A stretch of DNA of 64,000 bases, taken from NCBI RefSeq assembly GCF_900107195.1, contig NZ_FNPB01000007.1:1-64000 (forward strand), given 5' to 3'. Below, one piece after another: positions 1 to 64,000 of the stretch. The notes under the pieces are model-generated. The model was not told the DNA's origin. It saw only the letters and a list, made by a program, of their open reading frames with translations, and did no database searches. The DNA comes from Halobellus clavatus (lineage in GTDB: Archaea; Halobacteriota; Halobacteria; Halobacteriales; Haloferacaceae). The position numbers and the translations under genes are program-made. Each line of letters opens with the position of its first letter. The stretch's first letter is position 1.

Positions 1-303
1 GGCAACGAGGACGCCGGCTTCTCCGAGGCACTCGTGGGCGTCGACGGCGAGTGGCGCGGCATCCAGGTCAAAGCGATGCCCAAGGAGAAGCAGGTCATCG
101 ACTTCGACCCGACCTCACAGGTCCGATCCTCACTGCCCGGCGCCGGCGACGAAGCCGTCGATACCGAGATGGAGGAGTTCCAGGAAGAGCTCGAGCATCG
201 AGCAACGAACGGAACGAACGAAACGAGCGAACTGAACGAGGAATCAGACGCCGTCGAAGCTGAGCCAGACGGCGGGTCAACGGAGGAGACCAACGATGGC
301 TGA
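1..303 (+). CDS. C-terminal part of an unknown transfer-operon protein
   Basis: An open frame enters from the left edge and stops at 301-303, so only about the last 100 residues are visible. The tail is very acidic and low in complexity (Glu/Thr/Asn-rich after residue 60), which looks like a disordered haloarchaeal C-terminus. The stop overlaps the ATG of the VirD4-like ATPase (ATGGCTGA), so the two are probably translated together and belong to the same transfer operon. A VirB4-like or other conjugation protein is possible, but no motif is visible in this fragment and no family can be assigned. Confidence 0.6.
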   Translation, partial: GNEDAGFSEALVGVDGEWRGIQVKAMPKEKQVIDFDPTSQVRSSLPGAGDEAVDTEMEEFQEELEHRATNGTNETSELNEESDAVEAEPDGGSTEETNDG

Positions 304-3300
304 GTACTTGCGCGTCACGCCGACATCCGAGCGACTTGACCCGGAGAGTATCTCCCGCGTCCTCGACAGTCTCCACAAGCTGACCACGCCCGGCTCGTCG
401 GGCCTCGGGGCGAAGCTGAACCCGCTCCACAGTGAGACACCACCCCGATTCGAGTTCCTCGCGATCAGTGATGGCCCGGACGACCCGGTAGAGTTCTTCT
501 ACGGGGCCGATGCGCACCTCGATACGCTCGAGAAGCGCCTCCGTTCCATCTATCCAGCCACGTTCGACATCGAGCGCGTCGACGTCGACGTCGCTGCCCG
601 GCTCATTCAGCCAGTCGAGTTCACACCGCAGGAATTCGTCGACCACTACGAGGCCGGGCGGCTGCAGTACGAGTTTGGCCCGGCAGAACAGTACGGCATC
701 GTCGACGAGGAATCAGCGGACTCCGAGTCAGCCGAAGCAGACCCCGTTGTCGACGGCGGTACGGCATCCACGAGCGTCCCTGATCATCACGTGACTGTCG
801 GGGACTCAGCCCTGGAACTAGCGCCGCCCGATGCACTTCCAGACGACGAGGAAGAGCGACGGGCCATCGAGAAGCCGACGATGACACCGGCGGGAACGAT
901 TCTGGCTCGCCCGGCACAAGACGCTGTCTCGCCGCTCGGGGTTCGGTGGTGTGGCGCCGCGTCGCGGAAGCAGGACTGGATGACCTCGCTGACGCCGTTC
1001 ACAGCAGAGGAAACTGACGGCGACCTCTCGTCCGTCGACGAACCCGGCGCGGCGCTGGCGTCGCTGATCGACCACCTGATGGAGGCGACAGCGCCGACCG
1101 CGTTCCAGGTCGTCTTTCAACGGCGTGCCAGCTGGCAGTCCGACGCGGAGGTGCGGAAAGAGGACCTCGTCGACGGCCGCGACACGTTCTTCCAGGAAGT
1201 CGTCGGGTCGTTGCTCGAGGTCGAGGACCAGCGGAGCGACCAGGACGACCGGCAGCTCAGCGAGGCCGTCGAGAAGCGGATCGAGTACATCGACGCGAAG
1301 AACGCCAAACGGTCGTTCACGGTCAACATCCGGGCCATCGGCGTCCCCACCGACGACACCCGCGACGACCTCGATGGCCGGATGGACTCGCTCCTCCCCG
1401 TGTTCGACCCGCTTGATGGTCCGTTCTACGAGGTCGAGGGGCAACGCCTCCGGGACAGCGGCTTCCGTGAGAAGACGAAGGAGAAGAAGGCACGGGCCGC
1501 TCTCCAGCGCCTCCTCAATCGCGAGTTGACGACGGGACGAGGGAAGACCCGTCCCGAGCTGGTCCTCAGCGGGACGGAGCTCGCGAACTTCGTCCTCGTC
1601 CCCTCCTCCGAACAGTTGACCGTCGAAGGGACGAGGGGAACGAGGGCCGAACAGCAGAGTCGGAACCCGCTCCCGTGGCCCAATCCGGACCTGATCCAGC
1701 AGTTCCAGGACGGGATGGCTATCGGCTACGCCCTCGACGATAACGGGGAGCCGCGACCGGATCCGATCCGGATCCCGCCGGACCTGTTGCCGACGCACTA
1801 CGGGCGGTTCGCGTCGACTGGTGGCGGGAAATCGAAGGCCATCATCAACGACGCGCTCTCCCTGCGCGAGTCGACTGGTGGCCCTGTCGTCCTCGTCGAT
1901 CCGAAGGGTGACGGGATGTGCGAGAACTACCTGCGCTGCCACTACGAACGATTCGGTGGCTTGGACGACGTCTACCACTTCCGCGTCCCGGAGACCATCC
2001 CCGCGTTCTCGTTCTTCGACATCCGTCCCGCGCTCGAGGCCGGTCGCAACCGAGAGGACGCGATTCAGGACAAGGTCGACCACTTCCACGACATCCTCCG
2101 GATGATTATGGGTCGCGAGCAGTACGGGCAGGCGTTCGTCGCGAACGAGATCCTGAGTTACCTAATCAAGGCGCTGTTCGACGAGGAGTACGGGACCGAC
2201 GTGTTCGGGCTGGACGACCTCTTCGCCGCCGCGCTCCGGATGCAGCGCGACCAGACGATTCCCCCGGTCTCGGCGGACAACCAGAACATCGAGGAATCGC
2301 TGACGCGCCACTTCGCGAAGGACAACCACCAATTCCAGGTCTCGATGGACGCCGTCGGGAACCGTCTCGACAAGCTCAAAGAGGACGCACATCTCCGGCG
2401 GATCTTCAGCCACGTCCCCGAGCAGAACGAAGCCGGCGAGTACGTCGACAACCGCTTCGACTTCCGCGAGTTCCTCGATGAAGATGCAACCATCATCTTC
2501 GACCTCGGCGACCTCCGGCCAGAGGCACAGCGAGCGATCACACTCCTGCTGTTGAGCAACCTCTGGGACGCCGTGCAGGTGCGCCGTCGCGACGGTCAGA
2601 CGGACTACGAGAAGCTCACGAACCTCATCATCGAGGAGGCGGCGCCGGTCGCGTCGACGAAGCTCGTCTCCGAGCAGCTCCTGCCGCAGGGCCGGTCGTT
2701 CGGCCTGAGTATGGGGCTCGTGATGCAGTTCCCCGAACAGGTGCGGAACCGGAACGAGCGGGCCTACGACGAGGTGCTGAACAACATCAAGACGAAGCTC
2801 ATCGGCAACATCTCGATCGAGCGCGACCTCGCGGAGTCGCTCGCGCACGAGGACCTCAGCCCGACCGAACTCCGCAACCGAATCAACACGCTCCCAAGTG
2901 GCGAGTGGATCGCCCAGCTCCCGAGTCCGTCGTTCGGGGAGACTGGTCCGCCGCCGTTTTCGTTGAAGCCCCTCCCGATTGCGCCGGGGCATCCAGAAAG
3001 CGATCAGCCGCTCACAGAGCCCCAGGAAGACCATTTTGAGTCCGTGTCCCGGCCACGGATGGTCGAGCGGACACAGGCCCAGTACGGGCTGACAGAGCCG
3101 ACTGAGGTGAGTACTTCCCCAGAGGGGACTGGCTGGGGGAGTTCGGGGGCCGAAACGACAGGCTCGACTGCCGACGGCGATGCAGCGACCGACCCGAAGC
3201 AATCCGCGTTCATCAGCAAATCGACGACCGAGGACGCATCGACGTCGACTACCCAGCCCGAGACGGACAGCGACCCAGATGCAGACGGGGCAGCGATGAG

Positions 3301-4120
3301 TCCCCTGTTCGGGCAGGCCACCGAGACGGACGAGGAGTCAGCTGGTGACCAAGCAGCGCAGCCGGAGAACGGGGCAACGCCCGTCCAGGAAAGCAGCGTG
3401 CCCGTCCCCGATGACGAACTCCGCCAACGCGGGCTCAGTCGAGACGACGTCCGGTTCCTGAATCGGGTCCTCGACGTGATGAACCGAGAGGACGACGAGT
3501 ACACGCTACTGGACAGGATGAGCCAGCTTCGGGACGATTACGACGACCTCCATGTGGAGCGGCTCACGGAGCAGGACCTCCTGGAAGCGGACTCCGCGGC
3601 CGGGCGCAAGTACTACACCGTCCTCCCGGACGGTCGAGACCTCCTCGGGAGAGAACTGAAAGCGGGACCAGGAGCGGGCGACCTCGGCGAGAAAACGCCA
3701 CACAAGGTTGGCGTTCGGCTCCTCGAGCTGTGGCTCCAGCAGCGGGATGACGTCGGTCGCGTGGAACCGTACTACAAAACCGACGACGGCACGGTACTGG
3801 ACGTGGCCGGCTTCGACGAGGACGGCGATCTCGTCTGGGCCGGCGAAGCAGAGCTCGCGAGTAACAATCGGCACGCCCCGGTCGAGGATTACGACAAACT
3901 CAGCGCGGTGGACGCAGACGCGATCTGGGCCTTCAACAATCGCGAGACGGCGCTCGATGTCCTGGAGAGCCTTGCCGACGCGGATCGGATCGACGAGCGG
4001 GTCAGCGGGCGGGCGGCACGGTCGTTCGCGACCATCAGAGACGCCGTCGACGACTTCGATGCTGCGGGCCTGACCACCGTTCGGGGCTTCAAAAATCTCG
4101 ACCAAGAACTCAACCAATGA
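296..4120 (+). CDS. VirD4/TraG-like coupling ATPase with C-terminal nuclease-like domain
   Basis: This 1274-residue protein looks like a haloarchaeal conjugation (type IV secretion) ATPase of the VirD4/TraG/HerA kind, which would pump DNA. The Walker A is STGGGKSK near residue 506, and a Walker B-like strand, NLIIEEAAP, lies near residue 775. About 500 residues precede the ATPase core. A Pro/Ser/Thr-rich acidic linker (roughly residues 930-1030) leads to a C-terminal part with a winged-helix-like stretch. The last 130 residues contain VLDVAGF followed by WAGEAELAS, which resembles a PD-(D/E)XK nuclease core. The start overlaps the upstream stop and the end overlaps the primase start (ATGA), so this is one operon. 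No relaxase is visible nearby. The ATPase call is strong, the transfer role is inferred, and the nuclease fold is tentative. Confidence 0.8.
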   Translation: MAEYLRVTPTSERLDPESISRVLDSLHKLTTPGSSGLGAKLNPLHSETPPRFEFLAISDGPDDPVEFFYGADAHLDTLEKRLRSIYPATFDIERVDVDVAARLIQPVEFTPQEFVDHYEAGRLQYEFGPAEQYGIVDEESADSESAEADPVVDGGTASTSVPDHHVTVGDSALELAPPDALPDDEEERRAIEKPTMTPAGTILARPAQDAVSPLGVRWCGAASRKQDWMTSLTPFTAEETDGDLSSVDEPGAALASLIDHLMEATAPTAFQVVFQRRASWQSDAEVRKEDLVDGRDTFFQEVVGSLLEVEDQRSDQDDRQLSEAVEKRIEYIDAKNAKRSFTVNIRAIGVPTDDTRDDLDGRMDSLLPVFDPLDGPFYEVEGQRLRDSGFREKTKEKKARAALQRLLNRELTTGRGKTRPELVLSGTELANFVLVPSSEQLTVEGTRGTRAEQQSRNPLPWPNPDLIQQFQDGMAIGYALDDNGEPRPDPIRIPPDLLPTHYGRFASTGGGKSKAIINDALSLRESTGGPVVLVDPKGDGMCENYLRCHYERFGGLDDVYHFRVPETIPAFSFFDIRPALEAGRNREDAIQDKVDHFHDILRMIMGREQYGQAFVANEILSYLIKALFDEEYGTDVFGLDDLFAAALRMQRDQTIPPVSADNQNIEESLTRHFAKDNHQFQVSMDAVGNRLDKLKEDAHLRRIFSHVPEQNEAGEYVDNRFDFREFLDEDATIIFDLGDLRPEAQRAITLLLLSNLWDAVQVRRRDGQTDYEKLTNLIIEEAAPVASTKLVSEQLLPQGRSFGLSMGLVMQFPEQVRNRNERAYDEVLNNIKTKLIGNISIERDLAESLAHEDLSPTELRNRINTLPSGEWIAQLPSPSFGETGPPPFSLKPLPIAPGHPESDQPLTEPQEDHFESVSRPRMVERTQAQYGLTEPTEVSTSPEGTGWGSSGAETTGSTADGDAATDPKQSAFISKSTTEDASTSTTQPETDSDPDADGAAMSPLFGQATETDEESAGDQAAQPENGATPVQESSVPVPDDELRQRGLSRDDVRFLNRVLDVMNREDDEYTLLDRMSQLRDDYDDLHVERLTEQDLLEADSAAGRKYYTVLPDGRDLLGRELKAGPGAGDLGEKTPHKVGVRLLELWLQQRDDVGRVEPYYKTDDGTVLDVAGFDEDGDLVWAGEAELASNNRHAPVEDYDKLSAVDADAIWAFNNRETALDVLESLADADRIDERVSGRAARSFATIRDAVDDFDAAGLTTVRGFKNLDQELNQ

Positions 4121-5001
4121 CCTGGCGACAGGCGACCCGCGAGGAGATTTACGCCTACTACGCCGAGGAGTTCCCCCGCTATCTGGATGACCTGCCGGAA
4201 TTCATCACGGCGACCGGCCCGAAACAGTACGCCGTCGCCTTCCGCGAGTCCCATCCGGTGCGCAAAGACGAGGTGCCGGCCAAGGACTTCATCCGGCGGG
4301 ATACGTGGCAAACAGATGCGTCGGGCGACCGAACGACGCCCGAGTTCGACGACTTCGAGGACGTCGTTGAGTTCATTCGACACCCAGCTCGCAACGACCC
4401 GCTGGGGCGGAGCGAGTTCGCGCTTGCTGATCCGGAGGTGCTGGAGAAACCGGACCCACGGCCCGACGCCGTCTACTACGCGCTGGATCACTGGGAACGA
4501 CCGTGGGTCCTCCTCGTCGACATCGACGCCAAGGAGATCGCCCGAGACCGAGCGGACGAGATGGTGTCGGCGGCCGTCGATGATCAGGACGACGATGCGC
4601 TCCTCGACGCTGCGGGGATCCTCGACGCCGCTCCCGAGGGGTATCCGTACGCCTTCGAAGACATCGACCGCGCCATCGAGTACGGATTCAAGGTGCGCGA
4701 CATCTTCGAGGACGATTTCGACGCCGAGGAGACGATGGTCGTCTACAGCGGGCAGGGGGTCCACGTCTACCTGCTGGATACCGACCCGGCGTACCGATAC
4801 GACGAGCAGAGTCGCGAGGTGTTGAACGACCTCCTCCTCGAGACGTACGACATCCCGATCGACCCCGTCGTGACGGCCGACCGCCGGCGTGTCGCTCGCC
4901 TGCCCTACTCGCTGCACGCCGACGTCTGTAGCATCGTTCAACCAATCGAAAGCCCGGCGTTCGACGTTCGGTCGGCGACACCCGAGGTGATCGACGAATG
5001 A
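4117..5001 (+). CDS. PriS-like archaeo-eukaryotic primase catalytic subunit
   Basis: A 294-residue protein with the three catalytic blocks of the archaeo-eukaryotic primase small subunit. VDIDAK carries the first two metal-binding aspartates (D135, D137). SGQGVH (S211-H216) is the nucleotide-binding SGxGxH motif. D249 sits just before an Arg-rich RLPYSLH strand (third Asp and substrate-binding Arg). It is shorter than a typical chromosomal PriS, and I see no zinc knuckle. It would synthesise RNA or DNA primers for plasmid replication or for second-strand synthesis after transfer. It overlaps the upstream ATPase gene and the downstream PriL-like gene by 4 nt each, so it is probably cotranslated with its partner. 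Confidence 0.85.
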   Translation: MTWRQATREEIYAYYAEEFPRYLDDLPEFITATGPKQYAVAFRESHPVRKDEVPAKDFIRRDTWQTDASGDRTTPEFDDFEDVVEFIRHPARNDPLGRSEFALADPEVLEKPDPRPDAVYYALDHWERPWVLLVDIDAKEIARDRADEMVSAAVDDQDDDALLDAAGILDAAPEGYPYAFEDIDRAIEYGFKVRDIFEDDFDAEETMVVYSGQGVHVYLLDTDPAYRYDEQSREVLNDLLLETYDIPIDPVVTADRRRVARLPYSLHADVCSIVQPIESPAFDVRSATPEVIDE

Positions 5002-6524
5002 GTCCGAGTACCCCCACCGACGACGAGGACATGGCGTATCGGGTTACGGCACTCCCGCTGGAGTACGGTGAGACCCGCATCAACCAGCTGTTTACGCGTG
5101 GCTACAACCAATACGTCGTCGACGGCGAGGACCAACCCGAGGACCTCGTGAACGACGTCGAGCGGTTCGGGACGGCAGCGTTCAAAGAGCAGGTTCGTGC
5201 CGACGCCGCCGAGGAGCCGTTTGTCGACGAGCCGGGGACGCTCGCCGTGCTCGCGACGTTGAGTGCGATCTGTGTGAAAGAGCACCCGAAGTTTGAGCAC
5301 GCGTCGCCCCGGAACATCCAGGTGCTCTACGACATCCGGGAGCTGTACGTCAACAATCTCGCCTCCCTCATCCGCGCCCACGGCGATGGGTCGCTCCAAC
5401 AGGACATCGCCGACGTGCTGTACAGCAAGGAGCCCGGTGAAGATGGCCCGCATCCGGGTCGGGTCTGTACGGGCATCACAGAGATGCCGGAGTTCGGGGA
5501 GGGCCTGTACCTCGAAATCCCGATGGCGGCGGCGTCACGCAAATGTCTCGTTCGAGCGGAGGGCGAGTCATCGACGGGGAGTGACGATGGCGGGGAGATA
5601 CTGACGCGAGTGAAGGACAACAACCTGTACGTCCCGGTCGGTGATTTCGACAGCAAGTATCGTGACTACGCTGAGCGGGCGTTCAAGAAGCTCCTGCGGG
5701 TGCAAGAAGACGGACTCTCCGACGACCAGCTATCGTGGCTGACCACGAACGAGTCGGCGATTACGGAGCGGATCGACCGCTTCCTCGAGACCGGTCATCA
5801 CGAGCGAATCTGGCGGAACTGGGACCGTGGGGAACGGACGATCCGCGTCCTCCGACGGGCTCTTAGTGACGCCCCCGACGACGTCGCGCAAAAGGGTGAG
5901 TTCCACACGGCGAAGGAGCTCTACAGAGCGGTCGAAGCGTACGACGCCGAGGACGAGTGGGAATCCTCTGTAACGGACTGGATATCGAGTCCGAGCAGTC
6001 TCGCGAAGACGCTGGCCGACCACGAGTCCCACTCGGCCGTCACGATCGACCGCGACGGGCGCGTCAATACGTACCGAATCGGACGAGCCGGAACCGGCGC
6101 CGAACAAATCGAAGTGCGAGAGATCGAGGACCTCTTCGAACTCCCCTGTATGGCGAATATGGAGGAGCGGCTACACGAGAAGAAGCCCGTCCGGAAGGAC
6201 CTCTACAACTTTGCGCGGATGGTGATGTGGCTCCCGCAGTACCAAGACAGCAGCCTCGACGAGATCGTCGCGGACCTCAAGGACGTCTTCTCCAGGTGGC
6301 CGTGGTACGACGAGCAGGAAACTGAGTACCAAGTCCGCTACGAGTTCTCGAACACGATCGGCGGAGACACCCCGTTGCCGATGAACTGCGATAACGACGA
6401 TATGCAGCGCTACTGCATCGGCCAGGACCAATGTCCCTACTCGATCTGGGGTAGCCTCCCGTTCCCGGATGAGATGTACGAGCAAGTCGACGAGGAATCG
6501 GCGGGTCTCTCAGAGCAGTTCTGA
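4998..6524 (+). CDS. PriL-like primase large subunit with 4Fe-4S domain
   Basis: A 508-residue protein whose last 130 residues match the PriL iron-sulfur domain. Four cysteines are spaced as in the family: C384 (LPCM), C464 (MNCD), C473 (RYC) and C479 (QCPYSIW). A helix with NFARMVMWL and the YQVRYEF strand lie between the first and second. The first 370 residues are helical and acidic and probably form the PriS-binding part. In the primase heterodimer this domain binds template and initiating nucleotide. The start overlaps the PriS-like stop (ATGA), making a coupled pair in a transfer operon. The gene is followed by a hairpin and T-run. The family call rests on the Cys pattern and gene order. 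Confidence 0.8.
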   Translation: MSPSTPTDDEDMAYRVTALPLEYGETRINQLFTRGYNQYVVDGEDQPEDLVNDVERFGTAAFKEQVRADAAEEPFVDEPGTLAVLATLSAICVKEHPKFEHASPRNIQVLYDIRELYVNNLASLIRAHGDGSLQQDIADVLYSKEPGEDGPHPGRVCTGITEMPEFGEGLYLEIPMAAASRKCLVRAEGESSTGSDDGGEILTRVKDNNLYVPVGDFDSKYRDYAERAFKKLLRVQEDGLSDDQLSWLTTNESAITERIDRFLETGHHERIWRNWDRGERTIRVLRRALSDAPDDVAQKGEFHTAKELYRAVEAYDAEDEWESSVTDWISSPSSLAKTLADHESHSAVTIDRDGRVNTYRIGRAGTGAEQIEVREIEDLFELPCMANMEERLHEKKPVRKDLYNFARMVMWLPQYQDSSLDEIVADLKDVFSRWPWYDEQETEYQVRYEFSNTIGGDTPLPMNCDNDDMQRYCIGQDQCPYSIWGSLPFPDEMYEQVDEESAGLSEQF

Positions 6525-6547
6525 ATTACAGAATTTCTATCTTTTTC
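6519..6547 (+). terminator. Hairpin plus T-run after the primase operon
   Basis: TTCTG and CAGAA form a perfect 5-bp inverted repeat around an AATTA loop, overlapping the stop codon of the PriL-like gene. It is followed by TTTCTATCTTTTTCC. Archaeal transcription stops at T-rich tracts, so this is a plausible end of the 1-6524 operon. The gene on the other strand ends at 6602, so the site lies between converging transcripts. Confidence 0.5.
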
Positions 6548-6601
6548 CGTTCTTGACCTACATCACTGGCTGAAAGACCGTCTTCAATTCCTCTGACTGA
6601 C

Positions 6602-7249
6602 TCAAGCTATCTGAACCTGCGTGGAGTCTTGGAGACGTTTCTTCACCCCGGCACGGTGAAGAGCACCGATAACAAGCAATGCATCCTCAACAGGGTTCTC
6701 CTCGCTGTACTCCTTAACGTCGTAGGCCATCCTCATGTCTCTGGCAGCCATCGTCCCCGTGGCGAAAGCACCGAATATCAGAACGGCAGCGGCGACAAAG
6801 ACGGAGGGGACAAGTACAGGGATTGGCACCCACTGAAACGTCGCGACTACCTTCGGCAAAGCGAATATCGCCAACATCACGATGCCATGGTGAACCAGCA
6901 TCCACAGCAGCCGGTACTCATCAATCACATCGAAAAGATCCATGTCCACCTCAACGATCTCCGCGTCGTATTCCTCCGCTAAGTCGTATACGAGATGGGA
7001 ATCATGGAGGCCTGCGATCCTGAACAATTTCTGGCCCAATAGCATCAAGTAGAGAGCGGCGACCAATAGAGGAACCATGACCAAGTTCGACAGGTGCTCA
7101 AATTTCCCAGGCCTCTTCGCCAAAGGAGCCTCGACAAAGATGACATCAAGCCGATCGAAATTATTAGCAGCTGAGTCCTTTCTCCGGGAAGGGAGAGTAA
7201 TATGATTCCCGCCGGAGATATGGAGCTCTGTTGCTGTTCCAGCCATCAC
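6602..7249 (-). CDS. TraB/PrgY/Tiki-like membrane protein (compact form)
   Basis: A 215-residue protein with about three hydrophobic segments (near residues 53-72, 117-135 and 145-165). The N-terminus has HISGGNH followed by DVIFVE. The C-terminus has RDMRMA and then LLVIGALHRAGVKKRL. This order (G-x-x-H, V-E, R-x-x-MA, G-A-x-H-x-x-G-I/V) matches the TraB/PrgY/Tiki metalloprotease-like clan, although the transmembrane segments sit between the motifs and the protein is much smaller than usual archaeal TraB proteins. Translation may start at GTG (7249) or at the next codon, ATG. A palindromic TATA box about 27 nt upstream is shared with the divergent operon. Base composition is AT-richer than the flanks. 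The fold assignment is a motif-level inference. Confidence 0.5.
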   Translation of the reverse strand: MMAGTATELHISGGNHITLPSRRKDSAANNFDRLDVIFVEAPLAKRPGKFEHLSNLVMVPLLVAALYLMLLGQKLFRIAGLHDSHLVYDLAEEYDAEIVEVDMDLFDVIDEYRLLWMLVHHGIVMLAIFALPKVVATFQWVPIPVLVPSVFVAAAVLIFGAFATGTMAARDMRMAYDVKEYSEENPVEDALLVIGALHRAGVKKRLQDSTQVQIA

Positions 7250-7270
7250 CTGAATATGTCTACGGGAAAT

Positions 7271-7282
7271 GGTTTATAAGTC
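7271..7282. promoter_or_regulatory. Shared bidirectional TATA box
   Basis: The only TATA-like sequence between the divergent genes is TTTATAA, whose core TTATAA is its own reverse complement. Its centre (about 7276) lies 27 nt from the GTG at 7249 on the minus strand and 27 nt from the ATG at 7303 on the plus strand. Both distances fit leaderless haloarchaeal transcription, so one box may serve both directions. This decides the start of the plus-strand gene at 7303 rather than 7231. Confidence 0.55.
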
Positions 7283-7302
7283 CATCCTCGGTCTATTCGG
7301 GT

Positions 7303-7785
7303 ATGCCAATCGACGTAGATTCTGAAGAGTGGAAGGAAGGCCGCCTACTAGATCCGCTTGAAGTCCACATCACCGACCTTCTACGTAACAACGACGAGCA
7401 GGCCTTCACGCTAGAAGAGATAACAAATCACATTATCGAAGACGAGGCGGATGCCCTGTTCCTATTAGACGGCATCGACGAAGAGCAGGCACTCGAAGAA
7501 GTTGACGAGGAGACGTATGGACTGATCAAGTCCCGTATCGCGATGAAACTGGAAGATCTCGGGTGGCGAAACTTCATCGAATGGAAGGTCATAGGGTATG
7601 ACAACGCCGATGTCGGCACGGTCTACTTCACAAACTCGGACAAGGAACCGGTTTCCCCGCTTGCCAAGATTCAGGACGTCTATCCACGCAAGTTCAGTAG
7701 CATAGAAGAAGACATCGAGAATCTTGCTGACGATGTCGAGGAACTACAGTACGCGGTCAACAATCTCCGCAAAGAGAACTACTGA
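7303..7785 (+). CDS. Unknown acidic protein with C-terminal coiled coil
   Basis: A 160-residue acidic protein and the first gene of the island operon. The start at 7303 (MPIDVDSEEW) is preferred over an upstream in-frame start because it lies 27 nt after the TATA box. Residues 20-110 suggest a winged-helix-like fold (ITDLLRNN, FTLEEITNHI, IKSRIAMKLEDLGW). The last 30 residues (IEEDIENLADDVEELQYAVNNL) have heptad spacing typical of a short coiled coil. It could be a DNA-binding or multimerising subunit. The next gene starts 9 nt after the stop. I recognise no family. Confidence 0.65.
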   Translation: MPIDVDSEEWKEGRLLDPLEVHITDLLRNNDEQAFTLEEITNHIIEDEADALFLLDGIDEEQALEEVDEETYGLIKSRIAMKLEDLGWRNFIEWKVIGYDNADVGTVYFTNSDKEPVSPLAKIQDVYPRKFSSIEEDIENLADDVEELQYAVNNLRKENY

Positions 7786-7794
7786 CCCCAGAGC

Positions 7795-8820
7795 ATGAAT
7801 GAATCCGACCGGAAAGTCCGTCGAGAGATTCTGAAGTACGTCTACGACAAGTTCGAGGAATCAGTCCTCGACAGGGCAGGTACAGAAGGCCTCTACGAAA
7901 AACTGGACGAGGTTGACCGGAACGAAATCGATTACAACCTTGTCCGCTTGAGAGATGAGAGGCAGATCGGCTTCGATGTCTCGATGGGCGGCGTCCACGG
8001 AATGGAGCTAACTGCGGAAGGAATCGAGAGGTTGGATCAAGACGGCTATGACACCGTCTTAGAGGACGAAATCCGGTACGATATACTACAGCTGCTGTAT
8101 GAAACCGACCGCGAACACCCGTTCGGCTCGGCTAAGCTCTCTAGCGAAGACATAGCTGAAGAACTGGATGTCGACGAGGACCGAGTTCTCCCTGCGATTG
8201 GATACCTCGATCTGAAGGAACTCGTCGACGCAGCTGTTGGATCCAGGCCTGAGGCCACTTACCGGGGAGTGGAAATAACGGGAAGAGGTCGGAACAAGTA
8301 CGAACTATACGTGGAGGAAGGAACCTCCATTCCGAATACGCAGCCGCTGACACGGTGGACACAGCATTCGGTAGGACCAAATGAACCCGAAAAGGCCCAA
8401 AACCTGTTCCAGAGCGTAGTCGAGGTCGCCCAAGAGAAGATCACTATCGTCGACTGGTACTTCAAAGAGCCTGCCTACGATCTTTTGGAGGGAGTTCCGG
8501 ACACGGTCGATATTGAAATTCTCACATCGGAGAGAGCGTTCGATGATGAAGACGAGTACCGCGGCTTGGTAGCTGACTTTTCGGAAGGCAGATCCGGCGA
8601 GGTTGACGTAAGGTATGTCGAGTACTACGATTTCGAAGCCCGATTGTTCCATGCCCGGTATCTTGTGAGGGACGAAATCGAGGGATGGACGTGGGATCAG
8701 TCCTTCAAAGATGCAGGAGATACTCAGCATACGGTCAGCGAGGTCAGACCTGTGAATCTGGAGTCGACGATGGAGACCTTCCAGGAGGCTTGGGAGCAAG
8801 GTGAGCAGGTTAATGGTTAG
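7795..8820 (+). CDS. Winged-helix protein with degenerate PLD-like C-terminal domain
   Basis: A 341-residue protein. Residues 1-80 and 85-165 read as two winged-helix units (REILKYVYDKF, LRDERQIGFDV, AEGIERL; YDILQLLYETD, SSEDIAEELDVDEDRVLPAIGYLDLKEL). Residues 195-335 look like a phospholipase D-like (HKD) domain: KITIVDWYFKEPAYDLLEG, a strand with IEILTSE, and FHARYLVRD in place of the usual HxK. The lysine of HxK is not at its standard place, so catalysis is doubtful; this may be a sensing or binding version. It is second in the island operon, tightly spaced after 7785 and overlapped by the zinc-ribbon gene. A defence or regulatory role is an inference from context only. Confidence 0.65.
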   Translation: MNESDRKVRREILKYVYDKFEESVLDRAGTEGLYEKLDEVDRNEIDYNLVRLRDERQIGFDVSMGGVHGMELTAEGIERLDQDGYDTVLEDEIRYDILQLLYETDREHPFGSAKLSSEDIAEELDVDEDRVLPAIGYLDLKELVDAAVGSRPEATYRGVEITGRGRNKYELYVEEGTSIPNTQPLTRWTQHSVGPNEPEKAQNLFQSVVEVAQEKITIVDWYFKEPAYDLLEGVPDTVDIEILTSERAFDDEDEYRGLVADFSEGRSGEVDVRYVEYYDFEARLFHARYLVRDEIEGWTWDQSFKDAGDTQHTVSEVRPVNLESTMETFQEAWEQGEQVNG

Positions 8821-9268
8821 TAAGCCAGTCACAATCGCCTTGCCGAGAAGTGAAGATGGAATGACAGGGCGGCAATGCCCTCGCTGTGAGGGAAAATTCA
8901 GGGTTCATCTTCCGACTGTTGAGGACAAATGTTACCTTAATCTGCGGTGTCCCTACTGCAAGTTCATCGATCGCTTGGACCGTTTCTTGACTGGTGAGCA
9001 AAGGGCATACTGGGAGGCTATCGGACGTGATGAAACCCTTCAATTAGCATCTGATGTCACGGAGGAGGTCTTTTCAGAGGCCTTTGACGATCTGGATGGC
9101 GGCGGCCTAATCGATTTTGAGGTAGAGACTGGGAGTGTAGATTTTGGCGGTACTCATATCCCATCCTGGCAGCTGGATGTGATGACTGAGGAGGTTATCT
9201 GCGGTGAATGTTCTTTCCGCTTTGCAGTGGAGGCAGACCGGGATGGCGTTTGCCCAATCTGTCGCTGA
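8813..9268 (+). CDS. Zinc-ribbon protein of the island operon
   Basis: A 151-residue protein from the ATG at 8813, which overlaps the stop of the PLD-like gene and suggests translational coupling. There are two metal-binding knots. One is near the N-terminus (CPRCEGKF ... LRCPYCKF) and one is at the extreme C-terminus (ICGECSFRF ... GVCPICR). An acidic helical middle separates them. Such paired zinc ribbons bind nucleic acid or scaffold proteins, but there is no specific family signal. Base composition is AT-rich like the rest of 6.5-11.9 kb. Confidence 0.65.
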   Translation: MVSKPVTIALPRSEDGMTGRQCPRCEGKFRVHLPTVEDKCYLNLRCPYCKFIDRLDRFLTGEQRAYWEAIGRDETLQLASDVTEEVFSEAFDDLDGGGLIDFEVETGSVDFGGTHIPSWQLDVMTEEVICGECSFRFAVEADRDGVCPICR

Positions 9269-9470
9269 GTTACTCCGTTGGCTATTCGATGATGTTTCGA
9301 GGATTGCGATAAGGTTACTTTCGAATACCATCCCGTTCATTCTAAAGTCTCTGTACCGATCGCTTCGATTCATCTATTCCGAGGGGATCTTCTTCGGGGG
9401 TACGTCTGTTATTCAGCATATCATCTGCAATCCCCCACAACCAATGGATTATAACAATTCCGTCAAATAG
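9243..9470 (+). CDS. Small basic amphipathic or membrane protein, doubtful
   Basis: A possible 75-residue frame starting at an ATG inside the end of the zinc-ribbon gene. The middle is rich in Leu, Ile and Phe with Arg spaced along helices (LLRWLFDD, RLLSNTIPFILKSLYRSL), like an amphipathic or membrane-associated helix. The basic character is unusual among haloarchaeal proteins. It could be the fourth gene of the island operon, for example a membrane effector, or a chance frame. No ribosome-binding signal decides it. Confidence 0.3.
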   Translation: MAFAQSVAELLRWLFDDVSRIAIRLLSNTIPFILKSLYRSLRFIYSEGIFFGGTSVIQHIICNPPQPMDYNNSVK

Positions 9471-9968
9471 TAGAAAAAGATCCTACTGAATCCCCGTCGC
9501 GCAATTTTCAGCGGCTAACACAACCGAAATCGAGGGAATCGGGGTGTTTCACGATTCGAAGTACCGAGCCGAGGAGCCTCGAGAGACTCAGAACAGCTGA
9601 AGCAGCGGCCCGGTGAAATTCAGATACATCCGAAATCACCTTCATTACCCCCTCGTCGAGCAAATTTTGTGACTCCAGTATTAGTCCCGAACTCGTCGAG
9701 GTACTTTCTACGCTCTCAAATCGGCCCGACGGGGTTCTTCTGCAATTTAAGTCCGTCATTTCGCCTTGCAAATCGCGGTTTTCGTCCAAAGAAAGAAGCG
9801 ATATGCAATGTGCGAAGGCCGCCGGCTCTCTCAGGCCGAGGGCCATCACAGGGGTAGCGGAACTACGGAAGTATCAGATTTAGCGTATTGGTTGACAGGG
9901 TGCGTTTCGGTGGGGTCTGTTGCCCCCGCGAGGGGGTGGCGGGGCGCATCACGTGCCCCCGATAGACG
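9471..9968. other. Gene-poor spacer with an unassigned minus-strand frame
   Basis: About 500 bp with no gene I can defend. A 113-residue frame on the minus strand (9508-9849) has no recognisable motif, and its Ser/Arg-rich composition is unlike the acidic neighbours. The last 50 bp hold the leader hairpin of the next gene (9922-9945). The stretch may be the scar of an earlier insertion. Confidence 0.4.
9922..9945 (+). promoter_or_regulatory. GGGT leader hairpin A
   Basis: GCCCCCGC pairs with GCGGGGC (one C bulged) around the loop GAGGGGGTG, just after TCTGTT. It ends 23 nt before the ATG at 9969. It belongs to a set of similar hairpins in this window (17820, 21244, 22776, 30510, 30997), which keep the loop ending GGGT and a U-rich lead-in while the stem sequence changes. 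Confidence 0.55.
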
Positions 9969-10409
9969 ATGGCTTCGGAACAACGCAGGAAGACACGAGC
10001 AGCGGATCACGCAGGAACTACCCCCGACGATGAGGCGCCGTGGGCGGACCTCGAGATGGCGGTTCCGACCGACCGGGATCACGCGTCGGTCGTCGCCCTC
10101 GTGGAGTGTGCTCTCGTCGAGCTCACGCACGAGGCTGTGGGCGCCGTCTTCATTTCCCGGCAGGTCGGGCGGTCGACGCGGACGCAGTACGTCGCAGCCG
10201 ACGACGTCGGCGAGCAGTTCCAGAAACGGCACTTCGACGACCGGCTGGGCTGGCACGAGACCACCGTCCCTCGACGAACCGTTCGCTACGAGCTCATCAC
10301 CCATCTTACGCGGTCGACATACCTGATGACAAAGCGTCCGTGTGAGGCACCTGCTACAGACCCGGATACATTCGTGGTGAAGCCAGTTCGAGAACTCAAA
10401 ACGCCGTAG
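9969..10409 (+). CDS. Conserved-looking plasmid protein of unknown function
   Basis: A 146-residue protein with high GC and haloarchaeal codon use. The first 35 residues are charged and probably disordered. Residues 40-120 look like one alpha/beta unit (VVALVECALVELTHEAVGAVF, YVAADDVGEQF, TVRYELITHLT). There are no cysteines or catalytic motifs. It is preceded by GGGT hairpin A and followed 11 nt after the stop by a long-loop inverted repeat, so it looks like a self-contained plasmid cassette. I do not recognise the family. Confidence 0.65.
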   Translation: MASEQRRKTRAADHAGTTPDDEAPWADLEMAVPTDRDHASVVALVECALVELTHEAVGAVFISRQVGRSTRTQYVAADDVGEQFQKRHFDDRLGWHETTVPRRTVRYELITHLTRSTYLMTKRPCEAPATDPDTFVVKPVRELKTP

Positions 10410-10419
10410 TGAATGAGCT

Positions 10420-10459
10420 TAACCAACACAAAGGCACCTGCACCGCCTATTGTTGGTTA
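10420..10459. repeat. Inverted repeat TAACCAACA / TGTTGGTTA, copy 1
   Basis: TAACCAACA (10420-10428) and TGTTGGTTA (10451-10459) form a perfect 9-bp inverted repeat with a 22-nt spacer. It lies directly after the stop of the 9969 gene. The same arms recur at 20889-20929, again directly after a plus-strand plasmid gene. It could be a protein-binding site or a large-loop terminator. Confidence 0.55.
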
Positions 10460-10509
10460 GAAGATACCGCGAGATTCAGACCAGAGGGTCATCGGCTCAT
10501 GTTGAGACT

Positions 10510-11874
10510 TTAGACGACCTCTTCGGCATCTTCAGTGACCTGAATCCGACTTTCTGAATCTCGATAATACCATTCTGATAGATGACTCTCTAGATAATGG
10601 TGAACATCAGCACTATCGTCAAGCCCCCAGCGGTTTTGAAGTTCTCCGTTACTTGTGGGGGAGAGTTCAATAACATCTTGCAAGCGGGAGATTTCTCTGT
10701 CAGAGAGCTCTCTTGTATCATCATCGTCATTCTTGCTCGAATGTTGGGCTTTCGCTATCTTTTCAGCCTCCTCGGCCGGAATCTTCCCATCAGATTCTAC
10801 TGCCAGGTTAGGTGTCTTATCGGAGTAGGCAAATCGGAGAGGAGACGGATGAAGTTCTCTCGTTCGGTTCCGATATTTCTCTAAAAACGGTTGAATAATT
10901 CTTCCCTCCCCAATTTCCATAAGCTCTTCAAAGAGATATTGGGCTTCCTCGGTTGAGTTGATTCCCTCATCTGCTTCCCACTCAGCACTCTCTGAATCTC
11001 CTCGACTTGGGTACTCCTGTGAAGACTCCAGCCACTGCTCAAACGCATCAATTTGTGAGAGCAGGAGATCCTCTTGGTATTGGAAACTCGTTTCATTTTC
11101 TGCGGTGACTTCGACGGAGGTGAGATACCAATCAACTACGATCGACTCTTTTATCGGGTAAATGTCGAATTCTTCAGCAACTTCCCACCCATCGATTTTG
11201 AACGGAAGTTCCCTAAGATGATACAGAAGGTTGGCAGTCCAGTAATCATTCGGTGCAGCATGGAATGAGCGGATATTTCGGCCATTTTCGATCTCCAGGC
11301 CCATGCTATCAGAGTTTGCGAAAGTCATTAGCCGATCTGGGATTCGTTCCGGGATTTTCCCGTAGTCAGTGTAATTCTGGCTTTCAATTTCACATCCAAA
11401 GGTAATGAAATCAGAAATGAGATCCTCTAATGCGTTCGCTTCTTCCCAGGAATCAGCTGCCTCAATATGGATGAGGGACTTCGGGGGGAACAGTCGTGTC
11501 GCGTTGGCTGATTTTTCTCCCGCAGTTGCGTGCTCTACAATCCGGTTAACAGGATCTCTGGTCTGGCCCACATAATAGACCTCATCTGCTTCCACAGCCT
11601 GTTCCACCCACTTTGGAAAGTTCGATTCGTGTCCGCCCATCGGGGGGCGTATTTTTGCTGGAAGCTCCAACCAGGAATCTTCGCCCGCCTGTACAGCGTT
11701 CTGAATTGCTTTCCCATCAAATCCAACCAAAGGACGTCGAAGAGATATCTCAGACTGACATTCCAAAACATAGATGTAGAATTCCCCAGAAGTATCCCCG
11801 ATTAGCTTTTGAACCTGTTTTTTAGTTCTCGGCCGGATTTCATCTTCATCAAGTTCAAAGAGAGGAGAGGTCAT
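10510..11874 (-). CDS. GIY-YIG nuclease-like protein with C-terminal winged helix
   Basis: A 454-residue protein in an AT-rich stretch. FYIYVLEC (residues 32-39) and VYYVGQTRDPVNRIVEH (from about residue 99) correspond to the GIY and YIG halves of a GIY-YIG nuclease core, with an insert of some 55 residues between them. EEANALEDLISDFI (about residue 148) can supply the metal-binding Glu. The middle is long and acidic. The last 60 residues (SDREISRLQDVIEL, ELQNRWGLDD, HHYLESHLSEWYYRD) resemble the small haloarchaeal winged-helix family that I know as DUF5797. Such a protein could act in DNA repair, mobility or defence. Its low GC against its neighbours suggests separate acquisition. Confidence 0.6.
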   Translation of the reverse strand: MTSPLFELDEDEIRPRTKKQVQKLIGDTSGEFYIYVLECQSEISLRRPLVGFDGKAIQNAVQAGEDSWLELPAKIRPPMGGHESNFPKWVEQAVEADEVYYVGQTRDPVNRIVEHATAGEKSANATRLFPPKSLIHIEAADSWEEANALEDLISDFITFGCEIESQNYTDYGKIPERIPDRLMTFANSDSMGLEIENGRNIRSFHAAPNDYWTANLLYHLRELPFKIDGWEVAEEFDIYPIKESIVVDWYLTSVEVTAENETSFQYQEDLLLSQIDAFEQWLESSQEYPSRGDSESAEWEADEGINSTEEAQYLFEELMEIGEGRIIQPFLEKYRNRTRELHPSPLRFAYSDKTPNLAVESDGKIPAEEAEKIAKAQHSSKNDDDDTRELSDREISRLQDVIELSPTSNGELQNRWGLDDSADVHHYLESHLSEWYYRDSESRIQVTEDAEEVV

Positions 11875-11955
11875 GGTTGCCTACTGACTTGAGGGCAAAC
11901 ATCAGTCTTTCTACTGTATCCTCCAAGAGAACCGGACTGCAGTGGGGTATAGAGT

Positions 11956-11970
11956 AGTATTTTATCGGGA
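11956..11970 (+). promoter_or_regulatory. TATA box of the 11992 gene
   Basis: TATTTTATCGG is centred about 28 nt upstream of the ATG at 11992, the spacing expected for a leaderless haloarchaeal transcript. It supports the chosen start. Confidence 0.5.
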
Positions 11971-11991
11971 TGGCTACGAATTACAGAAGAT

Positions 11992-12537
11992 ATGGTCGTC
12001 GTCGAGGAGGTCACCAAACTGAGCGAGCGCCGCACCCAAACCTCGTCCGATGCGTTTCCGGATGATTCGTTGGCTTCGATTCGGTCGGCCGTCGAGGCCG
12101 TCCCAGCAAGCGTCTTCGACGGCTCGACGAAACACACGGAGGTCGGCGGGTTCGATGCTGCAATCGCCGACGGCCTCTCGCAGTACGAGTACGAAGGGGA
12201 TGCCGCCGGGGGCTACAACCCGAACTGCAAGCTCTGGTCGCATCAAGGGTTTAACTACAGCGTCGACCTCTACGACGCCGACGACCGCATCGCCATCGAG
12301 GTCGAGAAGAGCGAACGGAAGAACGTCAGCGACGATCTCCTCAAGTTCCAGAAGGGGTACCGCACCAAGAAGGACGGCCGGCCGAAGATCGAGTTCGGCT
12401 GTCTGGTGGTGCCGGTGAACTACCTTGGTCGGCATAACCTCTACCAGCACAGCCTGACAAAGCTCGACTTCATGAAGGGCGTCCTGTTCATCGACGACGT
12501 CGCCGTCATCGGCTATCGCGACCCGCGACCGGACTGA
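11992..12537 (+). CDS. PD-(D/E)XK-like nuclease-fold protein
   Basis: A 181-residue protein. The core has VDLYDADDRIAIEVEKSE (about residues 95-112). An acidic residue on one strand is followed by E-V-E-K on the next, which fits the D...(E/D)XK signature of restriction-endonuclease folds. LLKFQKGY and then GCLVVPVNY follow, as helix and strand of such a core. It starts a plus-strand series of plasmid genes and has its own TATA box. A restriction-like or repair activity is possible, but no partner methylase is present. Confidence 0.55.
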   Translation: MVVVEEVTKLSERRTQTSSDAFPDDSLASIRSAVEAVPASVFDGSTKHTEVGGFDAAIADGLSQYEYEGDAAGGYNPNCKLWSHQGFNYSVDLYDADDRIAIEVEKSERKNVSDDLLKFQKGYRTKKDGRPKIEFGCLVVPVNYLGRHNLYQHSLTKLDFMKGVLFIDDVAVIGYRDPRPD

Positions 12538-12573
12538 CCCTGTCCGCCCTGACTGTTTGTCGGCGCCGGGAGG

Positions 12574-12595
12574 CGTGCAGCGCGCAACAGCGTGC
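12574..12595 (+). promoter_or_regulatory. Leader hairpin before the 12611 gene
   Basis: CAGCGCGC and GTGCGCTG form an 8-bp stem (one G-T pair) around AACAGC, about 15 nt before the ATG at 12611. It lacks the GGGT loop of the other leaders and is listed separately. Confidence 0.35.
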
Positions 12596-12610
12596 GCTGC
12601 GTGACTCACC

Positions 12611-12901
12611 ATGCCTGGTCCCGATCCTCACGACGACACGAGTCGCGACTACGAACAGTTCGAGAAAGAACTGCTCGCCCAAGACCGCGACGCCACCAGC
12701 GTCGACACGGCGGACATCGACGACACGACGGCCCAGCGCCTGGTCAGCGATCTCGTCGATGCGGACGTCGTCACTTCGGTTCCCGAGGACCAAGTTCTGG
12801 TTCACGAGCCGAGCGGTACGGCGTTCGACTCGACAACGCAGTTGGCCGTCTTCCACCGTGGCTGGACGGTCGGCCGCGACGCCGACGCGGAGTGCGAGTG
12901 A
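12611..12901 (+). CDS. Small acidic plasmid protein of unknown function
   Basis: A 96-residue very acidic protein. Residues 35-60 resemble the recognition part of a small winged helix (TAQRLVSDLVDADVVTSV). The rest is two short strands (VLVHEPSGTAF, LAVFHRGWTV). There are no cysteines. Its stop overlaps the start of the next gene (TGATG), so the two are coupled. I recognise no family beyond its plasmid-gene appearance. Confidence 0.6.
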   Translation: MPGPDPHDDTSRDYEQFEKELLAQDRDATSVDTADIDDTTAQRLVSDLVDADVVTSVPEDQVLVHEPSGTAFDSTTQLAVFHRGWTVGRDADAECE

Positions 12902-13236
12902 TGCAGCAGACCCTCGTCGGCTGTGCGTTTTGCGACGCCCCGCCTGGTACCGAGACTGGCGAGGCCCACACCTGGGGGCAAGACGAGCGGGTCACCCACC
13001 CGATCTGCGTGGACTGCGCGATTCAGACGGAGCCGGATCCCGACGAGTGCGATCACGTCGCCTGTGACGGCTGTGGACTGGTCGTCGACACACTTGCGGC
13101 ACTCACCCGATTCCGGGTCGAACTGGGGCATCTGGAAGGCCCGTTGCAGCTGTGCGCCCGCTGTAGTCCGGGCGGGCTCGCGACGTACTGGACGCGCGAT
13201 CTCGAGGGGCATCTCGTCGCGACGCCGGCGGAGTGA
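12901..13236 (+). CDS. Small multi-cysteine zinc-finger protein
   Basis: A 111-residue protein with three paired-cysteine knots: CAFCDAPPG near the N-terminus, ICVDCAIQ with CDGCGLV in the middle, and LCARCSPGG near the end. This suggests two zinc sites. It matches my memory of a haloarchaeal plasmid family annotated as a DUF7558-type zinc protein (not checked). ATG 12901 overlaps the previous stop. A nucleic-acid-binding role is likely but unproven. Confidence 0.6.
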   Translation: MQQTLVGCAFCDAPPGTETGEAHTWGQDERVTHPICVDCAIQTEPDPDECDHVACDGCGLVVDTLAALTRFRVELGHLEGPLQLCARCSPGGLATYWTRDLEGHLVATPAE

Positions 13237-13247
13237 CCCAAACACTC

Positions 13248-13266
13248 TTTACTGATTCGCTGTAAA
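13248..13266. promoter_or_regulatory. Operator-like inverted repeat upstream of the HTH-PIN pair
   Basis: TTTAC (13248-13252) and GTAAA (13262-13266) form a perfect inverted repeat with a 9-nt spacer, 20 nt before the GTG start of the HTH gene. Toxin-antitoxin operons are usually autoregulated by the antitoxin, so this is a candidate operator. Confidence 0.4.
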
Positions 13267-13285
13267 CTGTAATCAAGAACGACCC

Positions 13286-13885
13286 GTGTCACGCACATCA
13301 AACCGCGCCGACGGCGACATCGTCCGCGACTTCCTCTCGGTCGCGGACCTCCTCGAGGAGCCACAGCTGGCTCAGCTGTACGCGTACCTCGCTCGGGAAG
13401 GCGAGGCGACGGTCCAGGACGTGATGGACGACCTCGAACTTGCCCAGGGGACCGCCTACAGCTACGTCAACCGGCTCGTCGACGCCGGCGTCGTCGACGT
13501 CACCGACGACGGGCAGCCACGTCGGTACGCCGCCCGGGAGATCGACCTGACCGTGACCACGGCTGCTGGCGACCGCGAGTACACGATCACGCCGGCGCTC
13601 ATCGACGCCGTCGGCCGCCGTGAGACGGACGCCGATATCGACACGTACATCGACCGGCACGGCGTCGCCGGCCTCGCGACCGCGCTCACCTACGCGGTCG
13701 CTCGCGAGCGCGGCGAGGTGACCCACCGGCTGATGGCGGAGGACCTCGACATCTCCCCGCTGGCCGCGGAGCTGATCCTCCAAGCGCTCCGGCCCGTTGT
13801 CCATGAGCACTACAACATCGAGGCGGCAGGAGCGGGACTCGACGAGTTGAACATCGACGACGGCGACGCAGCTGACGACGCGTGA
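13286..13885 (+). CDS. Winged-helix antitoxin-like protein paired with a PIN toxin
   Basis: A 199-residue protein with a GTG start at 13286, just past the operator-like repeat. The first 90 residues are a winged helix (QLAQLYAYLAREGEATVQDVMDD, GTAYSYVNRLVDAGVVDV, PRRYAAREI). The C-terminal half is helical, with VAGLATALTYAVARERGEVTHRLM, and may bind the PIN partner. Its stop overlaps the GTG start of the PIN gene. I recall such HTH-PIN pairs in haloarchaeal plasmids (antitoxin class resembling DUF7437). The VapBC-like role is inferred from this arrangement. Confidence 0.65.
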   Translation: MSRTSNRADGDIVRDFLSVADLLEEPQLAQLYAYLAREGEATVQDVMDDLELAQGTAYSYVNRLVDAGVVDVTDDGQPRRYAAREIDLTVTTAAGDREYTITPALIDAVGRRETDADIDTYIDRHGVAGLATALTYAVARERGEVTHRLMAEDLDISPLAAELILQALRPVVHEHYNIEAAGAGLDELNIDDGDAADDA

Positions 13886-14391
13886 GCCGGCTCCACATCG
13901 CCGACACCGGCCTGTTCGTCGCGATGGGGCAGCCGTCGAACAGTCGGTACCAGGCCGTTCGGCGGTTCGCTCGCCGGAAAGACGTCACCTTCGTACTCCC
14001 CGAACGAGTGTACGAGGAGCTGACCGTCGACGACCCCAACGTGGAGGAGGTGCCGATTGACGCCGCGATTGACGAGGGCTGGGCGACAGTCGCGCCGTCG
14101 CTCGAGTTTTCAGAGCCCATCGTCTCACGGGCGATGGACGGCGTCCAGCGGTACATCGCGAACGCCGACGACCGGCCCGCGGACGAGGTCGAGCGTGCCG
14201 ACGCCGCCCTCGCTGCGCTAGCCGCCCAGCATCTCAGTGCCGGGACAGCAACCGAGGTCTACATCTACACGACCGATATTGCGGCTGGGGAGGGGGCTGA
14301 AACCGTACTCGGGAGTGAGGGGTACGGGGATTCAGTGACGTTCGTGAACGGATTCCGGTTCATCGAGGATCTGGTCGCCGGAGACGGCTGA
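13882..14391 (+). CDS. PIN-domain toxin-like nuclease
   Basis: A 169-residue PIN-domain protein. IADTGLFVAMG carries the first Asp, VYEELTV the Glu, VERADAALAALA the third acid, and IYTTDIAAGEG the last Asp, in the right order and spacing for a PIN RNase. It starts at a GTG overlapping the HTH gene by 4 nt. The pair looks like a VapBC-type plasmid stabilisation module with an HTH antitoxin instead of an AbrB/RHH one. It ends 3 nt before the stop of the convergent PhiH1-repressor-like gene. Confidence 0.75.
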   Translation: MSRLHIADTGLFVAMGQPSNSRYQAVRRFARRKDVTFVLPERVYEELTVDDPNVEEVPIDAAIDEGWATVAPSLEFSEPIVSRAMDGVQRYIANADDRPADEVERADAALAALAAQHLSAGTATEVYIYTTDIAAGEGAETVLGSEGYGDSVTFVNGFRFIEDLVAGDG

Positions 14392-14393
14392 CG

Positions 14394-14654
14394 CTACTCG
14401 GGGTCGAGATCACGAGCGTCGAGCTCACCGGCGAGATACGCTTTTCCTTGGCGAGTGATGTCGTAAACGCCGTTGCCCAGGTGGACGAGGAGGCCATATT
14501 CGACCAGCGTCTTGCAGCGAGCGTTGATGTGTTGCCGGGAGAAGCGCACGCGATCGCTGTCCGCCATTTCCTTCGGGGTGTCAGGGCCGTCCTCAGAGAG
14601 ATGCTCCAGAATGCGGTCATCAGCGCGAGACATCCAGTCGGCGTCAAAGCGCAT
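14394..14654 (-). CDS. PhiH1-repressor-like winged-helix protein
   Basis: An 86-residue single winged-helix protein. WMSRADDRILEHL begins helix 1, RQHINARCKTLVEYGLL is the recognition region, and VYDITRQGKAYLAGELDARDL is the wing and tail. This pattern, including the ending GELDA, matches the haloarchaeal PhiH1-repressor-like family. It probably represses a nearby promoter; the intergenic region it faces holds the promoter of the HalOD1 gene. Confidence 0.7.
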   Translation of the reverse strand: MRFDADWMSRADDRILEHLSEDGPDTPKEMADSDRVRFSRQHINARCKTLVEYGLLVHLGNGVYDITRQGKAYLAGELDARDLDPE

Positions 14655-14738
14655 AATCGCTTCTGGTTGCGCCGACGCTATCCCAAACGCGCTAAGTCAA
14701 GTAGCAAAGCGTTACGCTTCTGTGGTTGACTCCAAACG

Positions 14739-14764
14739 TTTTAAGCGCCAGCCACCTTAAGCGT
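14739..14764 (+). repeat. Direct repeat TTAAGCG in the divergent promoter region
   Basis: TTTTAAGCG and CTTAAGCG occur about 18 nt apart in the promoter region between the PhiH1-repressor-like gene and the HalOD1 gene. They could be repressor half-sites or overlapping promoter elements. The case is weak because the arms are short. Confidence 0.25.
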
Positions 14765-14775
14765 CGAGCATACAG

Positions 14776-15036
14776 ATGCATTCCCCGTCCATCGGCAGTT
14801 CGGATGGATCGAGTGACCTCCTCGTCGAGATCATCGAGACACTGGAAGCGTGTGGGCTCGAGGACGACACCTATCAGCTCCACGATTACGTGGACCCGGG
14901 TGCGCTCGAACAGCTGATTGCCTCCGCCGATGAGGAGATCGTCGTTCAGTTCACTGTCGAGGGGATTCCCCTTTCTGTCTCACCGGACGGTGTGGACGTC
15001 ATCGTCGAGGACGAGTCCGACTCGGTCGACGAATAA
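14776..15036 (+). CDS. Stand-alone HalOD1 domain protein
   Basis: An 86-residue acidic protein that is one HalOD1 (halobacterial output domain) unit: LLVEIIETLEACGL, YQLHDYVDPGALEQLI, IVVQFTVEGIPLSVSPDGVDV. This domain is usually found in haloarchaeal signalling proteins or as a free small protein, and its biochemical role is not established. It is divergent from the PhiH1-repressor-like gene and is followed by the 600-bp structured noncoding region. A second HalOD1 protein lies at 50258-50803. Confidence 0.7.
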   Translation: MHSPSIGSSDGSSDLLVEIIETLEACGLEDDTYQLHDYVDPGALEQLIASADEEIVVQFTVEGIPLSVSPDGVDVIVEDESDSVDE

Positions 15037-15486
15037 CGACCGCAGCAGTTGAGATAGCGATTACTCTCGAAAGCCCTCGGCCGCTCGACGTCCCGCGACC
15101 ACCGCTGCGCGCCTCGTCCCTGCGGTGCTTGCGTCGTCGGGGCACGTCGAGCGCCCGGCCCCTTTCAGTCCCACCCGGAGTCTATTGCTGGGCTAGTGGT
15201 TCCCATCGGTTGGCTGGTGTGTCCGTACCGGCCCGCCCCGCTCGCCGCTGCCGCCCTCCGCGTCGCTCGCGACCGACCATTCCGGGCGGTCTGCCTGCAG
15301 TAGCGGGCGGACTGCCGGGCTAAAGTGCATGTGCCCTCGGCGCCAGCGCTTCACCCGTTCGGGTCCTCCGGACCTCGGCACAGCCGACCGCGACGGACGT
15401 GGTTGCGTCGCGGCGAACGGGGAATGCGCTGGCCGCTCGCTCCGGGCGGGTCGGCGCGCGGTGCTGATTGGGGCCACCTCATGCAG

Positions 15487-15542
15487 GCGCGCTCTCGCTC
15501 GCGCCCGGTAGGGCGCTCGCGAAGGCGCGAGCGAGAGCGCGC
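15487..15542. repeat. 19-bp perfect inverted repeat
   Basis: Positions 15487-15505 are the exact reverse complement of 15524-15542, separated by 18 nt. The arms consist of alternating GCGC and CTCGCTCGC blocks. This is by far the longest perfect inverted repeat seen in the window, about 100 nt upstream of the gene at 15641. It would form a very stable RNA hairpin or a cruciform. Confidence 0.8.
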
Positions 15543-15574
15543 AGATGGTTCTGTCGGTCGTTGTCGTCGGAAAA

Positions 15575-15614
15575 CCGCGATGTAGTAGCATCGCGGTGTC
15601 GGCGCGTGAGCGCC
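15575..15614 (+). promoter_or_regulatory. Tandem leader hairpins before the SSB-like gene
   Basis: CCGCGATG/CATCGCGG (15575-15582 with 15589-15596, loop TAGTAG) is followed by GGCGC/GCGCC (15601-15605 with 15610-15614, loop GTGA). A weaker TGGTA/TACCA pairing comes next and ends at the ATG of 15641. The start codon therefore sits right at the end of a chain of hairpins, which suggests translational or stability control. Confidence 0.6.
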
Positions 15615-15640
15615 TTCAGTGGTACCTTGGTGTGATACCA

Positions 15641-16507
15641 ATGTCTAGTAACAACGCTAGCGGAAAGGTCGTTTCGGTGGATGAACAGGCATTCGAGAAA
15701 GCGGGCGGTCAGGCGGTCGATGAAGACGGCTTCCCAGTCGTCGACGAGACGCCGGAGTTCCAGGCCGCGGTCGAGCAGGAGACGCAGGCGAAGGTGGATG
15801 CGAACCACCCGGATGGGATCGCGGACACGAGCGAAGACCGGATTCACGGTGTCACCCTCGAACAAGAGGAGCGCATTCGGGCGCGGGAAGCGGAACTGGA
15901 GCGCATCAGTGCCCAAGCCGAGCTGGGAACGCAGGAGGGCCGGGAGCAGCGTACGCGGGAGGTCGTCAGCGAACTGTGTGGCCGTGACGAGCCGGCGCCG
16001 ACGGAGCGCACGGATCCCCGAGAGAAGGTGACGCAAGACGAACTCGCGAAGGTGAACAAGCAGGCGATGCGGATCAGCGACGAGGTGCAGGGCGGCTGGT
16101 CGAGAGCGGTCGTCGCGAAGCAGCTGGCCGAGAAGGTGGCACGCGGTCGGGACGTCACGAAGGCGGTGCTGGAAACCCTCGAGGAGTTGAAGGCAGCGCC
16201 GGGGGCGATCGTGCCCATCGCGGACGTGCCGGACGTCCCGGTCGGTGAGGTGACGGTCGAAGGCACAGTGAGCGAACTTTGGGATCCTAGTTCCCCAGCA
16301 ATCGCCCAAGTCGGACTCATCGAAGACGAAAGCGGGCGTACGAAATTCACGATCTGGGAGAAGAGCAAGAAGACGGTGGTTCGAGAAGGGCAGACAGTCC
16401 GGTTCAGAGCGGTCAAGAAAAATTGGTACCAAGGACGGTGCAGTCTCGCCATCACGGGCTGGAGCAGGATCGAGTTCCCGGAGCGCGGCCGGTGGTGGGA
16501 AGAGTAG
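15641..16507 (+). CDS. OB-fold single-stranded-DNA-binding (RPA-like) protein
   Basis: A 288-residue protein. The first 200 residues are acidic and helical. From about residue 195 the pattern VPVGEVTVEGTVSELWD, GLIEDESGRTKFTIWEKS, VREGQTVRFRAVKKNW and SLAITGWSRIE is an OB-fold like that of archaeal RPA proteins. It should bind single-stranded DNA during plasmid replication, repair or transfer. The start at 15641 follows the tandem hairpins; an upstream in-frame start would translate the leader. A T6 run follows the stop. The primase pair at 4.1-6.5 kb gives a possible functional link. Confidence 0.7.
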   Translation: MSSNNASGKVVSVDEQAFEKAGGQAVDEDGFPVVDETPEFQAAVEQETQAKVDANHPDGIADTSEDRIHGVTLEQEERIRAREAELERISAQAELGTQEGREQRTREVVSELCGRDEPAPTERTDPREKVTQDELAKVNKQAMRISDEVQGGWSRAVVAKQLAEKVARGRDVTKAVLETLEELKAAPGAIVPIADVPDVPVGEVTVEGTVSELWDPSSPAIAQVGLIEDESGRTKFTIWEKSKKTVVREGQTVRFRAVKKNWYQGRCSLAITGWSRIEFPERGRWWEE

Positions 16508-16523
16508 CCAGCTGACGCAGCCT

Positions 16524-16532
16524 TCATTTTTT
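16524..16532 (+). terminator. T-run terminator after the SSB-like gene
   Basis: CATTTTTT lies 17 nt after the stop codon and is the only such T-run in this GC-rich surrounding. It is consistent with archaeal T-tract termination. Confidence 0.4.
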
Positions 16533-16667
16533 GCTGTGTGCCGGACCGACCCAGACCCCGCCGCCCCACCCTCCGCTCCGTGCTCGCTTCGCTGCGCGCG
16601 CAGCCACAACCTCGTTCAGCGGTCTATATGAACGATTCAATCCTACAGAGGGGTCCAAGCCGAGAGA

Positions 16668-17726
16668 CTAATCAATCTCTCGCCAGACAAGGTCGAAGTG
16701 GCCGAGGATTAGGTCAACAGTCAGGTTGAACCAGTCGACAGCGGTGTCGGTATCGATCGCAGGAACAGGATCATCAGTAGGATGGATAATGTCGTGGCGC
16801 TGTTGGAGGAAGGTCTGGAACCGGTTCCATTCATCGAAGTACGGGTCCTCGTGGCTGGTGAGAGTCACGCCCGAGATGTCGTTCAAGGCGTCCTTTGCTA
16901 GATCCTTTCGGCTAATCTTGTTGCCAGTACGGTATTGGTCGACTGAATTGATGGCCTCGGTGTGATCTTGGCCTTGCCATCGATAGTAGAGGTAGATCTG
17001 CCGATAGAGACAGTTGTCGACGGCAGATACGAGAAGTGGCCCAGCTGCTAATGGATTGTCACGGTTGATTGCGCTTTTGGCTTCACGGAGAAGGGTGAGC
17101 CAGGGGGGATCCCGTCCTTCTGTCTGGAGCAGATTTCGTTGATAAATCAAGGTGATATCATCACCTTTCGCGATGGCATCTTGGGCATCCTCGTCTTTTC
17201 GGAGATTGGCAGTGACAAGGACTTGGCGAGGGGCAACCTGAGTAACCGAGACAAGGAGGATATCAGCTAACGTCGCCCGAGTCATTGAGTCTTCATGGCG
17301 ATCAATCGGTAACCGATCATCTTGATCAACATCACTGCGCTCAGCACCTTGCAGGATTAGCGACCCGCGCTCAATTTCATAACCTTGGTAGAGGTTGCTC
17401 AGTTTGTGTTCGGACGTCTCTCCAACTGTGACATCGGTATAGTTCACTCCTTGATGACCGGCGATACCGAAGGGATAGGATCGGTACGAGTCCCCGGTAT
17501 CTGCAATATCAGAAAGGCAGACCAGAAATGCATTCTCGGGAAAAAACAGTGCGCCACAGGCTGGACACGGTGTATAACTGTTCGGTGTGATATCCCTGAG
17601 CGGGATGTTTTGCTGCTCTAAGTGTCGAAGCAGTTGTACGACTCCGATCCGGTGCTCACAGTTCGGACACATGAGATTCGTCGCACCGGCTTCTGCACCG
17701 GGCGGGAGGCGAGAAGCGAAACTCAT
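16668..17726 (-). CDS. Zinc-ribbon plus HEPN-like protein
   Basis: A 352-residue protein of lower GC than its neighbours. The N-terminus has a CPNC ... CPAC zinc ribbon (residues 20-60). A strand-rich acidic middle follows. The C-terminal 140 residues are helical (LAAGPLLVSAVDNCLYRQIYLYYRW) and end with R310-HDII-H315, an RX4H motif as in HEPN RNases of toxin and abortive-infection systems. A TATA box 29 nt upstream (TTTTATAATC, centre near 17755) gives a leaderless start at 17726. No obvious antitoxin is adjacent. HEPN activity is an inference from the motif and the helical context. Confidence 0.55.
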   Translation of the reverse strand: MSFASRLPPGAEAGATNLMCPNCEHRIGVVQLLRHLEQQNIPLRDITPNSYTPCPACGALFFPENAFLVCLSDIADTGDSYRSYPFGIAGHQGVNYTDVTVGETSEHKLSNLYQGYEIERGSLILQGAERSDVDQDDRLPIDRHEDSMTRATLADILLVSVTQVAPRQVLVTANLRKDEDAQDAIAKGDDITLIYQRNLLQTEGRDPPWLTLLREAKSAINRDNPLAAGPLLVSAVDNCLYRQIYLYYRWQGQDHTEAINSVDQYRTGNKISRKDLAKDALNDISGVTLTSHEDPYFDEWNRFQTFLQQRHDIIHPTDDPVPAIDTDTAVDWFNLTVDLILGHFDLVWREID

Positions 17727-17749
17727 CTCTTAAACGGATTATGCTCACT

Positions 17750-17761
17750 CGATTATAAAAT
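17750..17761 (-). promoter_or_regulatory. TATA box of the HEPN-like gene
   Basis: On the minus strand TTTTATAATC is centred about 29 nt before the ATG at 17726. This is the standard distance for leaderless haloarchaeal transcripts, so it fixes the start. Confidence 0.55.
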
Positions 17762-17819
17762 CGACCTACTGGATGTGTCCCTATCGTCTCAACCATACGC
17801 TTCGGCATAGAGTCTATTG

Positions 17820-17854
17820 TCCCCTCAATGGGTGAGGGGATCGCCGTAACGGCG
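17820..17854 (+). promoter_or_regulatory. GGGT leader hairpin F, followed by a second hairpin
   Basis: TCCCCTC (17820-17826) pairs perfectly with GAGGGGA (17834-17840) around AATGGGT. It follows the U-rich TCTATTG and is followed by CGCCG/CGGCG with a TAA loop (17842-17854). The TFB start codon is at 17880. The loop AATGGGT is nearly identical to GATGGGT at 31005 although the stems are unrelated. Confidence 0.6.
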
Positions 17855-17879
17855 AATTCCCACTAAACTGGAGAGAACA

Positions 17880-18806
17880 ATGGCAACGAGAGACATCTAC
17901 GAAACTGGCTTCGACGAAGACATCCGAACGGAGTCGAGCGCGAACCACTGTCCCGAGTGCGACGGACGGGTCACCACGAACGCGGTCGAAACGGTCTGCG
18001 AGGACTGTGGCCTGGTCATCGACGAACAGCGCATCGATCACGGGCCAGAGTGGCGGGCGTACGACGACAGGGAGCGCGAGCGAACGGGTGCTCCACTCAC
18101 TGCGGCCCGCCATGATCGCGGCCTGTCGACGGAGATCGGTCGCGGCACCGACGCGAAGGGGAACGAGATCTCTGGGCAGAAGCGACGGCGACTCGCGCGG
18201 ATGCGCCGTGAGCAGACACGTGGTCGCTGGCGGTCGAAAGCAGAACGGAATCTCGCCCACGGACTGGGCGAAGTGCGTCGGTTGGCGAGTGCCCTGGAAC
18301 TCTCCGATTCGGTCCGTGACCAGGCGTGTCAGCTCTTCCGGAGCGCTCAGAACGAGGATCTGCTTCGTGGCAGATCCATCGAGGCCATCGCCGCGGCCAG
18401 CATCTACGGGGCCTGCCGGTGCAACGGCCGCTCGCGGTTGGTGGATGACGTCAGCGAGATGGCTCGCGTGGCGGAGTCACGAGTCACGAACGCGTACAAA
18501 ACGCTCAACGAAGAGCTGGGCCTTCCCGCCGAGCCCGTCTCCCCCAGCATGTTCGTGCCGCGCCTCGCTTCTGATCTCGAGTGTCCGGACGAGATCCGAC
18601 AGCGGGCCCGAACCCTCGCAGAGCAGGCCGAGGAGCGCGGCGTCACGACGGGCGTCCATCCGGCCGGGTTCGCAGCGGCCTGCCTCTACAAGGCCGGTCA
18701 TGAGGAGGGGCGATGGCTGACGCAATGTGACGTTGCCGAGTCCGGGGACGTCACGCCAACCACGGTTCGGACGCATCACGAGACGCTCAATGAGCTCTCT
18801 GTCTAG
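17880..18806 (+). CDS. tfb: Transcription initiation factor TFB
   Basis: A 308-residue TFIIB homologue. The zinc ribbon is CPECDG ... CEDCGLV (residues 22-45). A B-reader-like stretch has GRGTDAKGNEISG. Two cyclin-like repeats follow (about 110-205 and 210-305), with LRGRSIEAIAAASIYGACR and VHPAGFAAACLYKAG as the repeated helices. TFB recruits RNA polymerase to TBP-bound TATA boxes, and haloarchaea often carry several TFBs that bias promoter choice. This copy has a GGGT-hairpin leader. The last 4 nt overlap the end of the convergent TumE-like gene. Confidence 0.9.
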   Translation: MATRDIYETGFDEDIRTESSANHCPECDGRVTTNAVETVCEDCGLVIDEQRIDHGPEWRAYDDRERERTGAPLTAARHDRGLSTEIGRGTDAKGNEISGQKRRRLARMRREQTRGRWRSKAERNLAHGLGEVRRLASALELSDSVRDQACQLFRSAQNEDLLRGRSIEAIAAASIYGACRCNGRSRLVDDVSEMARVAESRVTNAYKTLNEELGLPAEPVSPSMFVPRLASDLECPDEIRQRARTLAEQAEERGVTTGVHPAGFAAACLYKAGHEEGRWLTQCDVAESGDVTPTTVRTHHETLNELSV

Positions 18807-19291
18807 ACCGGCCAAGTAGGGAGCGAAGGCGCCCCATTCTCCCAGCGAATTGCCTCTACCGCCGCCGGGAACTGCTGTAGTCGGTCATCGAGGACGGCGA
18901 GTGGGTGCGCATCAAGAAACGTCGCGCTATGCCGGTCGACAGGCGTGTCTTCGTGATTGAGTTGGATGTGACAGGGCCCAAGGTCCGGATGGTCGGCGTC
19001 TTGATGGAAGCCGAGCATCAGATTCCGCTCCGGTTCGACCCAGTTGATGCGGTAGTATTCGTGGTCGACGCCGGCGGGGTACCAGAAGCGAATCTCCAGT
19101 CGGGCGGTCGCCGCGTCGTGGGAGTCACCCAAGAACGTCGTCGGATCGACATCCGCGATGACGTACCGGGGTCGGCGTCGAGACGGGCGATAGCGGACCT
19201 CTTCACACCCTGGCTGGTTCGTCAATCGGTCGTGAACGTCGCGGAGAAGGGTCCGCTGTGTATAGCGGTCGCGACCGGCAAGAAAGATCAT
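18803..19291 (-). CDS. TumE-like (DUF6516-type) toxin candidate
   Basis: A 162-residue protein. The central pattern is RLEIRFWYP, then YYRINWVEPERNLMLGFHQDADHPDLGPCHIQLNH. It resembles TumE-family toxins: a substrate-like beta sheet, a Tyr-rich strand, then a D/N-A-x-H-P-x-L segment followed by His. It lies 16 nt downstream of an HTH gene in the same direction, matching the usual toxin/HTH pairing. The mode of action in archaea is not established. Confidence is moderate because the match is by eye. Confidence 0.5.
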   Translation of the reverse strand: MIFLAGRDRYTQRTLLRDVHDRLTNQPGCEEVRYRPSRRRPRYVIADVDPTTFLGDSHDAATARLEIRFWYPAGVDHEYYRINWVEPERNLMLGFHQDADHPDLGPCHIQLNHEDTPVDRHSATFLDAHPLAVLDDRLQQFPAAVEAIRWENGAPSLPTWPV

Positions 19292-19307
19292 TCTGTGAGA
19301 GAAAGGA

Positions 19308-19859
19308 TTAGCTCGTGGCGCGGTCAGCCACGTCGGTCATCTGCTCACGGGCGGCTTCGACGTCGGAGTAGAGTTCCAGTGCGTGCTTGATGAGGCGGCG
19401 ATCCTCCTCGTTCTCGCGCCAGAACGCGATGACGTCACGGCGCTCGCGGAGCTCGGCACTTGCGAGATCACGGTCGGCGAGCGACTGTTCGAGCTCCTCC
19501 CACGTCTCGACGTCGTAGGTCGCCTGCCACTCCTCGATCTCCTCGGTAATCGCCGCCAGTTCGTTGCGTAGCTCCTCGCGCGTGTTCTCCTCAATGAGCG
19601 TCCGGATTTCCTCGAAGAGCAGGCGCGTGTAGTCCGGCTGATAGCGCGTGGTCTCGCCGGCCTCGACGCGACGCAGCTGGCCTTGGTCGACGAGATCCTG
19701 GAGTTCCTCGTTGGTCGTACTCCAGGCGGCGTCGGCCTGCTCGCTGATCCAGTTAACCGACCGCGGTTCGCGAAGCGTCTCGGCGACCGCCCGAATACGG
19801 TCGCGGGCACTCATCGACTCAGCCCACGTCTGGACGCCATCTCGCGGGGATTCGGACAT
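19308..19859 (-). CDS. HTH regulator or antitoxin (DUF7342-like)
   Basis: A 183-residue protein from the ATG at 19857-19859; the frame extends further up, but a TATA-like ACATATATGG about 40 nt upstream argues for this start. The N-terminal 75 residues are a winged helix (ARDRIRAVAETLREPRSVNWISEQADAAWSTT, LQDLVDQGQLRRV). A long charged helical region follows (RTLIEENTREELRNEL, WEELEQSL) and probably dimerises or wraps the toxin. It resembles haloarchaeal proteins I know as DUF7342. It precedes the TumE-like gene, so an antitoxin role is likely. Confidence 0.6.
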   Translation of the reverse strand: MSESPRDGVQTWAESMSARDRIRAVAETLREPRSVNWISEQADAAWSTTNEELQDLVDQGQLRRVEAGETTRYQPDYTRLLFEEIRTLIEENTREELRNELAAITEEIEEWQATYDVETWEELEQSLADRDLASAELRERRDVIAFWRENEEDRRLIKHALELYSDVEAAREQMTDVADRATS

Positions 19860-19889
19860 GCTTGGCACCTTTTGCAACAGTGTTCGCGT

Positions 19890-19931
19890 TGTACTCCCAT
19901 ATATGTTTGTACTCTCTCGTATAATCGAGAG
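19890..19931 (-). promoter_or_regulatory. Promoter/operator of the HTH-TumE pair
   Basis: GTACTC occurs twice (about 19891 and 19909) around the TATA-like CATATATG, and CTCTCG/CGAGAG forms a perfect 6-bp inverted repeat (19914-19919 with 19926-19931) around TATAAT. Two repeated elements overlapping a promoter are what an autoregulated antitoxin operon would show. Confidence 0.4.
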
Positions 19932-19983
19932 GATATTGCGAGCGAAGGCCTCCGGACGTTGAAATGCGATACCGACAGAAGCT

Positions 19984-20892
19984 ATGAGCCAACCGATGCA
20001 CAACCGATATTCTGACTTCGAGGAACTGCGGCCGACTGGCGAGGCGTCCCACATTCCGGACACGAGGCTGGACGACGGGTGTGAGGGTGCCCCCCGGCGG
20101 CAACGCGTCGCGACGAGCGCTGGTGGCTACCCTGATGCGCCGACGGCCGCCGACGGCGAGTGTCGGTCCTGTGGGGCGTCAGTCCCGATCGGCCAGACGA
20201 AATGCCGGTTCTGTCTCACCAACCATCTCGGGAGTGACGCCACAAGCACGAACGAGACAGCGTCGACGACGTTCCTCGGTATCGTCCACCTGATCGTCGA
20301 GTCGACCACGTTCTACGGCGCCGTCGCGAAGGGCGGCGCAGCGGCGAACCTCCTCTCCGCCAACGAGGCGGAGCCGGCCGTCGACAACTACACCCTCATC
20401 TACGATCTCGACGAAGCACCGGCGCGCCAGCTGGTCGAGCAATGGCCCTCACTCCCCGACGCGGTACAGGTGGCCTCAAAGGAGGGAGAGCGGCTTCTCA
20501 GTGCCGCCCGTGACCGGACTGGGTGGCACGGGCAGGGAGCGTCGGAGCGTCAGGAGCAGGCCCCGACGCGGCTCTACGACCAGCGAGGGGACGGCATCCG
20601 CGACGCGTCGCGTCTCACTGAGGTCCTCGACGACGCCGACGACGCGGTGTGGCTGGTTCCAGCGATGGCGCTGACCGAATCTACTGGCCAGGCTGTGGCT
20701 GATCGCCAGGTGTCGTCGGTACCGACGACGCAGGAACTCGACTGTGAAACCTGTGGACGGGCAACCGACCATCGGTTCAAGACCCATGAATCAGTCCCGG
20801 ATGCGGCGTGGACGGGCCAACCGATCTGGGAGTGCCGGGTGTGTGGCTCAGCTCGCTACGGGCCGAGTCCATCGACGCACCGTTCGTCTTAA
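19984..20892 (+). CDS. Zinc-ribbon plasmid protein (biosurfactant-protein-1-like annotation)
   Basis: A 302-residue protein. It has a CRSCG ... CRFC ribbon at about residues 60-78, an alpha/beta middle (ASTTFLGIVHLIVEST, NYTLIYDLDEAPARQLVEQW), and a second ribbon at the C-terminus (CETCGRA ... CRVCGSARYG). It resembles haloarchaeal proteins annotated as biosurfactant protein 1, a name that I think is uninformative. It most likely binds nucleic acid or protein on the plasmid. The stop codon sits inside the left arm of the long-loop inverted repeat at 20889. Confidence 0.55.
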   Translation: MSQPMHNRYSDFEELRPTGEASHIPDTRLDDGCEGAPRRQRVATSAGGYPDAPTAADGECRSCGASVPIGQTKCRFCLTNHLGSDATSTNETASTTFLGIVHLIVESTTFYGAVAKGGAAANLLSANEAEPAVDNYTLIYDLDEAPARQLVEQWPSLPDAVQVASKEGERLLSAARDRTGWHGQGASERQEQAPTRLYDQRGDGIRDASRLTEVLDDADDAVWLVPAMALTESTGQAVADRQVSSVPTTQELDCETCGRATDHRFKTHESVPDAAWTGQPIWECRVCGSARYGPSPSTHRSS

Positions 20893-20929
20893 CCAACAAA
20901 ATGGCTATATGATTCTCAATGTTGGTTAA
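20889..20929. repeat. Inverted repeat TTAACCAACA / TGTTGGTTAA, copy 2
   Basis: A perfect 10-bp inverted repeat (20889-20898 with 20920-20929) with a 21-nt spacer, starting within the stop codon of the previous gene. The arms match the repeat at 10420-10459; the spacer sequence is different. Confidence 0.6.
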
Positions 20930-20976
20930 TAGGCGCACTCAGTTCCACAGCTACCCGCAGCCGGAGAGGTTTCTCT

Positions 20977-20998
20977 GCGCCGTGAATCGGCGAGGCGC
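20977..20998 (+). promoter_or_regulatory. Possible diverged leader hairpin C
   Basis: GCGCC and GGCGC pair around a 12-nt loop, after GAGGTTTCTC and 5 nt before the ATG at 21004. Position and U-rich lead-in match the GGGT leaders, but the loop lacks GGGT, so membership is doubtful. Confidence 0.3.
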
Positions 20999-21003
20999 TT
21001 CAA

Positions 21004-21192
21004 ATGGACCCACGCAACACGCCCGGATATCGACTGCATCGCTCACTCACCAATCTCAAGCGCATCGAGACGGCCGGACTCGACGACGCAGATCAGGAGC
21101 GGATCGAGGCAGCGAGAGCTCTCCTGCAGGACGTGAGTCTGCTCACCCAACCGCAACACAGCGGGGACGCCGATACACAGATCGAGTCTTGA
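21004..21192 (+). CDS. Small plasmid protein
   Basis: A 62-residue charged helical protein (YRLHRSLTNLKRIETAGLDD, ERIEAARALLQDVSLL) with no known motif. High-GC codon use, a leader hairpin and a position in a plus-strand run of plasmid genes support it being real. It might be a small regulator. No family is recognised. Confidence 0.5.
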   Translation: MDPRNTPGYRLHRSLTNLKRIETAGLDDADQERIEAARALLQDVSLLTQPQHSGDADTQIES

Positions 21193-21243
21193 TCGACGTC
21201 GCAGGCCGGAATTCGGGTATCTCGTTCCAGAGGCTGTTTATTG

Positions 21244-21265
21244 CCCCCCAGAAGGGGTGCGGGGG
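21244..21265 (+). promoter_or_regulatory. GGGT leader hairpin D
   Basis: CCCCC pairs with GGGGG around CAGAAGGGGTGC, preceded by CTGTTTATTG. The stem ends 22 nt before the ATG at 21287, almost the same spacing as leader A. It precedes a gene that seems to be split by the TnpB element. Confidence 0.5.
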
Positions 21266-21347
21266 AGAGAACCCCGAGGCCAACAGATGACCCACCTCAC
21301 TGAACAATTCCATATTACCGAAAAGTAACAACGAAGGTGAATCACAA

Positions 21348-22610
21348 ATGGACGACACGCTACGACGTACGGTACGAATCAAACTCGACGTACCCAGAGA
21401 ACGTCGTGGCGATCTCCATCAGACCAAGACTCAATTCCTCCACTGCGCTAACCGAACGAGCGAGTGGGCGTGGCGGTACGACGACGACTGTATCACCAGC
21501 AAGAGCAGGGCCGAAGAGGCCCTGTATGACGAGTTGAGGGAGGAAACCGAGCTCACCGCTAACCTCGTTCAGAAAGGTATTCGTCGCGCTATCACAGCCG
21601 TCAGGGCCGGCGTCGAGAAATTGACGCAGGGCAAGAAGACCAGCCAACCAAAGTTCGACTCGTGGAGCATCGTGTACGACAAACGCTCCGCGACGTTCAA
21701 CGACGACCACGCTACCCTCTCGACGCCGAACGGAAGAGTCACCGCCGAATACGTTCTCCCACCTGAAAATCAGCGAGAGAACACGCCGTTCGGACGGTAC
21801 TACGAGAGTGACAACTGGAATACGTCAAGTGCCACGCTCCAATATGACGAGAACGAGGACACGTTCTACCTGCACGTTACGCTGAAAAATCCCGATTATG
21901 GGAGTGACGGACCGGAACGCGAAGAAAGCGAGTCATGTGATGATCTCCCCGAGAACGGAGTGGTTCTCGGCGTGGACTTGAACGTGACTGGCGCGTTCGT
22001 CGTCACCTCCACAGGCGAGTTCATTGGCAGTGCAGACTTCCTCACCCACAAGCGCGACCAATACGAGCAACGCCGCGGCTGCCTACAACAGACGGGTACT
22101 CGATCGGCCCACCTCACGATTCAATCTATTGGTAGTCAGTTCAGCGAGTGGTCATTAAACTGGCTCCACAACCAGGCCAACGACCTCATCGAGGAAGCCG
22201 GTGATGCGGATGTAGACGGGATTATTTTCGAGGACCTCACTCACATCCGCGAGAACATTGCGAACGGGAGCAAGTTCCAGCAGTGGGCCTACGCGAAGTT
22301 CGTGGAACTCGTTGAGTACAAGGTCGAATCTACTGATTTGTTCGTCGATTTCGTGAACCCAGCGTACACGAGCCAACGTTGCTCATATTGTGGGTGTACC
22401 CACGAGGATAATCGCGACGACAAGCAGTTCGAGTGCCGGTCATGTGGGTATGAGGTGAACGCTGATTACAACGCGGCGAAGAACATTGCAAACCGATACT
22501 GCAAGTATATCCATCGCGGGCAGAAGTCTCGCGGTGGATGGGCCACCAGTCAACTGGCCCTGAAGTCAGGGATGCTGAACGTGAATGGTGAATACAAGCC
22601 TTCCGCCTAG
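21348..22610 (+). CDS. tnpB: TnpB RNA-guided nuclease of an IS200/IS605-type element
   Basis: A 420-residue TnpB. RuvC residues are D210 (GVDLNVTG), E295 (IIFEDLTH) and D373 (NADYNAAKN). A four-Cys zinc finger, CSYCG ... CRSCG, lies between the last two, and an arginine-rich N-terminal domain precedes them. There is no tnpA transposase beside it, so the element is of the solo IS1341 type and would need TnpA from elsewhere. TnpB uses an RNA from the element's right end to cut target DNA and so helps element retention. GGTGA lies 8-12 nt before the ATG and may be a ribosome-binding site. Confidence 0.9.
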   Translation: MDDTLRRTVRIKLDVPRERRGDLHQTKTQFLHCANRTSEWAWRYDDDCITSKSRAEEALYDELREETELTANLVQKGIRRAITAVRAGVEKLTQGKKTSQPKFDSWSIVYDKRSATFNDDHATLSTPNGRVTAEYVLPPENQRENTPFGRYYESDNWNTSSATLQYDENEDTFYLHVTLKNPDYGSDGPEREESESCDDLPENGVVLGVDLNVTGAFVVTSTGEFIGSADFLTHKRDQYEQRRGCLQQTGTRSAHLTIQSIGSQFSEWSLNWLHNQANDLIEEAGDADVDGIIFEDLTHIRENIANGSKFQQWAYAKFVELVEYKVESTDLFVDFVNPAYTSQRCSYCGCTHEDNRDDKQFECRSCGYEVNADYNAAKNIANRYCKYIHRGQKSRGGWATSQLALKSGMLNVNGEYKPSA

Positions 22611-22640
22611 CGCGGATAGAGCGGGAGTCCACTGACAAGT
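22510..22640 (+). ncRNA. Candidate TnpB guide RNA (omega/reRNA) scaffold
   Basis: The 3-prime end of tnpB, beyond the last catalytic Asp, is packed with hairpins. These are a 9-bp stem 22510-22518 with 22530-22538 (one G-T pair), GGGCCA/TGGCCC (22540-22545 with 22555-22560), and the competing CCCTGA/TCAGGG (22558-22571). In TnpB elements the guide RNA overlaps the end of the gene and runs past the right end, where flanking DNA supplies the guide. The RNA end is not defined here because the IS right end is unclear. Confidence 0.45.
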
Positions 22641-22775
22641 CTCTGGGCTTGACCCGGAGACGGTTGACGAAGTGCCGCTTTCCCATACTGCCAAACCAGT
22701 ACGTCGTTCGCGACGGCGAAGTCCTCCACGCGGATCTCAGTTCCCTCGACCCGATCGACGAGTAGCGTTGTTCGT

Positions 22776-22795
22776 CCCCCGAGAGGGGTGCGGGG
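22776..22795 (+). promoter_or_regulatory. GGGT leader hairpin E
   Basis: CCCC(C)G pairs with CGGGG around AGAGGGGTG, preceded by GCGTTGTTCG. It ends 37 nt before the ATG at 22833. It shares GAGGGGTGCGGGG with leader D almost exactly, so these two may be recent copies. Confidence 0.55.
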
Positions 22796-22832
22796 CGATC
22801 CAGTCGCGGTCGCCCCGTGAGGTGATTGCTCG

Positions 22833-23522
22833 ATGGGACACCGCGCACTCGTTGCGTACGACCGCACAGACGGACAGTACACGCTCCACTACAGCCATTG
22901 GGGTGCAGCGAACCTGAAGCTCAAGCACCGAATCTCGGCTGAGTCGCCATTCGGTGGCGACGACACCGACTCCAAGTGGGCGAAACAGCTGCTGGCAGAA
23001 CTGGCCGATGGCCTCGAGGCAGATGCGGTCGACGGCTACCTCGCTGGCGAAAATCGACCGTCGACGGTCGTCGAGCCGAAGCCTCGTGCCACCGGGCTCA
23101 CCCTCGACGAGATCGTCGCTGACCATCTCGACTACCTCCACCACGAGGCGTTCTTCGTGGTGTCGACGACGTTCGAGGTGACCGCCTATCGGACGCTGTG
23201 GTTCGGGCTCCAGTACGACTCGGAGACAGTCGAACAGGGAGAGACGGTCGGGAACGGCGCGCTCGCGACGGTGCGCTGGTACGACGGCGAGCCGGTCGGC
23301 GACGGCCACCTGCAGGGCCAGTTCGCGGCCCTCAAAGACGTCGTCGGCGACATGCTCGACAAGGGCGTCTTTACGCCGTCGACGGCGAGACAGTACCTGA
23401 AACGGAAGCTCGCTGAGCGGGTCGGGGACCGACAGGAGCTGCTCATTCCAACCGGAGAGTCACCCTTTGAAACGGCCGGAGAGAGTCATCAGCAACTACG
23501 GGATAACAACGTAGGAACGTGA
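22833..23522 (+). CDS. DUF6735-like plasmid protein
   Basis: A 229-residue protein beginning MGHRALVAYDRTDGQYTLHYSHWG, which matches my memory of the haloarchaeal family DUF6735. Residues 60-190 alternate strands and helices (FFVVSTTFEVTAYRTLWFGL, ALATVRWYDGEPVGDGHLQG). The C-terminus is a basic/acidic helix pair. It has no catalytic motif I can name. It is preceded by GGGT leader E, and the histidine kinase cluster begins after it on the opposite strand. Confidence 0.65.
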   Translation: MGHRALVAYDRTDGQYTLHYSHWGAANLKLKHRISAESPFGGDDTDSKWAKQLLAELADGLEADAVDGYLAGENRPSTVVEPKPRATGLTLDEIVADHLDYLHHEAFFVVSTTFEVTAYRTLWFGLQYDSETVEQGETVGNGALATVRWYDGEPVGDGHLQGQFAALKDVVGDMLDKGVFTPSTARQYLKRKLAERVGDRQELLIPTGESPFETAGESHQQLRDNNVGT

Positions 23523-23558
23523 GACACCGACTCAGTAGGATTCTTTCATAACGGACAG

Positions 23559-24557
23559 CTACTGGGTCACGCCTGAAATTTCGAACCGGGGCCCACCAGC
23601 TTGGCTTTCCTTGACTGTGATCTCCCAGCCGTGTGTCTCTACGATTTGTTCGACAATACTTAGCCCGAACCCGGTGCCGTCTGTAGCCGTCGAATAGCCC
23701 GCGTCGAAGATTGCCATCATATCGTCCTCCGGAATCCCCTCGCCATCGTCCGCAATATAGAACCCATAATCGAGATCTCCAACGGTTATCGTGACGTCAC
23801 TACCACCGTGTTCGACAGCGTTGCGCATCAGGTTCTCGAACAGCTGCTGGAGTTGGTCACGGTCGCCATGAACAGTACGGTCGGTCTCGATTTTGAGTGA
23901 CGCATTTTGTGTTACCACCGTCTCCCAACAGGTCTCCACAAGCGTCTCTAGTTCGACTGCTTCTCGCTCCATCGCTGCATCACCATCTTGAGCGAGGGTC
24001 AGCAGATCCTCAATCAGTGCGTCCATCCGATTCAGCGCACGCTCAATGTCTTCAATATGCTCGCTGTCACAGTCTTCTTTGAGGAGTTCTAATCGACCTT
24101 CAGCAACTTGTAGTGGGTTTCGGAGATCATGGCTTACGACACTAGTGAACCGATCCAACCGTTCGTTTTGCTGCCTGAGTCTTTCTTCCCGTTCCTGCTG
24201 GTCGGTGATGTCACGGTCCATCGCCACGAATCGATCGTCTCCGTCCAAATCTAAGCGGATGAGATGAATCTCGATCGGGAATATCGATCCGTCCTTCCGT
24301 TTGAGCTTCCCTTCGAATCGTCGCGGTGTTTCCGTCGAGAGGTCCGTCCAGAAGGATTTCGCCTCCGAGGGCTCAACTGTCGGATCCAGTTCCCAGACTC
24401 GTTTCCCAATCAGTTCCGACTCCGTGTAGCCCAGCTCATCACACATCCGCTCATTCACGTCGCGAATAACGCCGTCTGAATCGTGGATAGCGATGAGATC
24501 AGGAGACTTCTCGAATAGTGCCTCAAGCTGTGCTTCTCGTGAGGAAGACGGGGTCAT
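23559..24557 (-). CDS. PAS-domain histidine kinase
   Basis: A 332-residue soluble sensor kinase. A PAS domain (about 8-118) is followed by a HisKA helix pair with the phospho-accepting H143 (VVSHDLRNPLQ). A HATPase domain has the N box NLMRNAVEHGG, G1 DDGEGIPEDD and G2 GTGFGLSIVEQI. No membrane segment is present, so it senses a cytoplasmic signal or acts on another kinase. The start ATG overlaps the stop of the upstream LOV kinase gene by 4 nt; the two kinases are cotranscribed and probably work together. No response regulator gene adjoins. Confidence 0.85.
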   Translation of the reverse strand: MTPSSSREAQLEALFEKSPDLIAIHDSDGVIRDVNERMCDELGYTESELIGKRVWELDPTVEPSEAKSFWTDLSTETPRRFEGKLKRKDGSIFPIEIHLIRLDLDGDDRFVAMDRDITDQQEREERLRQQNERLDRFTSVVSHDLRNPLQVAEGRLELLKEDCDSEHIEDIERALNRMDALIEDLLTLAQDGDAAMEREAVELETLVETCWETVVTQNASLKIETDRTVHGDRDQLQQLFENLMRNAVEHGGSDVTITVGDLDYGFYIADDGEGIPEDDMMAIFDAGYSTATDGTGFGLSIVEQIVETHGWEITVKESQAGGPRFEISGVTQ

Positions 24558-26341
24558 TGCGGCTCTGCAATCCCAGTAAATTCGAATCGAGCACCACCAG
24601 CCTCGCTTTCGTCGATCGTAACTTCCCAGCCGTGTGCTAAGGCGATCTGTTTGATGCTCACCATTCCGAAGCCGGTTCCATCTTCTTTCGTCGTGAATCC
24701 TGGCTTGAAGACATCATCACGTTCACTCTCAGGGATTCCGGGACCATCGTCCTCGTAGTAGAAGCCATCTGCGAGCGTCCCGACTCGCATTGCCGTTCCG
24801 TCGCCTGCGTGTTCGACGGTGTTTTTCACAAGGTTGTCAGCCAGCCTAACGAGGGCATGCTCGTCGGCTAAGATCGGTTTCGAATCGAGAACATCGAGCG
24901 ATTCCGGGTTAGTCTCAAAAGCGTCCCACGACCGGAACACGTCGCCGAGTTCCACCGGCTCGACCTCGGTTACCAGGTCGCCCTGTTGCATCACATTCGC
25001 CAGATCGTCAACGAGGGCCTCAAGGCGGTCGGCCGCATCGACCGCATCGTCCAATCGGTCCGTGTCGTCCAGTTCCTGCGCGAGTTCGAGATTCCCTTGA
25101 ATGACTGAGAGGGGCGTCTTCAAGTCATGGGAGAGGACATGGCCGAATTCCCCGAGCCAGTCGAGCTGTGATTCGATATCTTCCGTGTGCGCCCGTCGGT
25201 CGGAGATCTCACGCTGGAAGCCGACAAAGTTCGTGATATCGCCGGTTTCGTCCGCAATAGGGAATATTTCGAGCAGGTTCCAGAACGGGTTACCGTCCGC
25301 GTCGTAGTTGAGAATGTCCGTCGAAATCGACTCACCGGTATCGACGGCCTCTCGGATGGCAGCCACAGTGTCGGGGTTCGTATCCTCACCTTGTAGGAAT
25401 CGGCAATTCCGACCCAACACCTCCTCTTCGTCGTAGCCAGTCAGTTCCTCGAACCCTTCGTTCAGGTAGATGATCGGGTTATCCTCTTGAGATGCGTCGG
25501 TGATGACGACCCCGAGACCGGTTGCATCAAGCGCCCGATTCTTCAACGCGAGTTCAGCCTCGAGTTCGTCGTTCTGATCGAGTTCTTGAACGATACAGAC
25601 GTGGCCACCACTGTCCATCTGGGTGAGGACCAGACGCTCAGGGACAGGGTCACCCTGCTTGGTGACACCGGTCGAGACGCCGCGCCAGGCTCCCGTCGTT
25701 TCGAGCTCTGGAAGGATCTCATCGTGGAAGCGCTCAGTCTCCTCTGGCGGGTATAACATATCCCAGTGCTCCCCGACTAGCTCGGCGCGGTCACGGTTGT
25801 ATACGCCAGCATAGGCCTCGTTCATATATTGGTAGACGCCGTCCTCGTCGATGATACCGATCCCCTCTTCGGCGGATTCAATGGCTAGAAACCCCCGCTG
25901 GACTTGCGTCTCCGCCCAGTATTTCTCGACGAGATTTTCAATCTTATTCGCGAGGACGGGGTATTCCTCCGTTCCCCCTTTCTGCAAGTACTCGTCGACA
26001 CCAGCGGTGATAGCTTGACTGGCAATTTCCTCGCTTCCCTTCCCTGTGAACAGGACGAACGGGATCTCGACTCCGTCTTCACGAAGCTTGGTGAGTAGTT
26101 CTAAGCCGTCCAAACGTGGCATATCGAAGTCGCTCACGATACAGTCATAGTTCCCATCATCAACCTCATCGAGAACAGCTTCCGGATCAGTAAGCGTCGT
26201 CGTCTCGATATTGTCGATTTCTCGCTCCAGGAAGACCGAGGACATATCGACGAGAGACTCATCATCATCAACGAGTAGCACCGACATAAGACGATGATCG
26301 AGATTAAACGGAGCCATCTCACTCAGCGGGGAGGTTGCCAT
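24554..26341 (-). CDS. REC-PAS-LOV hybrid histidine kinase
   Basis: A 595-residue protein. The ATG at 26341 is preferred over a longer frame because TTTATAAT is centred 26 nt upstream. Domains: REC (about 20-140, D71 in SDFDMP); PAS (145-255); LOV (about 270-385) with GRNCRFLQG, where C313 (codon 25403-25405) is the flavin-adduct cysteine; HisKA with H405 (VLSHDLKTPLS); HATPase. The LOV domain also has the flavin-contacting Asn residues (ILNYDADGNPFWN) and Gln (VGFQREI). It could therefore sense blue light through FMN. It is cotranscribed with the kinase at 23559. Confidence 0.85.
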   Translation of the reverse strand: MATSPLSEMAPFNLDHRLMSVLLVDDDESLVDMSSVFLEREIDNIETTTLTDPEAVLDEVDDGNYDCIVSDFDMPRLDGLELLTKLREDGVEIPFVLFTGKGSEEIASQAITAGVDEYLQKGGTEEYPVLANKIENLVEKYWAETQVQRGFLAIESAEEGIGIIDEDGVYQYMNEAYAGVYNRDRAELVGEHWDMLYPPEETERFHDEILPELETTGAWRGVSTGVTKQGDPVPERLVLTQMDSGGHVCIVQELDQNDELEAELALKNRALDATGLGVVITDASQEDNPIIYLNEGFEELTGYDEEEVLGRNCRFLQGEDTNPDTVAAIREAVDTGESISTDILNYDADGNPFWNLLEIFPIADETGDITNFVGFQREISDRRAHTEDIESQLDWLGEFGHVLSHDLKTPLSVIQGNLELAQELDDTDRLDDAVDAADRLEALVDDLANVMQQGDLVTEVEPVELGDVFRSWDAFETNPESLDVLDSKPILADEHALVRLADNLVKNTVEHAGDGTAMRVGTLADGFYYEDDGPGIPESERDDVFKPGFTTKEDGTGFGMVSIKQIALAHGWEVTIDESEAGGARFEFTGIAEPQ

Positions 26342-26362
26342 ACGACAAACACTTCGGCGCAA

Positions 26363-26373
26363 CATTATAAATT
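26363..26373 (-). promoter_or_regulatory. TATA box of the LOV kinase operon
   Basis: On the minus strand TTTATAAT is centred about 26 nt upstream of the ATG at 26341. This is the expected spacing for a leaderless start and marks the beginning of the two-kinase operon. Confidence 0.6.
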
Positions 26374-26481
26374 AAATCCACGAGTATTGGGCATCCACCG
26401 CTATATTAAACGTAGATAGTAAGCGAATAAGAAGGGTAGTTCAGGATAACCTCTTTCAAGCTCTGCTTAAAATAGCCTGAC

Positions 26482-28644
26482 ATGGCTGACTCTATTCGGG
26501 TCCTTCATATCGATGATGAGCCGGATTTTGCGAGTCTCACTGCCGATTTCCTAGAACGAGAGAGCGGCTATTTTGACGTGGAAACGGAGACGCACGCTAC
26601 GAAGGGGCTGGAGCGGATACGAAGCGAGGATCTCGATTGTGTCGTCTCAGATCACGATATGCCCTCAATGACAGGGATCGAGTTGCTCGAATCAGTACGT
26701 GACGAGTACCCTGATCTTCCGTTTATTCTCTTTACTGGGAAGGGCTCAGAGGAGGTTGCGAGCGACGCCATTTCGGCCGGGGTCACGGACTACCTACAAA
26801 AAGAGGGTGGCACAGAGCAGTACACGTTGCTCGCAAATCGAATCGAAAATGCTGTCGAACGCCAGCAGTCACAACGAGCCGTCAAAGAGCAAAAACGGCG
26901 GCTCGAAACAATCATAAGCAACGTTCCGGGCCTTATCTACAGATGTCGAAACGAGCCAGGATGGCCGATGGACGAGGTCGCCGGCGAGTGCGAGGAGCTC
27001 GCCGGTTACTCTCCTGGAACAATCGAATCGGGGGGCGTCTCGTGGGGCGAGGACGTTATCCATCCGGACGACCAAGAAGAGGTCTGGGATGAGGTCCAGG
27101 CAGCGCTCCAAGAGGGTGTGCCGTTTGAACTCACGTATCGAATCGAAACAGCTGACGGGCAGACCAAATGGGTGTGGGAGCGCGGCCGAAACGTCACGGA
27201 TTCCGATGGTGAGGTTATTGCGCTTGAAGGATTCATCACAGACATAACAGAGTCGAAACGCCGTGAGCGTCGCTTTGAAGCAATTTTCAATAACACCTAT
27301 CAATTCACAGGGCTCCTCAAACCGGACGGAACGATCATCGAGGCAAACGAGGCAGCGCTTTCGTTTGCCGGCATCGATCGGAACGAGGTCGTCGGAAAGC
27401 CGCTGTGGGAAGGGAAGTGGTTCGAATCAAGCCAGCAAGCGAAAGATGTTGCCCGTGAAGCAGTTGAGACGGCACAGAACGGCGAGTTATTCCGGGACGA
27501 AATCAAAATCCAGGGCGCCAATGAAGAGGCCTTCGTCGACTTCTCCGTTCGACCGGTAACCAACGACGACGGCGATGTCACATTACTTATTCCAGAAGGG
27601 CGTAACATATCCGAATTAAAGGAGCGTGAACAGACTTTGCGCGAGCAGGAACACCAATTTGAGGCGATTTTTAACGATCCAAACCTCCTCGTCGGTCTTC
27701 TTGACACCGACGGCACAGTTGAAGACATAAACGAAATAGCGCTCGAGTACGTCGACGCATCACGAGAAGATATCGTCGGCAACCCGTTCTGGGAAACGCC
27801 TTGGTGGACCGACGATTATCGAGCGGCGGTCAAACAGTGGGTCGCTGAGGCAGCCGACGGAGAGTACGTCGAGTACGAGGCAGATCACCCGACAGAAGAC
27901 GGTGGAAAGGCCACTGTCGAGGGGAATTTCCGACCGGTTACTGACGATGACGGAACTGCCTCCCGTATCATCGTCTCCGCGAAAGACGTCACACAACGAC
28001 GGCGCCGAGAACGCGAATTGAAACGACGCAACGAGCAGTTCGATGAATTCGCGAGTTTCGTTTCACACGACCTCCAAAGCCCGGTTTCAACGGTTCAAGG
28101 ACGTTTGGAATTAGCTCTTCAGACAGGAGAGATGGAACACGTCGAAAAGGCAGCTGAGGCGATCGACCGCGTCGACGAGTTACGCGATGATCTCGTGACG
28201 ACGCTTCGAACGGGAGAAATCGTTTCGGGAACGGAGCGCATCGAGTTGGAATCCGTGCTGGACGACGTTTGGACTGCGGTCGATCCGCCACAGACCGCCT
28301 CAGTAACGGTCGAAGAAGGGACACGGATCGAGGCAGACACCGATGCCCTCCAACGGATGCTCGAGAACCTCGTGGGCAATTCAATCGAACACGGTCCCGA
28401 CGACGTTACAATTCAAATAGGAGAATTCGAATCCGGGTTCTATTACGAGGATAGCGGTCCCGGTATCGACCCCGAACTTCGGGACCGGATTTTCACACCG
28501 GGGTTCTCGACGAAGAACGGAGAAGAAGGTATCGGGATGGGGATGGCAAGTGTTCGTCAAATCGTGCTCGCCCACGGGTGGGAAATTCATATCAAAGGTG
28601 GAAAGCACCTTGATGGAGTCCGATTCGAAATCACCGACTCGTAG
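26482..28644 (+). CDS. REC-PAS-PAS-PAS hybrid histidine kinase
   Basis: A 720-residue kinase. The N-terminal REC has acidic pocket DDE near residue 11, D57 in SDHDMP, and the conserved Lys in FTGKG. Three PAS domains follow (about 140-255, 256-370, 380-500); the second and third share an LWEGKW or FWETPWW motif. HisKA has H529 (FVSHDLQSPVS), and the HATPase has NLVGNSIEHG and a Gly-rich lid (GIGMGMASVRQI). It is divergent from the LOV kinase operon and has the same REC-first design, so the two are probably paralogues. No membrane segments are present. The split kinase gene follows 98 bp downstream. Confidence 0.85.
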   Translation: MADSIRVLHIDDEPDFASLTADFLERESGYFDVETETHATKGLERIRSEDLDCVVSDHDMPSMTGIELLESVRDEYPDLPFILFTGKGSEEVASDAISAGVTDYLQKEGGTEQYTLLANRIENAVERQQSQRAVKEQKRRLETIISNVPGLIYRCRNEPGWPMDEVAGECEELAGYSPGTIESGGVSWGEDVIHPDDQEEVWDEVQAALQEGVPFELTYRIETADGQTKWVWERGRNVTDSDGEVIALEGFITDITESKRRERRFEAIFNNTYQFTGLLKPDGTIIEANEAALSFAGIDRNEVVGKPLWEGKWFESSQQAKDVAREAVETAQNGELFRDEIKIQGANEEAFVDFSVRPVTNDDGDVTLLIPEGRNISELKEREQTLREQEHQFEAIFNDPNLLVGLLDTDGTVEDINEIALEYVDASREDIVGNPFWETPWWTDDYRAAVKQWVAEAADGEYVEYEADHPTEDGGKATVEGNFRPVTDDDGTASRIIVSAKDVTQRRRRERELKRRNEQFDEFASFVSHDLQSPVSTVQGRLELALQTGEMEHVEKAAEAIDRVDELRDDLVTTLRTGEIVSGTERIELESVLDDVWTAVDPPQTASVTVEEGTRIEADTDALQRMLENLVGNSIEHGPDDVTIQIGEFESGFYYEDSGPGIDPELRDRIFTPGFSTKNGEEGIGMGMASVRQIVLAHGWEIHIKGGKHLDGVRFEITDS

Positions 28645-29486
28645 TCCTCGGCGGATCTCCATTTTGGGTCAAAGGCAAATCCCACGAAGAGAACAACAAT
28701 GTGAACAAGCGTTAACCGGGAACCACTATTAGGAAACTGAAGATGGAATCTCCTCCTCCGCTTGTCAACGGCGACGATTTCTATCAGACGCTTGTAGAAA
28801 ACGCAGCCGAGGGGATGCTAACAATCGATGAACAGAGCAATATCGTTTATGCGAATCCGGCTGTTAAGGATATTCTCGGGTATTCTCCTGACGAATTGAT
28901 CGGAAGTTCTAAAATGAAAATCATTCCAGAGCGTCTAGAACCCGTCCATTCCGCAGCTCTTGAATCATATGTTGACTCTGGTGAGCGAAATATCGACTGG
29001 GACGGGATAGAACTCCCCGCGCTTCACAAGGACGGACACGAGGTTCCAACGCTGATCAGTCTTCGTGAACACGAACACGACGGTGATCGGTATTTTACGG
29101 GCATCATTCGAGACATCACGGAGCGACGGAGACGGGAGAACCAGCTACAGGATCAGAAAGAACGGTTGGACGAGTTTGCTGACATTCTCACACACGACAT
29201 CCGAAATCCACTCTCTGTTGCCCAAGGCTACACCGAAATCGCTCAAGAGAACCACGAGAGTCCGGAACTAAAGAAAGTCTCAGAGTCGTTATCTCGGATA
29301 GATGATCTGGTAGAGGATGTCCTGGAACTGTCCAAGGCGGGTCGCTCGATTGGTGAAACAGAGTCAATTGATGTTGAAGACTGCATCTACGAATCATGGG
29401 ATAGCGTTGAAACCCGCCGGGCTACGTTACGGGTCGACGATGAACTCGGGTCAATAACTGCGGATAAGAGCCGCTTCCAAGAGCTG

Positions 29487-30177
29487 GGTCGCGTTAAGTT
29501 TGGCGTGAATTGTGGTAGACTGCGAGGGCTTCGAGCCAATCTTGAGCTGTCTCGAACGCGACATTACTGAAACTATTCGCAAACGATGATGTTCGTCGTT
29601 CTATTTCCCAAAAGACACGTTCGATGGCATTCCGATTTCCATGTCGAATAACTTGAAATCGATAGCCGTCTTCAGCGAGGACTGAGCCGAGATAATCTGC
29701 ATCATCGACGAGAAATTCGACGTTGTTTAGCTGATAGCGCCGGTGTAGCTCGGTGAGAAACCATCGCGTCGTCTGTTTGTTTGCGGTCGGATAGAGACTT
29801 ACGTGAAGGATCTCGTTCGTCTGTGGATCAACCGCGCCGTACAGCCAGAACTTCTGTCCGTGGAGGCGGATCATCTTTTCGTCAACCGCGAGTTGATCCT
29901 CTGAGACGGTCGAGATCGGCTGTAGATCGGCTTTATGAACCCAGTTATGGATAGCGACGTGACTCCGATCGATCCCGAACTTTTCGAGATGCTTACTTAC
30001 CTCACGCAGTGACATACCGGCCAAATGACAGCGGATCCCTACTTCAATCGCCCAGCGCGGTGTTCGATCTCGCTCCACAAACGACAAGTCGATCCACGCG
30101 ATACGTTCGCTGAGGCGGTCGAATTCTGCCATAGACACTCAGAACTCGTCCGCCTCATCCTCTAACTTAACGCGACC
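29487..30177 (-). mobile_element. IS6-family (ISH15-like) insertion sequence
   Basis: A 691-bp element bounded by perfect terminal inverted repeats starting GGTCGCGTTAAGTT at both ends and flanked by an 8-bp target duplication AAGAGCTG (29479-29486 and 30178-30185). It contains one transposase gene on the minus strand that fills almost the whole element. Size, end structure and 8-bp duplication fit the IS6/IS240 group, which transposes by cointegrate formation. Confidence 0.9.
29494..30138 (-). CDS. IS6-family transposase
   Basis: A 214-residue DDE transposase. An N-terminal HTH (MSLREVSKHLEKFGIDRSHVAIHNWVHK) precedes the catalytic core: D in LAVDEKMIRLHG with the adjacent WLYGAVD strand, D in FLVDDADYLG, and E in RNAIERVFWEIERRTSSF. 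The length and the GAVD ... NAIERVFWEIERR pattern are typical of haloarchaeal IS6 (ISH14/ISH15) enzymes. A start two codons later (MAEFDRL) is equally possible. The gene is intact, so the insertion may be recent. Confidence 0.9.
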   Translation of the reverse strand: MSMAEFDRLSERIAWIDLSFVERDRTPRWAIEVGIRCHLAGMSLREVSKHLEKFGIDRSHVAIHNWVHKADLQPISTVSEDQLAVDEKMIRLHGQKFWLYGAVDPQTNEILHVSLYPTANKQTTRWFLTELHRRYQLNNVEFLVDDADYLGSVLAEDGYRFQVIRHGNRNAIERVFWEIERRTSSFANSFSNVAFETAQDWLEALAVYHNSRQT

Positions 30178-30509
30178 AAGAGCTGCTGGGGAACCTTTTT
30201 CGGAACTCAATCGATCACGGTGGCGAGGATGTCACAGTTCGTGTGGGATCTCTCTCCGAGGGGCCGGGTCTATACGTCGCAGATAATGGACCAGGAATTT
30301 CAAAATCGGTCCGATCAGATGTGTTTGAACACGGCTATTCGACGAATCAAGAGGGGACCGGCTATGGACTCTCGATAGTACACCAAATTGTCGAAGCGCA
30401 CGGGTGGAAGATCAACATCACGGGAAGTTCCGAGGGTGGAGCACGGTTCGAAGTCACTTGGTGAAGTACGAAGATTTCCTCTCTAAAGAAAGAAATATAC
30501 TGTTTTTCA

Positions 30510-30531
30510 GGGGTCGGGATGGGTGAGCCCC
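30510..30531 (+). promoter_or_regulatory. GGGT leader hairpin G
   Basis: GGGG(T)C pairs with GAGCCCC (bulged G) around the loop GGGATGGGT, after CTGTTTTTCA. It ends 19 nt before the ATG at 30551. In this copy the stem polarity is reversed (G-rich 5-prime arm) while the loop sequence is kept, which argues for selection on the loop and on pairing. Confidence 0.6.
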
Positions 30532-30550
30532 GCCGTAGGCTCGTGATTCG

Positions 30551-30967
30551 ATGACCTCAGACGACGACCCGTTTCACGACTGCGAGTTGGATGCTGAGGC
30601 GATCCTCGGGACACACACCTTCGAAGACGTCCTGTTCACCGACGAGACGGAAACCCCGGTGAACGTGCTCACCGGCGAGACACCGGCACATTCGCAAGCA
30701 ACCGTCGAGGAAGCGAAGGAGTTCGCTGGGAGTATCGACACGGAGACGCCCCAGATCGCGCTCCCCGCATCCGTCGAGTCGCAGGTCGAAACACAGAGCA
30801 AGCCCTACACGGCGGCCGCATTCTTCCACTTCAAGGCAACTGGCTCGCTCGAACGCCACCGTGCTTACCACGCCGCCTACGAGTCGGACGCGTTCGCGGT
30901 CGACTTCGAGGCCGACTACGAATCGGGCGACCTGACTATCACTGTCGAACGAGCGGACGAGGCCTGA
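30551..30967 (+). CDS. Acidic plasmid protein of unknown function
   Basis: A 138-residue acidic protein. Residues 45-125 hold one plausible alpha/beta fold (EEAKEFAGSIDTETPQIAL, YTAAAFFHFKATGSLERH, LTITVERA). There are no cysteines or catalytic motif. It follows leader G and is itself followed by leader H, so it is one of a run of cassettes with the same leader. I do not recognise the family. Confidence 0.6.
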   Translation: MTSDDDPFHDCELDAEAILGTHTFEDVLFTDETETPVNVLTGETPAHSQATVEEAKEFAGSIDTETPQIALPASVESQVETQSKPYTAAAFFHFKATGSLERHRAYHAAYESDAFAVDFEADYESGDLTITVERADEA

Positions 30968-30996
30968 GAATCCGCGGTCACGAGCAGGTTTTTCGA

Positions 30997-31019
30997 GCGC
31001 CGGCGATGGGTGCCGGCGC
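30997..31019 (+). promoter_or_regulatory. GGGT leader hairpin H
   Basis: GCGCCGGC (30997-31004) and GCCGGCGC (31012-31019) form a perfect 8-bp stem around GATGGGT, preceded by AGGTTTTTCGA. It is the best-formed member of the set and the last one in the window. Confidence 0.65.
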
Positions 31020-31070
31020 AGCTGGAGCGAGCAGCGATTCCCGGTGCGTCGGCGTTTCGAGGTGTTCAAG

Positions 31071-31199
31071 ATGCATATGGTGATTTACGCCCTGGTAGAG
31101 GCATCGACGCACGACGACGCCCTGGCCACCGGAAAGTCAGTGTTCGACCGCTTGGTCGGCGCGGACCCACACGCCGGCGCCGTCTTCGATCCACGACCA
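31071..31199 (+). pseudogene. Truncated 5-prime end of a plasmid gene fused to the FmdE-like frame
   Basis: From the ATG at 31071 the frame reads MHMVIYALVEAST ... DRLVGADPHAGAVFD, which I recall as the conserved start of a longer haloarchaeal plasmid protein. After about 40 residues this character ends, and the frame runs on into the FmdE-like gene at 31200. Leader H upstream fits the plasmid-gene start. The break near 31185-31195 looks like a recombination junction between plasmid DNA and another replicon. The fused frame may still be translated as one 261-residue protein. Confidence 0.5.
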
Positions 31200-31853
31200 A
31201 TGTCAGAAACCACGAACCCGACCGATACGAACCGTCCCGAGGAGCACTGGGCAGTCGAATACGATGTCGAACCGATCCGGATCCGCGACCCCGTTGCAGA
31301 GGCGCTTGCGGTCCTCGATCCCGGCGAGCCGTTCGTCGTCACCTACGAGGACGTAGTGAAGGCGGCAGGGCATTCCTGTCCGACCGCATCCGGTGCCTAT
31401 CGAATCGCACAGGTGGGTCTCGATGCGCTGTACCCCGACGGCCATCCGGTCCGAAGCGAGATCGAAGTGCTCACGGCAGGGCCGCGCGACGATGCCACTT
31501 ACGGCGTGATGAGTCGGCTCATCTCGTACGTGACCGGCGCAGCGCAGGAAGACGGCTTCGGCGGCCTCGGTGGTGGCCACGGTGACCGCCAGAACCTGTT
31601 GACCTTCGACGCCTTCGAGTCCGACAGCGCGGCACCGACGTTCCGGTTTCGTCGGACGGATACGGGCGCGACCGTCGCCGTGACGTACCACGTCGGAGAC
31701 GTCCCTGACGGGGGACCGGCAATCGGGAATCTACAGGGGATCCTCGATGGGTCAGCCAGTGACCAGCAACGGGAGGCCTTCGCTGACGCATGGCATCGCC
31801 GCGTCCAAGTCGTCCTGGCGGACGACTCGCTGTTCACTGTAGAACCCGTCTAG
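31200..31853 (+). CDS. FmdE-like protein
   Basis: A 217-residue protein from an internal ATG (MSETTNPTD). FVVTYEDVVKAAGHSCPTASGAYR gives H58 and C60 in the position of the HGHxCPG metal site of FmdE-family proteins. VMSRLISYVTGA and an RFRRTDTG strand follow. FmdE proteins are zinc or metal proteins first noted beside formylmethanofuran dehydrogenase, and their role in non-methanogens is unknown. It lacks the usual C-terminal zinc finger. It lies next to an HTH_10 regulator on the other strand and upstream of an RND exporter. Confidence 0.55.
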   Translation: MSETTNPTDTNRPEEHWAVEYDVEPIRIRDPVAEALAVLDPGEPFVVTYEDVVKAAGHSCPTASGAYRIAQVGLDALYPDGHPVRSEIEVLTAGPRDDATYGVMSRLISYVTGAAQEDGFGGLGGGHGDRQNLLTFDAFESDSAAPTFRFRRTDTGATVAVTYHVGDVPDGGPAIGNLQGILDGSASDQQREAFADAWHRRVQVVLADDSLFTVEPV

Positions 31854-31905
31854 ACACGGCGTCAGCCACGGTACGACAGTCGGCCAGGATTTCGCCGTCG
31901 GGCTA

Positions 31906-32577
31906 TCACACTTCCATATGCTCCTCGACGAACCAGTGGATGATGTGGCCCTCCGCTCGGTGCAACACGTCGCTACACGTCGCGTTCGCGATGTCGAGTG
32001 CCGCAGCCACCTCGCCTAATGTCGATTCCCGTGGTGTCCGGTAGTAGCCTGCTTCGACAGCAGCCAGAAGCACCTCTTGCTGTCGGTCCGTGAGCAACTG
32101 GTCTGCTTGGCTCGCGTCGATTTCGCGAACAGATTCGATCGTGAAGCCGATGCCTAAATCCTCGAGGTGATCGCCGAGGCTCGAGAGTCGCCTCGTCGAT
32201 GTCGTCACCTCCCACGTAGCGACACCGTTCTGAATATCGAAGGGCATTCTGAGTGGAACACCGGCTCGCAGGACCGGGAGAAGTGGAAGTGGGTTCACCG
32301 TCTTTATTTGGAGGAGCGCCTCGTCTTCGTGCTTCCAGAGTAGCTCGAGGTCCTCGATGTCGTCACGGGATTGAATGTCGGTAATGAGTGGAAGTGGGTC
32401 AGCGGTCTTGAGCCTGACAAGCCCGATACCGGTCCCTTCGCCAGGAATACTCGTGACGACTTGAAACACCACCTCCGGATGAGCAGCCGAGAGATCTCCG
32501 ATCCAGGTATGGTCGGGGATATCTATGGAAAGTTTCGCGTGTGGCATCGTCTGTAGCGTACCTACTATTTCGCTCAT
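31906..32577 (-). CDS. HTH_10 (bacterio-opsin-activator-type) regulator
   Basis: A 223-residue regulator. The N-terminal 150 residues are a sensor-like alpha/beta domain with no cysteines or PAS signature. The last 60 residues are the HTH_10 module (LLTDRQQEVLLAAVEAGYY, TLGEVAAALDIANATCSDVLHRAEGHII). The start may be 32577 or 32547 (MPHAKLSID); no clear TATA spacing decides it. It sits between the convergent FmdE-like gene and the divergent RND exporter and may regulate the latter. Confidence 0.75.
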   Translation of the reverse strand: MSEIVGTLQTMPHAKLSIDIPDHTWIGDLSAAHPEVVFQVVTSIPGEGTGIGLVRLKTADPLPLITDIQSRDDIEDLELLWKHEDEALLQIKTVNPLPLLPVLRAGVPLRMPFDIQNGVATWEVTTSTRRLSSLGDHLEDLGIGFTIESVREIDASQADQLLTDRQQEVLLAAVEAGYYRTPRESTLGEVAAALDIANATCSDVLHRAEGHIIHWFVEEHMEV

Positions 32578-32822
32578 TATACCGAGTTATACGAATATGT
32601 TAGGGTGCGCCTCAATTTCTCGCGCTGATCACTAACCAGCCGAGGCGTGTACGGACATGTAATGTCGGAACTCCGCGAACGCGTGGCTAGCAGCCCGGGA
32701 GCGAAATTTCCCGATGTCCAGATTTCTGTCGCCAGATCGCTGGCTTGCGTCACGCTCAACGGGGCGGTTACGGTGGATCGTACCTCGTCCACGCCGTCGA
32801 AACTGGGGGTGTATGTTCAGTA

Positions 32823-35800
32823 ATGGTCGACGTGAGCGAGTGGATCACGGACAATGCTCGGCTCGTTATTGCGGTCATGGTCGTCGCGTCCGCGGTGGTC
32901 GCCGCCGGAGTGCCGATGGTCGACCGATCGACGTCCCTCGACCAGTTCCAGACCGACGCCGACGAAGCCGATGCGCTCGATTACGTCGACGCGAACTTCT
33001 CGAGCGGGTCGACGGATACGACCTCAGCACAGGTCATCGTCCGGGACGACAACGTCCTCGATAAGGACACCCTCGTTTCTATTCTCGAATACGAACGGGC
33101 GCTCGAGACCAACGAAACAGTCAACGAGACCCTCGTCGAGAACGACTCCACGCGAAGCGTCGCGAACCTCGTCGCGACCACCTCGATCCGGGAAGACCGG
33201 GCCGCCGAGCTCCAGACCCGCGAACGTGAATTAACCAGGACAGAGGCGAGCCTTGCGGAGGCCATCGATTCGCTCGCGAACAACCCGAACGCGAGTGTTC
33301 GCCCCGCGTTCGAGGCCGTCGACGCCAACACGTCGGTGACCCTCACCGAGGCGGACTACCGGCTGTTCGCGGACGCTGTCGAGGAGCGACGCGCGCAAGA
33401 CGAGACCGGTGAGAGTACGGGGAACGTCACGAAACAGATTCTCGCGGACGAGTACGCAACGCTCGCCGAGGACAGAAACGAGCTGGAGAGCCTCGACCCA
33501 ACTCTCGAGACGCAGATCGAGGAACTCCGGTCGCTAAACGACTCCGAAGTCGAGGCTCTCGTCGCGGACGTACTTTCCAGTGAATCGGACCGGTCGGCAC
33601 GCGCGCTTGCCTTCATGCCCGACTACTACGAGCCGGGATCGACGGAGACGAACGCGACTCTGCTCGTCGTGACCCACGAGTCCGCAGGCGGATCGTTCGC
33701 ACCCGGTGACGCACCCGAGGAGATCGAGGACGCACAGGCCACGATGACGGACCTGGCGCCGGACGACGACTCGATGGCCGTCCTGGTCTACGGTGACGGT
33801 GTCGTCTCGACGGAGATCACGGACTCGATGATCGACAGCGTCCTCCTGGTCGGTCCACTGGCGATCGCGTTCGTCTTGCTCGTTCTCGTGGTCGTCTACC
33901 GGGACCTGCTGGACATCCTGCTCGGTCTCCTGGGGATCGCGCTCGTGCTCGTGTGGACGTTCGGTGCGATGGGGTGGTTCGACATCGCGTTCAGCCAGCC
34001 GTTCATCGTCGTCCTCGTCCTGTTGATCGGCCTCTCTATCGACTACGGCCTCCACGTCGTGATGCGTTATCGGGAGGCTCGCGAGTCGAGCGAGACGTCG
34101 CCCAGTCGCGCGATGGCTGTCGCACTCGGGAGCGTCGGTGTCGCACTCGTCTACGTCACCACGACGACAGTCATCGGCTTCCTCTCGAACCTTACGAGCC
34201 CGCTCGGGGTGTTCCGCGAACTCGGCGTCGTCAGCGCTATCGGCATCGTGGCCACGCTGCTCGTCTTCGGCCTGCTCGTTCCGGCGCTGAAAGTCGAACT
34301 CGACGAGCTCCTCGAACGCCGTGGGATCGACCGCCTGAAACCAGCTGTCGGAACGGGTGGCGGGCCGGTCAGTCGCGTCCTAGGTACGGGGGCGACGCTC
34401 GCGACGAAGGCCCCCTACGTCGTCATCGCCGTCGCGCTCCTCGTCAGCGCGACGGGTGCGTACGGGGCGACAGGTATCGACGCGAGCTTCGAGCAGTCGG
34501 ATTTCCTCGCGGAAGATCCCGACGACTGGTTGAAAGACCTCCCCGATCCGATCGCGCCCGGGACGTACACGGCAGAGAGGGCGATCGACACGCTCGACCG
34601 TGACTTCGTCAGACAGGACACCACAGCCACGATACTCGTCAGGGGCGACGTGACTGATCCCGTGACACTCGACCGGCTCGACGCCGCACGCACGAACGCG
34701 AGCGACATGTCGGCGACGGAGACGTACGCCGACGGAGAGCCCGCGGTGACCGACCCGATCACGGTGATGGACCGCGTCGCGGCGGACAACGCGTCGTTCA
34801 ACCGGACGCTAGCGGCAGCCGACACCGACGGCGACGGCGTCCCTGACGAGAACGTGACTGCCGTCTACGACGAACTGTATCGGGTGGCACCCGAGGAAGC
34901 GGCCGACGTCGTCCACAGGGAGGACGGCGAGTATCGGGCTGTCCGGATGGTCGTGACCGTCGACAGTGGCGTCGACGACGACGTCGTCCACGACCAGATG
35001 GGGTGGGTTGCCGACGACGCCGACGGGGAGGGCGTTTCCGTCATCGCGACCGGCGACGTGATCGTTAACCAGATCACGGCCGACCAACTCGCGGAGACGG
35101 CGCTCCTGAGTCTCGTCGTCGCGCTGCTCTCGGTCGTCGTCGTCCTCGCGGTCGCTTACCGGCTCACCGAGGGGAGCGCATCACTCGGCGTCGTCACGAT
35201 CGTCCCCGTTGCGTTCACCCTGACGTGGGTGCTCGGGACGATGGCGCTGCTGGACATCCCGTTCAACATCGTCACCGGCATGATCACCGGGCTCACGATC
35301 GGGCTCGGCGTCGACTACAGCCTCCACATTAGCGAGCGATTCAACCAGGAGCTAGCCGGGGCTGAGACGGTTGCCGCGGCGCTCCACGAGACCGTCACCG
35401 GGACCGGCGGTGCGTTACTCTCGAGTGCGGCGACGACCGCCAGCGGGTTCGCTGTGCTGCTCGTCGCGATCCTCCCGTTCCTGCAGTCGTTCGGCCTCAT
35501 CACCGCGCTGACGATCGTGTTCGCGTTCCTCGCCAGCGTGTTCGTCCTCCCGAGCTTGCTCGTCGTCTGGGCACGGGTGGTGAATCGAGATTCCGGACTG
35601 AGGGAATCCACCACCGGTACGGCGACAGAATCACCCGATAGCACAGCTGAAGGCAAGGCTGACGTGACGCGAACGGTTCACCGCTCCTACCTCTCCCCCG
35701 ACCAGGTGGTTCCAGTGACTGTCTCGCTCCGGAACGTTCGCGATCGGATGATACTCAGGGAATCAGTCGATGGCGAGATCGGCAATATCGACCTCTCTCC

Positions 35801-36134
35801 CGAACCAGTTGCCGTAGACCGGGATGACGGAACCATCACAGTGTACTGGAACATCGCTGATTCGGTGGTCGACGCGAGCCTCGAGTACACGGTCGAACTC
35901 CCCGCGGAAGCAGCGGATGGCGATGTAGTCACGTTTGAGGGGACCGTCGAAAGCAGTGACTGCCGATGGTCGGTCGGTGGAGACGAGACGGCCACTGTCG
36001 TTGAGGATATCTTCCAACGCGTGCTTGAGCGTGGTGCAGTCACTGCCGCGGACATCGAGGTCGCTATCGAGCGTGACGATATCACTCCCAAAGAAGTCGC
36101 ACGTCTTCGCCGTGCTTGGCTCAAAGGGGACTGA
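32823..36134 (+). CDS. RND/MMPL-superfamily exporter
   Basis: A 1103-residue integral membrane protein. The start at 32823 (MVDVSEWITDN) puts a short cytoplasmic tail before TM1. Two homologous halves each have a large extracytoplasmic loop (about residues 45-335 and 560-750) and a bundle of five or six TM helices (e.g. VLLVGPLAIAFVLLVLVVVY, LSLVVALLSVVVVLAVAY). The repeated GLSIDYGLHVVMRY and GLGVDYSLHISERF motifs, with the proton-relay Asp of RND pumps, are present. The final 170 residues form an extra soluble domain ending in a helical hairpin. The substrate is unknown; lipid, dye or drug export is typical of the family. Confidence 0.85.
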   Translation: MVDVSEWITDNARLVIAVMVVASAVVAAGVPMVDRSTSLDQFQTDADEADALDYVDANFSSGSTDTTSAQVIVRDDNVLDKDTLVSILEYERALETNETVNETLVENDSTRSVANLVATTSIREDRAAELQTRERELTRTEASLAEAIDSLANNPNASVRPAFEAVDANTSVTLTEADYRLFADAVEERRAQDETGESTGNVTKQILADEYATLAEDRNELESLDPTLETQIEELRSLNDSEVEALVADVLSSESDRSARALAFMPDYYEPGSTETNATLLVVTHESAGGSFAPGDAPEEIEDAQATMTDLAPDDDSMAVLVYGDGVVSTEITDSMIDSVLLVGPLAIAFVLLVLVVVYRDLLDILLGLLGIALVLVWTFGAMGWFDIAFSQPFIVVLVLLIGLSIDYGLHVVMRYREARESSETSPSRAMAVALGSVGVALVYVTTTTVIGFLSNLTSPLGVFRELGVVSAIGIVATLLVFGLLVPALKVELDELLERRGIDRLKPAVGTGGGPVSRVLGTGATLATKAPYVVIAVALLVSATGAYGATGIDASFEQSDFLAEDPDDWLKDLPDPIAPGTYTAERAIDTLDRDFVRQDTTATILVRGDVTDPVTLDRLDAARTNASDMSATETYADGEPAVTDPITVMDRVAADNASFNRTLAAADTDGDGVPDENVTAVYDELYRVAPEEAADVVHREDGEYRAVRMVVTVDSGVDDDVVHDQMGWVADDADGEGVSVIATGDVIVNQITADQLAETALLSLVVALLSVVVVLAVAYRLTEGSASLGVVTIVPVAFTLTWVLGTMALLDIPFNIVTGMITGLTIGLGVDYSLHISERFNQELAGAETVAAALHETVTGTGGALLSSAATTASGFAVLLVAILPFLQSFGLITALTIVFAFLASVFVLPSLLVVWARVVNRDSGLRESTTGTATESPDSTAEGKADVTRTVHRSYLSPDQVVPVTVSLRNVRDRMILRESVDGEIGNIDLSPEPVAVDRDDGTITVYWNIADSVVDASLEYTVELPAEAADGDVVTFEGTVESSDCRWSVGGDETATVVEDIFQRVLERGAVTAADIEVAIERDDITPKEVARLRRAWLKGD

Positions 36135-36477
36135 GTCCGGTAGTATCACTCGACGTCAACGGTTTCCAGTCGCTCGCGGATTACGCTCTTGGCCGGCAGG
36201 GATTTTTCGTGTTGTTCTTCCGAATGTCGTTTACCTGTGCGGTGGTCCTTCTTCATCCGCAACCCAATCAGCAACACATAGCTGAGGTTGCAGGTATGCG
36301 TCCCGACACTCGTTAATCTCCCTCTCGAATACCGTCTGCGACATACTGTACTCAACTACTGAAAGGGGAAACCTGGTCGAAGAGGATGCGATCTGTGGTT
36401 ACGTACTCTTCAAGCACGGTTGGAGCGAACAGGTGCGGCGGTGGATATATCGGCGCTTGGATGGTAGTGTAACTTGT
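36135..36477. other. Intergenic stretch with a weak minus-strand frame
   Basis: About 340 bp between the exporter and the ferritin-like gene. A minus-strand frame (36146-36355) ends VLLIGLRMKKDHRTGKRH ... and could be the tail of a lost membrane protein, but there is no supported start. The 3-prime end holds the TATA box of the next gene (GGATATATCGG, centred about 30 nt before 36478). Confidence 0.35.
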
Positions 36478-36933
36478 ATGACTTCAGACCGCGTCATCGA
36501 CCTGCTTCAGAAGGCCTACGGGGACGAGATGGAGACAGTGATGAACTACCAGACGAACGCGATCGTTCTGGACGGAGTTCGTGCCGAAGAGATCAAGCAG
36601 AGCCTCCAGCAAGACATCCAAGAGGAACTGACCCACGCCCAGCAACTTGGCAACCGTCTCAAGCAACTGGATGCCCGACCGCCCAGCTCGGCAGAGTTTA
36701 CCGCTCGGCAGGACTCGCTGCAACCCCCCGAGGATTCGACCGACGTGCTTTCGGTAATCCGAGGTGTCCTCGACGCTGAAGAGGACGCTATCGAGACATA
36801 TCGGTCGATCATCGATGCTGCTGAGGACGCTGACGATCCGGTCACCGAAGATCTCGCCGTGACAATTCTCGCCGATGAGGAAGCCCACCGAACCGAATTC
36901 CGGGGCTTCGAAAAGGAGTATCAAGACGACTGA
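36478..36933 (+). CDS. Ferritin-like (Dps/bacterioferritin-type) four-helix protein
   Basis: A 151-residue protein whose start at ATG 36478 is supported by a TATA-like GGATATATC about 31 nt upstream. Helices have the ferritin pattern: YGDEMETVMNYQ (helix A Glu), DIQEELTHAQQLGNRL (E...H pair), DAEEDAIETYRSII (helix C Glu) and ILADEEAHRTEFRG (E-x-x-H). These can form a di-iron site. It could store or detoxify iron or protect against oxidants. It stands alone on the plus strand after the RND exporter. Confidence 0.75.
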   Translation: MTSDRVIDLLQKAYGDEMETVMNYQTNAIVLDGVRAEEIKQSLQQDIQEELTHAQQLGNRLKQLDARPPSSAEFTARQDSLQPPEDSTDVLSVIRGVLDAEEDAIETYRSIIDAAEDADDPVTEDLAVTILADEEAHRTEFRGFEKEYQDD

Positions 36934-37009
36934 TCTCCCTCGTCAGGGAGCGTAACGCGCACAATATCGTCCAACACGAAATGGGCGGGAATGTAACCGG
37001 TCCGAGTAC

Positions 37010-37402
37010 TCAAGCGGCAGTTGCTTCACGATCCATTTTGTTAGTCTTTCGTGCTCTCCAGTAGAGGTACGTGAGCACGACGATGAGCGCCCCTTGGAGT
37101 ATTTTATCCACATACCCGAGCGTCGTGAATTCGCCGGCATTCGCTACGTACCAGAGTGGGAACTGAACTGCCGTATAGACGATCCCAACTATATAGAGAA
37201 GAGATCGCCGATAGTCTAAGAGGAACAATACGGCGGCACCGAGGAACCCGACTCCTGCGAGCGAAACGGGAATCCGTCCTTCGACAAATCCGGCGTACAC
37301 GTGGATAACTCCCGTTATCAGGACGAGCAATATCGCAAGCCAGTGGGTTGTGGTAAGTGAGTCTGTCTCGGTGTAGCTGCTAACTGTTTGTCCCATGGGC
37401 AT
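37010..37402 (-). CDS. Small four-TM membrane protein
   Basis: A 130-residue protein with four hydrophobic helices (WLAILLVLITGVIHVYAG, VSLAGVGFLGAAVLFLLDY, LLYIVGIVYTAVQFPLWYV, ILQGALIVVLTYLYW). ATG 37402 is preferred because GTATAATT is centred about 26 nt upstream. One His and one Tyr lie in TM1 (VIHVYAG). Similar small proteins occur near respiratory genes of haloarchaea, and a heme-copper-oxidase-like gene is 460 bp away. No function can be stated. Confidence 0.6.
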   Translation of the reverse strand: MPMGQTVSSYTETDSLTTTHWLAILLVLITGVIHVYAGFVEGRIPVSLAGVGFLGAAVLFLLDYRRSLLYIVGIVYTAVQFPLWYVANAGEFTTLGYVDKILQGALIVVLTYLYWRARKTNKMDREATAA

Positions 37403-37458
37403 TAAACATACTGCGAGCAATTATACTCTACCTCGAACATTTTCGCCACATCCTCAAA

Positions 37459-37700
37459 TTACAGGGACATCGGCGGGTCGATGTCCATCCGTACGAGTTC
37501 CAGTGCGAACAGCGCCGTCGCCACTACAATAGAAGCCGCCCCGATCAGAACCAGTACTGGTGGTAGATTGAGATAGATCTCCGAGAGGATACTGGTGCAT
37601 GAGAAGTCCGACGAGTGCCAAGAGCGAAATCCAACGAGCGCGACCCTGACGTACGGGCAACCACAGAAGCAGTACCCCGAAGACAACAACTGGCCATCGA
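37459..37700 (-). pseudogene. Frameshifted membrane-protein remnant
   Basis: On the minus strand one frame reads WPVVVFGVLLLWLPVRQG ... LLALVGLLMHQYPLGDL and then loses its character. A second frame continues with LPPVLVLIGAASIVVATALF and ends at a stop (37459). Together they look like a two-helix membrane protein with one frameshift near 37570-37590. It could also be a sequencing error. It lies next to another small membrane protein gene on the same strand. Confidence 0.4.
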
Positions 37701-37864
37701 CATAGTTATTAGGTGAATTGAGGGAAGGATATCGCTGAAAAAGTGTAGTCTCTGAATTGTCTCAGCGTATCCGACCACGAGACGCCAACTAAGTACGAAT
37801 ATATTCGATATACTCTATGATATCCGTAGGAATCCCTTTCGGGCCTGCCTCCGTATATGTAACT

Positions 37865-39157
37865 ATGGCACGCCACCCGATTCGGTTCACTCCCTTTCAC
37901 CTCGCAGGTGCGCTGTTCCTACTCGCCGGTCTCGTATTAGCTGTCTATCACGGCCTCGAGCAGTTCAATCTCGTCCCGCGGGTCGGCTGGGTTTCGTGGA
38001 GTCACATTCACTTCGTGACGATCGGCGGCTTCACGCAGCTCCTATTCGGAATGCTCCCCCAGCTTACGGCTCGAAAACTCGAGCGTCCACTGCCCTCGAA
38101 GTACTACGACTGGCTGAACTTCGTCGGATTGAACGGTGGATTTCTCCTGCTGTGGTACGGGCGTGGATGGGGTCACACGTGGGCGTTCGATGGCGGACTC
38201 ATCGCGATCTGGCTCCTCGTCGCCGGGTTGCTGATAGTGATGTTGCGGATGGTTATGCAAAGCGATCTGGCGTGGAACGCGACGACTGGACTGTATCTGG
38301 TGTCAGTCTTCGTGTTCCTGTGGGGGATCACGTACGCGTACGGCCTGTTTGCCCACGTCTGGCAGGTTCCCGGCGGCTGGCTCGGCTTGCGCGAAGCGCA
38401 CGTCCACGCTAACGCGTGGGGCTTTCTCGGGCTCGCGGCCATCGGCACGCTCTACGACCTCTTTCCCCGCCTGCTTGGTACCGATCTCTACAGTGAGAGG
38501 TTACGGGACTACTCGGCGTGGTTCTTCGTCGCCGGCATCTTTCCGCTGATTACCGGCCCCTGGGTCGGGATGGGGCGGACAGTCACGGCGACCGGGTTGG
38601 TCCTCTTCGCGACGGGATTTGCACTGTACCTGTACAACCTCGTCCAGACGTATCGATCGACAGACTCCCGATCGGGTATCGCGTTGTCAGTTCTGGTAGC
38701 CCAGTTCTGGATGCTCGGGCCGGCGGGATTCGCACCGTTCGTACTCTTCGGCGTCGAGTGGGTGAATCCGGCGTATATCGAAGACGGCGCACTCCACTTC
38801 TTCTTCGTAGGATGGGCGCTCCCGATCGCACTCGCCGGCTTGCTGCTCTACTTTCGGAATCTCCCTGCCCTGAGCGAAGGGGGGTTGGGGGGCAGTACCT
38901 CCGTTGATGCGTCTGATCCCCTCCCAGATGGAGTCATCCCGTCGGTGATCTCGACGTGGATGGTCTGGGTGTGGAACATCGCAATCTTGGTGGTTGGCGT
39001 CGGCTTCTTCTACCAGGATCAGTCGTGGTCGGCGTATTTCTTCGGTCCCGGATACACCGCTCTTGTCATCCTGTGGCTCTATGAACTGGCACAGGCGTTC
39101 CGCTTGCGTTGGGCTCTCCGGACTGAATCCGAGACGACTACCGATACGAGGGTCTGA
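37865..39157 (+). CDS. Heme-copper-oxidase subunit I-like membrane protein
   Basis: A 430-residue protein with about 12 TM helices from ATG 37865 (MARHPIRFTPFH). WSHIHFVTIGGF in TM2 and REAHVHANAWGFLGLAA with LFPRL later resemble the heme-ligating His positions of NorB/CcoN-type subunits. The adjacent HH pair of the copper site is not visible, so it is unlikely to be a normal oxidase. NnrS-like or another heme-binding membrane protein is the alternative. There is no cytochrome or halocyanin partner nearby. Sites of heme ligation are inferred. Confidence 0.55.
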   Translation: MARHPIRFTPFHLAGALFLLAGLVLAVYHGLEQFNLVPRVGWVSWSHIHFVTIGGFTQLLFGMLPQLTARKLERPLPSKYYDWLNFVGLNGGFLLLWYGRGWGHTWAFDGGLIAIWLLVAGLLIVMLRMVMQSDLAWNATTGLYLVSVFVFLWGITYAYGLFAHVWQVPGGWLGLREAHVHANAWGFLGLAAIGTLYDLFPRLLGTDLYSERLRDYSAWFFVAGIFPLITGPWVGMGRTVTATGLVLFATGFALYLYNLVQTYRSTDSRSGIALSVLVAQFWMLGPAGFAPFVLFGVEWVNPAYIEDGALHFFFVGWALPIALAGLLLYFRNLPALSEGGLGGSTSVDASDPLPDGVIPSVISTWMVWVWNIAILVVGVGFFYQDQSWSAYFFGPGYTALVILWLYELAQAFRLRWALRTESETTTDTRV

Positions 39158-39270
39158 TACATGGAACAGCAGGCCTACCACGGCCACTCGTCACGTTCAT
39201 CCGGGAGGGTATCCAACCATGATAGCATGGGAGCTGATCCGACCCCTGTGTGTACCCACTGGACTGAAAC

Positions 39271-40332
39271 ATGACGCTGTACGATTGCATTGCGGACCTC
39301 CCGTTGACAATATCGGGTTCGGACCGGACCAGTCGTCGTCGAGAGATGGTGGGCGAAACGACTCGCGTCACTTCAACGTTCGTCCTGCTGGCGGAAGATG
39401 AATTCGGCGCTGGCGAAGACATCACTCACGAGGCTGTCGACCACGAAGCGTTGCCAGATACACTACCGTTCGATTTTGCAGGCGAATATACGTTCGATGA
39501 GTTCTCACAATCGCTCGAAGCCGTCGACCTCTTTCCGACGAAGTCACCCAAGCGCGAGGCCTCGCGGGCGTATCGACGCTGGGCACTCGAAAGTGCCGCA
39601 CTCGACCTGGCCCTCAAACAAAACGACACGACACTGGCGTCACGCTTCGGTCGGGAGCGCTCACCGGTTCGATTCGTTGTCAGTACTCCAGTCCCGGATG
39701 GGGATACGACTCGAGTCGAAGGGATACTCGCAGTCAACCCCACATGCGAGTTCGCGCTTGAGCCGACGGATGAATGGACCGCGGACACCTTCGCGAGACT
39801 CGCGGAGACCGACGCAGTCCGCGTACTCGATTTGAACGGCCAGTCCGGCGGAGACGGCGACAGTCAAGCACCGAATCCCGAGTTCTATCGCCGGGTTTTC
39901 GAGACGCTCCCCGATGCCATCGTAGCAGATCCTGTCGTCTCCGACGATGTACACGACCTGCTCGCGGCGAATTCGGATCGTCTCTCGTTGGGTGCGTCTG
40001 TCCGCAGCACAGCCGACATCCGTGACGCGCCGTTCGAGCCGAGCTGGTGTCGTATCGTCCCCTCGCGATTCGGAACCGTCCGGTCGCTTCTCGAGACTAT
40101 CGAGTACTGTGCAGAGCAGGATATCAGTATGTACGGCGGCGGGCAGTGCGAGCTCTGTGTCGGACGCGGGCATATCCAATTGCTCGCATCACTGTTCTAC
40201 CCTGATGGACCAAATGATGTCGCGCCGCGGGCGTACAACAAGCCAACGATTAGAGCGGACCTGATCTCAAGTCCCCTCGAACCACCCGAGGCCCCGACCG
40301 GGATGGAGTGGAAGCAACTCGAATTTGAGTAG
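39271..40332 (+). CDS. Enolase-superfamily-like protein
   Basis: A 353-residue protein resembling haloarchaeal members of the MenC/muconate-cycloisomerase part of the enolase superfamily. An N-terminal capping domain (about 1-130, FDEFSQSLEAVDLFP, ALESAALDLALKQ) precedes barrel strands with acidic ends: VRVLDLNG, DAIVADPVVSDD, LSLGASVRS, ISMYGGGQCEL. The Lys residues expected at barrel strand 2 are not obvious, so activity is uncertain. It stands alone between a membrane protein gene and a transposase. Confidence 0.6.
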   Translation: MTLYDCIADLPLTISGSDRTSRRREMVGETTRVTSTFVLLAEDEFGAGEDITHEAVDHEALPDTLPFDFAGEYTFDEFSQSLEAVDLFPTKSPKREASRAYRRWALESAALDLALKQNDTTLASRFGRERSPVRFVVSTPVPDGDTTRVEGILAVNPTCEFALEPTDEWTADTFARLAETDAVRVLDLNGQSGGDGDSQAPNPEFYRRVFETLPDAIVADPVVSDDVHDLLAANSDRLSLGASVRSTADIRDAPFEPSWCRIVPSRFGTVRSLLETIEYCAEQDISMYGGGQCELCVGRGHIQLLASLFYPDGPNDVAPRAYNKPTIRADLISSPLEPPEAPTGMEWKQLEFE

Positions 40333-40502
40333 CGGGCAACGTGTCGAAGAGTTCAGCCGCGTACCGGTAGAGCGCATTTACCTCACTCTATATCTTTCAC
40401 GGCGTTCTTGTATCGAGTAATCCAGCAAACCGAACGGTACGTAAGTTCTCTGTACTGACCAGTCAGATGAGTTCTTGAGCGAGTCCTGTCCAGTGTTTCG
40501 TA

Positions 40503-42179
40503 GTGTCTCAGACTCGTGATTCTCGGCGAGCAGTCTTTCGGAGAATTGCCCGGCAATCATACACTCAGTGGCCTGTATACGATTCGACGCCGCTGTACGA
40601 GCGAAGCTCGCTCGACGGGCTGGAATCAGATATCAGAATCGTCTCGCAGACCTGGTTCAGACACGACCGCCATGAGTCGATCGAGAACTTCGTTTGTGCA
40701 CTTCCGCTGGCGTATTTCGAATTCGGTACGCACGACCGCTACGGGGGGTCGACTCACTACGAGATGGACACGCTCTTTCGCGTATTCTTGCTGAAAGAGC
40801 TCCACGGATGGGCCCACGAAACCGCACTGATCGAGTATCTCGAGTGCCGTCCAGCACTCTGCGACCAACTGGATCTGGAGACAGTGCCGGACCAATCGAC
40901 GCTGTGGCGTAGTTGGCACAAACGGTTTCCTGACGAGTTTCGCAGTACAGTCGAGACAGCCGCGCGCACTATCCTTGTCAAAGCTCAGAACGCGGATGTC
41001 GCTGTTCCACGCGAACCAGAGCGGCGTCTTCCGTCTCACGATGCGGAAGAGGACGAATTAGAGCTAGAGGATCAAGCTGTCCTCAACGAAGCGGAAACGA
41101 TCACGGAGCATGTCAGCCGTATCGTCTTCCCGGCGCTTTCGCTGGATCGTGGGGACGGCTGTGAAATCCACGAGAACGCCTACTGGGACTTACAGACGTA
41201 CCTGGGGCTTCGCGAGAGATTGGCTGCTAATGAAGGGGCTCGCAGTTTCGTCTACGAATCGACTCGGGATCGGACGCCGTTGGGCCACGCCCACCGAGAG
41301 CATATTCGTGATCTTTCAGTATCAGGGATCCGCAAGATGTACCGACAGGCCGTCAACAGGCTCCTAAGCGAAGTCGCGGAGACGGAGCAATTCTTTCGAG
41401 CTGGCATCGTCGCTATTGACATCACCGAAGCTGACCCGTTCACCGGTGATAGAACGGGCTATGAAGACGAGATCATCGGCACGAAAGAGAAGACCGACGA
41501 GTACGCCTACCAGTGGGCTACCATCCAGTTAGTTGGTAATGCAGTTCCGATTGTACTGGACGTGCGGCCAGTTCAGAAGGGAGAGTCCCGCCTAGAAATC
41601 GTCAAGGACCTCTTGGATTCTGCTGAGGAGATGGTACACGTCGATAACGTGCTGATGGACCGAGAGTTCGATAGTCAGCACGTCCTGGAGATGATCAGCC
41701 AGCGCGGGCTCTCGTACGTCGTTCCGAAGCGGATGCAGACCAGCGAAAAAGCCCAGGCAAAGCGGTTGCTCCAACGGGGTCAGGACCGCTACGAGACCGA
41801 CCGGAAGCTTCACCTCGGGAAGAACGAGTGGCACGAGACGACGCTCATCTACCGCCGGAAAGAGAATTCCAAGCATGACGATCACCGGCAGTATTCAGTA
41901 TTCATGGCGAATCGGGGCAGCGAGCTCCTCACTGAGTACGGCTATCGGTGGGAAATCGAGAGTGGGTACAAATCGATCAAGCGGTTCATGGCCGCCACTA
42001 CGTCGACGAATTTCGGGCTACGGTTTTTCTACTTCGCGTTCGCCTGTCTGCTATACTCGATCTGGCGAGCGGTAGATCTGCTGGTACAAGTCGAACTGAC
42101 TGGTGAATACGAGCATTCGCCAATCGTGACGGCCGGCAATACGCTGACACTGTTGAAGAAGGAGACCGGAATCGGATAG
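40503..42179 (+). CDS. DDE transposase (IS4-like superfamily), copy 1
   Basis: A 558-residue transposase. The core has D in GIVAIDITEADPF, D in VLMDREFDSQHV, and E in YRWEIESGYKSIKRFMA, the Y-x2-R-x3-E-x6-K signature of the IS4 superfamily. An acidic N-terminal half has HTH character (TLFRVFLLKELHG). It shares REFDS and IESxYKSIK with the transposase at 56377 but otherwise differs widely, so they are different elements of one family. I could not find convincing terminal repeats. The frame is intact. Confidence 0.8.
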   Translation: MSQTRDSRRAVFRRIARQSYTQWPVYDSTPLYERSSLDGLESDIRIVSQTWFRHDRHESIENFVCALPLAYFEFGTHDRYGGSTHYEMDTLFRVFLLKELHGWAHETALIEYLECRPALCDQLDLETVPDQSTLWRSWHKRFPDEFRSTVETAARTILVKAQNADVAVPREPERRLPSHDAEEDELELEDQAVLNEAETITEHVSRIVFPALSLDRGDGCEIHENAYWDLQTYLGLRERLAANEGARSFVYESTRDRTPLGHAHREHIRDLSVSGIRKMYRQAVNRLLSEVAETEQFFRAGIVAIDITEADPFTGDRTGYEDEIIGTKEKTDEYAYQWATIQLVGNAVPIVLDVRPVQKGESRLEIVKDLLDSAEEMVHVDNVLMDREFDSQHVLEMISQRGLSYVVPKRMQTSEKAQAKRLLQRGQDRYETDRKLHLGKNEWHETTLIYRRKENSKHDDHRQYSVFMANRGSELLTEYGYRWEIESGYKSIKRFMAATTSTNFGLRFFYFAFACLLYSIWRAVDLLVQVELTGEYEHSPIVTAGNTLTLLKKETGIG

Positions 42180-42559
42180 AGAGGCGTTCAATCCGGGATA
42201 GAGCAAACTTCGGAGTGGAAACACTATCGAGGATCGCGGCAATTCGCCCATCTAATTGATTATACAACAAGATCGTCTGTTTGGAGGACGATGTGTAGCA
42301 ATTTCTGTTCACTGATTCGTCCGAGAACGTGCATCGCAGGCCCGCTAACCCCGGTGTAGTCTCAACTTCCATAACCTCGGAGGATATATTTGATGTGTGC
42401 CTTCTATTCAACAGATGTTGTGCTGTTCAAAATCCGGAGTAAGAGTCAGTACTGGTTCTCAACTCATTTATTAACGATTTTAATAGATATTCATTTGTCA
42501 ATAATGAATACATCAATCTACTACCTGTGAAACCCACTCTTAGGCTGTAAAATCTAGTT
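42180..42559. other. Intergenic stretch after the transposase
   Basis: About 380 bp between the transposase and the large PAS/GAF regulator. It becomes AT-rich toward 42470-42510 (TTATTAACGATTTTAATAG), as expected of a promoter or IS flank. No gene, clear terminal repeat or RNA was found. The transposon right end probably lies here. Confidence 0.4.
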
Positions 42560-45500
42560 ATGGGCAATTACGGCGATACTCTCAAATTGGTCCAGAATAG
42601 TGAATTATATAACAAGATGAGTCCGGAACCCACGTCTCCCGACTACGGAGCCGACGCGTTCCTCGCGCGGCTGGCGATAGAAGGTCCAGCACCGATCCTC
42701 GCCGCAGAGGCCGCCACCGGAACCGTCGTGGCGGTAAACGAGGCTGCGACCGAGCTGTTCGGTCGCAACCGCTCTTCGCTTATCGGGATGCACCAGACCG
42801 AACTTCACCCTCCAGAGACTGAGACGCGCCATCAAGAAGGGTTTCAGGCAGTCCAAGACGGGCGGGAGAAACACGTCCGCGCCGACGCGGAGGAGCCGGT
42901 AACGATTCTGCGCGCCGACGGGTCGACGGTGCCCGTCGACGTGAGGTCAACGACGTTTACACACGCGGGCACCGAGTACGTCCTCGGAATCTTCCAAGAC
43001 GCCAGCGAACGCATGGAGAACTTGGCTCGGCTCGAACAGCAGGCGGCCGCGATGGACCTGACGACCTCCGGTATTGCGTTATTAAACGGTGACGGTGAGT
43101 ACACGTACCTCAACGACGCCCACGTCACGATGTTCGGGTACGACGACGCCGAGGAGCTGCTCGGCGGGACCTGGCGGCAGATATACGCGGACGACGTCAT
43201 CGAGCGAATCGAAACCGAGGTTCTCCCGGTCGTCGAGGAGACGGGGTCGTGGGACGGAGAGTTGGTCGGCGTCAAACGGGACGGCACGCCGATTACACAG
43301 CGCGTGTCGCTCGCACAGCTTCCCGACGGGGGAATCACCTGCGTTAATCTCGATCTCACCGAACAAGAACGCCGACTCCGTCGCCTTGAGGAGACACGTT
43401 CGCTTGCCGAAGAGCTGATGACTGCAGACGATTACGAGGACGTGATCGATACTGCGATCGAGGGAGTGACGGAGATTATTGATCGGCCGTTCTCTGGGTA
43501 TTGGGCACACGAACCTGCTGGGACGGATACAGCGAATCCGACTGGAACTGCGGAAACCGCGACTGACGTGCTCGTTCCGGTGTCTGTCTCCAGTAGCGGA
43601 GCGTCGATTGTCGAGGAGGTACCGCCATTTCGCCCCGGTGAATCGCTTGCGTGGGAGGCGTTCGATGCTGGGACGCCGGCATACTATCCGAATGTCGCCG
43701 CTGAGGTGGGCGTTCACAACCAGGACACGCCAATCGGTACCGAATTTATTGTCCCTATCGACGACGATGGCGTGTTTCTCGTCGGATCGCCGGAAACGGA
43801 CAATCTCAGTGAGGACGAACGCGAGCTCATTTTGATCGTCACACAGTACCTCCAGACGGCAATCGAACTCGTCGCGCAGCGACGTCAACTACGTACTGCG
43901 CGCGACCGCATAGCGTCAGAACGCAATCAGCTCGAACGTGTCATGAATACAGTCCCGCAGCTGATATTCGCGAAGAACACCGACGGCGAATTCTTGCTCG
44001 CGAACGAAGCGGTCGCTGACGCGTACGGTACCACCGTCTCGGATCTGATCGGTTCGACTGATGCCGACTACACGGCCGAGCCCGACGAGGTGGACGCATT
44101 CACCGACGACGATAGACGGGTGATTGAGACCGGCGAGCCGATCCATCGCACCGAGGAGACGCTGACCGACGCCGCGGGCAACGAACGGGTCTTAGAAACG
44201 TGGAAAATACCATTCAAGCCGGCCGACAGCGATGAGGACGCGGTACTCGGCGTCGCCAACGACATCACCGATCTCACCGATGCGCGTGACGAACTCGACC
44301 GGCAGCGCCGGTTGACGAACCTCTACGCCGTGAGCAACCGCGTATTCAAATCAGCGGATCCGGAAGACGCGTTCGACGCGTGCGTCGAGGCGGTCGCCGA
44401 CGTGGTGACGGCCGACGAGATCGCGATATACGATCGCAATACGTCAGAGGGGGAGCTGGTTCGGCTCGCGACCGCGGGAGACAACGCCGACTCACGTAGC
44501 CGACGGCGAATTCACCCGGGCGAGACGGACCTCTGGCGAGCGTTCACCGAGTCAGACACGTGCTGGCTCCCGGCCGACGCCGTTATCGAGGTGGACGGCG
44601 CGGCCGAGAAGCGGGCACTCGTCACGCAGCTCGGTGAGACGAGCCTGTTGAGCGTAGTCGTCGACGAACGGGACGAGACGTTGGAATCGTTTATTGGGGC
44701 GGTGAGCCAGCAGGTCTCGGCAGCACTCACACAACTCCGCCAGGAAACGTCGATAGCGGGGCTCTCGAATGATGTCGCCAGGACCCAGCGGCAAGCGGAC
44801 CGCTACCAGAACCTGTGGGAGGGAGTGGTCGACGCTATTAAAGCGATCGTGACTGCGGAGACGTCGGCGGCAGTGCGTGAGGCGGTTGTCGACTTCGGCG
44901 ATCGTGTGGCGGAGTACGCGTTCGTCGGGACGTACGATCCGGTCACAGAGCGAATTTCCCCGGTCGAAGTGTCCGAGGCTGGTGGACCGTCGAAGCTGTA
45001 CGAAAACGACGGGCAGGCGTTCCCCGCGATCACCGCTGCCTCACAAAACGAACCACAGCGTGTCGTCGATGGACAAGAGACTGGGGGAAGTCACGGCGAG
45101 TGGCTTAACCGACTGCTCCATTTCGGCTACCGGGAATCGCTCGCGGTTCCAGTGAGCCATTACGGGACCGTCCACGCCGTCGCTGAGTTCATCAGTACAG
45201 ATGCCGAGCGCTTCGCCGAACCAGAACGCCAAGCAGTTGGTGCGGTTGCGGACGCCGCCGGAATGCGCCTGTCAACGCTTGAGTCCGCGAGCGCGTCGAA
45301 CGCACCGATCGCCTTCGACCTCGAATGTCAGGATCCGTCGCCGCTCTTTCCGGGCCTCTCGACGTCCGGTACAATCGTCGTCGAACACGTCGCGCTAACG
45401 GACAGAGAAAACTTTCACCTTACCGGTCGCGTCGACGGCTACACCGAGACCGCATTTCGTGACTACGTCGCGGCGACGCCGGGCATCGAACTAGACAGCA

Positions 45501-45961
45501 TCGACTTGATCGACAGCAGCGTCCACGAGATTGCTGTGCGGATGAGAGATACACCAGACCGGTCGCTAGCCTCGGTTCGCGACGTACTCATGCGGACAGA
45601 CACACAACTGAGCAGTGTCCGTTCCCGCCCGAATGCTGACGTGTTGGAGTTCTGGACCACGGACCCGGGAGTAATCGGTCGGGTCCGCGAGGAGTTGTCT
45701 ACCGTCTCAGATTCGTGTCAGCTCGTCTCGAAGCGCCATCTGTCCGGGTCAACCGGTAGACGCGACGAGTCGGCCGGGAATACAGAGTTGACGAGCCGAC
45801 AGCAGGAGATCGCCGAAACAGCGCTCCAAGAAGGATACTATGATGATCCGCGGGGTATCAACGGTGCCGATCTCGCCGACCGGTTCGACGTGTCTTCGTC
45901 GACGCTCCACCAGCATCTGCGCGCCGCGGAGTCGAAGATCATCCGCGGCTTCTTCGAGTGA
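42560..45961 (+). CDS. PAS/GAF sensor with HTH_10 output (Bat-like)
   Basis: An 1133-residue soluble regulator. Domains in order: PAS (about 30-155), PAS (165-275), GAF (280-440), PAS (455-580), GAF (590-745), GAF (770-910), the sensor-like N-domain of Bat-type regulators (915-1065), and HTH_10 (about 1075-1133, ELTSRQQEIAETALQEGYY, NGADLADRFDVSSSTLHQHLRAAESKII). Proteins of this type activate transcription in response to light or oxygen in haloarchaea (bacterio-opsin activator). No LOV cysteine motif is visible here. The start may be 42560 or 42617 (MSPEPTSPD). Confidence 0.85.
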   Translation: MGNYGDTLKLVQNSELYNKMSPEPTSPDYGADAFLARLAIEGPAPILAAEAATGTVVAVNEAATELFGRNRSSLIGMHQTELHPPETETRHQEGFQAVQDGREKHVRADAEEPVTILRADGSTVPVDVRSTTFTHAGTEYVLGIFQDASERMENLARLEQQAAAMDLTTSGIALLNGDGEYTYLNDAHVTMFGYDDAEELLGGTWRQIYADDVIERIETEVLPVVEETGSWDGELVGVKRDGTPITQRVSLAQLPDGGITCVNLDLTEQERRLRRLEETRSLAEELMTADDYEDVIDTAIEGVTEIIDRPFSGYWAHEPAGTDTANPTGTAETATDVLVPVSVSSSGASIVEEVPPFRPGESLAWEAFDAGTPAYYPNVAAEVGVHNQDTPIGTEFIVPIDDDGVFLVGSPETDNLSEDERELILIVTQYLQTAIELVAQRRQLRTARDRIASERNQLERVMNTVPQLIFAKNTDGEFLLANEAVADAYGTTVSDLIGSTDADYTAEPDEVDAFTDDDRRVIETGEPIHRTEETLTDAAGNERVLETWKIPFKPADSDEDAVLGVANDITDLTDARDELDRQRRLTNLYAVSNRVFKSADPEDAFDACVEAVADVVTADEIAIYDRNTSEGELVRLATAGDNADSRSRRRIHPGETDLWRAFTESDTCWLPADAVIEVDGAAEKRALVTQLGETSLLSVVVDERDETLESFIGAVSQQVSAALTQLRQETSIAGLSNDVARTQRQADRYQNLWEGVVDAIKAIVTAETSAAVREAVVDFGDRVAEYAFVGTYDPVTERISPVEVSEAGGPSKLYENDGQAFPAITAASQNEPQRVVDGQETGGSHGEWLNRLLHFGYRESLAVPVSHYGTVHAVAEFISTDAERFAEPERQAVGAVADAAGMRLSTLESASASNAPIAFDLECQDPSPLFPGLSTSGTIVVEHVALTDRENFHLTGRVDGYTETAFRDYVAATPGIELDSIDLIDSSVHEIAVRMRDTPDRSLASVRDVLMRTDTQLSSVRSRPNADVLEFWTTDPGVIGRVREELSTVSDSCQLVSKRHLSGSTGRRDESAGNTELTSRQQEIAETALQEGYYDDPRGINGADLADRFDVSSSTLHQHLRAAESKIIRGFFE

Positions 45962-46068
45962 CAAACGGTTGTGAACTACTACTGAGACACGGACATATTT
46001 GGTATCTATTCTGTCTGCCACATATCTTCGGGCGTAGAAATAGTATTGACACTGAAAGATTAGCAAGT

Positions 46069-46155
46069 ATGACCTCGGGACGGAATAACGCGCTGCGGCT
46101 CTCGATGAAGGGCCCTCTATACCCGATACCGCCGCGGGCGGGTGAGACTGAGTGA
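46069..46155 (+). CDS. Possible 28-residue leader peptide or microprotein
   Basis: ATG 46069 to TGA 46155 encodes a short basic peptide (MTSGRNNALRLSMKGPLY ...). Its stop overlaps the GTG of the next gene, suggesting translational coupling. A TATA-like AAATAGTATTG is centred about 25 nt before the ATG. It may be a true small protein or only a means of coupling. Confidence 0.35.
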   Translation: MTSGRNNALRLSMKGPLYPIPPRAGETE

Positions 46156-47078
46156 GCATCCAGCCGTCTGAGTTGACTATGATGGTGTACGAGTATCTGA
46201 ACCGGCCCACTGAACCCACCCCGACTGCGACGAGTGAAGACCGTTCGTCATGGGTCGACTCTTCCGTCTACGTCGACGACTACGGGAACAAGCTAGTTGA
46301 CCGGCTTCTCGCAGCCGAAAGGCATCCCGGTGAGGCCTTCAAAGCCGTTTTACACCCGTCTCCAGAAACGATCGCACCGGCTTTCATCACCGATGTTGCG
46401 GTCCACTACGACGACATCGTTGGATTTGCTGCGCCGAGCTCCCAATTATATGATGACCTCTTTTACGCCATGTACGCGGCGATGACCGAGAAGGGCGCGG
46501 TGTTGACGACGAAGTACCCACGCCATGAGGTTCGCTCGCGGCTCTCGACGATGGACCCTCTCGTCATCGATTCTACCCCTGGTGCCGAGACCGACGGCGG
46601 TGTTGACGTCGCGACTACCGACTCCGGACCGGTCCGATGCGGTGACCTCACTTCACTTGGGGTCGCCGCCGAACGCGCGACGACGCAGCTCGCGATGGGT
46701 GATCGAACGGGAACATTCGCGATCGCGACGTTGACCCAACTGCTGGCGCATCATGACTCAACTGCACTCGATAGGTTCCTCCACGAACTGGTCGGCCAGT
46801 GGCGAAATCAGGGCGTCGGCGGGCTCATCCACCTGCCACCAGCGAGGGACATCGACGGTTCCAGCTGGTTTGGGTCGGCACACTTCGATTACGTTATTGA
46901 GATGCGAACCGACGACGGCCAGATTGAGGCGCGAGTGTGTGGGAAGCGAGATGTTGCCCCCACATGGCAGGTGGTTGGCTCGGCGCCGTGCTCGGATAGT
47001 GAAGCGTCGGCCCAAGCAGTGGACCGACAGCCTTCCGGAATAGTCGATGAAGACGGCGGCGAGTCTACCCCGGAGTGA
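46152..47078 (+). CDS. Degenerate RecA/KaiC-like signalling protein (DUF7504-like)
   Basis: A 308-residue protein with a GTG start overlapping the preceding micro-ORF. Residues 35-250 have alternating strands and helices of a RecA-like fold (FITDVAVHYDDIVGFAA, LTSLGVAAERATTQL, FAIATLTQLLAHHDSTALDRFLHELVGQW, GLIHLPPARD). There is no Walker A, so it should not hydrolyse ATP. It resembles the haloarchaeal family I know as DUF7504, often found near sensor kinases and TFBs. It lies between a Bat-like regulator and a multi-PAS kinase. Confidence 0.55.
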   Translation: MSIQPSELTMMVYEYLNRPTEPTPTATSEDRSSWVDSSVYVDDYGNKLVDRLLAAERHPGEAFKAVLHPSPETIAPAFITDVAVHYDDIVGFAAPSSQLYDDLFYAMYAAMTEKGAVLTTKYPRHEVRSRLSTMDPLVIDSTPGAETDGGVDVATTDSGPVRCGDLTSLGVAAERATTQLAMGDRTGTFAIATLTQLLAHHDSTALDRFLHELVGQWRNQGVGGLIHLPPARDIDGSSWFGSAHFDYVIEMRTDDGQIEARVCGKRDVAPTWQVVGSAPCSDSEASAQAVDRQPSGIVDEDGGESTPE

Positions 47079-47211
47079 ATACGGTACTGTTACCCGACGA
47101 GTCCGTGTCACAACCCGGCCTCGGTTGCTGGGTTTCGGATCGCTGACCCTCGTTGTGAGACGGGGCTTTGCCGACCCTTCCACACGCCTCGCAGTTTGTA
47201 CGGTATGCCCC

Positions 47212-50200
47212 CTAGGACATCTGCCCGGGTGCGGCTAAACCCAGATTACGGTTTGCTGACGACGTCGGAACGCGAAGCACAACTTCGGTACCTGTGTCGG
47301 TCACGTCGACGTCGATCTCCCCGCCGAGTACCGAGACTAACATCCGAATCAGCCAGATCCCGAGCCCAGAACCGTGCTGTAACGGCGTCTCTTCGCCGGT
47401 GACGAGTACCTCCCGCTCGATATCTGGCATGCCAGGCCCGTCGTCGGCCACGACGATCTGGAGCCAGCCGTTGTCGACCTGTCTCACCGATACGTTGACG
47501 TACGGGTCTTCTCGGTCTCCTGCGGCCACCGCGTTCTTTATCACCTCGGTAACTGGGTGTGTAAGCCATCGTGAGACTGTCTCGTCGGTCGCGTCGACAG
47601 AGACAGCGATCGTTGCGTCCGAGTGGTCATCTCGTACCGCCGTTGCGGCCGTTTCAGTGACCTCAGCGATGTTAACGCTCGACTCGTCGTGTGGTATCTC
47701 CCGTATCGCGCGATCGATCACCTGCATTTTGTTCGTAAGTCGTTCCCATCCGTCGAATATACGCGTCAGTCGGCGGAGATGATCTTGACGACAGTCAGCG
47801 TCCGGTTCCTCGGCGAGCATCGTTGTCCATCCCACGAGCTTGTTTAAATCGTTGCGGACGTTGTGTCGGACGACCCGCTGGAACACTTGTAAATGCTGTC
47901 GCTGTCGCGTCTTCACGGTGATATCCTTCCCCTCAACGGCGATCAGCGTGATTTCACCAGCGGCGTTACGAATCGGCTTGAACGATACGTCGATGCGTGC
48001 GAGACCATCTGGACCCTGTAGTTCTCCTTCGGTCTGGACGAGTTCACCGTCACCCGCGCGGTTGACCGCCTCACAAACCGTGAGTCCGTGGTTCGGATCA
48101 AGGTTCAGCCACGGGAATTTGTCGATTGGTTCACCAACTATAGTCGACCGATCCACACCGATGCGTGTAACCAGCGTATCGTTCACGTCAGTCACGATTT
48201 TATTGGGGCGGACTAACGCGGTAAACTGGTGCGGGCTGTTAAACACTGCCTCCAGTCGCCGAGTGTACTTCTCGCGTTCAGAGATATCGATGAACAGCAC
48301 ATCGGTACCTACGACTTCGTCGTCGACGGTGCGCGGGATCGCCCGTAACAGACACGGGACCGTGTCGCCGTCCGTCGTCACGAGCGTGCGTTCCGCAACG
48401 GTAAGATCGCCGCTAAGCGCGCGTTCGTAGCCGTCTGTTTGGAGCGAATCGGCCGAGGTATCGTCGTAAAACTCACTGAGCGGCTGTCCAACCACCGCTT
48501 CGCGCTCGTACCCCAGCGCGTCGGAAAACGACCGGTCACAGGCCTCAATGACTGCTTCGCCGCCAACGGCCCGAGTTTGAACGAACAGCAGCGGGCCCTG
48601 ATCAAACAGTTTCGACGCCCATTTCACACGCTCGGAGCGCTTCGTCGCGTCTCGCCCCATCGCCAGCACACTGGCAGAGCCATCACCCGCATCACTCACA
48701 ACGGTGTGTAGATCTATCCACGTGACTTCGCTGTCATCCGTCCCGATTCGTATCGTCTCAGCAGCCGGGTCACCGGTCTCGATCGGGCGCCGCAGGGCGT
48801 CAGCGGCACGTTCGCGGTCCTCCGGATAAACTACTGCTTGCCATTCGTCTATCGTCGTCGGGCTCGCTCCGACCGTCTCTCGTAAAGTGGCGTCCAACGT
48901 GACTGTGTTGGTACTGAAGTCCCACTCACCGATGCCCGTCTCCGTCCCGCTGAGGACGAGTTCCAGCCGCTCAGTCTGGTTTCTGAGCTCTCTGATCCGC
49001 CGTCGTTGCTCGGTAATATCGTGTTGAACCCCGATGTAGTTTGTCACGATTCCGTTTGCGTCTCGAACCGGCGTCACGGAGAGCTTCGCCCAGTACGGTT
49101 CACCCCCCGCGGTGTAGTTTCTCAGCTTAGTTGTTATCGGTCGCTCGGTTTCGATCGCCGTACGGATTCGCTTTGTCGTCTCCGAATCTGATCCGGGGCC
49201 CTGGAGGAATCTCGGGTTTCGGCCGAGAGCCTCTGACCGCTCGTATCCGGTTAGCTGTACAAATTCCTCGTTAACGTACACCAACGGGTTCCCCGGTTGG
49301 GTTGGGTCCGTAATCTGGATGCTGGTCCCTGCTTCGTCCAGCGCCCGCTCTTTTAATGCGAGTTCGTGTTCCCGTGCTTCACGATCGCTCACGTCACGCA
49401 CCGTACAGACCATTCGGGATGGGGTGACCATCGTCAGGGACAGCTCCGCCGGGAACGTCGTTCCATCTGGCCGACTTCCCGTTACTCGCCCCTGCCAGTG
49501 ACCATCGCGTTCGAGCGCGTCGAAAGCTTCCTTCTCGATCCGTGCCGCTTCATCCGCAGCGTATAGCTCCCGCCAACTTCGACCGAGTAGCTCCTGTTTG
49601 CTGTCGAATCCGTACATATCGACGTGCGTCTGGTCGATATAGACGTACGCCTCGTCGTCAAGGATGGCGACGCCATCGGCGGCGTCCTCGATCGCCTGTT
49701 GAAACGCACCGAGGCGAATATCCGAGGCGATCTCGCCTGTCGGGTCACGGGTCTGGGAGCTAATACGGTCGAGTGCCGCGGCGAGTGACCCTGCTGCTCG
49801 CTCGAGAACATCACGGACAGCGGCCTCGTCCAACGCGGTCGCGAGATCGTGGTGATCCCAGCCAACCGATAGCACACGCTCGGAATCGATCGGAACGAAA
49901 AGTTCCTGACGCGGAAGCCAGCGGTTATCATCCGGTGCGATTGGTCCGGCCACCCCGTCAGTTCGAACCGGCGCATCAGCCGTGAAACATCGCTTGATTA
50001 GAGCTGCGTCTGGTGAAGGGATTCGAGCCGACCGACCCGTATGGCGTTCGGAACCGAACAACGGTGGGGACGGCTGTTCCGGCGATTGGGCATTCTCGGG
50101 GTTACTACCATGCTCGTTGCGGTTTCGCCACACGGTAATAACTGTGTCCCCCAGTGTGGTACGGACCGCAGTCAGTGTCCGATCAATAGCGCCACCTACT

Positions 50201-50271
50201 GTCTCTTCTCGGTTGAGATCGATGCCGAGGTTGAACAGTGCGTCATCGGTCATCTCGTCACAACTGGTCAT
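47212..50271 (-). CDS. GAF and multi-PAS histidine kinase with Cys-less LOV-like domain
   Basis: A 1019-residue kinase. An N-terminal GAF-like domain (about 1-175) is followed by about five PAS domains. The second (about 300-420) is LOV-like: GRNPRFLQG has P353 at the photoactive Cys position but keeps the flavin-contact Asn (KLRNYTAGG) and Gln (YIGVQHDI). The histidine box is RHNVRNDLNKLVGW with H803, followed by a HATPase with DDGPGMPDIE and GSGLGIWLIRML. No TM segments are present. The start overlaps the end of the upstream HalOD1 gene by 14 nt, so the HalOD1 protein and kinase are cotranscribed. Confidence 0.85.
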   Translation of the reverse strand: MTSCDEMTDDALFNLGIDLNREETVGGAIDRTLTAVRTTLGDTVITVWRNRNEHGSNPENAQSPEQPSPPLFGSERHTGRSARIPSPDAALIKRCFTADAPVRTDGVAGPIAPDDNRWLPRQELFVPIDSERVLSVGWDHHDLATALDEAAVRDVLERAAGSLAAALDRISSQTRDPTGEIASDIRLGAFQQAIEDAADGVAILDDEAYVYIDQTHVDMYGFDSKQELLGRSWRELYAADEAARIEKEAFDALERDGHWQGRVTGSRPDGTTFPAELSLTMVTPSRMVCTVRDVSDREAREHELALKERALDEAGTSIQITDPTQPGNPLVYVNEEFVQLTGYERSEALGRNPRFLQGPGSDSETTKRIRTAIETERPITTKLRNYTAGGEPYWAKLSVTPVRDANGIVTNYIGVQHDITEQRRRIRELRNQTERLELVLSGTETGIGEWDFSTNTVTLDATLRETVGASPTTIDEWQAVVYPEDRERAADALRRPIETGDPAAETIRIGTDDSEVTWIDLHTVVSDAGDGSASVLAMGRDATKRSERVKWASKLFDQGPLLFVQTRAVGGEAVIEACDRSFSDALGYEREAVVGQPLSEFYDDTSADSLQTDGYERALSGDLTVAERTLVTTDGDTVPCLLRAIPRTVDDEVVGTDVLFIDISEREKYTRRLEAVFNSPHQFTALVRPNKIVTDVNDTLVTRIGVDRSTIVGEPIDKFPWLNLDPNHGLTVCEAVNRAGDGELVQTEGELQGPDGLARIDVSFKPIRNAAGEITLIAVEGKDITVKTRQRQHLQVFQRVVRHNVRNDLNKLVGWTTMLAEEPDADCRQDHLRRLTRIFDGWERLTNKMQVIDRAIREIPHDESSVNIAEVTETAATAVRDDHSDATIAVSVDATDETVSRWLTHPVTEVIKNAVAAGDREDPYVNVSVRQVDNGWLQIVVADDGPGMPDIEREVLVTGEETPLQHGSGLGIWLIRMLVSVLGGEIDVDVTDTGTEVVLRVPTSSANRNLGLAAPGQMS

Positions 50272-50803
50272 CTGTCTGTGTTGCCAGCGGTTCAGTCGAA
50301 GACGACTGCGCGGTCAGGTCGTCAATCGATGTCTGAATGGCCCAGAGTTGCTCCACCACTGCCCAGAGCGGATCGCCGAGTTCAGTATCCGAAGTGTTGC
50401 TAGCGGCGGTCCAGACGTATTCTTCGGCCTCGGCAAACGCCGCTGCCGCCGCTTCGAGAGCCGCTTCGGTCGATTGCTGTGCGCGTGCGTCGGCTGACAG
50501 TCTATGGTGTGCTGGCCGTGTGGGGAACGCGTCTGCGTCGACGACCTCGATCCATCCGTCATGTGTCACAGTCACGAATACATCGTCGTATCGAAACGAA
50601 AGGGTCCCCTCTTCAATACGCGTTGTTGAACTATCCGGACCACCAAACAGGAGGTTGATTGTGTCGGCGTCAATATATCTGTCGAGACGCCGGAGATTTT
50701 TCGCATCTGTATTTTTAAACTCGGAGACAGCAGTGAATACAGCGTCGAGTGCTGACCGAGTAGTCGTCGGATCAAACCGAGTAACTGACGAGTCCGAGTT
50801 CAT
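50258..50803 (-). CDS. HalOD1-domain protein cotranscribed with a PAS kinase
   Basis: A 181-residue protein from ATG 50803 (MNSDSSVTRF); the longer frame has no support. Residues 12-85 are a HalOD1 domain (ALDAVFTAVSEFKNTDAKNL, RYIDADTINLLF, FRYDDVFVTVTHDGWIEV). The C-terminal half is an Ala/Glu-rich helix pair that may pair with the kinase. The gene overlaps the start of the kinase at 50271, which suggests a functional link. TATA-like TATTTATG and ATATATTG lie 20-36 nt upstream. Confidence 0.7.
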   Translation of the reverse strand: MNSDSSVTRFDPTTTRSALDAVFTAVSEFKNTDAKNLRRLDRYIDADTINLLFGGPDSSTTRIEEGTLSFRYDDVFVTVTHDGWIEVVDADAFPTRPAHHRLSADARAQQSTEAALEAAAAAFAEAEEYVWTAASNTSDTELGDPLWAVVEQLWAIQTSIDDLTAQSSSTEPLATQTDDQL

Positions 50804-51253
50804 AGGTCTGTCAATATACATAAATAGTGGATCAATATATTTCGTCTCGCGGACCACTCCGCCTCTCATGGCCTATACCGGATATGTACGTGTGCGCGAC
50901 TCTCGACAGACATCCGCTGGTACACTTCATAAGACAACCGCGATTATCGAATCAGTCACAGATCGCCTGGCTTAGAGCGGAAACCCGCGTGACTCGATGG
51001 TCCATTCGAGCCACGCGTTTTGCCTCTGACAGATTCCTCACTTCGTCGATAGCGTCAACCTAGTCTAGAGGTCGACAGGTTTCAGTCAGTCGAAGAAAAG
51101 TTATTTTCTTTGGCGGAACAGTCCGGCATCGAACAAAAAAATCGAATATTTGGGGGTAAGAGGCTGTGCTGAATCGCCATACAGCAGCAAGCTTGTATGT
51201 GGGTTAGCCAGATACGCCTCTGAGTTCGGGGGCAGCGTTGTCATTCACTGTGT
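50804..51253. other. Gene-poor spacer between HalOD1 and TFB genes
   Basis: 450 bp without a supported gene. The left 50 bp carry the AT-rich promoter of the HalOD1 gene. An A/T-rich tract with an A7 run near 51100-51150 suggests another promoter or an old IS end, but no reading frame follows it. Confidence 0.4.
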
Positions 51254-52291
51254 CTACTCATCCTCCGTATCTGTTGCGGCCAAAATCTCAGGATACCGGT
51301 TCCGTATCGTCATCTCGCTCACGTCCGTAGCATCAGCGATATCTGTCTGTCGGAGCGACTCATCGCATCGCTTAGCGGCCGCGTACAATGCCCCAGCGGC
51401 GATGCCTACCGGATGTTTCCCGCTGTGAACGCCGTTTTCAACCGCTATTCCGGCGAGACGTCGTGCCTCTCGCTCTGTTGCGTCCGTACACTCCACGTCC
51501 GACGCGATCCGTCCGATGAACGAACGGGGGTCTGTCGGGGCGATTTCTAACCCGAGTTCACGTGAGACGTGTCGATATGCCCGCTCAACGCGAATTTGTT
51601 CGACGCGGCTCACTGCCGAGACCTCGTCGGTAGAGCGCGGGACACCGTCCATGCGACTCGCCGCGTATATCGCCGCAGTGGCGACGCTTTCAACGGCTCG
51701 ACCCGTAACGAGTCCGTCCGCAAGTGCGCGACGATAGATGACGCCTGCTGTCTCTCGGGTGCTGTCCGGCGCACCAAGCGCGGAAGCCATGCGGTTGATC
51801 TCACCGAGTGCATGTATGAGATTCCTATCCGCAGATGAGCGCCGTCGGAAGCGCTCATCCCACCGTCGCAGGCGGCGCATCTGTTGTCGCTGTTCTCCTG
51901 ACAGCGCGTTCCCCTTCGCATCTGTGTTTTGCCACCCAATCATCGTCGACAACCCCTTATCGTGTAAGAGGTTCGTGCTTGCTGGTCCGACGCGGGAGTC
52001 CTCATCGCCGGTGCCGTTCGGCGTGTACAGTTTGATGTTCGTATCAAGCGTCGCGTCTGAAACGACGAGTCCACAGTCGTCACAGACCGCATCAACCTCA
52101 TCATCGGCTCGACGAAGTCGCCCGTGACACTCCGGACACGTAGTCTGACTGTGCCGTTCGTCCCCATTCTCCACCGAAACTGCGTCGGTAACAGACTGTC
52201 CGTCGCCAGTTTCGCTCGATGAGGGCGCATCAGTACCGTTTTTGCGGGAAACTGTGTCCGGTCGCTCTTCGTTAGTGCGCTCGTTCATCAA
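51254..52291 (-). CDS. tfb: Transcription initiation factor TFB (second copy)
   Basis: A 345-residue TFIIB homologue with an acidic N-terminal extension of about 50 residues. The zinc ribbon is CPECHG ... CDDCGLV. A B-reader-like segment is IGWQNTDAKGNALSG. Two cyclin repeats follow (VTGRAVESVATAAIYAASR and KHPVGIAAGALYAAAKR). Translation may start one codon later (52288). It differs widely from the TFB at 17880, so the two are likely to have different promoter preferences. It lies among sensor and zinc-protein genes and next to a HalOD1/kinase pair. Confidence 0.9.
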   Translation of the reverse strand: MMNERTNEERPDTVSRKNGTDAPSSSETGDGQSVTDAVSVENGDERHSQTTCPECHGRLRRADDEVDAVCDDCGLVVSDATLDTNIKLYTPNGTGDEDSRVGPASTNLLHDKGLSTMIGWQNTDAKGNALSGEQRQQMRRLRRWDERFRRRSSADRNLIHALGEINRMASALGAPDSTRETAGVIYRRALADGLVTGRAVESVATAAIYAASRMDGVPRSTDEVSAVSRVEQIRVERAYRHVSRELGLEIAPTDPRSFIGRIASDVECTDATEREARRLAGIAVENGVHSGKHPVGIAAGALYAAAKRCDESLRQTDIADATDVSEMTIRNRYPEILAATDTEDE

Positions 52292-52359
52292 GTCGAATCA
52301 CCTCTCGTGACCGGGGCAGAACAGACGCGTTCGACTGTGTGTCTGGCCAGTACTGTTCA

Positions 52360-52725
52360 TTATGGGCTCTGAGCCGGCGTTGAGTCGCTGATCCTGATAC
52401 CATGCGCGGTAACTCTCGTAGCAACCGCAGATGGAACTGACCACACTGTCTCGGTGGGTACTGTCACTCCATCGATCGCGAGACAGACGAGTTTCCCTCG
52501 TCCCCGCCGCGCCGCAACAACAAATTCAAACCGACGTGATCGGTCGTCAGTCGCTGTCACGTGGATCGTTGAGAGCCCGTTCACACTCTCCCACGTTGTC
52601 GTGTCGACGACCCTGAGGTCGCCTGCGGGAGTGACAGCAGTCGAGTCACAGGCTGGACAGGACCCCTCGTGTGGGCTTGTCCCAAGATACCCATAATCGG
52701 TGTCACACGCAAAGCAGTGTTCCAT
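52360..52725 (-). CDS. Small zinc-ribbon protein
   Basis: A 121-residue protein with an N-terminal CFACD ... CPACD ribbon (residues 4-27) and a beta-rich remainder (SVNGLSTIHVTAT, RRFEFVVAARRGRGKLVCLAIDGV). It resembles the small zinc-ribbon proteins that often accompany haloarchaeal regulators. It lies between the TFB and another tiny zinc protein on the same strand and may be cotranscribed with them. Function unknown. Confidence 0.6.
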   Translation of the reverse strand: MEHCFACDTDYGYLGTSPHEGSCPACDSTAVTPAGDLRVVDTTTWESVNGLSTIHVTATDDRSRRFEFVVAARRGRGKLVCLAIDGVTVPTETVWSVPSAVATRVTAHGIRISDSTPAQSP

Positions 52726-52734
52726 GGTCAGAGA

Positions 52735-52875
52735 CTAGTACCGATCCACGATCGTCTCTGCGATATGTGCCCGACCGGAACATGCTGGACAGGCAACTAC
52801 GTCACCACCGTCTAACCCGAACACGGTGACGAATCGCTGTGAGACGTGTCCGCCGCAGTGGGCGCATTCCGGCAT
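52735..52875 (-). CDS. 46-residue zinc-finger protein (DUF7563-like)
   Basis: From ATG 52875 the frame gives MPECAHCGGHVSQRFVTV, a strand, and CPACSGRAHIAETI. This is the pattern of the tiny haloarchaeal zinc proteins I know as DUF7563. It starts 4 nt after the sufB stop and is followed at 10 nt by the zinc-ribbon gene. The longer start at 52929 would overlap sufB and is not needed. Confidence 0.65.
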   Translation of the reverse strand: MPECAHCGGHVSQRFVTVFGLDGGDVVACPACSGRAHIAETIVDRY

Positions 52876-52879
52876 CAAA

Positions 52880-54310
52880 TTACCCCAGCGAGCCCTCCAT
52901 CTCGAGTTCGACGAGCCGGTTGAGCTCAACGGCGTACTCGATCGGCAGCTCTTCGGTGATAGGCTCGATGAAGCCCGAGACGATCATCTGCTTGGCGTCG
53001 TCGTCGTCGAGACCGCGCGACTGGAGGTAGAAGATGTCCTCGTCGCCGATCTTGCCGACGGTCGCCTCGTGGGCGACGTCGACCTTCGACTCGTTGATCT
53101 CCATGTACGGCATCGTGTCCGACGTCGACTCGTTGTCGAACATCAGCGCGTCGCACTCCACGGCGGTCGAGGAGTTCTCCGCGCCGTCCGCGATGTGGAC
53201 GAGGCCGCGGTAGTTCGTGCGGCCGCCGTCCTTCGCGATCGATTTCGACTCGACGGTGGACTTCGTGTCCGGCGCGTTGTGGTACACCTTCGCGCCGGTG
53301 TCGATGTCCTGGCCCTCGCCCGCGAAGGCGATGGTGATGTGGTTGTCGGAGGCGCCGCGCCCCTTCAGGATCGACGACGGGTACAGCATCGTCGCCTTCG
53401 ACCCCATCGAACCGGAGATCCACTCCATGCGCCCACCCTTCTCGGCGATGGCGCGCTTCGTGTTCAGGTTGTAGGTGTTCTTCGACCAGTTCTGGACGGT
53501 CGAGTACTGGACGTGCGCGTCCTCGTCGACGAACACCTCGACGCCGCCACAGTGAAGATTGAACTTCGAGTACTTCGGCGCCGAGCAGCCCTCGATGTAG
53601 TGAACCTCCGAGCCTTCTTCGGCGATGATGAGCGTGTGCTCGAACTGGCCCATCCCCTCGGAGTTCATGCGGAAGTACGCCTGCACCGGCATGTCGACGG
53701 TGGTGTTTTCGGGCACGTAGACGAACGAGCCACCCGACCAGATGGCGCCGTGGAGCGCCGCGAACTTGTTGTCGCTCGGGGGGACGCACTTCGTCATGAA
53801 GTGCTCGCGGACGAGTTCTTCGTGCTCTTGGACCGCCTCGTCCATGTTACAGAAGATGACGCCCTTCTCCTCCCAGCGCTCCTGCATGTTCTGGTAGACA
53901 ACCTCCGATTCGTACTGCGCGCCGACGCCGGAGAGGGCGTTTTTCTCGGCTTCGGGGATGCCCAGCTTGTCGAAGGTGTCTTTGATGTCGTCTGGAAGTT
54001 CGGTCCAGTCGTCCACGCCGGCGCGGACGTCGACGTCCGGCCGAATGTAGGGGACGATCTCGTCGACATCGACCTCCGAGAGGTCCGGCTGGCCGGGCCA
54101 GTCGGTCGGCATTGGCATCTCTTGGAACTGTTCGAGCGCGCGCAGGCGCCGCTCCAGCATCCACTCCGGTTCGTCTTTGTCCTCCGAGATGACGCGGACC
54201 GTCTCCTCGGTGAGCCCCTTCTCGGTCTGGAAGGCAGACTTCTCCTCCTTTTTGAACTCGAAACGGGCCTCGGTGTTCGTCTCTTTGAGATCGTCTTGTT
54301 TTGAACTCAT
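52880..54310 (-). CDS. sufB: SufB iron-sulfur cluster assembly scaffold
   Basis: A 476-residue SufB. The C-terminal beta-helix carries the typical HTLIIAEEGSEVHYIEGCSAP, NLHCGGVEVFV and VECDALMFDNESTSDT segments. SufB with SufC and SufD forms the scaffold on which Fe-S clusters are built. Here no sufC or sufD adjoins, so it is an orphan copy; chromosomal partners may exist elsewhere. TATA-like CTTATATTTG is centred 28 nt upstream of ATG 54310. Its housekeeping-like codon use against the surrounding accessory genes suggests a captured chromosomal gene. Confidence 0.9.
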   Translation of the reverse strand: MSSKQDDLKETNTEARFEFKKEEKSAFQTEKGLTEETVRVISEDKDEPEWMLERRLRALEQFQEMPMPTDWPGQPDLSEVDVDEIVPYIRPDVDVRAGVDDWTELPDDIKDTFDKLGIPEAEKNALSGVGAQYESEVVYQNMQERWEEKGVIFCNMDEAVQEHEELVREHFMTKCVPPSDNKFAALHGAIWSGGSFVYVPENTTVDMPVQAYFRMNSEGMGQFEHTLIIAEEGSEVHYIEGCSAPKYSKFNLHCGGVEVFVDEDAHVQYSTVQNWSKNTYNLNTKRAIAEKGGRMEWISGSMGSKATMLYPSSILKGRGASDNHITIAFAGEGQDIDTGAKVYHNAPDTKSTVESKSIAKDGGRTNYRGLVHIADGAENSSTAVECDALMFDNESTSDTMPYMEINESKVDVAHEATVGKIGDEDIFYLQSRGLDDDDAKQMIVSGFIEPITEELPIEYAVELNRLVELEMEGSLG

Positions 54311-54332
54311 CAAAGTATTCTTCAGAGACTAC

Positions 54333-54343
54333 AAATATAAGTG
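54333..54343 (-). promoter_or_regulatory. TATA box of sufB
   Basis: On the minus strand CTTATATTTG is centred 28 nt before the ATG at 54310. This supports a leaderless start and shows that the orphan sufB kept its own promoter. Confidence 0.55.
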
Positions 54344-54484
54344 TGGTGCGCTGGAACACACTTTAGTAACTTATACTGGTTTCTTTAACGAAAGTGAATA
54401 ACTTTGTGTAGTTTAATTTGGTTTCTCTACCTAGTAGAATTTAATATGTGGCGAGAGGGCTATTGCGTACAAACAGGACCACCG

Positions 54485-54781
54485 TCATTTGTTAGCGAGA
54501 ACGACTCGACAGCATTCAATCGCCGCTTCGATGTGGCGGTCGGCGACGGAATCATCCGTTTCGTCAGCCGACTCAAGCAGTGTAGCAACTTGCCGAACCC
54601 GTTTCTGTCTGGTTTGCGTGTCAAGATCATTACTAGTAGCATCGCGGGCGACGGCTTCTGCCTCTCCGAGCCATCGGTTCGTCGCTGGCGGTACTGGGCG
54701 ATCTGCGGTCGCAGTTAGGTGGGTCGCCAGTGCGTCGACCGCAGCCCGCGGCTCGGTTGGGATGTCGATTTCGTCCGTCAT
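54485..54781 (-). CDS. Small helical haloarchaeal protein (DUF8152-like)
   Basis: A 98-residue acidic, almost wholly helical protein from ATG 54781 (MTDEIDIPTEPRAAVDALATHL). Blocks such as RWLGEAEAVARDATSND, VRQVATLLESADETDD and HIEAAIECCRVVL suggest a three-helix bundle. It resembles a small haloarchaeal family that I recall as DUF8152. It is divergent from the TauE/SafE-like gene. Function unknown. Confidence 0.55.
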   Translation of the reverse strand: MTDEIDIPTEPRAAVDALATHLTATADRPVPPATNRWLGEAEAVARDATSNDLDTQTRQKRVRQVATLLESADETDDSVADRHIEAAIECCRVVLANK

Positions 54782-54963
54782 TGTTGGTGTATTCGCATCC
54801 ACTGTGAAGAATTGTTGCGCCAAGCTACACTCCAGATGCTTGCGAATGTCTCTAGCCTAGCACGACCTCTTGTTCGCCTATCGTAACATGTCTGCGGTAT
54901 CTGTCTGGGCTTGTTCGAGAGACACACCAGACGACACAACCCCATGCGCAACCGAGAACGACT

Positions 54964-55761
54964 ATGATCGAGTCGCTCCTCCGGATTGACGTCATGCTCT
55001 TCGTCCTCATCGGCGTACTGGGCGGCGCGCACTGTATCGGGATGTGCGGTCCGCTTGTGACGATGTACTCGAAGCAGATGACGCCGCAGCCTGACGGCGG
55101 GGCGGTGACGGCCAATGACGGGCGTGCCGGTCATCTCACGACCTACGAGGTTCGCCAGCACTTCCTGTTCAACGTCGGCCGGGCGACGACGTACGCAATT
55201 TTTGGGGCCCTCTTTGGTGCACTTGGGAGCGTCGTGTTCGTCACCGCTGACCAGTTGACACCGATCGCTGATCTCCTGCGGGGTGCTGTCGGTCTCGCGG
55301 TAGGGGGATTCATCGTGGCGACGGGCGTTCGGTACGTCATCGGGGGGAGTGGAGGCGATATCCGAATACCCGGCGTACAGCGCGTCACGTCGTGGCTTGC
55401 GACGAGAGTTCACCGACACGTGAATAGCCCGAGTATTGTCGGCCTCGGCGCCGTCCACGCGCTTCTTCCCTGCCCGATGCTGTATCCCGCGTATCTGTTC
55501 GCCTTCGCGAGCGGATCCCCGACCACTGGGGCAATCGCTCTCGGCGCCCTCGGTATCGGGACGATCCCGGCCGTCTTCCTCTATGGAACGATTATCCAGT
55601 CGATCGACGTTGCCCACCGGCGTCGAGTCCATCGGTTGCTTGGCGTTGTGTTCGTTGTGCTGGGGTACGTGTTGTTCGCGCACGGACTGATGGCACTCGG
55701 TATACACCTCCCACACCCAATGTTCCCACATTATCAGCCTCTCGGTGGGATGGGACACTGA
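54964..55761 (+). CDS. TauE/SafE-like (UreH/DsbD-type) membrane transporter
   Basis: A 265-residue protein with about six TM helices in two halves. The first has GVLGGAHCIGMCGPLVTMYS and the second has AVHALLPCPMLYPAYLFAF. This is the paired Cys/Pro pattern of the UreH/CcdA-like branch of the sulfite exporter TauE/SafE family, whose members are often linked to metal handling or cytochrome assembly. A His-rich tail (HLPHPMFPHYQPLGGMGH) could bind metal. A link with the orphan sufB or the oxidase-like gene is only a thought. Confidence 0.7.
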   Translation: MIESLLRIDVMLFVLIGVLGGAHCIGMCGPLVTMYSKQMTPQPDGGAVTANDGRAGHLTTYEVRQHFLFNVGRATTYAIFGALFGALGSVVFVTADQLTPIADLLRGAVGLAVGGFIVATGVRYVIGGSGGDIRIPGVQRVTSWLATRVHRHVNSPSIVGLGAVHALLPCPMLYPAYLFAFASGSPTTGAIALGALGIGTIPAVFLYGTIIQSIDVAHRRRVHRLLGVVFVVLGYVLFAHGLMALGIHLPHPMFPHYQPLGGMGH

Positions 55762-56376
55762 CGCATTCGATAGATCTGTCGAATTAGTAGCTAATCCAGT
55801 AGATTTCTCAGGGCAGAACACGGGATATCGAGGCGAAACCGTGACCTGAGACCGCGGCAGACCCAACAGACAGGTCTCCTAAGTTGATATACACCCGGAA
55901 TCCAGACGGGGGTCTGTTGAGGATTTTAAAGACATTACACACCTCGTCTGGTCCTGTACCTCACGTACGGACTCTTTCCATATCACTTCGATATATCGAA
56001 CAACTGGACAGGGGGGAGACCGTAATTTCAGACCACTCTCGTGTCGACTGGGAGATTCCGGGAGGAACTGACAAAAAGAGGCCAATACCGACCGAACTGG
56101 ATACTTTATCGGATGCGACTGGGCTAACTTACGCCAACAAAATAGACGTGATTGGGGATATAGGGCCGGATTTAATGGGGGTTCTCTGAAACAGATGAAT
56201 CCAAAGCATTTGCTAATAATCACGTCGGATCGACTATCGGGTCCAAGAGTAGCGATCGACCACCCGTCGATAAAATCCAAATGACAGAGATAGAGTAAGT
56301 AGACCACTTTACTGTTAACCGCCTCAGAAATCACATGCACTGTTCTGACGACTCAACTCGCGACGAGCGTCTGTGA
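55762..56376. other. 600-bp AT-richer spacer before a transposase
   Basis: No gene that I can defend. Short frames on both strands (55884-56189 plus, 55879-56340 minus) overlap each other and have no motif or acidic bias. The region probably includes the left flank and end of the next IS and eroded sequence. Confidence 0.4.
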
Positions 56377-57960
56377 ATGCGCTCTCTGTGTGAAGCGTAC
56401 CAACTGGGGATTACTATTCGGAACAAACTCAAAGAAACCGATCTCGTCACCGCGTTCGAGAAGCTCGATCATTCGATAGATGCTATCGAAGACGGGTATC
56501 CAGCGTGGCATCCTGCGCCGCTCTCCTTTCGCGCAATGGTTCTCTGGTTCGTGTTCATGGAGATAACGGGTGACTCATACGCCAACTTCACTCGACGACT
56601 CACCCGACAACCGGAAGTAGCGACTATCCTCGGCTTCAGTCGAGTGCCCGACGAATCAGCATTCTCTCGTGCGTGGCGAAATCGATTCGACGACGCGACC
56701 CACGAATACATCCACGCTGCCGCCCACTTCGTTGTCAAAGAAGTCCATGATCGCAGCATCTCAGCGCCGGAGGTGCGGCCTAAGGCAGAGATCGTCGACA
56801 ATGAGCAAGAAGATACAGACTCAGTAGAAGACGAATCCTTCTCACAGGAGGAGATTGTTCAGACAACGCGCCTCGCGCGTGATCACGCCTTCGGACACTT
56901 CGACTCTGATCGGGCGCCGAACGCCTCGTACGAGGACACGCAATTTTTCGAGTTACAGACATTCATGGGGATGGTTCGGTGCGGAGCCACGCAGGGAGCT
57001 ACTCGCTTTCAGTACCGGCGTGGCGAGGACTACGGCCCGCATGGCGATACCCACCTTCGCACCGTCAAGCAGTTCGATCCTGACGAGCTCGTCGACGGCT
57101 TCAACGAGACAACGGATCGCTTGCTTTCCGTGATTGCTTCTGAAGCATCGTTCCGCCGGCCAGTCACTGCCGCGATCGATATCACGACCATTCCCTACTA
57201 CGGGGATGTCGAAGGGATGCCGATGGTCAGTGGAACGAAGGACAGAGACGGTCGAGCGTTTAAATTTGCGACCCTCTCGATCATCGGACAGAACATCCCG
57301 CTGGTCTTAGCTGTCGAGCCGGTTCGAGAGAGTTCTGAGTGGGATGAGAACCCGTCGAATCAGATCCATCGTACTGTTCGGCGACTCGTTCGACGAGCGA
57401 AAGAGCATGTTCCAATCGAGACAGTGCTGTGTGATCGGGAGTTCGATTCGATACGCGTGTTTCAGACGCTCTCAAACCTCGATGTGAACTACCTCATTCC
57501 GAAGCGAGTCTCCAGCTCTGAACGGGATGTACTCAAACAAATGGGGGAAGACGACCAAGAGGTGGCTGTTGAGTCGGCTTCTGTCCATGTGGAATCTGGA
57601 TCGCATCCAATGCGGCTCCTGTACGTGCCGTCGACGAGTGGGGAAGGAACGGCCGTCTTCGCGACGAATTTCCGAGTGGGACCCGGTGAGGCCGAGACGT
57701 TCTGTAGACGGTATAGTCACCGGTGGCAAATCGAGAGCGAGTACAAATCGATCAAAGGTGACTTTCTCGCGAAGACCTCCTCGAAAGACTACCGCGTTCG
57801 CTTGTTCTACTTCGTGTTCGCGGTCCTCTTGTACAATATCTGGCGGCTCACCGACTTCCTGCTGAAAGCAGGCGTCGACGGTGAGATGGACTACGCACCC
57901 GTGTTGACTGCGGGTGAGTGTGTTGAACTCGTTGCCTCGTCGTTGATTCCACACGACTAA
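56377..57960 (+). CDS. DDE transposase (IS4-like superfamily), copy 2
   Basis: A 527-residue transposase with D in AAIDITTIPYYG, D in VLCDREFDSIRV, and E in HRWQIESEYKSIKGDFLA. The N-terminal half has a DNA-binding-type helical region (FRAMVLWFVFMEITGDSYANFTRR) and an acidic insert (about 140-170). It is related to but distinct from the enzyme at 40503, with shared REFDS and IESxYKSIK motifs. The frame is complete. The terminal repeats were not identified, so the element limits are unknown. Confidence 0.8.
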   Translation: MRSLCEAYQLGITIRNKLKETDLVTAFEKLDHSIDAIEDGYPAWHPAPLSFRAMVLWFVFMEITGDSYANFTRRLTRQPEVATILGFSRVPDESAFSRAWRNRFDDATHEYIHAAAHFVVKEVHDRSISAPEVRPKAEIVDNEQEDTDSVEDESFSQEEIVQTTRLARDHAFGHFDSDRAPNASYEDTQFFELQTFMGMVRCGATQGATRFQYRRGEDYGPHGDTHLRTVKQFDPDELVDGFNETTDRLLSVIASEASFRRPVTAAIDITTIPYYGDVEGMPMVSGTKDRDGRAFKFATLSIIGQNIPLVLAVEPVRESSEWDENPSNQIHRTVRRLVRRAKEHVPIETVLCDREFDSIRVFQTLSNLDVNYLIPKRVSSSERDVLKQMGEDDQEVAVESASVHVESGSHPMRLLYVPSTSGEGTAVFATNFRVGPGEAETFCRRYSHRWQIESEYKSIKGDFLAKTSSKDYRVRLFYFVFAVLLYNIWRLTDFLLKAGVDGEMDYAPVLTAGECVELVASSLIPHD

Positions 57961-58538
57961 CCGGCTGATACCCCACTGAGTCCGCCTTTTGGGAGTGACA
58001 ACCCTAACCAGGAGCGGCAGAATCTGCGTAATTTCGCACGTTCGTCCGGTAGATGCGAACGGTAGTGATCCAAATCAGGACTGGTCGGCGAGAAGAACCA
58101 ACGAATTGATGCTAATTCGACCTGAAACTGGCCCATCCTCCGAAACTGTGAACTTCCGGTGACCGAGAGAAGATGAGACTGATCGTCTCAATGCATACGG
58201 GTCTGACACTGATTTCTTTGCACAGGACCTCTCGATCAGTCGATCCCGTGGCTTAACTTGAGCGCGTCGTCGATCTCACCCATTGTCGAGTCGTCGAGAC
58301 TGCCAGCCACCGAATGGATTCGGTTCTCGACAGACACGACTCGAATTTGGTCAAGCCGCACGAAGTGATCTTTCTCAACCAGTGAGTCCGACGCTTCCAC
58401 AAGTAACGCCAATCAACCCGTCAAGAAGTGAGAACGATGATACCTAACCGAGGACTTGTTCTGTCCGACATACTACGGTCGGTAGCGGCCGAAGCTTACA
58501 ATATACACTGAATATTGAACGGAGCAAATAAAACGATA
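57961..58538. other. Spacer with a toxin-gene remnant
   Basis: About 580 bp after the transposase. Apart from the MazF-like remnant (58236-58411) I see no gene. The left 250 bp may hold the IS right end. Confidence 0.4.
58236..58411 (-). pseudogene. MazF/PemK-like toxin C-terminal remnant
   Basis: The minus strand reads LVEASDSLVEKDHFVRLDQI followed by RVVSVENRIHSVAGSLDDST and MGEIDDALKLSHGID, then stop. The K-x-x-x-V-x-x-DQIR-V core and the Asp/Glu-rich final helix match the end of MazF/PemK toxins. Upstream in this frame is a stop codon, and no intact N-terminal half is visible, so the gene is broken. The transposase 300 bp away may have caused the loss. No antitoxin gene is found. Confidence 0.5.
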
Positions 58539-59240
58539 TCAACACCCAGGAGTTTCCGTGATGAGAATAAACGGATCGCGCTCGCGATTGTAGTCGGCGA
58601 CATCTCCGGCGACCGCTTCGATGAGTCGGCGATGAACTTCTCTGGCTGCTCGTCCCTCGTCTGGGCTCAAGTAGTGGAGCCCGCCCAGCTCCGTCCAGAA
58701 ATCACCGTCAAGCCAAAACAGTGTCTCATCGTTCGACTGGTGGACGATGTCGCCGTTATCGCTCAGTCCCTCGGTGTCGAGTTGACCACCCGAGAGCTGG
58801 GCGCGTGCCAGCACCGCCACAAGCTGCCGGCGTGAAATGGATGCATGAACAGCAACATCGTCGATCAAACTCCCGAAGTAGTCTTCGACAGCATCAATCG
58901 TTTGGGAGAACTCATCAAGCGTAACGGAATCTAACGGTATTGTATCTCTTGGTACTTCTTGAGTTTCCCGAGATCGAGAGCCGCTAAGTAATACGTCAGA
59001 TGCAAGGTTGAGTTCAATACTATCCGCCGTTCGACAGTACTGTGTTCTGTCCCTGCTCTCGTCCGCAGTGACCTCTTCTAAATACATATTCTCAGAGAGT
59101 TCCTTCACACGTCTATAACAGGTGGCAATCGGGATATCTAGCTCTTGACTCAGCCAGCTAACTGATCGCGGCTCCCTTGCCGCCCGCAGTATATCTACGC
59201 TGTATTTCCGCCCGAGTACCTCAACTGCTTCCGTCGACAT
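58539..59240 (-). CDS. Winged-helix transcriptional regulator
   Basis: A 233-residue protein from ATG 59240 (MSTEAVEVLGRKYSV); a longer frame adds an unlikely basic tail. The first 75 residues are a winged helix (SVDILRAAREPRSVSWLSQELDI, TCYRRVKELSENMYLEEV). The C-terminal part is acidic and helical (FSQTIDAVEDYFGSLIDD, RRQLVAVLARAQLSGG) and ends in a beta segment. It is divergent from the giant kinase gene, so it may control it. TATA-like ATAAATATAGG lies about 45 nt upstream, giving a short leader. Confidence 0.7.
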   Translation of the reverse strand: MSTEAVEVLGRKYSVDILRAAREPRSVSWLSQELDIPIATCYRRVKELSENMYLEEVTADESRDRTQYCRTADSIELNLASDVLLSGSRSRETQEVPRDTIPLDSVTLDEFSQTIDAVEDYFGSLIDDVAVHASISRRQLVAVLARAQLSGGQLDTEGLSDNGDIVHQSNDETLFWLDGDFWTELGGLHYLSPDEGRAAREVHRRLIEAVAGDVADYNRERDPFILITETPGC

Positions 59241-59370
59241 CTTGTTACCACGATTGATTCTCAAGGCTGAATAGCTGTACCCTATATTTATCGATCTAAT
59301 TCTATTAGGGCCGATATGAAATGGTTCTCTAAGCGAAAACATAATAGAGCGGAACAACAACATCGGATGT

Positions 59371-62300
59371 ATGAGCGATGGAGACGCGTACACGGAACAT
59401 ACCCCCGCGGGACTTCTCGAATTGTCTTCGGAACTGAATCAAGCTGGTTCTATCGAGGACATCTCTGTCGTTGCTGTCCGAATGTTGGATCTCAATTTTG
59501 ATGCGCCTCTTTCGGCGATCTGGGAGTACGATGAGCAGGAAAACGAACTCTGCCCAATCGCCGAATCAACTGAGGCACAAGAGGTGATCGGCGATGCACC
59601 TATCCTTCCACCTGACTCTCTCGCCGGACGTGTGTACAGACAGAACCGTCCGGAAGTGTTCGACGATGTCCACGAGGCCGATGGCACGTATAATTCAGAC
59701 ACCCCGATTCGGAGCGAAATTATTGTGCCAATTTCAGATTTCGGCGTCTTGAGTGTCGGAGCTACTGAACTCAATGCCTTTACTCAGAAAGACGCAGAAC
59801 TGGCGAAAATCGTCGCCTCGAATCTCGAACCTGCAATTTCACAAATCCGACACCTCGAGGAGTTACAGGCTGAGCGTGATTGGACACACACGTTGTTTGA
59901 AGGCTCCAACGATGCCATTTTCATTAGTGATTCAGATGCGAATTTCGTCCAAGTGAATCAGGCTGCTTGCCAGTTAACTGGCTATGAGCGAGAGGAACTC
60001 CTCTCGATGCGTATTCCCGATCTTCACGAAGAGGTCGACTTACATGCCTATCAGGATTACCACGACCAAATTTTAGCCGGCGAACCAGCAACCACTGACG
60101 CAAAACTGCTTCGGAGCGACGACAGTAAAATCGATGTCGAGTTCTCGAACCGTCGGATCAAGCGCGATGGGGCGGCCTATATGCATACCGTGGCGAGAGA
60201 TGTGACGGAACAGCGGGAACGCCAGCGTCGCCTAGAGTCGTTTAAGTCGGCCATCGAGAACGCGAGTGATGGGATTGCTATTTTGGAGAACGAGGAGTAC
60301 ACGTACGTTGATCAAACGCATGCCGAAATGTACGGGTTCGAGGACCAAGATGAGTTACTGGGGCAGACTTGGCGTGATTTGTATACTGATGCCGTTGAAA
60401 TCGAGCGCATAGAGGATGAGGCGCTTTCAGCGCTCCGATCTGATGGAGAGTGGAGAGGCACTGTAACTGCATCTCCAGAAGGCAAGAGAGAATTCCCGAC
60501 CGAACTATCGCTGACACGCTTGGAAGACGATCGAATCGTCTGTGTTGTCCGTGACGTGTCTGAAAAATATCGGCGTCAAGCGGAACTTCGGGAGAATGAG
60601 CGGCGTTTCGAGTCGGTGTTCGAAGACCCCGAAATGCTGGTGGCGTTATTAGAAACTGATGGTGAGACGATTGAGGTCAATGAAACAGCGCTAAACTACG
60701 TTTCGAACGACAAATCCGATATCTTGGGGGAACCGTTCTGGGAAGGAGACTGGTGGTCGCATTCCTCGGACCTACAAGAAGATCTAAAAAACTGGATCGA
60801 ACGAGCGGCTGCTGGCGAGTATGTTAGTTTCCAGGCTGAACATCCGGATCAGGACGGTGACAGTCGGTTCATGACGGGCACAATCCGTCCGGTTACAGGG
60901 GAATCTGGAGTCGAATCGCTCGTCATTTCTAGCCGTGATATTACTCCCCGTGAGCGACGACGTCGCGAGTTAGAGACGTTCCAGCAGGCTGTCGAGGATG
61001 CGAAAGACGGCTTCGCTATTCTTGAGGATGGAGAATACACCTACATCGACGACACACACGTGGATATGTATGGATTCGATGGTACTGACCAACTCCTCGG
61101 GGACTCTTGGCGGATGCTCTATGACGAAGATGAGGTAGAGCGTCTTGAGTCGGAAGCCTTCCCTGTTCTTGAGTCGGAGGGCCACTGGCGGGGTAAGGTA
61201 ACCGGATCCCGACCGGACGGGACCACATTCCCGGCTGATCTCTCTCTGACCATCATCGATGAGGGCCCCCTCGTTTGTACTGTGCGCGATCAGACTGCAC
61301 AACGAGAACGGAAGCGCGAACTCGAACTCAAGGAGCAAGCGATTGACTCCTCGAATGTTGGGGTCATGATCACCGACCCACAGCGAGAAGACAACCCGAT
61401 CGAGTACGTAAATAAAGGATTCACCGACATTACTGGCTACCAGGAGGACGACGCCTTAGGTCGTAATCCACGTTTCCTCCAGGGACCCGAGACAGACCCA
61501 GACGAAATATCGAAGCTTCGAGAGGCGATTGCGGCCGGTGAACCGGTAACGGTAGAATTGAAAAACTACCGAAAAGACGGGAGTGAATACTGGAATCGAT
61601 TGTCTGTCACGCCAGTCACTGATGCAGATGGGACGCTTTCGAAGTTTATTGGCATACAGCAGGACGTAACAGGTCGGAGGCAACGGACTCGGAGCCTGGC
61701 AGAACAAAACCGGAAACTCGAATTGGTTCTTTCTGGAACGGACACTGGTATTGCAGAGTGGAGTCTTGAGACGGATCAGATATCATTCGACGACACGCTT
61801 GTCGATTTACTTGGCCATGATCCGGACAACTATGAAGAGTTCGTACAGATCGTCGCGCCGGAAGATCGGGACCGTGTTCGTGATTCACTAGAACGAGTCG
61901 GCGATATCAACGACTTGTCTGCGGATTTCAGAGTTATTGATGCCAACGAACAAACGCGATGGATACACACAGATGCTGTTCTGATACCCGATGACGAAAC
62001 TGGAGAGAGACTTGTCGCGATTGCCACGGACATAACGGATCAAAAACGACGGATTCGGCAGATTCAACAGGAGCGGAAGCGATTCGAGATCCTCTCGGAA
62101 AGTCTCGAAGAATACGCCTTTGTACTTCTCGATGACGATGGACAGATCGACAGCTGGAACGATGGAGCAGCCGACATCTTTGGATATGACGAAGAAACTG
62201 CAATTGGTATGCCAGCAGCAGAGTTACACCCTGAACAGGATCAAAAACGTGGGATTGCTGATCGGTTATTAAAACAGGCATCACTCGCAGGAGAAAGTAC

Positions 62301-63843
62301 TCACGAAGGACAGCGAGTCCGTCAGGATGGATCGTCGTTCCCTGCAGAAGTCTCATACGTTCCCCTTCAAACTGAAGATGGAGTGTTCCTGGGATACGGG
62401 ATGGTCATCAGAGATCTTACTAACCAGCGTCAACAGCGGCGTAGAACAGAGCGGTTCGTTGAGGAATCAGTCGACGTCGTGTCTATCTTAGATCGCGACG
62501 GGTGTTTCACCTATCTTAGTGGCTCTGCTGAACAGGTTCTTGGATATGATCCAACTCAGCTAAATCAAGAGAGTGTCTTTGATTATATCCATCCAGAGGA
62601 TCGGGAACGTGTAATGGAAGCGTTTTTCGCCGCCGTGGAGGATTCCGATTCAAGCGTTCAGCTAGAGTTCCAAGCAATGGATGCGGATGACGAGTGGATT
62701 ACCGTAGAGGCACGTGGACGGAATCTCTTTGACGATGAAGCAATTGGTGGGTTTCTGTTATATATACGTGACATCAGTAATATAAGAGAACAAACGAAAA
62801 AATTCGAATCCGTATTCAATCAAACGTTCCAATTGACGGGTCTGATGACCCAGAGTGGTGAAATCCTTGAGCTAAACGACCCCTTCATGGAGTTCGGCGG
62901 CATACGTGTGGAGGAGAGCAGAGGCACACCGCTCTGGGAATGCCCTCTGTTCGCGCATTCGTCTGAAGTGCAAACTCAAATTAGACAGGCAGTTACTCAA
63001 GCATCTTCGGGTTCATTCGTTCGGTTCGACGTGGAAGCAGAAGGCGTTGATGGACTCGCCAGCTTCGACTTCTCGATCAAGCCGATCTCAAGCCAGCACG
63101 GGGAGCTTAGCTTCCTGGTATTCGAGGCACGAGATATTACAGCTCAGGAGCAGCGTCGGCAACACGTCCAGGTCTTACACCGGATTATGCGGCACAATAT
63201 CCGAAATGATCTGACGAAAGTGAGAGGGTATGTCGATCTGCTTGCGTCGGACACAGAGACAGACACTCGTGAACAGCGCGCTGCGACGATCCGAGACATT
63301 CTCGACAAGTGGGAAGGAATGGCAAACAAGACCCAAGAGCTCCAGAATATACTCACGAGCGAGAGCGCTCTCGCTTCCTACCAGAGTGCTCAGCAAATAG
63401 CTCAGGATATTCAAGCCAAAAAAGAAGACGAGCATGCTAATGCGAATATCACTATCACAGCCGACCACGATATAGAATCACAAATACCGAGTGACCTTGA
63501 GAAGGCGATTTCTGAGCTCGTTGAGAACGCCATCACAGCGAACGATACTGAGCATCCATCCGTACAGATCAGTGTCTCGCAAGCCGATGAACGGTGGGTA
63601 GAGATTTGTGTCTCCGATACTGGGCCTGGACTCCCAGACATGGAGAAAAATCTCCTCGAAACTGGCGAAGAAACACCGCTAAGTCACGGGCAGGGGCTCG
63701 GATTGTGGATGGTGCGGGCACTGGTGACTCGTGCTGGGGGATCGATTTCAGTCGACACCTCGGGCGATGGGAGTGAGATCAGACTGGAAGTCCCCACCCA
63801 ACCGGCTCGAGAGGACTCAGAAAAACCGGGCATCGTGTCGTAA
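59371..63843 (+). CDS. Giant GAF and multi-PAS histidine kinase
   Basis: A 1490-residue soluble sensor kinase. A GAF-like domain (about 15-165) is followed by around nine PAS repeats (from 170 to 1260). The fifth (about 650-775) is LOV-like with GRNPRFLQG: P700 replaces the photoactive Cys, while NYRKDGSEYWN and FIGIQQDV keep the flavin-contact Asn and Gln. H1275 lies in RHNIRNDLTKVRGY. The HATPase has DTGPGLPDME and GQGLGLWMVRAL. No TM segments are present. The next gene, a response regulator, starts 4 nt after the stop, so this pair is a two-component system. Confidence 0.85.
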   Translation: MSDGDAYTEHTPAGLLELSSELNQAGSIEDISVVAVRMLDLNFDAPLSAIWEYDEQENELCPIAESTEAQEVIGDAPILPPDSLAGRVYRQNRPEVFDDVHEADGTYNSDTPIRSEIIVPISDFGVLSVGATELNAFTQKDAELAKIVASNLEPAISQIRHLEELQAERDWTHTLFEGSNDAIFISDSDANFVQVNQAACQLTGYEREELLSMRIPDLHEEVDLHAYQDYHDQILAGEPATTDAKLLRSDDSKIDVEFSNRRIKRDGAAYMHTVARDVTEQRERQRRLESFKSAIENASDGIAILENEEYTYVDQTHAEMYGFEDQDELLGQTWRDLYTDAVEIERIEDEALSALRSDGEWRGTVTASPEGKREFPTELSLTRLEDDRIVCVVRDVSEKYRRQAELRENERRFESVFEDPEMLVALLETDGETIEVNETALNYVSNDKSDILGEPFWEGDWWSHSSDLQEDLKNWIERAAAGEYVSFQAEHPDQDGDSRFMTGTIRPVTGESGVESLVISSRDITPRERRRRELETFQQAVEDAKDGFAILEDGEYTYIDDTHVDMYGFDGTDQLLGDSWRMLYDEDEVERLESEAFPVLESEGHWRGKVTGSRPDGTTFPADLSLTIIDEGPLVCTVRDQTAQRERKRELELKEQAIDSSNVGVMITDPQREDNPIEYVNKGFTDITGYQEDDALGRNPRFLQGPETDPDEISKLREAIAAGEPVTVELKNYRKDGSEYWNRLSVTPVTDADGTLSKFIGIQQDVTGRRQRTRSLAEQNRKLELVLSGTDTGIAEWSLETDQISFDDTLVDLLGHDPDNYEEFVQIVAPEDRDRVRDSLERVGDINDLSADFRVIDANEQTRWIHTDAVLIPDDETGERLVAIATDITDQKRRIRQIQQERKRFEILSESLEEYAFVLLDDDGQIDSWNDGAADIFGYDEETAIGMPAAELHPEQDQKRGIADRLLKQASLAGESTHEGQRVRQDGSSFPAEVSYVPLQTEDGVFLGYGMVIRDLTNQRQQRRRTERFVEESVDVVSILDRDGCFTYLSGSAEQVLGYDPTQLNQESVFDYIHPEDRERVMEAFFAAVEDSDSSVQLEFQAMDADDEWITVEARGRNLFDDEAIGGFLLYIRDISNIREQTKKFESVFNQTFQLTGLMTQSGEILELNDPFMEFGGIRVEESRGTPLWECPLFAHSSEVQTQIRQAVTQASSGSFVRFDVEAEGVDGLASFDFSIKPISSQHGELSFLVFEARDITAQEQRRQHVQVLHRIMRHNIRNDLTKVRGYVDLLASDTETDTREQRAATIRDILDKWEGMANKTQELQNILTSESALASYQSAQQIAQDIQAKKEDEHANANITITADHDIESQIPSDLEKAISELVENAITANDTEHPSVQISVSQADERWVEICVSDTGPGLPDMEKNLLETGEETPLSHGQGLGLWMVRALVTRAGGSISVDTSGDGSEIRLEVPTQPAREDSEKPGIVS

Positions 63844-63846
63844 ACT

Positions 63847-64000
63847 ATGACCCAAAACGGAAACACAAAAATCCTGGTCGTCGAGGATGACCAGAGTTTG
63901 GCTGAGCTGTATGCAGAGTGGCTCGCAGACCGCTATGTTGTCGAAACCGCGTACTCTGGCGAAGAAGCCTTAGAAGCGTTTGATGCGACTGTCGATATCG
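63847..64000 (+). CDS. Response regulator receiver protein (5-prime part)
   Basis: The frame begins MTQNGNTKILVVEDDQSLAE, a REC-domain first strand with the acidic pocket ED-D. It reaches helix 2 and the strand before the phosphorylated Asp (FDATVDI) at the window edge. It directly follows the giant kinase and is presumably its partner. Haloarchaeal regulators with this start often end in a HalX domain, but the output domain is outside the window. Confidence 0.85.
   Translation, partial: MTQNGNTKILVVEDDQSLAELYAEWLADRYVVETAYSGEEALEAFDATVDI

Follow-up and report, generated by a model that had tools for sequence, protein, structure and literature searches.

A predicted LOV histidine kinase and an overlapping second kinase gene at a probably plasmid-borne locus of Halobellus clavatus

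We analyzed a 64,000-nucleotide stretch of the Halobellus clavatus genome (contig NZ_FNPB01000007.1, positions 1 to 64,000; hereafter the window), in which two overlapping reverse-strand genes, designated K1 and K2, encode histidine kinases and a third kinase gene diverges from them. The features concerned are given below, and the residue numbers used throughout for K1 (C321, N353, N363, Q384, H413 and others) refer to the 603-aa form of the protein, with its start at 26365.

23559..24557, (-) strand: K2, a second kinase of PAS-HisKA-HATPase architecture, whose start codon overlaps the K1 stop
24554..26365, (-) strand: K1, the gene for a REC-PAS-LOV-HisKA-HATPase kinase with catalytic residues present (Pfam, NCBIfam and PDB matches)
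25127..25213, (-) strand: predicted linker helix of K1, 29 residues from LOV Gln384 to the phospho-acceptor His413 (homologue linker lengths; model)
25187..25540, (-) strand: LOV domain of K1, residues ~276-393 (Pfam, NCBIfam and PDB matches; AlphaFold model)
25214..25309, (-) strand: FMN-contact stretch of K1, with N353 at 25307-25309, N363 at 25277-25279 and Q384 at 25214-25216
25388..25414, (-) strand: GRNCRFLQG motif of K1, with the adduct Cys codon at 25403-25405
26482..28644, (+) strand: REC-PAS-PAS-PAS-HK kinase without a LOV motif, divergent from and upstream of K1 (Pfam); a signalling neighbour with a putative link to K1

The K1 protein comprises 603 aa when read from the start at 26365 and 595 aa from an alternative ATG at 26341, and its adduct cysteine is C321 or C313, respectively. 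Pfam searches assigned Response_reg to residues 29-130, PAS_4 to 163-251, PAS_9 to 286-389, HisKA to 405-455 and HATPase_c to 501-597, confirming the proposal of a first-pass annotation of this DNA that REC, PAS, LOV and kinase domains are combined in one protein. The receiver (Response_reg, 74 bits in Pfam) is complete, with the acidic pair D34/D35, the phospho-acceptor D79, T107 and K129. The kinase boxes are complete as well (H413 in the H box, N511/N515 in the N box, D539-G541-G543 in G1 and G565-G567 in G2), and the HisKA and HATPase_c matches both exceed the Pfam cut-off.

The GRNCRFLQG motif that the first-pass annotation had reported, with C313, in a kinase at 24554-26341 was located at 25388-25414, its cysteine bearing that number when counted from the 26341 start. 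The Asn and Gln residues that had been proposed to contact FMN are also present (N353, N363 and Q384) and line up with the two Asn and one Gln flavin-ring contacts of the LOV domain of YF1, but they fall outside the interval 25340-25560 to which the LOV site had been assigned, and which covers just the first part of the domain (about 25187-25540). The NCBIfam YtvA blue-light model matches residues 275-402 of K1 with an E of 6e-48, and the PDB entries that score best in a sequence search are YF1, a LOV kinase (4gcz, E 8.6e-44), and LOV domains, which argues that the LOV assignment is not due to chance. Although its LOV part matches, the whole protein scores below the curated NCBIfam equivalog cut-offs for YtvA_fam (NF052652; 163 bits against 250) and BluLightHisKinLov (NF052306; 138 bits against 450), and K1 is therefore not an orthologue of either. 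In an AlphaFold model built from ten homologues, the LOV fold of K1 is confident (pLDDT about 90-95), the best domain folds are LOV and the modelled domain lies within an rmsd of 0.6-1.5 A of single-LOV crystal structures, with the structures of EL346 and Brucella LOV-HK among the fold matches. Together, sequence, homologues and predicted structure strongly support the identity of K1 as a canonical LOV histidine kinase.

Among known systems, the best match to K1 in both sequence and fold is YF1, a fusion of the YtvA LOV domain to the FixL kinase in which, as in K1, the LOV domain is joined by a helix directly to HisKA-HATPase. YF1 differs from K1 in being engineered, in lacking REC and extra PAS domains, and in its Gln-to-His linker, which spans 38 residues as counted from the sequence alignment, versus 29 in K1. 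The bacterial LOV kinases LovK, EL346 and Brucella LOV-HK share with K1 the photochemical motif and a kinase output, but belong to other kinase families (HWE/HisKA2), whereas K1 has HisKA and an N-terminal receiver. In the Archaea, 167 LOV proteins had been catalogued in 82-85 species by 2014, with HTH outputs in ~30% of the halobacterial proteins and the remaining archaeal ones being kinases with RR, GAF and PAS modules (Losi et al. 2014, PMC4844311). More recently, 28 LOV sequences, mostly combining REC/PAS/GAF with kinases, were described from one lake metagenome, and the LOV domain of a Halonotius PAS histidine kinase was expressed and its photocycle measured, revealing photoactivity in 3 M salt (Valle et al. 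2025, PMC12202551). These archaeal LOV histidine kinases, including ALovD-1 (PMC12202551), resemble K1 in presenting a canonical Cys-LOV within a haloarchaeal PAS/REC-containing kinase, and the overlapping second kinase gene sets K1 apart from them. Given these precedents, the at least five Cys-LOV domains encoded in the host genome and the identity of the locus to a deposited Halorientalis litorea plasmid, the suggestion that an archaeal LOV kinase would be notable in this setting does not hold. No characterization of K1 was found in the literature searched.

Near-orthologues of K1 in Halorubrum laminariae (82% identity), Haloparvum sedimenti (80%) and Haloarcula sp. JP-L23 (62%) all combine a Cys-LOV with a 29-residue linker, and the Cys-LOV motif, kept across 62-82% identity, is also found in the homologue from Halobacterium sp. 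KA-4 (81%), which consists of the REC-PAS-LOV half alone, without the kinase half. This stand-alone protein (L052:3986-5176) ends directly after LOV and is encoded beside divergent PAS kinase genes; it is possible that it constitutes a light-sensing adaptor acting in trans. The REC-PAS-LOV homologue of Haloferax sp. Q22 (L053:3917-5170) also occurs without a kinase, and in it Tyr replaces the adduct Cys (GRNYRFLSG). From these two proteins it follows that single-chain light-driven kinase output is not retained in every member of the family.

In the AlphaFold model, residues 388-432 of K1 form a single unbroken helix. Across six proteins, the linker between LOV and the phospho-acceptor His measures either 29 residues, as in the K1 near-orthologues, or 22, as in more distant LOV kinases, a difference of exactly one heptad. 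As counted in these six sequences, the 29- versus 22-residue spacing fits the coiled-coil relay with heptad periodicity described for LOV kinases (PMC6798134). Reading the sign of the light response from linker length was considered and rejected, because the phase of the K1 linker does not match that of YF1.

In view of these observations, K1 very probably functions in this haloarchaeon as a soluble receptor kinase for blue light. By analogy with the LOV family, FMN would occupy the LOV pocket, blue light would drive the formation of a covalent Cys-C4a flavin adduct, and Gln384 would re-orient in response. This change would be relayed along the continuous linker helix to the His413 region, shifting the kinase/phosphatase balance of K1. 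The N-terminal receiver and the PAS domain would feed in additional signals: probably, another kinase phosphorylates the receiver at Asp79 and so modulates this balance, and a ligand or redox state acts as well. K2 would be the likely partner kinase, putatively interacting with K1. The target of K1 would be a free-standing receiver protein encoded at another site in the genome. Pfam searches detected no adjacent cognate response regulator among the flanking genes scanned, and no receiver match in the HTH_10 protein at 31906-32577.

Coupling of K1 to a second kinase, also put forward in the first-pass annotation, is borne out at the level of the genes: the K1 stop and the K2 start share the sequence ATGA at 24554-24557, and the downstream open reading frame encodes a PAS-HisKA-HATPase protein. 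The kinase parts of K2 and K1 are 40% identical. The six closest homologues of K2 (55-65% identity) are C-terminal portions of longer genes, encoding REC-PAS(-LOV)-PAS-HK chains. Chains ending in a K2-type kinase carry a REC-PAS-LOV N-terminus in genome G025 and on contigs 43 and 54 of genome G002, the contig 54 gene being broken by a frameshift, and a REC-PAS N-terminus without a LOV motif in genomes G029, G018 and G054. K2-type kinases thus usually reside in one chain with a sensor of the K1 kind, which supports a functional link between K1 and K2 without proving contact. The frameshift in the gene on contig 54 of G002, a genome of the same genus, lies just ahead of the LOV glutamine (L047:5742-5781) and reflects either mutation or sequencing error.

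Judged from these sequence relationships, the K1-K2 pair resembles a light-sensing kinase that has been split or rearranged, and K2 most likely arose from a REC-PAS-LOV-PAS-kinase chain and serves as a partner kinase. A fuller version, in which a former chain of this kind was rearranged into overlapping genes to yield a split two-kinase blue-light receptor, with interacting kinases and the light input of K1 gating K2, is tentative and on balance unlikely. A conserved K1-K2 operon was also considered and rejected, since no K2-type gene was found within the examined flanks of the Halorubrum laminariae and Haloparvum sedimenti near-orthologues; the pair is therefore known only from the present locus and its identical counterpart on the H. 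litorea plasmid. The novelty at the locus lies in the second kinase gene overlapping the end of K1, a small and mildly unusual variant. The locus contributes a complete, probably plasmid-borne member to a set of archaeal light receptors that have hardly been studied in physiological terms, and the kinase pair, set against the natural fused chains, offers a tractable case for the wiring of light input to kinase output in archaea; taken alone, the finding changes no picture.

An alternative to K1 as a light receptor is that its LOV domain, although it binds flavin, responds chiefly to redox state or to flavin itself, with light playing an incidental part. This reading draws on the presence in the same genome of LOV-like domains with Pro for Cys and motifs otherwise largely kept, on the Tyr for Cys in the close homologue from Haloferax sp. 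Q22, and on the published finding that Cys-less LOV receptors can signal through flavin photoreduction (PMC4682037). K1 and most of its close homologues, however, retain the Cys together with the full set of FMN contacts, and we consider the sensor alternative quite improbable beside a blue-light receptor kinase. The Pro-type domains (GRNPRFLQG) within the window are located at 48997-49365 (-) and 61318-61689 (+), in large multi-PAS HATPase proteins, with a good part of the flavin-pocket motif otherwise preserved. Contig 19 of this genome encodes a third such domain, in tandem with a Cys-LOV, and Pro variants of LOV have also been found in Lake Diamante (PMC12202551). These Pro-type domains may respond to redox state instead of acting through adduct formation.

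Positions 22000-29486 of the window are identical to plasmid unnamed3 of Halorientalis litorea ZY14 (NZ_CP095485.1), and the K1 locus is probably plasmid-borne. K1 and K2 are both intact in that plasmid. In its gene table, K1 is represented by its C-terminal portion alone, under the name 'HAMP domain-containing sensor histidine kinase'. Broken genes, as suggested by this patchy gene table, were rejected on account of the identical DNA and the intact open reading frames. A further alternative is that K1 and K2 are non-functional relics within a mobile part of the plasmid in which insertion sequences abound, as the interruption of a neighbouring kinase gene by an insertion sequence and the resemblance of K1 and K2 to pieces of fused genes might suggest. 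This alternative is highly improbable, given that both reading frames are open with intact catalytic residues, that the same intact pair is present in the H. litorea plasmid and that the LOV residues are kept in homologues at about 80% identity.

The interrupted gene, which starts at 28743 and encodes a PAS kinase, contains an IS6-type insertion sequence at 29487-30177 (691 bp), with 14-bp inverted ends GGTCGCGTTAAGTT and an 8-bp target duplication AAGAGCTG; the copy of this gene on the H. litorea plasmid is uninterrupted and encodes 340 aa. A gene for a TnpB-like RNA-guided endonuclease (21348-22610, (+) strand) adjoins the kinase cluster, and the H. litorea plasmid likewise has an annotated TnpB gene at the corresponding position.
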